In this document: positions 1-43,699 of the stretch, piece after piece
Layout: each line of letters opens with the position of its first letter
Numbering within the stretch: position 1 is the first letter of the stretch
Origin: Methanobrevibacter sp.
GTDB lineage: Archaea; Methanobacteriota; Methanobacteria; Methanobacteriales; Methanobacteriaceae
Length of the DNA stretch: 43,699 nucleotides
Reading direction: 5' to 3'
Assembly: GCA_017434555.1 (NCBI GenBank)
Contig: JAFRFB010000024.1
Span: forward strand, 1 to 43,699
Notes under the pieces: model-generated
Seen by the model: only the letters and a program-made list of their open reading frames with translations
Databases searched by the model: none
Told to the model about the DNA's origin: nothing
Translations under genes and position numbers: made by a program

Positions 1-2094
1 GCCATCGAGGAATGTTGCGTAGTATTGAGTTGCGTTTTTGTATATTTTTGTAACATCGTTACCGTTAATTGTACTTAAAACAGTGACTTTTGAGTTAACT
101 TTTGCAGGATCATAAGAAGAACTGCCTTCATAGAAAACAGCAACATCATATTCTCCTTTATCTAAGTTAATAGCCATTCTCACAGTACCGTTTTCATCGG
201 TTTTACGGGTATTGTTTACACCGTTAATATTAATAATAACTGTTTCATTTACAATCGCTGTACCGTTTAAAGTTAATGCAACTACAAATTGGGTACCGTT
301 TTTATAATACATTTCAATTTCAGGTGCTTTTAAATCAACTGCTTTAGTACTGTTAACAAAAATTGTTGCTTGTTGTGTTTTTTCACCTAAATTGCCATCT
401 CCCATAAATCTTACTGTGATAGGATATTCGCCATTCGGTAAAATTGCAATAATAGTTGCAACACCTGAAGAATCAGTGATTCCAGAGTATGTTTCTTCAC
501 CAATATCAAATAGTAAAGTTTTATTAGCTATTCCACTCAAATTATTATATTTTAATGCAGCATCGTATTCAAATTCAGTACAATTAGTAATTAAATTTCC
601 TGCAGTTATTGTTACAGGAATAGGCACTTCTTCAAGTAGTTTTTTTCCATCTTCAAATGCTCTGTTTTGCACATAATTACAATATGAAGTAATATAAATT
701 GCCCTATCATTAACATCTGTCATTTTTGCTGCTTGTGCAAGTATTTCGCTCATTTCAGCAAACATATCACTTTCTACATTATACCAGTACTCTTTCACAG
801 ACTTACCATAAATTCTATAGCTGTCCGGTTTGATACAGCGATTGCAAAGTTCTTTAAAGACATAATACGGGTAATTATCTATATCAAACACCCATTTATC
901 CTCTGCAGGCTGATTAGCCCCATAAGCATCGCTGACATTTATACAGAGATTGGATACCGGTACAAAGACCCCATAAATTGGTGGACCGCAACTAACCCAA
1001 CTAACACAGGACATTTCTGATGGAAGATCAGGAAATATCTGCACTACATGAGCACTTAATGCAGTATCAGTTCCAATAGGTCTTACACTAATATTACCTA
1101 CCTCATCCGGAGAGTATTTTGTTCCGTCATATCTATTACGTAAAATTTGACAGACATCCTGCAGTGAAACATTCTTATCCGGTGAAAAACAGAGCGGATA
1201 CATAGCGCTTTTGTTGTAGTCTTCACCAAACTGTGAAGGTGCTAAAATCTGATGTCCAATCCATGTCCGCATATGGGCAGAATCCCTAGTAATCTTCTTT
1301 CCTGAATATGTTTCAAACAGATTAATCTCATTATTTTTACCGCGTACAGCAAAACCGTTTTCCTCTGCAAGAGTAATTAATTCTTTAGAGGTAATAAATT
1401 CCTCAAAATCAGATAAATATTCTAAAGAATACTCATTACCAAAAACAGATACTTTATCGTTAGGTAATTTCACTGCAGCATACTGATATCCAGTATACAT
1501 TTCCACATACCATGCTTCATTCTGATCAGCAATGATAGCAATATTGGACTCGCTACTGCCATACTTATCCATGATTCCCAAAAGAACATCTACAGCTTCC
1601 CTAGCTGTTTTACTCTGACAAACCACAAGATCTACTGCAGCATCTTCACAAATTCCCCCATCTACCCACGGATCTGCTTTCAATGCTTCATCGTTTAAAT
1701 ATGCTGTAACAGACATGGTCATGATTACACCATACTCATTGGTACATACAGCCGCATCAGGAGCACCATTGCCATTGGATGCCATTGTACTATTCATATA
1801 TGGCGTCGCAGTGTATTGATAGGTGGTTTCGGGAATTTCTGTTTTTACATTTCCATCTACACTTACAGGCATGGTTCTACCGGATTCATTTTCTACTCCC
1901 GGAGTCACTGTGATATGATTACCCCAAACTGCAGGGTAGTCATTTGATCTGGCAACAATTATTGAACCGTCTTCGCTAACATCCGAGCCCACATATACTG
2001 CAGTACATGCGAAGCAGGCTTGCATACTACATATCAGCAGTATACAAAAAACTAAAAATACTAATTTTTTTGGCGAATAATTTAACCCCAACAT
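1..2094 (-). CDS. Secreted C69-family (PepD-like, Ntn-hydrolase) peptidase fused to Ig-like repeats; 3' end beyond window
   Basis: The frame stays open from the ATG at 2094 to the left edge (698 codons, no stop), so the C-terminus is missing. Residues 1-29 form a signal peptide (KK followed by a hydrophobic stretch, ending A-C-F-A), directly followed by Cys30 in CTAVYVGSDVSEDGSIIVAR, which matches the N-terminal nucleophile motif of family C69 dipeptidases (usually CTTxxVG..A..DGS). The peptidase part runs to about residue 475. From about 490 onward come Ig-like beta-sandwich repeats of roughly 90 residues (each with a Gly-Thr or Asp-Glu-Asn-Gly turn and a closing Tyr-rich strand), with a third repeat starting at the edge. 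This layout is typical of Methanobrevibacter adhesin-like proteins. It probably acts outside the cell on peptides. The RBS is a GGGGGA about 6 nt before the ATG. Confidence 0.85.
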   Translation of the reverse strand, partial: MLGLNYSPKKLVFLVFCILLICSMQACFACTAVYVGSDVSEDGSIIVARSNDYPAVWGNHITVTPGVENESGRTMPVSVDGNVKTEIPETTYQYTATPYMNSTMASNGNGAPDAAVCTNEYGVIMTMSVTAYLNDEALKADPWVDGGICEDAAVDLVVCQSKTAREAVDVLLGIMDKYGSSESNIAIIADQNEAWYVEMYTGYQYAAVKLPNDKVSVFGNEYSLEYLSDFEEFITSKELITLAEENGFAVRGKNNEINLFETYSGKKITRDSAHMRTWIGHQILAPSQFGEDYNKSAMYPLCFSPDKNVSLQDVCQILRNRYDGTKYSPDEVGNISVRPIGTDTALSAHVVQIFPDLPSEMSCVSWVSCGPPIYGVFVPVSNLCINVSDAYGANQPAEDKWVFDIDNYPYYVFKELCNRCIKPDSYRIYGKSVKEYWYNVESDMFAEMSEILAQAAKMTDVNDRAIYITSYCNYVQNRAFEDGKKLLEEVPIPVTITAGNLITNCTEFEYDAALKYNNLSGIANKTLLFDIGEETYSGITDSSGVATIIAILPNGEYPITVRFMGDGNLGEKTQQATIFVNSTKAVDLKAPEIEMYYKNGTQFVVALTLNGTAIVNETVIININGVNNTRKTDENGTVRMAINLDKGEYDVAVFYEGSSSYDPAKVNSKVTVLSTINGNDVTKIYKNATQYYATFLDG

Positions 2095-2179
2095 GAATTT
2101 CCCCCAATTAAAACCTTTAATTCATTAATACAAAAATATTTATCTTTAAATCAATATATTTTTTTCGTGAGAGAGAATT

Positions 2180-2500
2180 ATGAAAATGCCAGAAAATATT
2201 GATTCAAAATTGCTTGCTCCATGCGGAGTGAATTGTATTAGTTGTGAGAGATTTGAAAACCCTTGTGTCGGTTGTTTAATTGGAGATGACGGTAAAAACA
2301 AAGCCAGTTTAAAATGCAGGATTAAGGCTTGTTTTGATACAAAAAACTTCAGTTATTGTGGAAGATGCAGCGAGTTTCCATGCCCGTTAATGAAAAAGCA
2401 TTCCAAAAAGTATGTTAAAAGACATGATTTAAATACTTTAGAAAGTGCCAAAAGAATCAAAACAACAGGTATTGGAAAAATAATGGCTCAGGATAAATAA
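2180..2500 (+). CDS. DUF3795-type cysteine-rich small protein, truncated by an in-frame stop
   Basis: The 106-residue product has the cysteine layout of the DUF3795 family: LAPCGVNCISCERF near residue 13, then CVGC, CRIKAC, and CGRCSEFPC about residue 60-68. These are likely zinc- or metal-binding pairs, and the biochemical role of the family is unknown. The frame stops at TAA (2498-2500), but the same frame continues for 27 more codons with a WTCPECGG...CSEC zinc-ribbon-like end that many family members carry (see 2501-2584). The gene therefore looks like a nonsense-truncated version, or a case of readthrough. It is a single gene, convergent with the minus-strand DUF3021 gene. Confidence 0.75.
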   Translation: MKMPENIDSKLLAPCGVNCISCERFENPCVGCLIGDDGKNKASLKCRIKACFDTKNFSYCGRCSEFPCPLMKKHSKKYVKRHDLNTLESAKRIKTTGIGKIMAQDK

Positions 2501-2584
2501 AAATGGACATGTCCAGAGTGTGGTGGAGTCATTCAATTTCAAACAAAAAGATGCAGTGAATGCGAATTCGAACAAAATATTTAA
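2501..2584 (+). other. In-frame C-terminal remnant of the DUF3795 gene
   Basis: Directly after the TAA at 2498-2500 the same reading frame encodes 27 residues beginning KWTCPECGGVIQF and ending with CSECEFEQNI before a TAA at 2582-2584. The two CxxC/CxEC pairs make a zinc-ribbon-like tail. It has no start codon or RBS of its own, so it is best explained as the detached end of the preceding gene. Confidence 0.65.
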
Positions 2585-2685
2585 ATAATAAATATAACAA
2601 TAGTTTTAAATGTGAATAATTAACTATTGTTATTAATTCGCATGAATTTGACAATTCATATTACTCACCCATTTGTATATATTTA

Positions 2686-2722
2686 AGAGAGATAGGGTAT
2701 AAACCCTATTAATTTCTCTTTT
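2686..2722. terminator. Bidirectional terminator-like hairpin between convergent genes
   Basis: The stem TAGGGT / ACCCTA closes a 4-nt ATAA loop and is flanked by outer AGAGA / TCTCT arms and a T-run on the plus strand. It sits between the DUF3795 gene and the convergent DUF3021 gene, whose stop codon starts at 2721-2723. Confidence 0.55.
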
Positions 2723-3140
2723 ATTCTAATTTTTGATTTATATCTCTCGCCTGTAAATAATAATAGATATAAAAACCAAACCAGAACACAGCAGCAAAAA
2801 TAACTGAAATTAAAATCCATTCAATAATGACACTGATACCCAAATCCAAAGGCAACCATGTCAGGTATATTGCAACGCCAAATAATGCCGTAAATCCTAT
2901 TGCCATTTGAAAGATTACCTGGAAAGGCAACGGCCAATCAGTATCATATATAAAACCGCTTAAAGAAAATCCCCATCCAATAACAATGGATCCAAAAAAT
3001 GCGTTGATAACATCATATCCTGAAAAACTAACAAGTTGAGGCCCATGTTGAAGGGCAATGAGAACTTCAATAAGCGCAACAATAAAACATCCCACAAATG
3101 CGCCCAAGGCCAATTGTTTTATAATATCTGAAATCTTCAT
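2721..3140 (-). CDS. DUF3021-family four-helix membrane protein
   Basis: This 139-residue protein has four hydrophobic segments (about residues 10-30, 42-65, 73-95 and 103-128) and a short charged tail. The pattern, length and position directly after a LytTR gene match DUF3021, a family that in bacteria is nearly always next to a LytTR regulator and is thought to hold that regulator at the membrane. The gap to the LytTR gene is 9 nt, so it is the last gene of a three-gene operon. In an archaeon this module suggests transfer from Firmicutes-type bacteria. The family assignment is from pattern recognition, not from a search. Confidence 0.75.
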   Translation of the reverse strand: MKISDIIKQLALGAFVGCFIVALIEVLIALQHGPQLVSFSGYDVINAFFGSIVIGWGFSLSGFIYDTDWPLPFQVIFQMAIGFTALFGVAIYLTWLPLDLGISVIIEWILISVIFAAVFWFGFYIYYYLQARDINQKLE

Positions 3141-3149
3141 ATTATCACC

Positions 3150-3590
3150 TTACAAATCCAAAGCTTTCTTAAACTCAGGCAAATATTTTCTTGAAATATT
3201 GTCCTTCAATCCATTTTTCAGCATTATAAACATCATTCCCTTAAGTGAAGGAGCCACACGATCTATTTTTTTAATATTGACAATAGTAGTTTTTGAAATA
3301 CGAACAAAAGACGGGTTTAAAGACTCTTCAACCTGATACAATGCTTTTTTAATCAAATATTTATCTTCCTGAGTATACACGTTAACTTGCTTATCTTCAA
3401 CTCTAATCATGAATATTTCATCAAAATTCAGAAAAGAAATATCCTTGCCTTTTTTAACAGCAAGCATGTCCATTTTAGAATCATCTTCCAAAAGAGTGAT
3501 TGCCTGCTGGATGTTATCTGTCAATTCATTGGTATGAATCTCAGCATGAGGTTCGGATATATCCCTTGAAAAGAACAAATCTACCTTCAT
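3150..3590 (-). CDS. LytTR-domain DNA-binding regulator without a receiver domain
   Basis: The C-terminal half (about residues 45-146) is a LytTR domain: the strands FLNFDEIFMIRVEDKQVNVY, the turn LNPSFVRISKTTIVNIKKIDRV, and the closing ISRKYLPEFKKALDL are all typical. The first 45 residues are short and do not form a CheY-type receiver, so control by phosphorylation is unlikely. This is the class that pairs with DUF3021 membrane proteins. Its ATG overlaps the stop of the upstream 2TM gene (ATGA, 3587-3590), so the two are translationally coupled. The probable target is its own promoter, through the 21-bp-phased repeats at 3928-3983. Confidence 0.88.
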   Translation of the reverse strand: MKVDLFFSRDISEPHAEIHTNELTDNIQQAITLLEDDSKMDMLAVKKGKDISFLNFDEIFMIRVEDKQVNVYTQEDKYLIKKALYQVEESLNPSFVRISKTTIVNIKKIDRVAPSLKGMMFIMLKNGLKDNISRKYLPEFKKALDL

Positions 3591-3853
3591 AATTTCATTT
3601 TCTCCATTTCTTCAGCTATTTTTCTTTCTCTATAATCATCACCAAAAGCATCTGCAAATAGGAATGCTTTAAAGAAGTCTATAACGACCCCAATTCCCCA
3701 AAAGAATACTGGGAATAAAACCCACCAAAATTCAGGTGTGAACAAAAAGTTAATTATTGCCAAAAAGGCATTAACCAAAACATATGACATTAAATTTCTA
3801 TAAAACCTAATTTTCTTATCAACTTTTTCAGCTACTCTATCAAAATCATTCAT
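3587..3853 (-). CDS. 2TM-domain small membrane protein, first gene of the LytTR operon
   Basis: The 88-residue product starts with a charged helix (about residues 1-16, RVAEKVDKKIRFYRN) followed by two transmembrane helices (about 20-40 and 44-66) and a charged tail. This matches the 2TM domain family (PF13239 type), often found next to LytTR regulators or histidine kinases in bacteria. The gene leads a three-gene operon with the LytTR and DUF3021 genes. A role as membrane anchor or sensor for the regulator is inference. A GAGGTTATG stretch precedes the ATG and a TTTATA-type TATA box lies near 3898-3909. Confidence 0.7.
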   Translation of the reverse strand: MNDFDRVAEKVDKKIRFYRNLMSYVLVNAFLAIINFLFTPEFWWVLFPVFFWGIGVVIDFFKAFLFADAFGDDYRERKIAEEMEKMKL

Positions 3854-3927
3854 TTACATAACCTCTTTATTTTTCGTTAATAATACTTAGATTATTGACA
3901 TATAAAGGCATGATTATCAAAGTCTGT

Positions 3928-3983
3928 GAAATGCAAATAATCAAAAGCAAAGTGCAAAAAATAAAAAGTGAAATGAAAGTAAC
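3928..3983 (-). promoter_or_regulatory. Three direct repeats with exact 21-bp period upstream of the LytTR operon
   Basis: On the plus strand the units GAAATGCAAATAAT (3928-3941), AAAGTGCAAAAAAT (3949-3962) and GAAATGAAAGTAAC (3970-3983) each match a common 14-mer at 11 or more positions and start exactly 21 bp apart. They lie upstream of the TATA-like CTTTATATG (3899-3908, minus). LytTR proteins are known to bind direct repeats of about 9 bp with 12-13 bp between them, which gives the same 21-22 bp phase, so these are candidate operator sites for autoregulation. The third unit touches the stop codon of the neighbouring gene. The AT-rich setting weakens the case a little. Confidence 0.5.
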
Positions 3984-4657
3984 TATAATGTAATAGTTAC
4001 CAAATAATATAAAATAGAAGTCAATGCAGGAACTGTTAAATTGTCGATTCCTCCATAACTTAAAGCTTCACAAATTGTTGCAATAGCAGAAATTCCTAAA
4101 ATCGCCCATAAGTTAAATTGAGGCATAGGATAACCTATAGTCATGAAAACCATCCATACGAATACACTCATAACGGTTGTAATTACAAACATTGTAAGTG
4201 ATCCTTCAAGAGATTTTTCACCACCGAATACTTTATATTTGACTTTACCGAATTTCTGACCGATTAATGCTGCAAAACCGTCACCATATACCATAGGTAC
4301 GATAGCAAGAGCAACAATCCACAAGTGCTTTGGGAACACCAAAATTAAAGCTGTCCAAATAGCTGAATAAAAGAATAAACCTAAAGCATGGCCTGATTCA
4401 GTTACGTTATTTTGAATTTTAATCGGTGAATACTCTGTGAGTAGGAATGTTCCAATCGTTGCCGGAAGCGTTAAAAAAACAATCATTATCCAAGGCTCTG
4501 AGAAAAATGGCATGGCAAAAATCATATTACCAACCATAATGTGTAAAAACTTACGTGAAACCTCAGGTTTTGTCTTCAATACTTTTTCAGATAAAATAAA
4601 AATAACTATTACGTATATATATACGGCAATCAGAACTATTATATCTGCAAAATTCAT
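3983..4657 (-). CDS. Phytol/dolichol-kinase-like (CTP-dependent polyprenol kinase family) membrane protein
   Basis: The 224-residue protein is mostly hydrophobic with about six or seven membrane helices. It carries the family signatures RKFLHIMVGN (about residues 35-44) and GDGFAALIGQKFGKVKY...EKSLEGS (about 124-152), as in dolichol kinase, phytol kinase (VTE5/VTE6) and the related cytidylyltransferase superfamily. Such enzymes phosphorylate a prenyl alcohol or prenyl phosphate with CTP. Its ATG overlaps the stop of the tocopherol-cyclase-like gene upstream (ATGA at 4654-4657), so the two are coupled. A substrate such as geranylgeraniol or phytol is plausible in an archaeon with isoprenoid lipids, but this is inference. 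Confidence 0.78.
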   Translation of the reverse strand: MNFADIIVLIAVYIYVIVIFILSEKVLKTKPEVSRKFLHIMVGNMIFAMPFFSEPWIMIVFLTLPATIGTFLLTEYSPIKIQNNVTESGHALGLFFYSAIWTALILVFPKHLWIVALAIVPMVYGDGFAALIGQKFGKVKYKVFGGEKSLEGSLTMFVITTVMSVFVWMVFMTIGYPMPQFNLWAILGISAIATICEALSYGGIDNLTVPALTSILYYLVTITL

Positions 4658-5775
4658 TCTTTATCATACTCCCCGTATTCACATCCGGCATTTTCAATTT
4701 TTACATGGTCAATTAATGTGCCGTCTTTTTTATATAATTTAATTTCTCCCCAACCATTTCCACCGTTCCATAAACGATTATGGAGTTTTTTACCAGTAGG
4801 GGCTTCATAATTAATTAATAACATTTCATCACGTTTACAGTACAATACCAGTTCCATACGTGAGTTTTTATTTGATGCATTAACATGCCATGTATGGATA
4901 TCTTCTCCCTCTTCAAAGTCAAAATCGATTTTAACCATGTTCCAGAACCTTGCAAAGTTGTATTCATACATTGTTCCTTCATAGTAAAATCCGATTAATA
5001 ATTTACGAGGAATGGAAATTCCAAATGCTTTTGGTCTTCCACCACCAGCTTCAAATGCAGAATTATTCAATTTTTTACCTGTTTTTAAACTGGTTAAATT
5101 ACATGAAGAAATCCAAAGCCATGGGCTTGTAAAGTCTCCACCCCAGTTTTTATCTGCATAACCATATGATTTTTCAGGAATAACTTCATATTCAACTCCG
5201 TCCAACCATATTGATCCGCTGTATTGAGTTTTGATTCCTTCAGCATGCCAAAACATTTCAAATGAGTTTAATTTTCTGAATAATTTACTAGCACCATAAC
5301 CCACGTTAAAAGTGATTTGCTTATCAATATCCAAATCCCACCTCATATCACCGGCATCACACATAAGTTCAGGATGGTTTTTAGCATCTTCTTCAGTCAC
5401 TTTACATGAGCCTCGCATATGAGTTTCACTTAAAGAACAGTCCCCTACACGAATATCCAACTTATCATCAGGACATTGGAATTGTTTCATTGAGTAAAAA
5501 TTATGTATTTGTTTAGCATCTTTACCCCATGTTCCTACTTTCATCATAAAATAAGACGGTTTTTTACCTTCTTTTTGATTTTCAGGATCTTGACCTAATG
5601 TAGGTTCATCTTCAGCTAAATCGGGATTACATACAAAATATTCAATAAAAAATGGCTTTGCTTCGCCAGTTTCCTTGTTATATGCAGTTAAGGAATGCCA
5701 CCACCAATCATAACCTTTTTTTGCAAGTGGTCCCTTGAGCATATAATAGTCTCTTTCCAAATCACTTTTATTCAT
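4654..5775 (-). CDS. Tocopherol-cyclase-like / lipocalin-like protein
   Basis: This 373-residue soluble protein has the pattern of the tocopherol cyclase family (PF14249 type). The best mark is GYADKNWGGDFTSPWLWISSCNL (about residues 200-222), which matches the Y-x-[ED]-KNWG...W.W hallmark shared by tocopherol cyclases and related AttH / carotenoid-hydratase beta-barrels. It is rich in Trp, Tyr and beta-strand and has no signal peptide or membrane helix. It begins a two-gene operon with the phytol-kinase-like protein. A TGGAGGA RBS sits 7 nt before the ATG, and a TTATATATT TATA box lies near 5795-5806. The archaeon is not expected to make tocopherol, so the real substrate is unknown. Other catalytic residues could not be checked. 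Confidence 0.7.
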   Translation of the reverse strand: MNKSDLERDYYMLKGPLAKKGYDWWWHSLTAYNKETGEAKPFFIEYFVCNPDLAEDEPTLGQDPENQKEGKKPSYFMMKVGTWGKDAKQIHNFYSMKQFQCPDDKLDIRVGDCSLSETHMRGSCKVTEEDAKNHPELMCDAGDMRWDLDIDKQITFNVGYGASKLFRKLNSFEMFWHAEGIKTQYSGSIWLDGVEYEVIPEKSYGYADKNWGGDFTSPWLWISSCNLTSLKTGKKLNNSAFEAGGGRPKAFGISIPRKLLIGFYYEGTMYEYNFARFWNMVKIDFDFEEGEDIHTWHVNASNKNSRMELVLYCKRDEMLLINYEAPTGKKLHNRLWNGGNGWGEIKLYKKDGTLIDHVKIENAGCEYGEYDKE

Positions 5776-5882
5776 TTAAAATCCTCCAATAAGATAATAT
5801 ATAATTTATTTAAAGTTTAATAAAAAGATTATTGTTTTTAAGTAAAATAATGCCAATAATATATTACAAACGAATAGTAAAA

Positions 5883-5905
5883 GAGGAAATTTAGTTAAAT
5901 TCCTC
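5883..5905 (-). terminator. Hairpin over the end of the MFS gene
   Basis: The arms GAGGAA (5883-5888) and TTCCTC (5900-5905) form a 6-bp stem with a short inner extension. The hairpin spans the stop codon at 5891-5893 and is followed on the minus strand by TTTTAC. It is a plausible terminator for the MarR-MFS operon. Confidence 0.4.
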
Positions 5906-7276
5906 CGGTTCAACATTGTCATGTATGAATAGAATAACAATTATCAGCATTATAACTGCCAAAAATGCCATGGTCAGTGAAGTTTCACCAAATGCTGAAA
6001 CTGAAACCCTATTATGGGCAAGAGTACCTCCTGCAAATAGTGCCAATATTACAACAGAAAGGGCAGAACCTATTGCACCGATAAGCTGTCTTACGGTAGT
6101 ATTAATAGCTGTTGCATCTTCAATATTGCCTGACACTACACTGATAGTCCAGGTTACAATAGGCATTAAACCTAAACCTGCACCTATAGCCCTCAATATT
6201 TGGGTAAACATCATATAATTAATGCTTGAGTTAATATCATAAGTCATCATGACCAGATAGCCTGCAATGGTAAATAAACAGGAGATTATCAATATCTTTC
6301 TTACACCAAATTTATGGGCCAACATAGCACCAAGGAAATTAAATACAATCATTATGATTGTGGCAGGAAGGAGTACGATACCTGATTCCGTTGCAGAGTA
6401 ATATGAAATACTTTGAACAAATAACGGCATGAGAACATTCAATCCACACATTGTAAAGTATAAAATTGCAGAAAACATAGTTCCAAAGAAGAAATATTTA
6501 TTTTTGAAAATTCTTAAATCCAAAAGAGGAGCTTTAATATTGAATTGACGTCTGCCAAATACAATTAACGCAACAGCACCTATAACAATTGGTAAAATAA
6601 CATAAATTAAACTGAAACCATGACCTGCAATATTTGAAAATCCAAACATTATTCCGACACAACCAATAGTACACAATATTAATGAAGCGATATCCAGAGA
6701 GTAATCGCTTGTTTCAAATTCAAGTTTAACTCCAATTGCAGAGATTATAATCAGGATAAATGTTATGATTGAAAATATTAAAAATATTGGTCTCCAACCG
6801 GCATTGTCTATTATAAATCCTCCGATAGTAGGTGCTAAAGCAGGAGCAATACCAATGATAAAACCAAATAAACCCATGAATACTTGCCATTTTTCCTTAG
6901 GAATTATTCTAAGAATTACAATTTGAGTAATCGGCAATAAAATACCTGCGCCTACAGCCTGAATGACTCTTCCTAAAATTAATACGTAAATTGAAGGAGC
7001 AACATATGAAATAATTGATCCTATCAAAAATAGAATAAGACTGTAAACTATAATTTTTCTTATTTTAAATCTACGAGCAATAAATGCTGATGTTGGAATC
7101 ATCACACCCAAAACCAGCAGAAATGATGAATAAATCCACTGAGCGGTAGTAGAAGATATTTGGAAATCTGCCATTATCCCCGTTAATCCTGTTGTAACAA
7201 CAGTTTGAGAAGTACTTAAGAATGTTGTTGCAATAAGAAATATGATTAATGTTATGTATTCTTTCGTTAACTTCAT
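5891..7276 (-). CDS. MFS drug efflux transporter, DHA2 (EmrB/QacA) type
   Basis: The 461-residue protein has 13-14 predicted membrane helices. It shows the early motif STTAQWIYSSFLLVLGVMIP, the loop-2 motif SAFIARRFKIRKI (cf. GxLaDrxGrk), and motif C-like GIAPALAPTIGGFI in helix 5, which marks drug/H+ antiporters of the DHA2 group. It would export hydrophobic or cationic compounds using the ion gradient. It follows a MarR gene by 51 nt on the same strand, so regulation by that repressor is likely. A TATTGCA sequence at 7306-7312, the same as half of the marR palindrome, lies in the gap and could be a secondary site. Confidence 0.88.
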   Translation of the reverse strand: MKLTKEYITLIIFLIATTFLSTSQTVVTTGLTGIMADFQISSTTAQWIYSSFLLVLGVMIPTSAFIARRFKIRKIIVYSLILFLIGSIISYVAPSIYVLILGRVIQAVGAGILLPITQIVILRIIPKEKWQVFMGLFGFIIGIAPALAPTIGGFIIDNAGWRPIFLIFSIITFILIIISAIGVKLEFETSDYSLDIASLILCTIGCVGIMFGFSNIAGHGFSLIYVILPIVIGAVALIVFGRRQFNIKAPLLDLRIFKNKYFFFGTMFSAILYFTMCGLNVLMPLFVQSISYYSATESGIVLLPATIIMIVFNFLGAMLAHKFGVRKILIISCLFTIAGYLVMMTYDINSSINYMMFTQILRAIGAGLGLMPIVTWTISVVSGNIEDATAINTTVRQLIGAIGSALSVVILALFAGGTLAHNRVSVSAFGETSLTMAFLAVIMLIIVILFIHDNVEPEEFN

Positions 7277-7327
7277 AGAAATCCCTTATAATAATACTCT
7301 TTATTTATTGCATTTGAGGAAATTATC

Positions 7328-7864
7328 TTATTTTTCATTATTCTTACTTTCAATCACAGAATACCAAAAATTACTTGAATCATCATCGAATAAATCTTTA
7401 ATAAGCTGATTTCTCTTTTTAGAGATTTCATCAAATTTTTCAGGATTATTCCTTTTTAAATCATCAAGCATTTCATTAATAATTGAATTTAAACATGAAT
7501 TAAAAACCTGTTTTTGACTATCCTCCAAACAATCAAAAAGATTATAATCAATTGAAGGTTTTAAAACATGATTACGACCCTTTTCAGTTAATTTAACAAG
7601 TAAAATACGTTTATCTTCATCTGATTGCTCTTTAAACACAAAACCATTCTTTTCCAATTTTGTTAAAAGAGAATTTAATGCAGATATACTGATTCCCAAA
7701 ATGACAGCCAAATTTTTAGTGGAAATATTATCTTTCCTTTTTAAAATAGCTAAAACCCTTCCTTGACCCCTTGAAAGATTATTCATTTCGGATTGGTTCA
7801 TCTTACTTTTCTGTTCAAACATTTCATTGATGAAATACATTTTATGAAATAAAATCTCATTCAA
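7328..7864 (-). CDS. MarR-family transcriptional regulator
   Basis: The 178-residue protein has a winged-helix core at about residues 28-100: LSRGQGRVLAILKRKDNISTKNLAVILGISISALNSLLTKLEKNGFV followed by the wing DEDKRILLVKLTEKG, which is the MarR signature. Flanking helices give the dimer interface, and the C-terminal tail is somewhat longer than usual. The start is taken as TTG (7862-7864), since GTGAT sits 5 nt upstream; the next ATG is 8 codons in. It probably represses itself and the MFS gene via the perfect palindrome at 7901-7920 and would release on binding a small aromatic or toxic ligand. Confidence 0.87.
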   Translation of the reverse strand: MNEILFHKMYFINEMFEQKSKMNQSEMNNLSRGQGRVLAILKRKDNISTKNLAVILGISISALNSLLTKLEKNGFVFKEQSDEDKRILLVKLTEKGRNHVLKPSIDYNLFDCLEDSQKQVFNSCLNSIINEMLDDLKRNNPEKFDEISKKRNQLIKDLFDDDSSNFWYSVIESKNNEK

Positions 7865-7900
7865 AATATCACATTCAATAAATTAATTTTCCTCAAAATT

Positions 7901-7929
7901 TATTGCAAGTACTTGCAATACATTTATAA
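7901..7929 (-). promoter_or_regulatory. Perfect 20-bp palindrome next to the marR TATA box (candidate MarR operator)
   Basis: TATTGCAAGTACTTGCAATA (7901-7920) equals its own reverse complement. On the minus strand it lies directly downstream of TTATAAAT (7922-7929), the likely TATA box, so it covers the expected transcription start about 25 nt from the TATA box and 37 nt before the marR start. MarR proteins bind 16-20 bp palindromes placed like this to block transcription. Confidence 0.7.
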
Positions 7930-8008
7930 TTTATTAAATTTCTATGTAATAAATTTATCATTAAAAAATAATATTGATATAAATTAAAAAAAAGAAGTAA
8001 AATAGAGA

Positions 8009-8371
8009 TTAATCGAAATCTCCGTTACTTTGAGTTCCTGGTGCCTGACCGGGATTAAAAGAATTTGAAGATGAACTGCCAGAACCAGAAGAACTACTGG
8101 AACTAGAAGAACTACTGGAACTAGAAGAAGAACTTCCTGAACTTTGAGAACCGGATGAAGAGGAACCTGAAGAACTACTACTTTGAGATTGCTGTGAATC
8201 AGTGCTCACATCTTTTTGAATTGATGTATTGGTATTTGAATTATTTGTACTGTTTGTAGCACTATCCTGATGAGTTATGGAAAAATCACCTACATTCATC
8301 AACAATACAAAACCAGCGACCACAATAATAACAACGATTAAGATCAAAATTATGGCATTTTCCAATTTCAT
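8009..8371 (-). CDS. Small membrane-anchored protein with a serine-rich outer tail
   Basis: The 120-residue product has one N-terminal hydrophobic helix (about residues 5-26) after MKLEN, then an Asn/Thr/Ser/Gln-rich stretch. Next comes an almost pure Ser/Gly run (about residues 60-103), and the end is SFNPGQAPGTQSNGDFD. It has no recognisable domain. The layout suggests an anchored cell-surface protein with a flexible, possibly glycosylated tail. Part of the serine run is encoded by a duplicated 18-bp unit (8087-8122), so its length may vary between strains. It stands alone between the tRNA-Thr and the MarR gene. Confidence 0.65.
   Translation of the reverse strand: MKLENAIILILIVVIIVVAGFVLLMNVGDFSITHQDSATNSTNNSNTNTSIQKDVSTDSQQSQSSSSSGSSSSGSQSSGSSSSSSSSSSSSSSSSGSGSSSSNSFNPGQAPGTQSNGDFD
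8087..8122 (-). repeat. 18-bp tandem duplication inside the serine-rich gene
   Basis: The unit AGAAGAACTACTGGAACT occurs at 8087-8104 and again without change at 8105-8122, followed by a decayed part copy. It encodes six serine codons per unit, so gain or loss keeps the frame. Confidence 0.8.
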
Positions 8372-8420
8372 GTTTTCAACCTCCTATTAAATAATAAAAT
8401 AATCCATTTATTGAAAATGA

Positions 8421-8493
8421 AGCTACTGACGGGACTTGAACCCGCAACCTCCGCCTTACGAGGGCGGCACACTGCCAATTGTGTTACAGTAGC
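8421..8493 (-). tRNA. tRNA-Thr (anticodon CGU)
   Basis: The minus strand folds as a cloverleaf: acceptor GCTACTG / CAGTAGC (7 bp), D stem ACAC / GTGT around AATTGGCA, anticodon stem CCGCC / GGCGG around CTCGTAA (anticodon CGT), variable AGGTT, and T arm GCGGG-TTCAAGT-CCCGT. The discriminator is T, as is usual for archaeal tRNA-Thr. CCA is not encoded and no intron is seen. Confidence 0.95.
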
Positions 8494-8544
8494 ATACCAA
8501 TTAATATTTTTAATTAAAAAAATAAATAGTTTTCTGAAAAACAA

Positions 8545-8841
8545 CTAAAATTCAAGTTTTTCAGAATTGAAGACCTCAATTCCAAGGTCGCCGGAAAGTA
8601 AATCTCCGATGTTTTGACCGAATTTAAGGAAATGATCTGTCTGCATGTGTTTTTGAAGGATTTCGATGGATTCCCATTTTTCAACAAACATTAAAGAGTT
8701 ATCAGAAGTATCTTCATATAAATTATAATCAATATTGCCTTCTTCTGATTTGGAATTTTCAATTAAAGCCTTTGAAAATTCAATGATTTCATTTTTTGCA
8801 TTTTTATCTTTAGCTATTGCCTTCGCCAAAACTATAATCAC
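8545..8841 (-). CDS. ABM-domain (YgiN-like) putative quinol or antibiotic-biosynthesis-type monooxygenase
   Basis: This 98-residue protein has the single ferredoxin-like ABM fold: an N-terminal strand MIIVLAKAIAK, a helix with LIENSKSEEGNIDYNLYED, a strand SLMFVEKWES and a helix LQKHMQTDHFLKFG. These positions match the YgiN / antibiotic biosynthesis monooxygenase family, which works as a dimer without cofactor. The substrate is unknown. The start is GTG (8839-8841) with GGTGG upstream. It is a single gene between the CBS protein and tRNA-Thr. Confidence 0.8.
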   Translation of the reverse strand: MIIVLAKAIAKDKNAKNEIIEFSKALIENSKSEEGNIDYNLYEDTSDNSLMFVEKWESIEILQKHMQTDHFLKFGQNIGDLLSGDLGIEVFNSEKLEF

Positions 8842-8883
8842 ATTACCACCCTAAAAATTGGTATAAAGTTGAAATTAACCGCA

Positions 8884-9519
8884 CTATTTTCTGGCTCTTC
8901 CAACTTTTCTAGCAATTACCAGTTCTCCAACAGAAATTAGACCTGCAAAGAATTTTTCCAAACCTCCAGTTGCCCAGATAGCTTCTCCAAAAGTTGAATT
9001 CATAATGCTTGCTTCATATTCTTCAGGAGATATCTTTTTACCAGTAGTCTTTTTGGAAACCAAAGCTGAAGCAGCCATTAACTCTTCCCAGGTTACGCCT
9101 TTTAACTGATTTTGCATAGCCTTATACAATTTTGATACTTTGATATCATAAAGTTCAGACAATAATTCAACGATATCACATGCACGAATCATTCCTATAA
9201 CCTGATTTTCATCATTAATAACAGGTACGGTAACAAATTTATTGTTTGCAGTTAATATTACTGCAAGTCTTGCAGGCGCATCTTCATGGATAGTAGTAAT
9301 CTCTTCATAAGAGCTCATAATTTCATTAATTTTCTCGTTTCCTTCCCTTAAACCTCTAGTTATGTCAAATGAAGTGACCCATCCAACTAATTGCTTATTG
9401 TCATTTACAACAGGACATGTAAATCTCCTGATTTCTTCCATGACTTTTGAAACTTCAACAACACTGTCTTCACAGTTTAAATATACAAATTCTTTATCCA
9501 TTAACTCTTTAGCTTTCAA
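8884..9519 (-). CDS. CBS-domain protein at the end of the eha cluster
   Basis: Residues 1-118 hold two CBS domains (AKELMDKEFVYLNCEDSVVEVSKVMEE...VTSFDITRGL and EEITTIHEDAPARLAVILTANN...IRACDIVELL), which typically bind adenine nucleotides or S-adenosylmethionine. The C-terminal 90 residues (YDIKVSKLYKAMQNQLKGVTWEELMAAS...FGEAIWATGGLEKFFAGL) match no domain I recognise. The start is TTG (9517-9519) with GGAGGA 7 nt upstream. It follows the polyferredoxin by 11 nt and is the last gene in the run, which suggests a nucleotide-sensing role connected with Eha or its ferredoxins; this is inference. Confidence 0.75.
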   Translation of the reverse strand: MKAKELMDKEFVYLNCEDSVVEVSKVMEEIRRFTCPVVNDNKQLVGWVTSFDITRGLREGNEKINEIMSSYEEITTIHEDAPARLAVILTANNKFVTVPVINDENQVIGMIRACDIVELLSELYDIKVSKLYKAMQNQLKGVTWEELMAASALVSKKTTGKKISPEEYEASIMNSTFGEAIWATGGLEKFFAGLISVGELVIARKVGRARK

Positions 9520-9530
9520 AACAAATCCTC

Positions 9531-10358
9531 CTATTCAATTTCTACACGTTGTAGTGCTCCTACTGGACAATGGTTAGTACATTCGACACAACGAATACAC
9601 TTATCATTATCTAATACTACCTCTCCATCCTCTAGCCATATCGCTTCAACAGGACAATTTTCCTCACACAAATAACAGTTAACACACAAATCATGGTTAA
9701 CGTCAATTCTTCTTACATGAACTATTGGTCCTATTATCCTGTCTAATTCAATGGCATTATCATTTTTTGAAATTTCAACACAGGCACTGCATCCAATACA
9801 TAATTTCTTATTAATATAAGGGTATAACGTATCTTCATCCAAATCAATTCCTGTATCAAAGCCTAAATTCTCAAAAAATTCTTTAAATTCTAAAGTAAAT
9901 GCATTGGTTGGACATAAATCAGCACAATCTTGCCAGTTATTGTCTTGAGAGTAATCAATTTCAATTTCATTCATTCTTACTACTCTGTGAGGACAACGTA
10001 CATTGTTCAAACTGTATTCTATGAAATCATTTTCACTTTCACCATCATAATCAACTACATTTTTAATCAATTTTATAGCTGAAACAGGACATGTTTGAAC
10101 ACAGATTTCACATTTAACACATTTGTCAGTGATTTTAGCCAATCTAAATATATTGGCCGGATCAATAGCACCTACCGGACATGTACCAACACAAGTATTA
10201 CATCTTACACATTTTGGTGCAACAGCAATAATTTCCTCTTCAGCATGAAAATTATCTAACTCAAACTGAAAATCATCACCATCATCATCTAGTTCAACAG
10301 ATTTCAAAAGAACTTCACGTTCCAAATTTTTCATCTGCTTGATAAACGACACATTCAT
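9531..10358 (-). CDS. Polyferredoxin of the eha cluster, with some degenerate clusters
   Basis: The 275-residue protein has four complete CxxCxxCxxxCP motifs: CVRCNTCVGTCP, CVKCEICVQTCP, CVNCYLCEENCP and CIRCVECTNHCP. Two further regions are incomplete: CPHR...CADLCP, and CIGCSACVEIS, which lacks the last Cys-Pro. These two might share ligands to make one more [4Fe-4S] cluster. It would carry electrons between Eha and soluble partners in the cytoplasm. It lies between the PfkB kinase and the CBS gene, as the third polyferredoxin of the cluster after EhaP and EhaQ. Confidence 0.85.
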   Translation of the reverse strand: MNVSFIKQMKNLEREVLLKSVELDDDGDDFQFELDNFHAEEEIIAVAPKCVRCNTCVGTCPVGAIDPANIFRLAKITDKCVKCEICVQTCPVSAIKLIKNVVDYDGESENDFIEYSLNNVRCPHRVVRMNEIEIDYSQDNNWQDCADLCPTNAFTLEFKEFFENLGFDTGIDLDEDTLYPYINKKLCIGCSACVEISKNDNAIELDRIIGPIVHVRRIDVNHDLCVNCYLCEENCPVEAIWLEDGEVVLDNDKCIRCVECTNHCPVGALQRVEIE

Positions 10359-10382
10359 ATTAATACCAACCCATGTAACTTT

Positions 10383-11321
10383 TTAACCATTAATAAATTC
10401 TTTTAACTCATTTAATGTTGGGAATTTATCCATCCCAAAACCTTCAATAGCTTTACTAGCTACCCAATTACCAATTTCGCATGATTTCTCCAAACTGAAA
10501 TCATTCAGATAAGCGTATAAAAATCCGCTATTGAAACTATCTCCTGCACCGGTAGTGTCAACAACATCACATTCAAATACACCAACATCACACTCTTCAT
10601 TATTATTACAGGCATAAACTCCTTCAGAACCTCTTTTAACAACAACAATGCCAATTCCATTATTTAAAAATTCTTTTGCCAATTGTTGATATGAGGTTTC
10701 TTCATCGTTGAATAATAATCTTAATTCGGATTCATTTATGAGCAGGATATCGCATCTCTCCAATATGGGTTTTAGTTCATCGAAACCTTTTTGAACGTAC
10801 AACATTCCCGGATCGAAACTCAAAACGGTATCATTATTTAAATTATTGATTAAATCGATTTGAGTCTTGAATGAATCTCCTACAAAGGAAGTATAGTGCA
10901 TTATCTTACATCTCATGATATTTAAAGTATTAATTTCATCAATGACAATGTCGTCATTAACTCCAGGGTCAACATAAAGGCACCTGTCTCCTGAAGCATC
11001 GACAAATCCCAGACATTTTCCTGTACTTCCTTTATCAGCATAAATTAAATTATTTGAGAAAACTCCATTCATTGCCAAGTTATATTCTATTAACTCCCCA
11101 TCATCATCTTCAGCAATCTTTCCAATGATGGAGGTGGATACTCCCAATTTAGATAATCCAACTATAGTATTTGCTGCTGAACCGCCAGGAGTGTCCTGAC
11201 TGCTTTTAATAAAACTTTCTTCATCAGCTCCTGCAATATTTTCAACAGAGTATAGCTTATCCACATTTAGGGCTCCAAATCCTATAACTTCTGCATTTAA
11301 ATCGTCGTCAAATATTTCCAT
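10383..11321 (-). CDS. PfkB-family carbohydrate/nucleoside kinase in the eha cluster
   Basis: The 312-residue protein carries both PfkB signatures: the N-terminal GGSAANTIVGLSKLG (about residue 47) and the C-terminal DTTGAGDSFNSGFLYAYL (about 257), whose Asp in GAGD is the catalytic base. Such kinases phosphorylate sugars or nucleosides with ATP. The substrate is not evident. It follows the Ftr-like gene by 9 nt in the same direction, and a ribokinase-like gene is known at this place in related Methanobacteriales. Its link to hydrogenase function is unexplained. Confidence 0.82.
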   Translation of the reverse strand: MEIFDDDLNAEVIGFGALNVDKLYSVENIAGADEESFIKSSQDTPGGSAANTIVGLSKLGVSTSIIGKIAEDDDGELIEYNLAMNGVFSNNLIYADKGSTGKCLGFVDASGDRCLYVDPGVNDDIVIDEINTLNIMRCKIMHYTSFVGDSFKTQIDLINNLNNDTVLSFDPGMLYVQKGFDELKPILERCDILLINESELRLLFNDEETSYQQLAKEFLNNGIGIVVVKRGSEGVYACNNNEECDVGVFECDVVDTTGAGDSFNSGFLYAYLNDFSLEKSCEIGNWVASKAIEGFGMDKFPTLNELKEFING

Positions 11322-11330
11322 ATTAAAACC

Positions 11331-12221
11331 TTATTTTAACACATCTAATAAATTATAAATTTTATCTCCAAGCTTACCGTCAAAATTACCTGCAGATATT
11401 CCAATGACTCCATCAACATCAATGGCTGCATCAATTCCAACTTTTAAAGCTTTAAACATTGATTCCACATCCGTGGCATTAATAACAATTTCAGGGATAT
11501 AATTAACATTATCTTTAACTTTGGATTCGGAACCTAAACGTTCTTTTAAAGACGGGCAATAATAATGATTTGTTGTAGGTCCGATTTCAGGATAATTGGT
11601 TTCCGGTTTTGAAGCTGCTGAACAAACGTCAAATGGTGTTGTTGCACCTTCAACTTCCATTATTGCATTAATAACTGCATCTCCTGCAGTGAGTACTGCT
11701 TCGGGAGTTTCACAAAGATACCAGAAGTTACCTCCCATTATTCCATCATTAATTTTAAATTTTTCTTCAATCTGAAAATCAGGCACTGCAATTGGTACAT
11801 TAATCATACGGCGACCATATTCTTCAACAATCCATTCCCATCCATCACCGCAATGACCTACAATTTCCATCATTTCAATATAATCATCACTGTCACCATC
11901 AGAGTAGTCGAATATGCATGTAAACGGTTTAACCAATACATCCTGTCTTAAACGATAAGACAATTCAAATGCGAATTTTTCCTTATCGTCTCCACCTAAC
12001 CAGTATTGTACTACAGCCCCAAAACGACCGTCAGGAGTTTCATCCTTATCTAAAAATCCTTCAACACCACCTTCTACCCTGCCGATGACTGCACTTGGAG
12101 TGGAGGTAGAGTCATATGCCGCTCTTTTAACAATTTCTTCAGTCGGGCCAGTGATTAAAGCTCTTACATATTTACCTTCAAAAGCTTCAAAAAAGGTATC
12201 TTCAACTTTATCGTAATTCAT
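11331..12221 (-). CDS. Formylmethanofuran:H4MPT formyltransferase-like protein (Ftr paralogue) in the eha cluster
   Basis: The product of 296 residues, close to Ftr size (297), follows Ftr along its length: [24 protein letters not shown] at the start, then EETPDGR-like [19 protein letters not shown] and [13 protein letters not shown] at the end. The loop that in Ftr reads PFPGG.VRSASK is here [10 protein letters not shown], so the site may have changed. Ftr moves the formyl group from formylmethanofuran to tetrahydromethanopterin, but here the function may differ. The start is set at the ATG (12219-12221), 10 nt after GGAGGA; a TTG three codons upstream lies too near the RBS. It starts 1 nt after the ehaR stop. 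Confidence 0.8.
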
Positions 12222-12222
12222 T

Positions 12223-13269
12223 TTATCCAAGTCCTCCTATGTCTTCCCCACGAATGTTATTTCGCATATAAACACTTTCTTTTAATATTTCATCATAGTT
12301 ATCTTCGTCAATAATTTTAATAATAGGATAATCCTCATCATCAAAGACTTCAAAGAATTTTAATTTGATTTCTTCATTTATTTTGTACTCATCAAAGAGT
12401 TCTTTTAAATCATTTTGTGAATTGTAATCATTAATGAATTGTAAAACTTTATTTCTATCATTATCAGCATAAACATTTGCAATTACGGCTGTCGCTACTG
12501 CACTTGGTGAGACTATCGCTATTTCAGCCACTTTAAGAGGATATTCGTTACCATTGAATGAAATGGATATGCCGTTGTTTTCATGTGCAAATTGTAAAGG
12601 TTCCACATCCGTAATGCTGTCCCCAATGTATAGCATCTCATTAATGTCAATTTTGTCCTTTTCAATTATATCATCAATGGCCAGTTTCTTACCTAAACCT
12701 CCGACAACGTCAATTTCTTTAATTTTTTCATAAATTCCCATTTTCGGAATCTCTTTAAAGAAAATCTCATCAAATAATTCATAGTCTTCGGGATTGTCAA
12801 GAATTTGATTTTTATATTCTGCAACTTTAGCGGATTCTTCGTCATTTAAGGATAGACCATCTATATCAACTTTTGTATAATATGTATTTTCAAATGGAAA
12901 TTCCATATAATTGGATAGTGCTTCAATATATTGGCCATAACTGGTACTGACTATATAAGAATTCATAGCTCCCTTTAAGTATTTTAATAGGAATTTTGAA
13001 TCCCTGATGGCATAGATATTGTTTTTGGAAAAATCAATCAAATCCTTATTTTTTAGATTTTCAAGAACAAAAAAAGGCAGAATAAATTTTAAAGTATTAC
13101 CTACCTTATAACCTTCTTTTTTCACGACATCAGCAAGATAGTCATCATACAAACTGAGAATCTTAAATAGCTCATCACCATTTTCTATAAAATGAGCGCA
13201 CATTTCAAATGCGTTATCATTAAGTGTCAATGGACCTTCACAGTCTGTAATAAAAGATTTTTCAAACAT
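12223..13269 (-). CDS. ehaR: EhaR, HAD-superfamily protein of energy-converting hydrogenase A cluster
   Basis: The 348-residue protein has a HAD-type core: motif I as TDCEGP (Asp9, Glu11 in place of the usual second Asp), motif II IVSTS (about 106-110), a Lys in [11 protein letters not shown] (about 190-200), and motif [12 protein letters not shown] (about 214-223). It agrees with the archaeal HAD group that is named EhaR in this operon. Phosphatase activity is possible, but the changed motif I leaves this open. The ATG at 13267-13269 is chosen, 5 nt after AGGTGA; a TTG one codon earlier is too near. It starts 4 nt after ehaQ. Confidence 0.82.
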
Positions 13270-13273
13270 CAAT

Positions 13274-14632
13274 TCACCTAAAGTTAATTATTCTTATTGA
13301 ATCAACAGGACAAATTGCTTCACAGGTTCTACAGTAAATACAGTTCTCTTCAATGAATTCCACATGATTCTCTCCCAGAACTAATGCATCACTAGGACAG
13401 TTTCTCACACAGATTTCACATGCCTGACATTTGGTTGTTGAAATGGATAACTCCCCTTGCCTTTGCTTATAGAGATAAGACCTCGCATAATACAAGTCAG
13501 TGTCTTTACTGTAGTAATAATCATCATAAGCTCCAATAGCGTCAAAGCGACACTGTTCTACACATTTTCCACAGTATACACAATTGTCATTGATTGTGAT
13601 TGGATCAGGACCATGAAGTTCTATTGCATCAACAGGACATACATTATAACATTCACCGCAGGCAAGACATTTTTTAGTATATACTTCGATGTTTCTATCC
13701 ATAAGATAAGAACCGAAGAGTTCATCAAAATCATTTAGCTCGATACTTGAATCTAAAACAACACCCAATTCCTTTTCCATCTGATCGTTTACTTTACATT
13801 CAATGAAGTTTTCAAAGTTTTGATCATCAAATTCCAAAGACATTGAAGTAGCAACTCTTTTCAATACAGAATTTAAACTGATTAAATCAAGAGATAACCT
13901 TTTCATATCATTATCGGCAATGCCGGATACAATATCAAATGATTTAATTTCACTATACATTTTATATGCCTTTTTACGTGACGCATATCTTATTGCACCT
14001 GAAGGACAGGAATGCATACATTCTTCACATCTTGCACAGTATCCAGGATTGATATAAGGCAGTTTATTTGTTCTTGCAACGTTGATTGCACCTGTTGACG
14101 GACAAACCCTTGTACAGGTCATACAGCCGATACACTTATCCTGATTAACGACAATTGCTTTTCCTCCCTTAACAGTCTTAGGAAGCAATTGACCATATTT
14201 GATTGCATCGGTAGGACATACCCTAAAGCAGTATCCGCAGCGGACACAGGTATCCTTATCGATTTCACTGTGAGGCGGATTATTCCCATCATTGAAAATA
14301 TGGATAGATCCGTTTTTACATGCCTGTACACATGCTCCGCAAGCTTTACATAATTTGATGTTAATATTTGGAACTTCCTCTTTGATTGGAGGATCCATTT
14401 GAACATCTAAAGTAATTGCATCATATGGACATGCATTACGGCATAAAACACATCCGAAACAGGTATTTTTAATTTTAACAAGACCTTCAACATCATCCAT
14501 ATATATTGCATCAATAGGACAGGAATCAAGACATGGCTTATCTGCACAATCCTGACATTTTGTCTGATTAATTAAATAATCAACATCAACATGCCTCAAT
14601 GGCCTTGGAGTTTTAGTATAACTATCAATCAT
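13274..14632 (-). CDS. ehaQ: EhaQ, polyferredoxin with ten [4Fe-4S] motifs
   Basis: Ten cysteine motifs can be counted along the 452 residues: CQDCADKPCLDSCP, CFGCVLCRNACP, CKACGACVQACK, CVRCGYCFRVCP, CIGCMTCTRVCP, CARCEECMHSCP, CLACGECYNVCP, CVYCGKCVEQCR, CQACEICVRNCP and CIYCRTCEAICP. This equals the 10[4Fe-4S] polyferredoxin described for the eha operon of Methanothermobacter. A cysteine-free stretch of about 100 residues separates motifs 6 and 7. The protein would pass electrons between the hydrogenase and ferredoxin-using enzymes. The start is the ATG at 14630-14632 behind GGAGTGA; a GTG three codons earlier lies within the RBS. Confidence 0.92.
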   Translation of the reverse strand: MIDSYTKTPRPLRHVDVDYLINQTKCQDCADKPCLDSCPIDAIYMDDVEGLVKIKNTCFGCVLCRNACPYDAITLDVQMDPPIKEEVPNINIKLCKACGACVQACKNGSIHIFNDGNNPPHSEIDKDTCVRCGYCFRVCPTDAIKYGQLLPKTVKGGKAIVVNQDKCIGCMTCTRVCPSTGAINVARTNKLPYINPGYCARCEECMHSCPSGAIRYASRKKAYKMYSEIKSFDIVSGIADNDMKRLSLDLISLNSVLKRVATSMSLEFDDQNFENFIECKVNDQMEKELGVVLDSSIELNDFDELFGSYLMDRNIEVYTKKCLACGECYNVCPVDAIELHGPDPITINDNCVYCGKCVEQCRFDAIGAYDDYYYSKDTDLYYARSYLYKQRQGELSISTTKCQACEICVRNCPSDALVLGENHVEFIEENCIYCRTCEAICPVDSIRIINFR

Positions 14633-14637
14633 GACAC

Positions 14638-15666
14638 TCACTCCATTAAAATCTCCTCATTTAAATTAGATGCTTTCACAGTAGTATGAATAATTCTATC
14701 ATCTTCAAGTGAGAATTTAGCAATAAAGTATTTGATTACTGAGAAAGGACATGTCTGGTAACATATACTGCATCTTAAACATCTATCTTTGTCTCTAACA
14801 ATCGTATCTTCTTTTTCATCAAATGAAATACATTTGGTTGGGCAATCAGGAATACATAACTGACATTTTTTACAGTTATTTTTATCCCAATCTATAATCC
14901 TGATTTTAAGTCTGTTAACAGCGTTGGAAATGATTTCAAAACTGATTTCCTCATCAGGAATTATTTTAAGTGCTTCATCCCAAATGTCATCCAAAGGAAC
15001 ATCATACTGAAGCAGGCTGTCTTTTTCAAGGGCTCTCAAATCCTCTTCTTTAGAATTAATGTAGTCTTCTAAATAATTAACAGCCAAAAGAATCAAATCC
15101 TTTTGGTCCTGCAGGTTTTCAACAAATACTCCTTTCATTGCACCGTTAACCGGACAGACACCTACACATTCACCACATGCAATACAGTTGAGCTGGTCAA
15201 CATGAAGCTTGTCGTTTACAAGAGATATTGCATTAACAGGACATTTTTTCATACATTTCTTACATTTGATACATAAATAATCATCAACAATATATTGTCT
15301 TTTGGAAGGAATAATATTGAATTCAGGTTTTATCAAGTGATTGTGACCGCATTCCAAAGTTTTTGGTTCAGTCGGACATACTTCAGCACAAAAACCGCAT
15401 CGTATACATGCACCGGGATAAATTTCAGGATAAGTCAGACCTTCACCACTTTCATCATCTTTTTCACGAACAATTTTTATAGCATTAGGTGAAGGACAGG
15501 AAACCGTACATGCACCGCAGCCAATACAATATTCCTTATTTACTTTAGGAAAATCTCTGAATCTTTCAGGTTTTTCTGCCAATTCAGGTAAAGATTTGGC
15601 ATTGGTAAATGCATCTGCCCATGCTTTTCTTGCAAAATCATAAATATACCACATTAAAGATGACAT
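14638..15666 (-). CDS. ehaP: EhaP, polyferredoxin with six [4Fe-4S] motifs
   Basis: Six complete motifs are seen in 342 residues: CIGCGACTVSCP, CIRCGFCAEVCP, CIKCKKCMKKCP, CIACGECVGVCP, CKKCQLCIPDCP and CLRCSICYQTCP. This matches the 6[4Fe-4S] polyferredoxin of the known eha operon. The N-terminus MSSLMWYIYDFARKAWADAF is an amphipathic or membrane-near segment that may dock it on the hydrogenase. Its ATG directly follows the ehaO stop with no gap, and the ehaQ start is 5 nt beyond its stop. Confidence 0.92.
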   Translation of the reverse strand: MSSLMWYIYDFARKAWADAFTNAKSLPELAEKPERFRDFPKVNKEYCIGCGACTVSCPSPNAIKIVREKDDESGEGLTYPEIYPGACIRCGFCAEVCPTEPKTLECGHNHLIKPEFNIIPSKRQYIVDDYLCIKCKKCMKKCPVNAISLVNDKLHVDQLNCIACGECVGVCPVNGAMKGVFVENLQDQKDLILLAVNYLEDYINSKEEDLRALEKDSLLQYDVPLDDIWDEALKIIPDEEISFEIISNAVNRLKIRIIDWDKNNCKKCQLCIPDCPTKCISFDEKEDTIVRDKDRCLRCSICYQTCPFSVIKYFIAKFSLEDDRIIHTTVKASNLNEEILME

Positions 15667-16791
15667 TTACTTTACCCCACATACATCAGTTAAATAAGTT
15701 TTGCCATGTTCATTTGTAACTGCAACTCTTTCAGCACAAGCAACACACGGATCACTGGAAGCATAAGTGGAAATAGCATCAGAAACTGAAGCCACATCCC
15801 TAATCATATATTTGGCACATGAATCCATATTCGGAATACTTGGAGTTCTGATTGAAATGTGCTTAATTAAATTACCGTTTGTTTCAATGGTATAAGTTAC
15901 TTCACCACGAGGAGCCTCATTTCTCCATTGTGCATAACCTGATTTGAGCTCAACAGGAACACGAATATCTCCTTTAGGAATATTGTCAATAGCCTGTCTG
16001 ATTAAACTAATGGATTCTGGAATTTCATCAAATCTATTTAATGTTCTTGCGTAATTGTCTCCTTCTTTTCTCCAAATAGTTTTAAAATCAAAATAATCCT
16101 TGTAAGTATAATGGTCTTCACGATAATCGTATTTGATTCCAGAACCTCTTCCTATAGGACCAACAGCTCTTCCTTTAATAGCTTCTTTTTTGGTCATTAC
16201 TCCCACACCTTTACAACGAAGAGCTAATGCAGGACCTTCAGCAAACATTTCACGAGTTCTCTCGAAACCTTCTTCAATCTTTTCAAGATTTTCCAAAATA
16301 GGCTTGAAATGACGTTCATCAGCATCCATTTTAACTCCTCCAACAACATTCCAACCCATGTTTACCCTATTTCCAGTCAACAATTCAATAGCATCCATTG
16401 CATATTCCCTTAATTCCAATACATGCATGAACAGAGTTTCATGGTCCATTGATTTGAAAAATGTTGAGTTTCCAAGAAAATGACTTTGAATTCTATCCAA
16501 TTCATTAGTGATTACTCTTAAAAACTGTGCTCTAGGAGGAGCCTGGACTCCACAAATATTTTCAATAGTTTCTGCGAATGTTTGAGTATGCTCATAAGAA
16601 CAGATTCCGCAAACTCTTTCTGATAAGTAAATACCTCTCTGCCAGGTTTGACCTTCAATAATTTTTTCAATACCCCTGTGAACATAACCGTATTCAATTT
16701 CTGCTTTGACAACCCTTTCTCCTTCAGTTTGGAGTTTAAGTCTTATAGGCTCTTTTAAAGCAGGATGAATAGGACCAATAGGCATTATCAT
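15667..16791 (-). CDS. ehaO: EhaO, [NiFe]-hydrogenase large subunit
   Basis: The 374-residue protein begins [22 protein letters not shown], as in group 4 hydrogenase large subunits and complex I NuoD. The Ni-binding cysteine pairs are both present: [12 protein letters not shown] (about residues 59-70) and [10 protein letters not shown] near the C-terminus. It therefore holds the NiFe centre that splits or makes H2 on the cytoplasmic side of the membrane. The tail after the second pair is about 25 residues and may be cleaved after metal insertion. Its ATG overlaps the ehaN stop (ATGA). Confidence 0.95.
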
Positions 16792-17237
16792 TTTTCTTCC
16801 CTCCCACGATCGGCAATAGCTTGAGGACCAACTGCAAGTATGGCTTCTAGAATTTCACTAGGCCTTGGAGGACAACCTGGAATTGCAGCATCAACAGGAA
16901 TGAAATCAGAAGCAGGAGCATAAACGTGACCTCCTTCCTGATTAAATACGTCTCCAGATTGCGGGCAGTTTCCAACAGCCACTACAACTTTTGGTTCAGG
17001 AGCCTTGTCGTAAACTCTTTTTAAATTTTTTCTCCATTGTTCGGTAACAGCACCGGTTAACAACAGAACATCAGCCTCACGAGGATTATTGTGAACATAA
17101 ATACCATATTGCTCCAAATCATATCTTGGAGACAATAGAGCAACCACTTCAACATCACATCCATTGCATCCTCCACAATTTACGATACAGACGTGAATTG
17201 AACTTTTTCTCACAACATCCTTAATTGAATCTAACAT
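16788..17237 (-). CDS. ehaN: EhaN, [NiFe]-hydrogenase small subunit
   Basis: The 149 residues show the proximal [4Fe-4S] ligands of group 4 hydrogenase small subunits and Nuo[12 protein letters not shown] (about 20-30), GNCPQSG (about 91-97) and [11 protein letters not shown] (about 118-128). It accepts electrons from the NiFe centre in EhaO and passes them to the polyferredoxins. Its size is normal for the short small subunits of this group. It overlaps ehaO by 4 nt. Confidence 0.95.
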
Positions 17238-17248
17238 CTTCTCCCTCT

Positions 17249-17635
17249 TTATTTAGAATTTTTTATTAATGTGAATACTTCTTTTTGACCTTCTTTTAAA
17301 ACATCAGAATAATCCTGACCATCCATAATTTTTTGTGCCAATCTTTCTTTAAGCTCGTCAGCATCTTCCTTGGATATCAACTCCAAAGTTCCGATAAACC
17401 AGCAGAGCCTTAAATCGGCATGTAATTTTTTAAGTAAACATTCATACTGTGAAGTTTCAAAGGTAGCATGAAATGCCAATAACTGAGACATGTCCAGCTT
17501 ATCAAAAAAGACATGCTCCAATTCTTCAGTCGTACAGTCAAAATCTTTGGATAAAGGCTTTATGATATCCTTTTGACAGACATATGTTTTAACTATACGA
17601 TCTTTCATTAATTCTAATTTTGCTTCATCATCCAT
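17249..17635 (-). CDS. ehaM: EhaM, soluble subunit of energy-converting hydrogenase A
   Basis: The 128-residue hydrophilic protein lies between ehaL and ehaN in the standard eha order, and that position is the main ground for the name. It is helical and charged, with no cysteine motif for FeS binding and no membrane helix. The ATG at 17633-17635 (GTGAT 4 nt before it) is preferred to a GTG three codons upstream. The role within the complex is not known. Confidence 0.75.
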
Positions 17636-17645
17636 TGAAATCACA

Positions 17646-17948
17646 TCATACTATCCAGTGTAATACTAAATAAATAATAATAGCTATTGCTAAACCAATA
17701 GCTGTTTCTTTTCTTCCATAACCCGGTCTTTCACCCATAACAAAACCGGCCAGGAGAAATCCAATTCCTCCAAAAATCATATTACTGGAATTTAAACCTA
17801 AATTCCAACCAACAACAGAAATTATACAGGTTTTAATATCCAACTTGCTATCAACTATATAAGGTTCTCCATGGAGCTTATAGCTGTATAATAATCCTAA
17901 AATGGAACCGACAACAAATGCAAGCAAATAAATTAAATATCTTAACAT
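17646..17948 (-). CDS. ehaL: EhaL, small membrane subunit
   Basis: The 100 residues include three hydrophobic helices (about 2-22, 55-72 and 80-98) with a polar loop LHGEPYIVDSKLDIKT between the first two. Name given by position in the eha order. It would be part of the membrane arm. Gaps to ehaK (10 nt) and ehaM (10 nt) are short. Confidence 0.75.
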   Translation of the reverse strand: MLRYLIYLLAFVVGSILGLLYSYKLHGEPYIVDSKLDIKTCIISVVGWNLGLNSSNMIFGGIGFLLAGFVMGERPGYGRKETAIGLAIAIIIYLVLHWIV

Positions 17949-17958
17949 AATAATCTCC

Positions 17959-18216
17959 TTAAATTGGTTTGTAAAGTAATATAAATGAACATATAATTAC
18001 TATAAAAGTTACGAAAAACATTATTTTTTCTATATTCTCAATCTTATGTGCAAAATTACCCCTATTAGTCAGCAATACGAGAATAGCTAAAATTATTCCC
18101 AAAATTGGAATTGGAGCTAAAAGTGTGGAATGAAGAAGCGTTGCAAGCAATCCCACTACAATTATACCGATTGCAACCAATGAAGTTAAATATACAATGA
18201 CTTTTTGTGAACTCAT
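17959..18216 (-). CDS. ehaK: EhaK, small membrane subunit
   Basis: The 85 residues contain three hydrophobic segments (about 6-28, 30-48 and 62-82) joined by short polar loops. There is no catalytic motif. Name given by position between ehaJ and ehaL. It is a probable membrane-arm subunit of the hydrogenase. Confidence 0.72.
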   Translation of the reverse strand: MSSQKVIVYLTSLVAIGIIVVGLLATLLHSTLLAPIPILGIILAILVLLTNRGNFAHKIENIEKIMFFVTFIVIICSFILLYKPI

Positions 18217-18229
18217 CTTATCCCCATCC

Positions 18230-19090
18230 CTAAATTAATATCATTAATACTGTTCCAACAAAACATACCGCTCCAATAGTTATCTGAGTCATCACAGAAT
18301 GATTCGGATTCAAAATCGGAGTTACTGCATTGATGAATCCTGTAATGAATGTTATTACAATCATTCCAATAAGATAACCGACAGCAGTTAATGGTCCGAA
18401 GAATAATGTTAGGAAAACCCACAACATCACATACCATGAAATGGACTCTGAAAACATTATGAATCCTCTTAAAAATCCAAAGTGCTCTGTTTCAAAACCT
18501 GAAATTAATGCTTTGTCTTTTGTTATTCCAAATGGAGAGTATGGAGATTTTGATAACAATAACAAGAAAAACATTATAGCTGCAAGAGGTATTGAAAATG
18601 CCAATGGACCATTTGCTGACTGATAACTAATAATATTTCCTATATTCATTGAACCTGTCTTTAAGTAAACAAGAACAATTGCTGCAAATAATGGTAGTTC
18701 AGTTGCTGCTGATAAAACAGCCCTTACACAACTTGCTTTTCCATAAGGTGAACCGGAACTTGATCCTGAGTTATGCTCCACAATTTTATAAACTGCATAA
18801 ACACCGAATAAGATTAAAAGTGAATCTTTAGAAACCGGACCTACAATAACACCCACAATCCAAACAGCAGCCAATATAAAGACAATACCTATGTAAAAAG
18901 GCATTGAAACTGTTTTTGGAAATGAAGTTTCCTTAAAGAAGAATTTTAAGGAGTGCAACAGGTGCTGTATAATAGGCGGACCTGGCCTTTTCTGAACACG
19001 TGCCATTATTTTTCTATGCAAACCTAAAAGCAAGCTTCCTGCGAGGAATGCAATAATTACATTAATTAAAATATCTGCCATTAAATTCAT
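18230..19090 (-). CDS. ehaJ: EhaJ, NuoH/EchB-like membrane subunit
   Basis: The 286-residue protein has about eight membrane helices and the NuoH/EchB-type stretch [29 protein letters not shown] (about 27-55), which is the quinone-site region in complex I. A second conserved part is [31 protein letters not shown] (about 187-217) with the typical E-T-E. In group 4 hydrogenases this subunit joins the catalytic module to the ion-moving membrane arm. Confidence 0.92.
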
Positions 19091-19097
19091 AATACCA

Positions 19098-19310
19098 CTA
19101 ATATCCAGTAAACGGTTCTTTCACCCTTTCTTCCTTATCTTCCTCTCTAGGTTTGGCCATTGTGAGTAGACCAAATGATAAAACCCAAAGTGGAATACCA
19201 ATAATAGCTACTGAATAAACAATCCATGCTTCAAGGTTAACAACCAAACAAGCAAGGATAGCTATTGTTGATATAATTAATAATACAATACATAAAGTTT
19301 TATTTACCAT
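19098..19310 (-). CDS. ehaI: EhaI, small membrane subunit
   Basis: The 70-residue protein has two membrane helices (about 4-24 and 28-48) and a charged tail with [13 protein letters not shown]. The start is set at the ATG 19308-19310, because GTGGGAG sits 2-8 nt upstream and overlaps the ehaH stop; a longer frame start at 19346 would cut 29 nt into ehaH and has no better RBS. Name given by position in the eha order. Confidence 0.75.
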
Positions 19311-19317
19311 ACTCCCA

Positions 19318-19989
19318 CTACCATAATACCAATAATAATATTTCAACAGCTCTTACAATAATAAACAATGAACTTAAGTGAATAATAACAATAAACGGAG
19401 AACCAGGTGTTCTAAACATTTCCGCTTTACTTGCGAAAAATGGTGCTACACCACTTTCACCCAATATACCGAGTAACATTAAAACCGCACCAAAGACAAC
19501 CATAGGAGTTGCAGACATCTGTGACAATACTGCAAGGCTTAATGTTCCTGTTGATGCAAGAATGATTGATGCTCCACCGAATAAAGGCAAACTGCACATC
19601 ATGGCAATTAAACCATACTGATATGCTGAGTTTAAAACAGTAGTTTGCTTTACGGCTGAAACGATACCGATATTTAAAATACCAATCAATGCCATAAATA
19701 ATGTGAAGTTAAACAAATCACCAGTAAGCATTGCTCCAGCAGAAGCAATACCACAAATCACCGCTAAAAATCTTCTTTGTTTGAATTCTTTCTTACCCAC
19801 TTTAACATCAGTGTTTGAAAGTTTCATAAATGTTGCTTCAACCTGTGTTTCTGTTTTACTTATTGCAATTAAAAGAGTAAATACAAGCAATACTGCAAAT
19901 AAGAATAAACTAAGTGGCGTGATATATAATACGATATCGCCCAATGGTATTGTACCGAATAAATTTCCTCCAAGCGTACCAAAATCCAT
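19318..19989 (-). CDS. ehaH: EhaH, NuoL/EchA-related antiporter-type membrane subunit
   Basis: The 223-residue protein has about six or seven helices and is a short relative of the proton-pumping antiporter subunits (NuoL/M/N, EchA). The parts [21 protein letters not shown] and [33 protein letters not shown] agree with their core, including a helix-breaking Lys/Glu region. It probably moves H+ or Na+. The ATG at 19987-19989 is preferred over a TTG at 20010, since AAGGAG stands 10 nt upstream and the shorter form does not overlap ehaG. Confidence 0.85.
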
Positions 19990-19996
19990 TTTACCA

Positions 19997-20692
19997 CTAC
20001 TCCTTATCAATATCCTCTCTCATAAGTAGCCCAATTAAACCAACTTTTGAAGCTACTTTTAATAATAAACCACAAGCTGCCAAGAATAAACTAAGTACCC
20101 ACAAACCAGGAGCAACAAAGAATAATGCAAATCCTATAATCCATAAACACCATGCAATACCAGAAACACCGGCAATTCCATCAATTACTAAAACAGGAAG
20201 TCCTCTTGCCTTTTTGGATAATGCATATAACACAATTCCTCCACCTGCAACAGCACCTCCGGTAAATCCTGTGAGGAATATACCATAAGCTATTAACACC
20301 AAAGCTATGAAATTAGGTGCAGTAGTCATTATTTCCATATCCAGAGCAAACGGCTGCGGGAATAGGGAAGTTGACTTAGTAAGGTTTCTTCTTGGATCTG
20401 CTTCTATCTTATGCATTTCTCTTGAAAGCAATATTTCTGAAATAGCCAAAGTTTCTGCCAGTTCAACTACAAGACCAGGCAATATTAATGCCTCTGCCAA
20501 ATCAGTACCTACTGCAGATACTACAAAAATCATTGCAAGGCCAATCAAATCGGTTAAAATAAGAATATGAATCTCTTCTCTTCTCATTGCTATTGCCATT
20601 GATCCTATAAAACCTACAATCAGACCGGCGTAAATAGCCGGCAGATACATTGAAATGAATTCAGCAGGAACATGAGGAGGTATGAAAACCAT
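19997..20692 (-). CDS. ehaG: EhaG, membrane subunit
   Basis: The 231-residue protein has about six hydrophobic helices with a polar middle loop (about residues 89-110, [19 protein letters not shown]). It includes [36 protein letters not shown], where several buried acidic residues are notable for an ion path. Name by order in the operon. Its ATG shares one base with the ehaF stop (TGATG). Confidence 0.8.
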
Positions 20693-21273
20693 CAGTTATC
20701 CCTCCTTAACTGTTTGGCTCTTGCCTTTTCATCATTGATTTTGACCTCGCGTGCAAGGTTTGCAGAGTCATTCGCTGCCTTTTTAAGGTCTTTTTCAATG
20801 TCTCTTCTGTTCATTGTATAATTAACAGTTAACCATGAGGCAATGATAAATGCCATCATCAATATTGAAGACTCTAAAATTGTATCGAATCCTCTAGTAT
20901 AATACAGTACTTCATCAATAAGACCACCAGGAGATGAATAGATTGATGTACCGAAATACGGGGATATTGATGATACCCATTCAGCCAAAGGAGACATGTA
21001 AGCAGTAATCATTCCCAATTCCTTGGAATTTTCAGGGTATTGGGCATGAATGATTCCCGGCTCTTTTAATATTACTCCACCCCTATCGTAGGGTGCGATT
21101 GGAAGACCTTCATCAATTTGCTCTTGAGGAGCCGGTCTTGTGTATAACTGATCAGGATTTAAAGCCATAGGGACAACAAAACCCACAATTAAAATGATTC
21201 CCAAGCAGAATGCAAAGAGGCGAGGAACATTTTTTGGGTCAGCCAATTTATTCCAAATTCTTCCAATCTTCAT
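20692..21273 (-). CDS. ehaF: EhaF, membrane subunit
   Basis: The 193-residue protein has two clear membrane helices (about 18-37 and 137-153), with a large polar segment between them that probably faces outside ([23 protein letters not shown] and beyond). It ends in a charged cytoplasmic tail. A similar layout with the long outer loop is found in MbhE/EhbF-type subunits of group 4 complexes. Overlaps ehaE by ATGA. Confidence 0.8.
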
Positions 21274-21530
21274 ACGTCAGCCCCCATTTCTTCTAAACGA
21301 ATAATAGCTCTAAATAAGATTAAAGTAATAATAACCGTTGTTGCAACCAAGGTCAATAAAGCTAAAACATGATTATATGAAAGTAATACTAAGCATACTC
21401 CGATAGATGCAACTTCAGTATTGAATGTTCTGACAATAGGGTCTTTAACTCCAGGACCCCATGCAGTAGCCAAACTACCTACAATAGCTAAAACAATTCC
21501 GAAATAGAAAAATAACTGAACACTAATCAT
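21270..21530 (-). CDS. ehaE: EhaE, small membrane subunit (MnhC/NuoK-like)
   Basis: The 86 residues form three helices and end [15 protein letters not shown]. The start is the ATG at 21528-21530, because GGTGA lies 5 nt upstream; a GTG four codons earlier overlaps this RBS. The ATG falls inside the end of ehaD (8-nt overlap). The three-helix form is like that of small MnhC- or NuoK-type subunits. Name by order. Confidence 0.75.
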
Positions 21531-21792
21531 GTATCTCACCACTTTCTACTTTTTTAGCTCTAATTTCTTTGATTTTAACAATAGCCATTATGAATACCAA
21601 TGTTGACAATGGACCTGAGAGTGCAACAAACAAGGCCACATCAAGGTATTTGAATAACACTACAGTCAATAAAAAACCTGCATCAAGGATAGAGAACATT
21701 ATAACTTTATCCATAGGTTTTTTAAGTAAAATGATACCTAAAGCACCAATAACCATTAACGCAATTGCAATTATAGATACTACAAACTCCAT
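21523..21792 (-). CDS. ehaD: EhaD, small membrane subunit
   Basis: The 89 residues have three hydrophobic helices (about 2-22, 30-48 and 52-72) and a charged end [17 protein letters not shown]. It is similar in plan to MbhD-like membrane subunits. Name by order. The gap to ehaC is 9 nt. Confidence 0.75.
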
Positions 21793-21801
21793 ATAATCCC
21801 C

Positions 21802-22050
21802 TCAGTCTAAAAGTATCTCCTCATCTAATTTTTTTAATGTGTATGCAATTGCATTTGCACTGATTGTAGAGCATATAAAGAATGCTGCTGCAACTATAAG
21901 AGCAAATGGCGTGTTGATTACAAGGGCAATAAGTGCAGATACTCCAAAACCTATAACATTCAGATACAATAATCTTTCTGCCCTGTTTTTAGTTATCAGT
22001 GCCCTCAATGATACAAATATTAAAATTACACCAATAATTTCCACATACAT
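21802..22050 (-). CDS. ehaC: EhaC, small membrane subunit
   Basis: The 82 residues make three helices with a basic loop (LITKNRAERLLYLN) between the first two and an acidic end (LKKLDEEILLD). It is MnhF/MbhB-like in size. The ATG at 22048-22050 is chosen with AGTGAT 4 nt upstream; a GTG three codons earlier overlaps that RBS and the ehaB stop. Name by order. Confidence 0.75.
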   Translation of the reverse strand: MYVEIIGVILIFVSLRALITKNRAERLLYLNVIGFGVSALIALVINTPFALIVAAAFFICSTISANAIAYTLKKLDEEILLD

Positions 22051-22055
22051 AAATA

Positions 22056-22553
22056 TCACTCTTTAGCATGTCTATTAAATTTTTCAGCTATCTTACCAAG
22101 AATGATAGATGCTCTAACTTGATCGATACCTTGGATAGTCAATATTGCAATAACCATACCTACAATGAACATTTCAGGAGTTAATCCGATAAATGAGAAT
22201 ATTAAAATAAGTAGCGTAGCAGTTAATGATCCGACAGTTCCAGCATAACCCGGATCAGCACATAATCTATTTCCAATCAAAACTAAAAATGCTGCAATAA
22301 TACCTCCAGGAATACCCAGAAGCAGATATCCAATGGATGCCATTAATGTACCGGCAGATGCGTCCGGAGAACATAAGATGTTTCCCTGGAAAAATCCACC
22401 AGCAATATCTCCATTTCTTTTCTTAATTGATTCACCTATAATACGAGCCCCTTTAACTCCCGGCTGTTCTGGAAGTCCGAAATAAGTATCAACAATTACA
22501 AAGTTCAGCCAGCAGATAATTGCTGCAAGTATCACACCAATAATCTCATTCAT
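22056..22553 (-). CDS. ehaB: EhaB, membrane subunit
   Basis: The 165-residue protein has about four helices and Gly-rich stretches ([34 protein letters not shown]). It has no FeS motif. Name by order in the operon: second after ehaA, with an 8-nt overlap. Confidence 0.78.
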
Positions 22554-22920
22554 TTATATCCTCCCCATCATTTGGAGCTGGAAATATGTAATAAAATAAA
22601 TACTTTACGAACAAAGCAGAACAAACACCAATAATTACAGCGAGTAAAAGTCCATTATATGCAAACGTGTAATTTAAAACAAAAAACAATGAAAGAATAC
22701 CTATTGCAAAAATTGGAGTTGGATAAATCGCACTAACGTCAAAGGAATACCTGTCAGAAGGCATCAGCGGAACTTTTAAGATTAATGCAATTATGATAGA
22801 TACAATAATAGCTACAATATAGGCCAGAATTATATCATAATAACCGATTGTTATATTAGCAAGACCGTAAACATTAGCAAGTGATGCTGAGTTTACAGTA
22901 AAATGAACTAACTCAAACAT
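22546..22920 (-). CDS. ehaA: EhaA, membrane subunit, first gene of the eha operon
   Basis: The 124-residue protein has three hydrophobic helices (about 30-50, 66-85 and 90-112) and an acidic end (PNDGEDINE). It opens the 18-gene run ehaA to ehaR. It has a GAGGGAG RBS 5-11 nt before the ATG and a TATA box about 50 bp upstream. Exact role unknown; part of the ion-translocating arm by family knowledge. Confidence 0.82.
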
Positions 22921-22926
22921 ATTAAG

Positions 22927-22980
22927 ACTCCCTCTTATATTATAATATATAATTTTATAATCGAAAAAATATATAAATGT
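22927..22980 (-). promoter_or_regulatory. Promoter of the eha operon
   Basis: On the minus strand TTTATATA (22970-22977) is a good archaeal TATA box, with the start expected near 22945. The GAGGGAG RBS (about 22927-22933) precedes ehaA. No other TATA box of this quality is seen between the tight genes that follow, so the roughly 14-kb cluster may be read from here. Confidence 0.6.
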
Positions 22981-23215
22981 TATGACTTAAAAATTATAAA
23001 TAAAAACATTAATATGGTTAAATTAATAAAATAAAAATTTTTAAAAGATTATAAAATATATTAACCCCGAAATAGTTAATTTATTAAATTTTAAATATTA
23101 ATAGATAAGTATGATTGAAATAAAACACATTCAAGTTAATACAAATAATATAGAAAAATTAAAAAAGTAATAATGAAAACTTCAAAAATCCAAAAGTGAC
23201 ATGTTAAAAATAAGA
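22981..23215. other. AT-rich non-coding gap between eha and the next minus-strand gene
   Basis: This stretch is very AT-rich with many stops on both strands. I see no ORF, RNA fold or repeat beyond T/A runs. Confidence 0.5.
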
Positions 23216-23587
23216 TTAGTGGAAACCGCATCCACTGCAGGTTTCACATTTTTCTTCTTCTAAAGGATTATACTGTTTATCCTCTTGTAAAGTAGCTGAA
23301 ATGAAATATTGATCCATTTCGTTTTTATTTTTTAAAACAGGTGAAAGTCCTTTGAATTCACATCTGATGTCACCAGTTCCACCAATATCTACAAGAATTG
23401 GTTCACCTATTTTGAATCTTTTAAAGTAACCTTCAACCTCATCCTTCAAATTTCCTGGAATTCTGAAGTTAAAAGATAAAATATTATTTTCTTTCATTTT
23501 TAAACCAACATATTTTTGGTCTATTTCATAATTTAATCCTAATTGTTTTTTGAAAATGACATTATTACCAATATCTGATGTAGACAT
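23216..23587 (-). CDS. Unrecognised 123-residue protein with C-terminal CETCSGCGFH
   Basis: I do not recognise this protein. Residues 1-105 look like a mixed alpha/beta or beta-rich domain (FNFRIPGNLKDEVEGYF, IGEPILVDIGGTGDIRCEFKGL). The last ten residues hold three cysteines and a His (CETCSGCGFH), a possible metal site, and resemble the Gly-Cys-His tails of some FeS and metal-handling proteins. It has its own TATA box (TTTATATATG near 23635-23645) and a GGAGAT RBS 7 nt from the ATG, so it is a monocistronic gene. Confidence 0.7.
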   Translation of the reverse strand: MSTSDIGNNVIFKKQLGLNYEIDQKYVGLKMKENNILSFNFRIPGNLKDEVEGYFKRFKIGEPILVDIGGTGDIRCEFKGLSPVLKNKNEMDQYFISATLQEDKQYNPLEEEKCETCSGCGFH

Positions 23588-23722
23588 AATTATAATCTCC
23601 GAAATATTTTAGTTACATAAAGTTAGTTTTTTATCATATATAAATATTATAGACAAAGCAAACTTGATTTCACAAGGCCACTAAAAAAAGAAATATATTA
23701 TTTTTTATAATTTATTTGAATG

Positions 23723-24064
23723 TTATTTGACGGCAATATCTGAGTAATATTTTGCAAAAAGTTGTTCATAGAATCTTTCAAGCACTGTGTCTTCCGGTTC
23801 AAATTTCTGTACCTTATCTGCAATAAGATCCATTTCTTTTATCCCATCATCCCAGCCAATATTTCGGGTTTTTATCAAAACACCAATAAATACTCCCCGT
23901 GCATAATATGCGTTAGCATCTTCTGGAAAATCCTTTAACCAATTTTCAACCACTTCTGACATGGCATCAAAGTCATCTGCCTTGAATTCCCTCATGAAAT
24001 CCATTGCATACCTTGATGAAGAGTTTTCGCTTTTACCTTTTTTGCCTAATTTTGTCAACATCAA
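23723..24064 (-). CDS. Unrecognised small helical (TPR-like) protein
   Basis: The 113 residues are mostly helical. The stretch DFDAMSEVVENWLKDFPEDANAYYARGVFIGVLIK reads like a single tetratricopeptide helix pair, and a second pair may follow (IADKVQKFEPEDTVLERFYEQLFAKYYSD). There is no catalytic motif. It is divergent from the XRE-cupin operon. Function unknown. Confidence 0.6.
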   Translation of the reverse strand: MMLTKLGKKGKSENSSSRYAMDFMREFKADDFDAMSEVVENWLKDFPEDANAYYARGVFIGVLIKTRNIGWDDGIKEMDLIADKVQKFEPEDTVLERFYEQLFAKYYSDIAVK

Positions 24065-24204
24065 TAAAACATCCTCATATCCCTAATTAAACTTTATTAA
24101 AAAGACATATAAATCCGTTTCTTTAAAAAATTTTAACCTAAAAACACGACCAATTTTTTTAAAAACAGACAATTTATAATGAATTATCACGATTTTTAAT
24201 AACA

Positions 24205-24259
24205 TTTATATAAAGTGTTATATATAATTATTATATGTTATAGATTTAAGGTGTTAAGT
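24205..24259 (+). promoter_or_regulatory. Promoter and RBS of the XRE-cupin / acyl-CoA ligase / vor operon
   Basis: TTTATATA (24205-24212) is the likely TATA box, with the start expected near 24235. AAGGTG (24248-24253) lies 6 nt before the ATG at 24260. This placement rules out the in-frame ATG at 24215, which is part of the core promoter. Confidence 0.7.
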
Positions 24260-24811
24260 ATGAATGAATATAATAAAGATATTGGAAACAGAGTTAAAGA
24301 ATTAAGAGAACTTTCTGATATTTCAGTACAAGATATCGCACAGGAATTGAATGTTGATGTGCAGACATACACCCAATACGAAACTGGAGAAGTTGATATT
24401 CCTGCCAGTTTCCTTTACGAAATTGCTAATATTTTCCAAGTAGATTTAAGTTTACTTTTAACTGGTGAAGAAAGTAGAATGAGCATCTTTGACGTTACAC
24501 GTGCAGAAAAAGGTGTTTCTATTGACAGAAGAAAAGAGTATAAATACAAAAATTTATGTTCCAAATTTATTCATAAAAAAGCGGAAACATTTTTAGTAAC
24601 AGTAGACCCAAAAGAAAATGCCATTCCTTCACTGAACGCACACCCTGGCCAGGAATTTAATTATATCCTCGAAGGAAGTGTTAAACTTTACATTCACAAT
24701 AATGAAATTATTTTAAATGAAGGAGATTCAATATTTTTTGACTCAAGCCATAGACACGCTATGGTTGCGCTTAATGATAAACCGGCTAAGTTCATAGCCA
24801 TATTAATGTAG
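24260..24811 (+). CDS. XRE-type regulator with C-terminal cupin domain
   Basis: The 183-residue protein has a helix-turn-helix at about residues 5-65 ([41 protein letters not shown]) and a cupin barrel at about 105-183 with [18 protein letters not shown] and [17 protein letters not shown]. Such proteins sense a small molecule in the cupin. As the first gene of the operon with the acyl-CoA ligase and vor genes, 11 nt upstream, it is the likely local regulator, perhaps sensing an acid or acyl-CoA. Start chosen from the RBS and TATA box positions. Confidence 0.88.
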
Positions 24812-24822
24812 AAGGTAATAAA

Positions 24823-26490
24823 ATGACATCGGTAATAGGAGATTTTGTTGAAAGAGTTGATTTTAACTCTTATGAGGATTTTTTTGAAAATTTTAAATTA
24901 AAGTATGATGATGATTTCAATTTCGGTTTTGATGTAGTGGACAAATATGCCGAAATCGACCCGGATAAAATTGCATTAATTTGGACTAATGATGATGAAG
25001 AAAAGCATACATTCACTTTCAAGGACATGAAAGAGTATTCCAATAGAACTGCAAATCTATTTAAAAGTTTAGGCATTAAAAAAGGCGATTGTGTAATGCT
25101 TACATTAAAAAATAGATATGAATGGTGGTTCTGTATGGTGGCTTTGCACAAAATCGGTGCAATAGCTATTCCTGCAACCCACATGTTGAAACTTCACGAT
25201 ATCGATTTCAGATTAAGAGAAGCAAACGTGAAATGTGTAGTATCTGTTGAAGAGGACTCTTTACTTCCAGATTATGAAGAAGCAGAAAAAGAATTAGGTA
25301 TTGACTTGAAAAAGCTTGTAATTGAAACCGACAGAGACGGATGGATTAATTTCAATGAAGCAATTAAGGAACAAAGCCCTGTATTTGAAAGGCCTGAAGG
25401 CGATGAAAAAACCTATGCAGAAGATATATTCCTAATATATTTCACATCAGGAACAAGCGGACTTCCTAAAATGGTTTCACATAAACATACCTATGCATTA
25501 GGACATATTCCAACAGCAAAATACTGGCAAAATGTAGTTGAAGATGGACTTCACCACACTGCAGCAGATACAGGATGGGGAAAAGCTGTTTGGGGAAACA
25601 TATATGGCCAATGGATCAGTGGAACAGCCATATTCATTTACGATTATGTAAGGTTCAACGGAATAAAATTGCTTGAAAAGATTATTGAAAACAAGGTAAC
25701 AACATTCTGTGCACCACCTACAATCTATAGATTCCTAATTAAAGAAAAAATCGAAGGATATGACTTTTCAAACATAAGCTATGTTGCAACAGCAGGTGAA
25801 CCGCTCCCACCAGAAGTTTCCAGAAGATTCAGGGAAATTTCCGGCTTGACTATTAAGGAAGGATTCGGTCAAACCGAAACTACATTGTCAATCGGTACAT
25901 TCATATGGCTGGAAGCTAAAGAAGAATGTCTTGGAAAACCTTCCCCATTATTTGATTTGCAGATATTGGACGAAAATGATGAAAAAGTAGAGATAGGTGA
26001 AAAAGGAGAGCTCTGCTTTAAATTGGAAGATGGACCAAATCCAGGATTATTTAAAGACTATGTAAACGATGAAGTGAAATACAAACAGCAAATCCATGAC
26101 GGATACTACCACTGCGGAGATACCGCATGGATGGATGAAGAAGGATATATTCATTTCGTTGGAAGAAACGATGACATAATCAAATCATCAGGATATCGTA
26201 TTGGACCTTATGAAGTGGAAAGTGCAGTGTTATCACACGAAGCAGTTACAAACTGTGCAATTACAGGTTACCCTGATGAGGTCAGAGGCCAAATCGTAAA
26301 GGCAACAATTATATTGCAGCCAGGCTATGAGCCATCTGATGAACTTACAAAAGACATACAAAATCATGTTAAACGTGTTACAGCCCCTTATAAATACCCA
26401 AGAATGATTGAATATGTAGATGAAATTCCAGAAACAATCAGTGGTAAAATAAGAAGGGTGGAAATTAGAGATAACGATCAAAATCAGTAG
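24823..26490 (+). CDS. AMP-forming acyl-CoA synthetase (short- or medium-chain, possibly branched acids)
   Basis: The 555-residue enzyme shows the ANL-family motifs in order: the phosphate loop [12 protein letters not shown] (about 204-215), GFGQTETT (about 347-354), [38 protein letters not shown] (about 426-463), and the C-terminal catalytic Lys in SGKIRR (about 544). It makes acyl-CoA from acid, ATP and CoA. Being directly before vorCBA (8 nt) suggests it activates isobutyrate, 2-methylbutyrate or isovalerate for reductive carboxylation, but acetate or propionate cannot be excluded from sequence. Confidence 0.9.
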
Positions 26491-26498
26491 GAGATAAA

Positions 26499-26786
26499 AT
26501 GGCAGATGAAGATATATCTTTTCCTGTAATTAACATAGAAGAATGCAAGGGATGTCAAAGATGCATAACTGGATGTCCTCAAAATGCAATTCTTTTATCA
26601 CAAGACATGAATAATGCAGGATATCAATACGCTTATTATAGTGGAAATGGCTGTACAGGATGTAAAGACTGTTACTTTACCTGTCCGGAGCCATTAGCAC
26701 TTGAAGTACATCAATACAAAAAAGTTGTTGATGATGAAGTGAGTAAAATGATTAAAGCTAAAGTAGCTAATAAAGGAGGAGAATAA
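26499..26786 (+). CDS. vorC: VorC-like ferredoxin subunit of 2-oxoacid:ferredoxin oxidoreductase
   Basis: The 95 residues carry two [4Fe-4S] motifs, CKGCQRCITGCP and CTGCKDCYFTCPEP. They link the catalytic subunits to external ferredoxin. The next gene starts directly after its stop. The name follows the gene order and sizes of the ketoisovalerate oxidoreductase (VOR) of Methanothermobacter; another branched-chain or aromatic 2-oxoacid enzyme is possible. Confidence 0.78.
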   Translation: MADEDISFPVINIEECKGCQRCITGCPQNAILLSQDMNNAGYQYAYYSGNGCTGCKDCYFTCPEPLALEVHQYKKVVDDEVSKMIKAKVANKGGE

Positions 26787-27902
26787 ATGAGTAATCAAAT
26801 GGTTAAAGGAAATACAGCTGTTGTTATTGGTGCAATGTATGCTGGCTGTGACTGTTTCTTTGGATACCCTATTACTCCTGCAAGTGAAATATTACATGAA
26901 GCATCAAAATACTTCCCGATGGTTGGAAGAAACTTCGTTCAGGCAGAAAGTGAAGAAGCTTCAATCAACATGGTTTATGGTGCATCAGGTACAGGCCACA
27001 GAGTTATGACATCCTCATCAGGCCCAGGTATCAGTTTAATGCAGGAAGGATTTACATTTCTTGCAGGTGCTGAATTGCCTGCTGTAATTGTAGACATCAT
27101 GAGAGCAGGACCTGGACTTGGAAATATCGGACCTGAACAGGGAGACTATAATCAGATTGTTAAAGGTGGAGGTCATGGAAACTATAAAAATATAGTTTTA
27201 GCTCCAAACAGTGTTCAGGAAATGTGTGACTTGACAATGAAAGCATTTGAACTTGCAGATAAATGGAGAAACCCTGTAGTTGTTTTAGCAGACGGTACTT
27301 TAGGTCAAATGGCAGAACCGTTAGAATTCCCTAAAGAAGCAATAGAACCTAAGAATAATAAACCTTGGGCTGTTAAAGGAACTGAAGAAACCATGGACAA
27401 TCTTATCACATCCATTTTCAATGACTTTAATGATTTGGAAGATTTCAACTACAAGCTTCAGGAAAAATATGCTAAAATTGATGCTGAAGAAGTTATTTTT
27501 GAAGAATATAAAGTTGAAGATGCAGAAATCGTTTTGGTTTCATACGGAATCAGTTCAAGAATTGCAAGATCCGCTGTTGACAAAAGCCGTGCAAACGGAC
27601 TTAAAGTTGGTCTTTTAAGACCTATCACATTATCTCCTTTCCCAACTGAAAGAATTAAAGAACTTTCAGACAAAGGAGTCAGTTTCATTTCAGTTGAAAT
27701 GAGTAACGGCCAGTTATTAGCTGACGTTCAGTTTGCAGCATTAAGAAAAGAAGATACGCACCTCGTTAACAGAATGGGTGGAAACTTAATTGAACTGAAA
27801 CATGTTCTTGCAAAAATCTATGAAATAGCCGGATTTGAAGATGAGACTTTAGATACTTCCGAGAGAAGTGAAGAAAAAGCTAGTCCAAATATTATTGATT
27901 AA
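26787..27902 (+). CDS. vorB: VorB-like alpha subunit of 2-oxoacid:ferredoxin oxidoreductase
   Basis: The 371-residue protein is of the pyruvate:ferredoxin oxidoreductase alpha type: the N-terminal domain starts [28 protein letters not shown], includes [16 protein letters not shown] and QGDYNQ, and a C-terminal transketolase-type domain holds [18 protein letters not shown]. It takes part in the oxidative decarboxylation of 2-oxoisovalerate-like acids to acyl-CoA, or the reverse. It lies between the ferredoxin subunit and the fused beta-gamma subunit. Confidence 0.82.
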
Positions 27903-27914
27903 GGATGTGGAAAA

Positions 27915-29366
27915 ATGAATATTGAAGATTTAAAAAACAATAAAGATTATGAATTGCAAATACGTAGAAATCCACAATCCCTTTTAGAAGAATATCCAAG
28001 AAAAGGAACCAATATCAAATCAACTCACTACTGTGCAGGTTGTGGACATGGAATTTTACATAAATTAATAGCTGAATGTATGGATGAACTCGGAATCCAG
28101 GAAAGATGTGTTATGATTTCTCCTGTCGGATGTTCAGTATACGCTTATTTCTATTTTAACTGCGGAAACTTCCAGACCGCTCACGGAAGAGCACCTGCAG
28201 TAGCTACAGGTATTTCAAGAGCTGAAGACAATGCAATTGTAATGAGTTATCAGGGCGACGGAGATTTAGCTTCAATCGGATTGAACGAAACATTACAGGC
28301 TGCAAACAGAGGAGAAAAAATTGCAGTATTTTTCGTAAACAATACTGTTTATGGAATGACCGGAGGACAGATGGCTCCAACAACTTTGATTGGTGAAAAA
28401 ACAGTAACATGTCAAACCGGAAGAGATCCAGATTACACAGGACACCCTACACATATGTGCGAGTTAATTAACACATTAAAAGCACCTGTATTTATTGAAA
28501 GGGTATCTCTTGCAAATCCATTAAAAATCAGACTTGCCAAATTCGCAATCAAACAGGCACTGACAGTTCAAAAAGAAGGAAAAGGATATTCATTTGTTGA
28601 AGTATTATCACCTTGTCCTACTAACTTAAAGCAAGATGTTAAAAGTGCTCAAAAATTCATTGAAGAACAGATGGAAAAAGAATTCCCTGTTAAAAACTTC
28701 AGAAGTGATTTATACAATAAAAAACCTGTCGTAAGACCTGCCAGTGATTTTTCAACAGAATCCCTTGATAAAATATTTAATGTTAATAGAAATGATGATT
28801 CAGGTTATGTTGATGATGAAATCAAACCTGTAAGCATCAAGGTTTCAGGATTCGGTGGACAGGGAGTATTAAGTGCAGGACTTACAATTGCTGAGGCCGC
28901 ATGTGCTGAAGGAAGACATGTGTCCTGGTATCCAAGTTACGGACCTGAACAGAGAGGTGGAAAATCAAACTGTTCTGTTGTAATTTCCAACGAAACCATC
29001 GGAACACCAGTAGTTGATGATATTGATATCCTCATTGCATTGAATAAACCTTCCCTAGAGCAATTCTCACAGGATGTAAAAGAAGGTGGAATCATTCTTT
29101 ACGATGCAAAAATTGGTGAATTTGAAAGTGACAGGAACGTGAAAGTCATTCCAATGCCTTGTGTTGACATTGCAGAAGAACATGGAAATGCAAGAACCGC
29201 AAATACTGCACTTTTAGGTGCATTAACAGAATTAACTGATGTATTGAAAAGTGAATCTTACGAAAATGCTATTAAAGCAATGTTTGCTTCCAAACCTAAA
29301 GTTATCGATGTAAATATCGATGTTTTACATGCGGGAGCACAATGGATTAAAGACAATTCCCAGTAG
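27915..29366 (+). CDS. vorA: VorA-like fused beta-gamma subunit of 2-oxoacid:ferredoxin oxidoreductase
   Basis: The 483-residue protein joins two parts that are separate in many relatives. Residues about 35-260 are the TPP-binding beta subunit ([36 protein letters not shown]). Residues about 310-480 are the gamma subunit ([38 protein letters not shown]). The fusion and its length agree with the large VOR subunit of Methanothermobacter. It binds CoA and TPP and transfers electrons to VorC. Confidence 0.84.
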
Positions 29367-29375
29367 CGTGATTTA

Positions 29376-30686
29376 ATGACATACAAACAAAATGCTAAAA
29401 AATATATAGAAGATTACGGTTTAGGCATAGGAGATAAAATCAAAGTAAATAAAGAGGATATCTCCTATACAGGTATTTTACTTGACAGACCTGAAGATGC
29501 TGATGACGGATATTTGGTTTTAAAGTTATCCAGCGGTTATAATATCGGTGTAGCTATTGAAAATACCACTGCAGAACTTTTAGAAAAAGGTGAAAAACCA
29601 AAAATCGGATTTGGAGAAAGTGAAATCCCGATTGATGAATCCAAACAGAACATTTCAATCGTATCAACAGGAGGTACTGTCTCATCAGTTATCGATTACA
29701 GAACCGGAGCTGTGCATCCTGCATTTACAGCATCTGATTTGGTAAAAGCAAACCCTGAATTATTGGATTATGCCAACTACAATGTAAAGGCATTATATAA
29801 TATTTTAAGTGAAAACATGAAACCCGAATACTGGGTTAAAGCTGCAGAAGAAATAGCTAATGATATTACAGAAGGTGCTGATGGTGTTGTAATCGCACAT
29901 GGTACCGATACAATGCATTATACTTCCGCAGCATTGAGTTTTATGTTGAAAACACCTGTTCCTATTATTATAACAGGAGCACAAAGAAGTTCCGACAGGC
30001 CTTCAAGTGATGCTAACATTAACCTAATTGATTCTGTGATTGCGGCAAAGTCCGACATTGCCGAAGTATGTGTTTGTATGCACGGAAGTTTAAATGATCA
30101 GTTTACCTATCTGCACAAAGGTACAAAGGTCAGGAAAATGCACACATCCAGAAGAGATACATTCAGAAGCATTAACGCTCAGCCAATAGCTAAAATTGAA
30201 AACAAAGAAGTTAACATCAATCCTGATTATTCATACACAAAACGTGGAGAAAACGAACTGGAATTGAAAACAGACATCGAAGATAAAGTAGGATTCATCA
30301 AGAGTTTTCCTGGAATTTCTGAAGAGTTCATTGAATATCATATTGATAAAGGATATAAAGGCCTTGTCATTGAAGGAACAGGTCTTGGACACGTTCCAAA
30401 TAATCTGATTGACTCATTTAAAAGGGCTCGTGATGAAAATATTCCAGTGATAATGACTTCACAATGTCTTTACGGAAGAGTTAACATGAACGTTTATTCC
30501 ACAGGACGTGAAATTCTGGATGCTGGAGTAATATCAGGTCTTGACATGACTCCTGAAACCACATACGTAAAATTATGCTGGGCATTAGGTCAAAGCGGCG
30601 ATTACTCAGAAGTTAAAGAGATTATGCATGAAAATATTGCAGGTGAATTTTCTAAAAAATCTTCTATTAAGGATTTCTTGAATTAA
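29376..30686 (+). CDS. gatD: GatD, asparaginase-like subunit of archaeal Glu-tRNA(Gln) amidotransferase
   Basis: The 436-residue protein has an N-terminal small domain (about 1-80) and a type I asparaginase fold with the Thr motifs [10 protein letters not shown] (about 91-100) and [14 protein letters not shown] (about 171-184). It frees ammonia from glutamine for GatE, which turns Glu-tRNA(Gln) into Gln-tRNA(Gln); this is the archaeal route. GTGAT lies 3-7 nt before the ATG, and gatE follows after 9 nt. Confidence 0.95.
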
Positions 30687-30695
30687 GGTGATAAC

Positions 30696-32561
30696 ATGGA
30701 TTACAATGAATTAGGATTAAAAATGGGACTTGAAATTCACCAACAATTAAACAGTGAGCATAAATTATTCTGTCCATGTAAAACAGAACTTGTTGATGAT
30801 GATTACAGTGAACTGATTCAAAGAAAATTAAGACCAACACAATCTGAACTTGGAGAAATTGACAGGGCAGCTCTCCAGGAATCCTTAAGAGGTCTTAATT
30901 TCAAATATGAAAACTTTGAAAAACATACCTGTCTTGTTGAAAACGATGATGAACCACCGCACAGTTTGAATGAAGAAGCCTTAGACATCTGTATTACTAT
31001 TGCATGTTTGATGAATATGCATATTGTGGATGAATTCCATACAATGAGAAAACAGGTTATTGATGGAAGTAACACAGGAGGATTTCAAAGAACAGGTATG
31101 GTTGCAACTGACGGATATCTGGACACTCCATATGGAAGAGTTGTCATTGAAAGTTTAGGTCTTGAAGAGGATGCTGCAAGAAGAATAGAAACCACAGACG
31201 AATTTACCGAATTCAGGTTAGACAGATTAGGTATTCCTCTTGCTGAAATTACAACAGACCCTTCAATGCATGATCCCGCACAGGTACGTGAAGTTGCATA
31301 TATGCTTGGACAGATTTTAAGAAGTACCAATGTTAAAAGAGGTCTTGGAACAATCAGACAGGATTTAAATATTTCCATTGCCGAAGGTGCTCGTGTTGAA
31401 ATCAAGGGTGTTCAGGATTTAGATTTAATGGCAGAAATCGTGGAACGTGAAGTTCAAAGACAATTAGTATTAATTGACATTAAAAAAGAGCTTGAAAAGA
31501 GAAATGCTGAAGTATTAGACGAAATTCATACTTTAGATGAACTCTTTGAAGATACTGAATCCAAAATATTGAAATCTGCCCAAACAATTAAAGCAGTTGT
31601 TTTAAAAGGTTATGATTCTTTAATTGGTCGTGAAGTACAGCCTGGCAGAAGATTCGGTACTGAAATTGCAAGCTATGCTAAAAAACGTGGTGTTTCAGGT
31701 ATATTCCACTCAGATGAATTGCCTGCTTACGGAATCACACAGGATGAAGTTGATAAAGTAACTGATTTCCTAAATATCGGTGCCGATGATGCCTTCATTA
31801 TTGTAGCTCATGATGAAGATATTGCAATATCCGCTTTAGAGGAAGTTAAAAGAAGAGCTGAACTGGCTTTGGACGGTGTTGTTGAAGAAACAAGAAAAGC
31901 ACTTGATGACGGAAACACCGAATACATGAGACCGCTTCCTACTGCAAACAGGATGTATCTTGAAACTGACATTCCATTATTCAAGATTACTCAGGATAGA
32001 ATTGAACCTATTGCAAACAATTTACCTGAACTTCCTGACGTCAAGCAAGCAAGAATCATTGAAGAATACAAATTAAGTGAAGATCTGGCTACACAGCTTG
32101 TCAAAAGACAGGAAGCAGACACCTTTGAAGCAATTTTAAAAGATGTTAATGTGGATGCAACGCCTGTAGCTTCACTTCTTGCATATGATTTACGTGAAAT
32201 CAAAAGGGAAGGACACGATGTTACAGTATTAACATTAGACCACTTTAAAGGAATATTTACTCTTTTAGCTGAAGGTAAAATTGCAAAAGACAGCGTACGT
32301 AAATTAGCTATTGAAACCATAAAAACACCAGACACTGAAATATCTGAAATTGCAGAAAAAAGCAATTTAACCATGCTCAGTGAAGATGATGTTGCCGAAA
32401 TCATTGCAGGAATTGTTCAAAACAATGAATCAATGGTTAAGGAACGTCAAATGGGCGCCATGGGTCCTTTAATGGGAATGTGTATGAAAGAACTTAAAGG
32501 AAAAGCCGATGGTGGAATAGTTAATAAAATCGTTCGTGAAGAAATTCAAAAATTAATATAA
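30696..32561 (+). CDS. gatE: GatE, catalytic subunit of archaeal Glu-tRNA(Gln) amidotransferase
   Basis: The 621 residues follow the GatB/GatE cradle from the start ([22 protein letters not shown]), with [18 protein letters not shown] and [25 protein letters not shown] in the kinase-transferase core. A GatE-specific AspRS-like insert (about 280-400, [30 protein letters not shown]) and a C-terminal YqeY-type helical tail complete it. It activates Glu-tRNA(Gln) with ATP and amidates it using ammonia from GatD. RBS AAGGTGAT. Confidence 0.95.
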
Positions 32562-32581
32562 AACTCTATAAAAGAGTTTTA
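32559..32581. terminator. Bidirectional terminator between gatE and trxB
   Basis: TAAAACTCT (32559-32567) and AGAGTTTTA (32573-32581) form a perfect 9-bp stem with loop ATAAA, starting at the gatE stop codon. T-runs follow at 32590-32596 on the plus strand. It lies between convergent genes. Confidence 0.75.
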
Positions 32582-32586
32582 TTAAC

Positions 32587-33501
32587 TTATTTTTTTAAGT
32601 CATGATATGCTGAAGTTGCTGCAACCGCTCCTTCGCCGCATGCTACAACCCACTGTTTCAGGCCAACACAGACATCACCGATTGCATATACATAATCAAC
32701 ATTCGTTTTCTGCTCCTTATCAATTATGATATGTCCGGATTCATCCAAATCAACACCTAACTGGTCAGCGAGTTCTGTGTGAGGGATATATCCTACACTT
32801 ATGAATATGCCGCTGATAGGTAAGTCAGTCAGTTCTCCGGTTTGCGTGTCCTTTAAAACGACACTTTCAACAAGCATGTCACCTTTAATTTCTTCAACAA
32901 CTGCATTATAGATTACATTAATGCCTTCCTCATGAATCTGGTCCTGCAAGTGCTTTTGGGCTCTGAATTCATCTCTTCTGTGAACCAATGTAACATTGGC
33001 TCCCAGGTTATTCAGGTATAAGGCTTCCTGAAGGGCGCTGTTTCCTCCGCCCACCATGATTATGTCTCTTCCCTGGAAGAAAAATCCGTCACAGGTTGCA
33101 CAGTAGCTGACTCCTTTTCCCTTGAATTCATCTTCTCCTTTTGCATTCAGTTCCCTGTGGGAACTTCCAGTAGCAAGAATCACAGTTTTAGATAGATAGG
33201 AATCCTTGTCCGTTTTAATCGTGAACCGGTATTCATCGTCATTTTTTATGATTTCCGATACGTTTTCATTTTCATGAAGATTACAGTTCTTTATTGCCTG
33301 CTCTTTCATTTTTTCAACAAGTTCCAGACCTGAAATATTATCAAAACCAGGATAGTTTTCCATTTGAGGAACTTCACGGCCGATTCCTCCGGCAAGACCC
33401 TTATCAAGAATTAGGTTTTTCGTTCCCTGACGTCCAGCATAAATACCTGCTGTTAGACCGCCAGGTCCCGCACCCACTATTACAATATCATATTTTTCCA
33501 T
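32587..33501 (-). CDS. trxB: Thioredoxin reductase (FAD, CATC type)
   Basis: The 304-residue protein has the FAD-binding GAGPGGLTAGIYAG (residues 10-23), the redox pair CATC (Cys134, Cys137) and the NAD(P)H-binding GGGNSA (about 152-157) with HRRDEFRA downstream. The C-terminal FAD motif is YAIGDVC. It keeps thioredoxin or a similar partner reduced. The gene follows the peroxidase gene by 15 nt, so the two likely work as one peroxide-removing pathway. Confidence 0.92.
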   Translation of the reverse strand: MEKYDIVIVGAGPGGLTAGIYAGRQGTKNLILDKGLAGGIGREVPQMENYPGFDNISGLELVEKMKEQAIKNCNLHENENVSEIIKNDDEYRFTIKTDKDSYLSKTVILATGSSHRELNAKGEDEFKGKGVSYCATCDGFFFQGRDIIMVGGGNSALQEALYLNNLGANVTLVHRRDEFRAQKHLQDQIHEEGINVIYNAVVEEIKGDMLVESVVLKDTQTGELTDLPISGIFISVGYIPHTELADQLGVDLDESGHIIIDKEQKTNVDYVYAIGDVCVGLKQWVVACGEGAVAATSAYHDLKK

Positions 33502-33516
33502 AATTACACAACAGTA

Positions 33517-34056
33517 TTATAATAATGCCTTAATGGCCTCTTTAACGTCACCTAAATCTTCAGTTGGTTCAAATCTTTGAACAACATTACCTTCACGGTC
33601 AACTAAAAATTTGGTGAAATTCCATTTTATATCATTATTGTCCTTATAATGTCTGTCAACAGCTTTTAAAACCAATTTAAGTTTTGTTGCTCCTTTACCA
33701 GTAATATCTTTAAATGGCTGTTCGTTTTTAAGATATTCGTATAATGGATCTGCATTTTCACCGTTTACATCAATCTTATCAAATATTTTATAAGGAACTA
33801 ACCATTTGTTACGGCAGACCTCAGCGATTTCTTCAGTTGATCCTGGAGCCTGTTTACCGAATTGGTTGCATGGGAAATCCAAGATTTCAAAACCTTCTTC
33901 GTTGAATTCAGCATATATTTCATTTAATTCTGTGTATTGTGGAGTAAAACCACATTTAATTGCTGAATTAACAATCAACAACACTTTTCCTTCATATTCA
34001 CTTAAGGAAACCATGTTTCCTTCACCATCTTTTACTTCAAAATCATATACTGACAT
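33517..34056 (-). CDS. Glutathione-peroxidase-family (thioredoxin-dependent) peroxidase
   Basis: The 179-residue protein has the GPx catalytic set: Cys35 in SAIKCGFTPQY (Cys in place of selenocysteine), Gln65 in FPCNQFG, and Trp145-Asn146 in KWNFTKF. Cys81 (EVCRNK) is a candidate resolving cysteine, as in GPx forms that use thioredoxin. Methanogens lack glutathione, so thioredoxin from the adjacent reductase pathway is the likely donor. GPx is rare in archaea, which suggests gain from bacteria. The TATA box is TTTATATA (34113-34120), with an iron-box-like palindrome just upstream. Confidence 0.9.
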   Translation of the reverse strand: MSVYDFEVKDGEGNMVSLSEYEGKVLLIVNSAIKCGFTPQYTELNEIYAEFNEEGFEILDFPCNQFGKQAPGSTEEIAEVCRNKWLVPYKIFDKIDVNGENADPLYEYLKNEQPFKDITGKGATKLKLVLKAVDRHYKDNNDIKWNFTKFLVDREGNVVQRFEPTEDLGDVKEAIKALL

Positions 34057-34131
34057 AGTTTTATCCCCCTATTATTTTAATTAGGACTTGATTTTATTAT
34101 GTAAAATGGAGATATATAAATATTGTTAAAA

Positions 34132-34147
34132 TTTAGGATAACCTAAA
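34132..34147. promoter_or_regulatory. DtxR/IdeR-like palindrome, copy 1, between two divergent TATA boxes
   Basis: TTTAGGATAACCTAAA has the dyad TTTAGG-N4-CCTAAA and resembles the TTAGG..A.CCTAA core bound by iron-dependent DtxR/IdeR-family repressors, which exist in archaea. It sits 11-12 bp from the gpx TATA box (34113-34120, minus) on one side and from TTTATATA (34160-34167, plus) on the other, so one bound regulator could affect both promoters. Confidence 0.6.
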
Positions 34148-34159
34148 AAAATGAAAAGC

Positions 34160-34167
34160 TTTATATA
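34160..34167 (+). promoter_or_regulatory. TATA box driving a rightward transcript into the non-coding gap
   Basis: TTTATATA preceded by GAAAAGC. Start expected near 34188. No ORF of coding size with an RBS follows for over 600 bp, so its product is likely an RNA. Confidence 0.5.
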
Positions 34168-34187
34168 CCATGAAATCTAACATTAAT

Positions 34188-34388
34188 ACAAGTGATGTAA
34201 AGTTTAGGATAACCTAAAAATAACATTGCTTTGACATACATTATTGTCCATATAACTCTTCAAATATATTAAATTAGTTTTACACAATTTTCTAATTTAA
34301 TAACTCGGAAAATTATATCTGCCAAATAAGATTTTCCAACGTACAGGTGTTTAATGTGCGATTGAACACCTCATATTATCTCTTTTTT
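34188..34388 (+). ncRNA. Predicted small RNA with three hairpins and a terminator
   Basis: From the expected start near 34188 to a U-run at 34383-34388, the plus strand has three stems. ATTAAATTAG pairs with CTAATTTAAT (34268-34277 / 34292-34301), GGAAAAT with ATTTTCC (34307-34313 / 34331-34337), and AGGTGTTTAA with TTGAACACCT (34345-34354 / 34362-34371, one G-T pair, loop TGTGCGA). The last stem is GC-richer than the surroundings and is followed by TCTCTTTTTT, as in an intrinsic terminator. AATTTTC (34286-34292) can instead pair with GAAAATT (34308-34314), so two exclusive folds exist. The class is not one I know. The boundaries are estimates. Confidence 0.45.
34203..34218. promoter_or_regulatory. 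DtxR/IdeR-like palindrome, copy 2, downstream of the rightward start
   Basis: The same 16 bases as copy 1 (TTTAGGATAACCTAAA), 71 bp further on. It covers about +15 to +30 of the predicted rightward transcript, a usual place for repression. Confidence 0.6.
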
Positions 34389-34801
34389 AAAAAATTCTTA
34401 TAGGAATATTAAATATTTTTCACTTCGAAATAATCTTAAAATAAAACATTAAAAGTATAATAAAGTGCTTAAACAGATTTTAATGAATTATTCTATCAAA
34501 TGAACACTCCTATTTTTTCAATTAATAAAAAAAATATCAAAATTAAGGAATGCTAAAATCAAATTTTTTCAATGTTGATTTTTAGTATATAACGATTAAA
34601 ATAAATATGTTATAAATGATTAAATTTAATAAAAACGAAAATATTTTTAATATTTATTTATATAAATAATTTTAAAGTAATATAATAATAAAATAAACTA
34701 TTTATGATTAATAATAAAAAAATTAATAGTAATAATCGATAATAAAATAAATTAATATCAATAAAAAACTTTATTAATTCATTTTTAAATACTATATAAA
34801 A
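34389..34801. other. AT-rich non-coding gap before the adhesin gene
   Basis: No gene is seen. The sequence is nearly all A and T in its second half. ATTTATATAAAT near 34656-34668 could be the TATA box of the adhesin gene, which would give a leader of about 125 nt; ACTATATAAA (34788-34797) is nearer but would start transcription beyond the RBS. Confidence 0.45.
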
Positions 34802-34814
34802 AGGAGGTGAAAAT

Positions 34815-36434
34815 ATAAAGAGATGGTTAATTTTATTAATTTTCATATGCTTTTTAGCGATTCCATGCGCATCTGCTGAAAATGTAACCATTGACAATAC
34901 AATGTCAATACAGGATGCAGTCGACAGCGTGCAGGATAGTGACACTATCTATCTGACTCCTGGAATATATACTGAATCAGGCATAAAAATTGATAAAAAT
35001 ATTACGTTACAAGGAATGGGAAATACAAGTGACATAATAATAGATGGTAATCATGCTAATACGATTATTTTAGTCAATTCTGTTTCAAAAGTCAAATTCT
35101 TCAACATTACCTTCATCAACGGAAAAGCTCCCGAATACGGTGGTGCAATACACTCAGAATTAGGTGGGCAAATCTACGTTGACAGTTGTGACTTTATCAA
35201 CAATACTGCAGGACATAACGGAGGAGCTATTGATATTGCTGGAGAACAGCACAGAATTAAATGGCAAGTATTTACAAATTACGGATTTTTAAATGCTACA
35301 AATTGTAATTTCATCAATAATAAAGCCGGACACGATGGAGGTGCGCTCGCCACATACTGGGGAAACTCATATGTTTACAATTCTTATTTCACCCAAAATT
35401 ATGCAGAACGTGATGGAGGAGCACTTCGTGTAGGAATATATTCAACAACAACTACTGAAAACTGTACCTTTGACAACAACACTGCAAAAGAATGGGGAGG
35501 AGCTCTTTATAACTGGCCTGGTGAATTAACTGTTAACAACTGTACCATTTCAAATAATTATGCAGGTACACAGGGTGGAGCCATGATTACATCCGGACCG
35601 CTTACAGTTACCAATTCAAAAATCACAAACAATAAAGCTGAAAGAATGGGTGGTGTAATATTTATTGCAGAGGAGACTCCACATATTCCATCAACCGTTG
35701 TATTTGAAAACAACATTATTGAAGGAAATACTGCAAAACGTGGATCTTTAGTTTATGTTGATGAAACAACTGCAATAGCAACCAATTTCAATGGGAACTC
35801 ATGGGATATCGACCCGACAAGCGATGACTGGGCTAAAGCATTTATTACAAATGACTTAATTGACATGCCTACTCAATTCATCGATGATGCTGGTAATTTA
35901 ATTAAAGTAATTCCTAAAGAAATAGCAGAAGAAACTACCCCACATGTTCCTCAAGAAAAACCTGATCACAATCCGCTTCCAGAAATTGAAAATACAACTG
36001 AACCGACTAAGGATATTATTGAAAATACGACAGAAAATGATGTAGTTGATAACACAACACAAACTAATAATACTGAGGTTATCAATGAAAATACAAACAC
36101 AGAAAGTGAAACAAACAATCCAACAAATATCATTGAAGAAATTGTAGAAGCTGTTGAAGAGGTAATTGATAACGTTAACATACAAAGCAATTCGACTTCA
36201 ACAAACATTGAAAACAATAATATCGGTTTAAGTGAAACTCCAATTTCCAGTCAGGAAAGCGCTGATACCGCATCTGAAAACGGTGCCGATGATTCAAAAA
36301 CCGCACACGAAATTACAAAAAATGATGTTGCTAAAAAAACTACAACATCCCCGATTCCTTATGTAATTGCTATAATTGCGATTTTAGCAATTCTTGTATA
36401 CGGATATACCAGATATAATAAAAATGATGATTAA
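34815..36434 (+). CDS. Adhesin-like surface protein with beta-helix repeats; signal-peptide frame starts at ATA
   Basis: The frame upstream of the first in-frame ATG (34902) encodes a clear signal peptide, KRWLILLIFICFLAIPCASA, directly after a strong GGAGGTGA RBS (34803-34810). The codon 4 nt past this RBS is ATA (34815-34817), where ATG is expected. The mature part (about residues 25-310) is a right-handed beta-helix with seven GGA[ILM]-type rungs and N-C-T-F/I-x-N-N turns, like polymorphic outer-membrane and archaeal adhesin repeats. An acidic Asn/Thr/Glu linker (about 350-500) and a C-terminal membrane helix (PYVIAIIAILAILVYGYTRY) follow. If only ATG at 34902 is used, the signal is lost and export fails. 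A hairpin and T-runs end the gene. Confidence 0.8.
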   Translation: MKRWLILLIFICFLAIPCASAENVTIDNTMSIQDAVDSVQDSDTIYLTPGIYTESGIKIDKNITLQGMGNTSDIIIDGNHANTIILVNSVSKVKFFNITFINGKAPEYGGAIHSELGGQIYVDSCDFINNTAGHNGGAIDIAGEQHRIKWQVFTNYGFLNATNCNFINNKAGHDGGALATYWGNSYVYNSYFTQNYAERDGGALRVGIYSTTTTENCTFDNNTAKEWGGALYNWPGELTVNNCTISNNYAGTQGGAMITSGPLTVTNSKITNNKAERMGGVIFIAEETPHIPSTVVFENNIIEGNTAKRGSLVYVDETTAIATNFNGNSWDIDPTSDDWAKAFITNDLIDMPTQFIDDAGNLIKVIPKEIAEETTPHVPQEKPDHNPLPEIENTTEPTKDIIENTTENDVVDNTTQTNNTEVINENTNTESETNNPTNIIEEIVEAVEEVIDNVNIQSNSTSTNIENNNIGLSETPISSQESADTASENGADDSKTAHEITKNDVAKKTTTSPIPYVIAIIAILAILVYGYTRYNKNDD

Positions 36435-36457
36435 ATTCATCACTTTTTTTCTTTTTT
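36425..36457 (+). terminator. Terminator of the adhesin gene
   Basis: TGATGA (36425-36430) pairs with TCATCA (36437-36442) around TTAAAT and is followed by two seven-T runs. The stem covers the stop codon. Confidence 0.65.
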
Positions 36458-36555
36458 TAAAAATTGAACCTTTATAATTCTTGTTTTTTAAAAAAAATAC
36501 TGATTTTAAGATAATTTTATATAATGTATTCACCCAATAATTAAAAGGTGATAAT

Positions 36556-37344
36556 TTGAATAAATTAGATGACATTATAGTTACAAGAGCAATTATCGAA
36601 GAATATATGAATGATTTGTTGGATTATACCGATATCGACGTTGCAATCGGCGGCGGAGGACCATCAGGAATAACAGCAGGATACTACCTTGCAAAAGCAG
36701 GATATAAAGTAGCATTATTTGAACGCAAACTCTCCATAGGAGGAGGAATGTGGGGAGGAGGAATGATGTTTAACAAAATCGTTGTTCAAGAAGAAGGAAA
36801 AAGAATTCTTGACGAGTTTGACATCAGCTACAAAGAATATCAGGAAAATTACTATACAGTGGACTCAATCGAATGCACATCAACACTTACTTCCAAAGCA
36901 ACGAAAGCAGGCCTCAAAATATTTAATTTAATGAGCATTGAAGACTTGATGGTGCGTGAAAATGGAATTAATGGAGTAGTACTTAACTGGAGTTCAGTTG
37001 AGATGTCTGGGCTTCATATAGATCCATTGACTGTTAGATCAAAAGCAGTTATCGATGCTACAGGCCATCCATTAGAAATCATAAAAATTGTCCAGGAAAA
37101 AATGGAAGAAGATTTAAACACTAAAACCGGTAAAATAATGGGTGAAAAATCAATGTGGGCAGATAAGGCTGAAGGCAAAATATTAGACAATGTAAATGAA
37201 GTATATCCCGGATTATATGTTACGGGCATGGCTGCTAATGCAGTTCATGGATCTCAACGTATGGGACCTATCTTTGGAGGCATGTTACTGTCCGGAGAAT
37301 ATGTGGCCAAACTAGTCGCTGAAGACTTAGAAAAAAGAAAATAA
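36556..37344 (+). CDS. thi4: Thi4-type thiamine thiazole synthase (archaeal, sulfide-using form)
   Basis: The 262-residue protein has the dinucleotide motif [18 protein letters not shown] (about 32-49), [12 protein letters not shown] (about 61-72) and the C-terminal [28 protein letters not shown]. His154 in SGLHIDPL stands where yeast Thi4 has its suicidal sulfur-donor Cys205. Archaeal forms with His use free sulfide and NAD and are true catalysts. It makes the thiazole half of thiamine. The start codon is TTG (36556-36558), 3 nt after AGGTGAT, and TTTATATA (36516-36523) is the TATA box. Confidence 0.92.
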
Positions 37345-37379
37345 TTAATTAAAAAATTACCGTCACCATTAAATTTAAA

Positions 37380-37526
37380 TCAGCCATATCTTTCAGATAA
37401 AAACATATAAACAAAAAATGCAATGACTAAAACAACTATAACCGGCAATAACCACATGAATATTTTTAATATGACTACAGCAACCAAAATTGCTATAATA
37501 ATAAATGCTAAATCTCTAAGTTCCAT
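37380..37526 (-). CDS. 48-residue single- or two-helix membrane protein (small ORF)
   Basis: The minus strand encodes MELRDLAFIIIAILVAV through SERYG and a TGA, with two hydrophobic blocks (about 7-21 and 24-43) split by a Lys and Met-Trp. TTTATATAG (about 37549-37557) is a TATA box placed about 25 nt before the ATG, so the message would be leaderless. The hydrophobic code and the well-placed TATA box support it. Function unknown. Confidence 0.5.
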   Translation of the reverse strand: MELRDLAFIIIAILVAVVILKIFMWLLPVIVVLVIAFFVYMFLSERYG

Positions 37527-37624
37527 GTGATTTTATTTTATTTTCAATACTATATAAAGTTTTGATACAAAGTATAATAAATGAAAAAAACCAAAAATAA
37601 TAATATAATATTTTGGAGCATAAT

Positions 37625-38182
37625 ATGACAATTATAGTAGTTAATAATAAAGGCCAATATAACCATAGAATTCAGCGTAGTTTACAATATCTCAAAATTG
37701 AATCCGAACTGGTTTCAAATAATTTAAGCATAGAAGAAATTGAAGCTAAAAACCCAATTGGATTAATTTTAGGAGGCGGTCCTTCAATTGAAGGAGCGGG
37801 CAACAGTGAAGAATACATAAAGCATTTCGATATACCGATTTTAGGAATATGTTTAGGCCATCAATTAATTGCTAAAACCTATGGTGGAGATGTTGCTACA
37901 TCAAATACTGAAAGTTATGCTCAAGTTAAAATTAATATTAATAATGATGAAAATTTATTTGAAGGTCTAGCACCAGAAATGGAAGTTTGGTCTTCACATA
38001 AAGATGAAGTTAAAAGCATTCCAGAGGAATTTGAAATTTTAGCTAATTCAAAATTATGTGATATCGAATCCTTTAAACATAAAGACAAGGATGTATATGG
38101 AATACAATTCCACCCAGAAGTACATCATACCCCTAAAGGATCACAGATATTTGAAAATTTTTATAAAATATGTAAAAAATAG
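37625..38182 (+). CDS. guaAA: GuaAA, glutamine amidotransferase subunit of GMP synthase
   Basis: The 185-residue class I amidotransferase has the nucleophile in LGICLGHQ (Cys76) and the His-Glu pair in QFHPEVH (His163, Glu165). It supplies ammonia to GuaAB to make GMP from XMP. The start is the ATG at 37625, with GGAG 7 nt upstream; the longer frame starts with a TTG (37613) that lies at the RBS. Archaea keep this enzyme as two proteins. Confidence 0.93.
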
Positions 38183-38190
38183 GTGTAATA

Positions 38191-38451
38191 ATGATTGACA
38201 ACGCAGAAGACTTAGCACAAAAAGCACAAGATAATAAAGCTGGATTAAAAAAACAGTATGTTAACATAGAAATTGGTGATGAAGAATATGGATTTAGAAT
38301 TTCAGGAATTGGAGCTAAATCCGTAAAATTAGAAAAATTCGTTAAATATGATGAAATATTCGAAGCTATTGAAGCGGGCAATGATAACGGATTAGAAGCT
38401 ATGATTAAACAAATCATCGAAGATTACGAAGAAGAAGACGAAGAAGAATAA
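38191..38451 (+). CDS. Small acidic protein between the two GMP synthase genes
   Basis: I do not recognise a family. The 86 residues contain a beta-rich middle (YVNIEIGDEEYGFRISGIGAKSVKLEKF), a helix (YDEIFEAIEAGNDNGLEAMIKQIIEDY) and a very acidic end (EEEDEEE). It is 8 nt after guaAA and 9 nt before guaAB, so all three are made together. It could help join the split enzyme, but nothing in the sequence proves that. Confidence 0.7.
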   Translation: MIDNAEDLAQKAQDNKAGLKKQYVNIEIGDEEYGFRISGIGAKSVKLEKFVKYDEIFEAIEAGNDNGLEAMIKQIIEDYEEEDEEE

Positions 38452-38460
38452 GTGATTATA

Positions 38461-39387
38461 ATGTTAAGTCCAAAAGAATTTATTGATGACGCAGTTCAAA
38501 AAATTAAAGACCAAATTGGTGATGAAAAAGCCATTATTGCACTTTCCGGTGGAGTAGACAGTTCAGTATGTTCTGTACTGGTTCAGGAAGCTATTGGCGA
38601 TAACTTAACTGCTGTTTTTGTAGACCATGGTCTTTTAAGAGAAGGGGAAGTTGAACAAGTTACAAATACTTTCAAAGACAGATTAAACTTTAAATTTATC
38701 GATGCTTCTGACGAGTTCATGGATCAGCTCGCTGGCGTTGAAGACCCTGAAGAAAAAAGAAAAATCATCGGAAGAGTATTCATTGAAGTATTTGAAAGAG
38801 AAGCAATAAAATCAGGTGCTAAATTCTTAGTTCAAGGTACAATTGCACCGGATTGGATTGAAAGTGATGGAAAAATCAAATCACACCATAACTTAGCTCT
38901 TCCAAGCGGAATGGAATTGGAATTATGTGAACCTATCCGTGATTTATACAAAGATGAAGTAAGAGAAATAGGTGATGAATTAGACTTACCGAAAACTACA
39001 GTTTACAGACAACCTTTCCCTGGACCTGGACTTGGTGTTAGAGTCATTGGGGACTTGACAAGAGAAAACGTTGAAATCTGTAGAAAAGCGAATAAAATCG
39101 TCTGTGATGAAGTTGAAAAAGCAGGTCTTGATGAAGAAGTATGGCAATACTTTGCTGTATTAACCGACAGTAAAGCCACCGGTGTAAAAGGAGACCAAAG
39201 AGACTTTGGATACCTGGTTATTGTAAGAATCGTTAATTCAGTAGATGCAATGACCGCTTACGTTCCACAATTGCCTTGGGATGTAGTCCAAACAATCTCC
39301 AAAAGAATAACTTCTGAAATCTCAGAAGTAACTCATGTTGCTTTATCAATAAGTGATAAACCACCTGCAACTATCGAATTTTGTTAA
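38461..39387 (+). CDS. guaAB: GuaAB, ATP-pyrophosphatase (synthetase) subunit of GMP synthase
   Basis: The 308-residue protein has the PP-loop SGGVDSS (residues 29-35) and the XMP-binding end with [15 protein letters not shown] (about 178-192) and ...PPATIEFC. It adenylates XMP and uses ammonia from GuaAA. The ATG at 38461 is used, with AGTGAT 4-5 nt upstream; an in-frame GTG at 38452 lies in that RBS. A terminator follows the stop. Confidence 0.95.
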
Positions 39388-39389
39388 AC

Positions 39390-39417
39390 AAGAGATTTAA
39401 TCTCTTAACTTTTTTTA
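39390..39417 (+). terminator. Terminator of the gua operon
   Basis: AAGAGAT (39390-39396) pairs with ATCTCTT (39400-39406), loop TTA, followed by AACTTTTTTT. It stands only 7 nt before the nreA start. Confidence 0.75.
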
Positions 39418-39423
39418 TTTATT

Positions 39424-40593
39424 ATGATAACATCTAAAAATGCTTATTTAGCCAAATTAACAGAACAAATACAAATGAAGTCTGTTAAAGTTGGAAAAAA
39501 TCTTGAAGGAAGTACACCACCATCAGTTTTTATCGGAAGATGGTCTTATCCTAAAGTTTATGCCGGACCTATGATGGTAGGTGAAGCCGGCGATACATCA
39601 ATCATGGATTCACCGGAATCATGGATTGGCCAGAACAAACAGCAGGAAGACATTATAAATTATCGTATGAACCTCGTTCGTGGAAAACAGCTGATTAAAA
39701 TCGATGATTTGGAAAATCCCTTTGTTGAAAAACTTCAGGATATATCCCTTGCATCAACATCAATTGACAGTGAAGCCACTTTTGGAAAAACCCCGACAGG
39801 ATCAATGCTGAGCGAAGACAGCATGCCCCATGGCCCAAGTGCAGTTATTGAAAAATTTGACATTGATGCTGTTAGATGGGATAAGCAGCTTGAAAAGACA
39901 TTTTATGATACTGATTTAAAAGCAGGAGATGCGGTTGTAAATCTCCACAATAAAGATGTGCCTTTCTCAGCGATGCAAAAAGCATTTTCTGTTGGTGCTA
40001 TCGGAACCAAGAACAAAAGAAAACTGGTGCCAACCAGATGGTCAATTACTGCCTGCGATTCAACTCTGGCGGACAGATTCCTAAAAGAAGTTAGAAAATT
40101 CGAACAGCTTGATACATATAGAGTTTATGAATTTGGAAGCTTCAATAACTATTATATAATAATATTAACCCCAACAGAATGGCAATATGAATGGTATGAA
40201 GCTTTTATCAAGATTATGTACAATGAAGAATTGATATATTCTGATTATGAAACCAATGGAGGTAAAAAAGAATATTCTATTGTTGGCGGATGTTATTATA
40301 CTGCAAAGATGGCTGTTCTGGACTATTTGATGAAAATCAAAAAGCAGTCAGGACTGATAATATTAAGGGAAGCATATGAAGGTTATGTTCCGCTAGGAGT
40401 ATTCAATGTCAGGGAAAATATCAAAGAAGCTATGCAAAAACCATATAAAGAATTTGAAACATTAGAAGAATCATTAAAATACGGCGGAACGAAATTAAGA
40501 ATACCTATAAAGAAATATGTAAAGCAGGGGACGTTGCTTAATGAAATGCTCCATACAAAACAGACAACTTTAGATATGTACTTTAAAAAATGA
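39424..40593 (+). CDS. nreA: NreA-type archaeal DNA repair protein with C-terminal PCNA-binding motif
   Basis: The 389-residue protein has the Nre domains in order: an N-terminal part with [20 protein letters not shown] (about 31-50) and a C-terminal part with [13 protein letters not shown] (about 327-339). The last residues Q380-x-x-L383-x-x-Y386-F387 form a PIP box, which binds the sliding clamp PCNA. Nre proteins are linked to DNA damage response in archaea. I see no N-terminal cysteine pairs of the zinc-finger type found in some relatives. There is no clear RBS, and the gua terminator abuts it, so the message may be leaderless or start within that hairpin. The next gene follows after 4 nt. 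Confidence 0.88.
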
Positions 40594-40597
40594 TACT

Positions 40598-41557
40598 ATG
40601 CAATTTGAATTCAAAACTCCAAAAGACGAAACCCTTAAAATAATGTCTGATGTCGCATCAGGAAAACTGACAGATACTGATTTTGAGGATAAATGTGAAA
40701 AAAGAGTCTGTGATTTGACAAATGCAGAATATGCAAAAGTAACCTCAAGCGGCAACAACAGTATTTTTGTTGCTTTAAGTTCCGTTAAGGGAGATGTCAT
40801 AATTCCGGATCAGGGAGGATGGCATGGATTTAAACAGATTGCAAAATTCCTGAATAAAAATATAATAATGCTTGAAACTGATTTGGGTTTAATAAATCCT
40901 AATGAACTGGATGATATGGACATTTCTGATGATTCAGCTTTAATATTTACAAGCTTTGCAGGTTATTCCGGCGAACAGGACGTCAAATCAATTTTTAAAT
41001 ACTGTAAAAATAATGGAATTACAACAATACAGGATGCATCAGCAGGAATCGGCGATGAAAAAGGAGTTTTAGGTAACTGTAAATATTCAGACATTGTCAT
41101 TGCATCAACTGGTCAGCCTAAGATAATTAATGTAGGGCACGGAGGATTTATCGCCACGACTTATGAAAATATTTTCAAGGAATCATCACTTCCATTAAAA
41201 TTAAGCAAAACCAATGAAATTATTTCAAGTGGTATATATGAGGAACTTAAAAGCGTTAGTGAAAACTTACAAGTTACATTAAATGCAACAGAGTATCTAA
41301 AAAAATACATACCTAACACAATACATGCCAAAAAAAGAGGCGTCAATTTAATTATTCCTAACGATAATCCTAAGGAAAAAACTTGGGAACTGAAAAAGGA
41401 ATTGCCAATAAACAAAAGCGGATTTATCAACAAATGTCCAAATTATAACCGGGTAAAAACAAAAGCAATTTCAATTGAAATTAAAAACCTTAATTACAAC
41501 TGCCTTAAAAAAGAGCATTTGGATGAGATAATCCGGACAGTTAATAATCTACAGTAA
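40598..41557 (+). CDS. PLP-dependent aminotransferase-fold (DegT/DnrJ-like) protein
   Basis: The 319-residue protein resembles a small fold-type I PLP enzyme: SSGNNSIFVALSSV (about 50-63) for phosphate binding, IQDASAGIG with Asp146, and IASTGQPKIINVGHGGF with Lys175, in the place of the Schiff-base lysine of DegT/DnrJ/EryC1 enzymes. It is shorter than most of these (about 370), chiefly at the C-terminus. Substrate unknown. It is 4 nt downstream of nreA, so the two are probably co-transcribed. It overlaps the convergent cgi121 gene by 17 bp at the ends. Confidence 0.7.
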   Translation: MQFEFKTPKDETLKIMSDVASGKLTDTDFEDKCEKRVCDLTNAEYAKVTSSGNNSIFVALSSVKGDVIIPDQGGWHGFKQIAKFLNKNIIMLETDLGLINPNELDDMDISDDSALIFTSFAGYSGEQDVKSIFKYCKNNGITTIQDASAGIGDEKGVLGNCKYSDIVIASTGQPKIINVGHGGFIATTYENIFKESSLPLKLSKTNEIISSGIYEELKSVSENLQVTLNATEYLKKYIPNTIHAKKRGVNLIIPNDNPKEKTWELKKELPINKSGFINKCPNYNRVKTKAISIEIKNLNYNCLKKEHLDEIIRTVNNLQ

Positions 41558-42023
41558 GTTTGGATATTCTGTCAATCAAAATATCCTCAACATCCATAAT
41601 GTTTAACTCATCATCACTAATGGAATAGATTTCCTTTAATTTTTCAACGTCTGCAACTAAAACACTATCATCCAAATCAAAAAATGAAGATAACTCTGAT
41701 GTATAATCATCACAATCAATCAATATTGCACATAAATTCATTTTGCCTTCCTTAAGACCCAACAAGTCAAAGGCCTTGGAAATCTGGCGCTGGGCCGAAC
41801 ACCTGAGACAAATTTCAACACTCAAATCATTGGCAAGGTTTTCACCACGTTCAAAAGCCAAAAAAGCCTGATTGACACCATGTTCAATGTGGCGTTTGCC
41901 TGCAACTGCATCGGCATTCAACAATTGAATGATTTCTGAATCTTTTTTGATTGAATTGATTTGATTTAAAGTTTCGCCAACTGATGAAATATCTCCTTTA
42001 AATCCTAAAATCTGCAAATCCAT
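41541..42023 (-). CDS. cgi121: KEOPS complex subunit Cgi121
   Basis: The 160-residue protein has the Cgi121 core NADAVAGKRHIEHGVNQAFLAFERGENLANDLSVEICLRCSAQRQISKAFDLLGL (about 36-90). In KEOPS it binds the tRNA CCA end and Bud32 and helps the t6A modification of tRNAs reading ANN codons. The gene is 7 nt after cimA on the same strand and may be co-transcribed. Confidence 0.9.
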   Translation of the reverse strand: MDLQILGFKGDISSVGETLNQINSIKKDSEIIQLLNADAVAGKRHIEHGVNQAFLAFERGENLANDLSVEICLRCSAQRQISKAFDLLGLKEGKMNLCAILIDCDDYTSELSSFFDLDDSVLVADVEKLKEIYSISDDELNIMDVEDILIDRISKLTVDY

Positions 42024-42030
42024 AAATAAC

Positions 42031-43500
42031 TTACTCCTGAAGTAATCTATTTACACCTGAAATATATGCTTTGACACTGGCATCAATAATATCCGGTTCG
42101 GTTCCTCTTGCTGAGATGATGCGGTCTCCTTTCTGAAGTTTAATTATAACGTCAATAAGCGCATCGGTACCTCCTGTAATAGCATCTACGTGGTACTCTA
42201 TAAAATCAATATCCTGAAATATTTCCAATGAATTTACTGCATTAATTGCTGCATCAACAGGCCCAATACCTACACCTGCATTTAATATTTCTTCACCATC
42301 TATATTCAATTTTACAGAAGCGGTAGGCATGACCCTATTTCCGGAAACTACAGTAATGTCAACCAATTTGATTCTATCCAGATGATTGATTTCCAATACA
42401 TTATCTGCTATTGCCTGCAAATCAACGTCAGTTACAGTTTTACCCTTATCTGCAAGTTCCTTAATGTTATCACAGATTTGCTGAAGCTGAACGTCATCCA
42501 CTTTCAAACCCAATTCCTTCAGTCTGGAATCAAGACCATGAGTACCCATATGTTTACCTATAATGAATCTGCGGGTACGTCCAACAAGTTCTGGAGTCAT
42601 AGCTTCATAAGTGGCGGAATTTTTAATGATTCCATCGGAGTGAATGCCTGATTCATGAGCAAATGCGTTTTCACCGACTATTGCTTTATTAGGCTGAATA
42701 TAAACACCAGTCAAACGGGCAACAAGTTTGGATATGTCATAGATTTCTTGAATCTTGATATCTGTTGAAAAATCGGGAAATAACCTGTCAATACTGACGA
42801 CACATTCCTCAAAAGAGGTATTTCCTGCACGTTCACCTATACCGTTTACAGTAGTGTGGATTTCTAAAGCCCCACCTTTTATGGCAGCCAATGTATTTGC
42901 AACAGCAAGACCAAAATCATTATGGCAATGACATGAAATCTGTGCGTTGATATCTCCCAAATTGTTGAAAAGTTCAAAAGAAGAATCAGGAGTTAATATA
43001 CCAACAGTATCACATACGCAAATCCTGTCTGCACCATGGTCAATTGCATTTAAAAAGACTTTTCTTAAAAAATCTACATCACTACGTGATGCGTCTTCAG
43101 CAGACAATTCAACTTTAAGGCCATGATCTTTACAATAGTCAACAGCGGAGTTAGACATGTCAATAAGTTCATCCTTGGTGATTTTTAATTTATCGAAAAT
43201 ATGCAAATCTGAAGTAGGAACAACAAGATTGACTGCATCAACATCACATTCCAAACAATAATCAATATCCCTAGTTAAAGGTCTGGAAAAACTTAAAATT
43301 TCTGCATTAAAACCCTGAGAAGTAATTTCCTTAATGGATTCTCTTTCACCTTCAGAAGTGATTGCAGAACCTGCTTCAATATAATCTAAACCAATCTCAT
43401 CAAGTTTAGATGCGATTCTTAATTTCTCCATTGATGTTAATGAAACACCAGGCGTTTGTTCTCCATCACGTAAAGTTGTATCCAAAACTTTAATCTTCAT
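42031..43500 (-). CDS. cimA: (R)-citramalate synthase (CimA) or close 2-isopropylmalate synthase homologue
   Basis: The 489-residue protein starts MKIKVLDTTLRDGEQTPGVSLT, the metal-binding motif of this acyltransferase family. It includes AGSAITSEGERESIKEIT, CDVDAVNLVVPTSDLHI, HCHNDFGLAVAN and NGIGERAGNTSFEE, and it ends with a LeuA-type regulatory dimer domain (about 375-489), which binds an end product such as isoleucine or leucine. CDVDAVNLVVPTS agrees more with archaeal CimA (pyruvate plus acetyl-CoA) than LeuA. The start is the ATG at 43498-43500 with GGTGAT upstream; the 44 residues before it read as a chance extension into the 5S flank. Confidence 0.8.
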   Translation of the reverse strand: MKIKVLDTTLRDGEQTPGVSLTSMEKLRIASKLDEIGLDYIEAGSAITSEGERESIKEITSQGFNAEILSFSRPLTRDIDYCLECDVDAVNLVVPTSDLHIFDKLKITKDELIDMSNSAVDYCKDHGLKVELSAEDASRSDVDFLRKVFLNAIDHGADRICVCDTVGILTPDSSFELFNNLGDINAQISCHCHNDFGLAVANTLAAIKGGALEIHTTVNGIGERAGNTSFEECVVSIDRLFPDFSTDIKIQEIYDISKLVARLTGVYIQPNKAIVGENAFAHESGIHSDGIIKNSATYEAMTPELVGRTRRFIIGKHMGTHGLDSRLKELGLKVDDVQLQQICDNIKELADKGKTVTDVDLQAIADNVLEINHLDRIKLVDITVVSGNRVMPTASVKLNIDGEEILNAGVGIGPVDAAINAVNSLEIFQDIDFIEYHVDAITGGTDALIDVIIKLQKGDRIISARGTEPDIIDASVKAYISGVNRLLQE

Positions 43501-43544
43501 AAAATCACCGAAAAATACATAAACATGAATAATAAGAAACAAAT

Positions 43545-43552
43545 CAAAAAAA
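43545..43552 (-). terminator. T-run after 5S rRNA
   Basis: Eight T in the minus strand just after the 5S precursor stem. It would end the rRNA transcript 45 nt before the cimA start. Confidence 0.5.
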
Positions 43553-43576
43553 ATAGTAAGTAATTGTAATAGAGAA

Positions 43577-43699
<123 letters not shown>

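Follow-up and report, generated by a model that had tools for sequence, protein, structure and literature searches.

We propose that positions 34190-34389 of the window, by which we mean the whole 43,699-nt stretch of Methanobrevibacter sp. DNA analyzed here, encode one paralog in a family of trans-acting small RNAs (sRNAs), each ~200 nt long, that extends across the genus, and that this RNA is probably repressed by a DtxR-type regulator and spares iron by a logic like that of RyhB and IsrR. From the sequence we infer the following course of events. When iron is plentiful, the single DtxR/IdeR-type repressor of this genome, loaded with Fe(II), would sit on two operators flanking the TATA box and transcription start and keep the sRNA gene off, and feoB and, at the window locus, gpx would be shut off together with it. 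When iron is short, repression would lift and the transcribed RNA would accumulate. An unpaired linker with an anti-Shine-Dalgarno (anti-SD) seed (AAUCUCCAAAA; AACUCUUCAAAU in the window copy) would then pair in vivo with the ribosome-binding sites of mRNAs that encode iron-rich proteins, the best candidates being those of the fwdF polyferredoxin, fdhA, and rubrerythrin, with the predicted outcome that translation is blocked and iron is spared. The initial annotation had offered two readings of this unit, an iron-repressed RyhB-like small RNA and a riboswitch-type leader of an adhesin gene; the former is strongly favored by a covarying family, by operators at nearly every copy and at feoB, by the preference of copies for positions next to feoB, by a single DtxR/IdeR-type protein, and by the anti-SD seed with its complementarity to start sites of Fe-S protein genes.

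The window locus and its RNA family

The features of the locus are as follows, in window coordinates.

32587-33501, minus strand: thioredoxin-disulfide reductase (TIGR01292, above cut-off), downstream of gpx
33517-34056, minus strand: gpx, glutathione-peroxidase family (NCBIfam NF007900, E 5e-51, below the curated cut-off); divergent neighbor sharing operator 1
34113-34120, minus strand: gpx TATA box, facing left (sequence reading)
34132-34147, no strand: operator 1, TTTAGGATAACCTAAA, an exact palindrome common to two promoters, that of gpx on the left and that of the sRNA on the right
34160-34167, plus strand: sRNA TATA box TTTATATA (sequence reading), its position kept across the family
34190-34192, plus strand: likely transcription start AAGTGATG, placed by the ~30-nt spacing 3' of the TATA box and the conserved 5' strand of P1
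34190-34231, plus strand: stem P1, AAGTGATGT/ACATTGCTT, enclosing operator 2; a stem of at least 4 bp in 70 of 77 copies
34203-34218, no strand: operator 2, the same palindrome, in the predicted transcribed 5' region, doubling as a 6-bp hairpin in the RNA
34247-34274, plus strand: unpaired linker with the anti-SD seed, AACTCTTCAAAT in the window copy and AATCTCCAAAA in the majority form
34269-34302, plus strand: hairpin P3, TTAAATTAG/CTAATTTAA, with CACAATTTT in its loop; 98.9% of cells paired, double changes in 7 of 9 pairs
34307-34336, plus strand: hairpin P4, GGAAAATT/GATTTTCC, with the conserved loop ATCTGCCAAA; double changes in 6 of 6 modeled pairs
34345-34389, plus strand: terminator hairpin P5, AGGTGTTTAAT/ATTGAACACCT, and tail ATATTATCTCTTTTTT; double changes in 9 of 9 pairs

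Much of the local architecture described by the initial annotation is borne out. The two palindromes are identical, exactly placed, and the sole pair in the window, where shuffles lead one to expect 0; divergent TATA boxes stand on either side of operator 1, each ~12 bp from it, as read from the sequence; and the gap to its right, said to hold no gene, has no open reading frame (ORF) of more than 14 codons in 34190-34390. The rightward unit passes through its stems to a last one at 34345-34372 and a T-run at 34383-34388, the end foreseen for it at 34388, and the gene that follows to the right is codirectional and starts at ~34.8-34.9 kb. With its TATA box, U-run terminator hairpin, lack of longer ORFs, and neighbors that are mostly convergent across the family, it is by sequence a stand-alone noncoding unit. 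The stems expected in the RNA are present but number five hairpins (P1 to P5) rather than three. An alternative pairing of AATTTTC (34286-34292) with GAAAATT (34308-34314) had also been suggested; the letters exist, but covariation does not support the pairing, the P3 loop CACAATTT being constant (72 of 82 copies) while the other strand covaries with its P4 partner.

The segment at 34132-34389 is one of four canonical paralogs, in its own genome, of a structured RNA family whose reality we regard as practically beyond doubt. The motif TTTAGG-N4-CCTAAA occurs at 18 places in the 3.15-Mb genome, compared with 2 for a reversed control; several of these sites are paired, 70 to 78 bp apart, and reading the paired loci revealed the paralogs, which span the whole unit of promoter and RNA. 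One lies at C20 next to a gene called SepF-like from its sequence only, and two lie at C81 (C81a and C81b), adjoining rubrerythrin; C91 has a diverged relative adjacent to feoB. This feo-side relative (L013:5280-5600) and its counterpart in genome G064 (L538:2950-3180) have the same promoter and a P3 with a UCUCUC loop, lack the ATCTGCCAAA hairpin, and precede a small ORF rich in Cys (MANRKKCCEAD... or MAKNCTSCKNE...). Copies on the rubrerythrin side, such as L010:4890-5089, have their terminator hairpin right against the rubrerythrin gene, which is convergent with them; a U-run is found on the opposite strand too, so the hairpin may terminate transcription in both directions.

An exact two-motif pattern retrieved 20 copies, which came from 9 genomes of this one genus; the reversed control retrieved none. 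The covariance search of other Methanobrevibacter genomes that the initial annotation had put forward as a check, made here with a model of the 3' part of the RNA (P3 to tail, 123 positions, P1 not included), found the family in 62 of 67 genomes of this Methanobrevibacter-type genus, with at least 150 copies, 1 to 5 per genome, and E values down to 6e-17. None of 84 genomes from 18 other genera of the order had a match under strict filters, which can lose weak ones. Scans of named genomes and of viruses used too loose a pattern and returned mostly chance matches; the model confirmed only one hit, in an uncultured Methanobrevibacter (L130; E 2.5e-13, palindrome present). An Rfam cmscan of 33900-35000 at E ≤ 1 returned only an unrelated chance match and no such family, RyhB (RF00057) included.

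The structure is overwhelmingly supported by covariation. In 82 aligned copies, 96.5% of cells are paired (86% in shuffles, 37 to 55% when slid) and 22 of 24 modeled pairs carry double changes, a covariation reached by 0 of 500 shuffles and exceeding every slid control, in an alignment fitted to the covariance model, which favors the modeled structure. RNAalifold on its own recovered P3 and P5, with double changes in 16 of 18 pairs; in P5, for example, GGTGTTT/AAACACC becomes GGCGTTT/AAACGCC. The sequence of P1 is variable and its pairing is kept (AGTGATGT/ACATTGCT, AAGTGA/TCACTT, AGAGA/TCTCT, AGTGGT/ACTACT), and in 56 of 77 copies P1 encloses the second palindrome. The motif TCTGCCA of the P4 loop is present in 71 of 82 copies.

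The linker and its candidate targets

The most conserved unpaired stretch of the RNA is the anti-SD sequence AAUCUCCAAAA, located between P2 and P3. It reads CTCCAAAA in 64 of 82 copies and AATCTCCAAAA in 48, and the AUCUCC of the linker is able to pair with the archaeal SD sequences GGAGGU or GGAGAU. The seed complement TTTTGGAGAT stands at three start sites in the same genome, those of fwdF (the polyferredoxin, NF042909, above cut-off), fdhA (TIGR01591, above cut-off), and a gene for a small secreted protein. Predicted pairing with the fwdF and fdhA sites, where 10-mers complementary to the seed lie, extends over 13 nt each, with energies for the C81a linker of -15.7 and -16.0 kcal/mol, respectively. 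When this linker was set against 143 other start windows of its own genome, rubrerythrin ranked first (-16.7) and a polyferredoxin of the window third; most related genomes preserve the site at rubrerythrin, GGAGATGTATATT. Genes for Fe-S proteins pair more strongly than other genes for all four linkers (P values of 0.075, 0.016, 0.0013, and 0.007; 7 versus 146 genes), in a ranking of 143 to 153 genes of this genome whose statistics are small and exploratory. The window copy belongs to a subtype with the diverged seed AACTCTTCAAAT, and this seed gave no clear iron-protein target among the start windows of its own genome. A second potential seed in the P4 loop, TTTGGCAGAT, was set aside: it had 11 nonself matches, none at the start codon of a recognized gene.

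Conservation of the targets has to be read with care. The fwdF site, AATTTTGGAGRT, is also conserved where the RNA is missing, in other genera, and its conservation therefore does not argue for targeting; the RNA may at most have evolved to make use of a preexisting site. Genomes of the genus without a model match also keep target sites, among them G064, which has a C91-type feo-side relative at its feo locus. Genus-wide, TTTTGGAGATT-N0-9-ATG has 298 matches in 67 genomes compared with 21 for the reversed control, an enrichment that we count only as suggestive of targeting because reversal makes a weak control for patterns of the SD type and because AATTTTGGAGRT is kept without the RNA. An anti-SD seed pairs with many mRNAs. 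On balance, a trans-acting, iron-sparing function exerted through the anti-SD linker appears likely to us, and we name fwdF, fdhA, and rubrerythrin as particular targets only tentatively, as complementarity predicts them.

The RNA could instead, under the same iron- and DtxR-dependent control, act by binding protein and not by pairing with mRNA, for example as a scaffold for an RNA-binding protein of the Sm-like or another type, or as its decoy. Beyond the linker, the loops ATCTGCCAAA of P4 and CACAATTTT of P3 are strongly conserved and the overall shape is kept, as such a role would have it, but the conserved linker is an anti-SD sequence with 13-nt matches at the start sites of iron proteins. 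Linker seeds also differ between paralogs, so a choice of targets fits better than one protein ligand, and we judge protein binding unlikely.

A second putative sRNA family was seen on the opposite strand, downstream of a gene whose product resembles diphthine synthase (L540-L549), in nine genomes (G036, G037, G043, G045, G047, G048, G056, G060, and G063). It comprises 1 or 2 tandem copies with a TATA-like box, a GGAAGTAG/CTACTTCC hairpin, and a C-rich tail, and no TTAGG operator was seen there; its CATTTTATAATCTCCAAAAT is complementary, without mismatch over 20 nt, to the ribosome-binding site and start codon of fdhA.

Operators and the putative repressor

At least one perfect TTTAGG-N4-CCTAAA palindrome lies within 260 nt upstream of 75 of the 82 copies; seven copies have none, among them one truncated at a contig end and several that match the model weakly or doubtfully. 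In 62 copies, two palindromes (at least 11 of 12 letters) are set 68 to 73 bp apart, the second inside the 5' hairpin region, and in most of the 82 the first operator is 27 to 29 bp 5' of the TATA box. The initial annotation had called for a search for further sites of this kind next to iron transport genes, and feoB provides them. A copy of the RNA is divergent from feoB in 35 of 62 genomes, less than 2 kb away and usually at 290 to 550 nt, and feoB carries the same operator in all nine loci read in the genus. The operator also occurs at most 500 bp upstream of feoB in 8 of 21 loci from other genera, and the iron box therefore predates the RNA.

The genome encodes a single DtxR-family protein, of 234 aa (PF02742, Fe_dep_repr_C, E 2e-27), whose structural relatives are IdeR (1fx7, E 3e-17), DtxR, and MntR. 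Its translation includes ACEMEH, a C-x2-E-H motif that we take to be the metal ligands of the DtxR/IdeR type, and we infer that this protein binds the palindromes and that its metal is iron. With operators at so many copies and at feoB, as expected of an iron-dependent repressor, the RNA is very probably under DtxR-type iron control.

Other genes preceded by the operator in this genome are feoBA, ABC exporters, a MATE transporter, and the Hmd/FeGP-cofactor locus. In the last of these (C91:20191; L012:3622-6571), the operator lies between a FeGP-cofactor biosynthesis gene (PF10113) and hmd, which suggests that [Fe]-hydrogenase belongs to the same regulon. Operators are also found directly 5' of an ABC-exporter gene pair (L008:5255) and of a second ABC transporter operon (L008:11636), systems with a possible role in metal or siderophore-like transport.

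The operator might sense another metal or the redox state (manganese, nickel, or peroxide), the RNA then serving a different stress response. The DtxR family includes MntR, the best NCBIfam matches of the repressor are to MntR models (all far below cut-offs), and copies are neighbored by gpx, thioredoxin reductase, and rubrerythrin. The presence of the operator at feoB in every locus read in the genus and in other genera nonetheless speaks for iron, as does the DtxR/IdeR type of the ligand motif, and we find another signal rather improbable.

Two further explanations have next to no likelihood. The codirectional gene on the right of the window copy is all that recommends the reading as a riboswitch or 5' leader for the adhesin gene that lies downstream, since the unit ends in a terminator at 34388 followed by a gap of >400 bp, copies occur at many unrelated loci, and the next gene is convergent at C20, C81a, and C81b and mostly so in other genomes. 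A mobile or repetitive MITE-like element with incidental palindromes would explain multiple copies, tandem ones included (L092, L094, and L091), but hardly the pairing-preserving covariation, the kept promoter spacing, the synteny across species, and the mere 1 to 5 copies per genome, and visual inspection showed no terminal repeats or target duplications.

Significance and relation to known systems

Methanogens of this group inhabit guts where iron is competed for, and their energy metabolism rests on polyferredoxins. If our reading is right, a genus-wide sRNA family that throttles formate use and CO2 reduction under iron shortage would tie iron supply to methane formation. Iron-sparing sRNAs are textbook knowledge in bacteria, and our literature search, which covered few subscription journals, found neither a description of an archaeal case nor one of this ~200-nt RNA family. 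We give about even weight to the fuller proposal that this is the first archaeal iron-sparing sRNA regulon, in which a multicopy family is controlled by a DtxR-type repressor, the second operator doubles as a 5' hairpin, and paralog-specific seeds each tune different iron-rich proteins of methanogenesis (formylmethanofuran dehydrogenase polyferredoxin and formate dehydrogenase).

RyhB of Enterobacteria (RF00057), like PrrF1/2 and FsrA, is a trans-acting sRNA controlled by a metal repressor that blocks the mRNAs of iron proteins and thereby spares iron. The methanogen RNA resembles it in the proposed iron-sparing logic and is unrelated to it in sequence, with a DtxR-type instead of a Fur regulator, another structure, a length of ~200 nt, 1 to 5 copies, and an archaeal host. 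The 11-mer CACATTGCTTC is common to Escherichia coli RyhB and one subgroup of the RNA (L038 and family copies); we considered homology on this account and rejected it. The 11-mer is confined to that subgroup, where it pairs with GTGATGT in P1, and is replaced elsewhere, so the sharing is a coincidence explained by the stem.

IsrR of Staphylococcus is an iron-repressed sRNA whose C-rich single strands pair with the SD/AUG region of iron enzymes, including fdhA (PMC9410917). IsrR is bacterial and controlled by Fur, whereas the methanogen RNA has a CUCC-containing linker and DtxR-type operators, and the two have no known sequence relation. Within the archaea, sRNA154 and sRNA41 of Methanosarcina mazei are intergenic sRNAs that mask the ribosome-binding sites of metabolic mRNAs (PMC5867862); they respond to nitrogen, belong to a different order, and have no known sequence or operator in common with the family described here. 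As for the operators, the likeness to DtxR/IdeR sites noted by the initial annotation is real in that actinobacterial sites such as TGAGGGGAACCTAACCTAA contain AGG-N4-CCTAA (PMC524172), but those are 19-bp compound palindromes, whereas the methanogen site is a 16-bp TTTAGG-N4-CCTAAA that is usually paired ~70 bp apart around a TATA box. By analogy, RyhB and IsrR are the functionally closest known relatives of the methanogen RNA.
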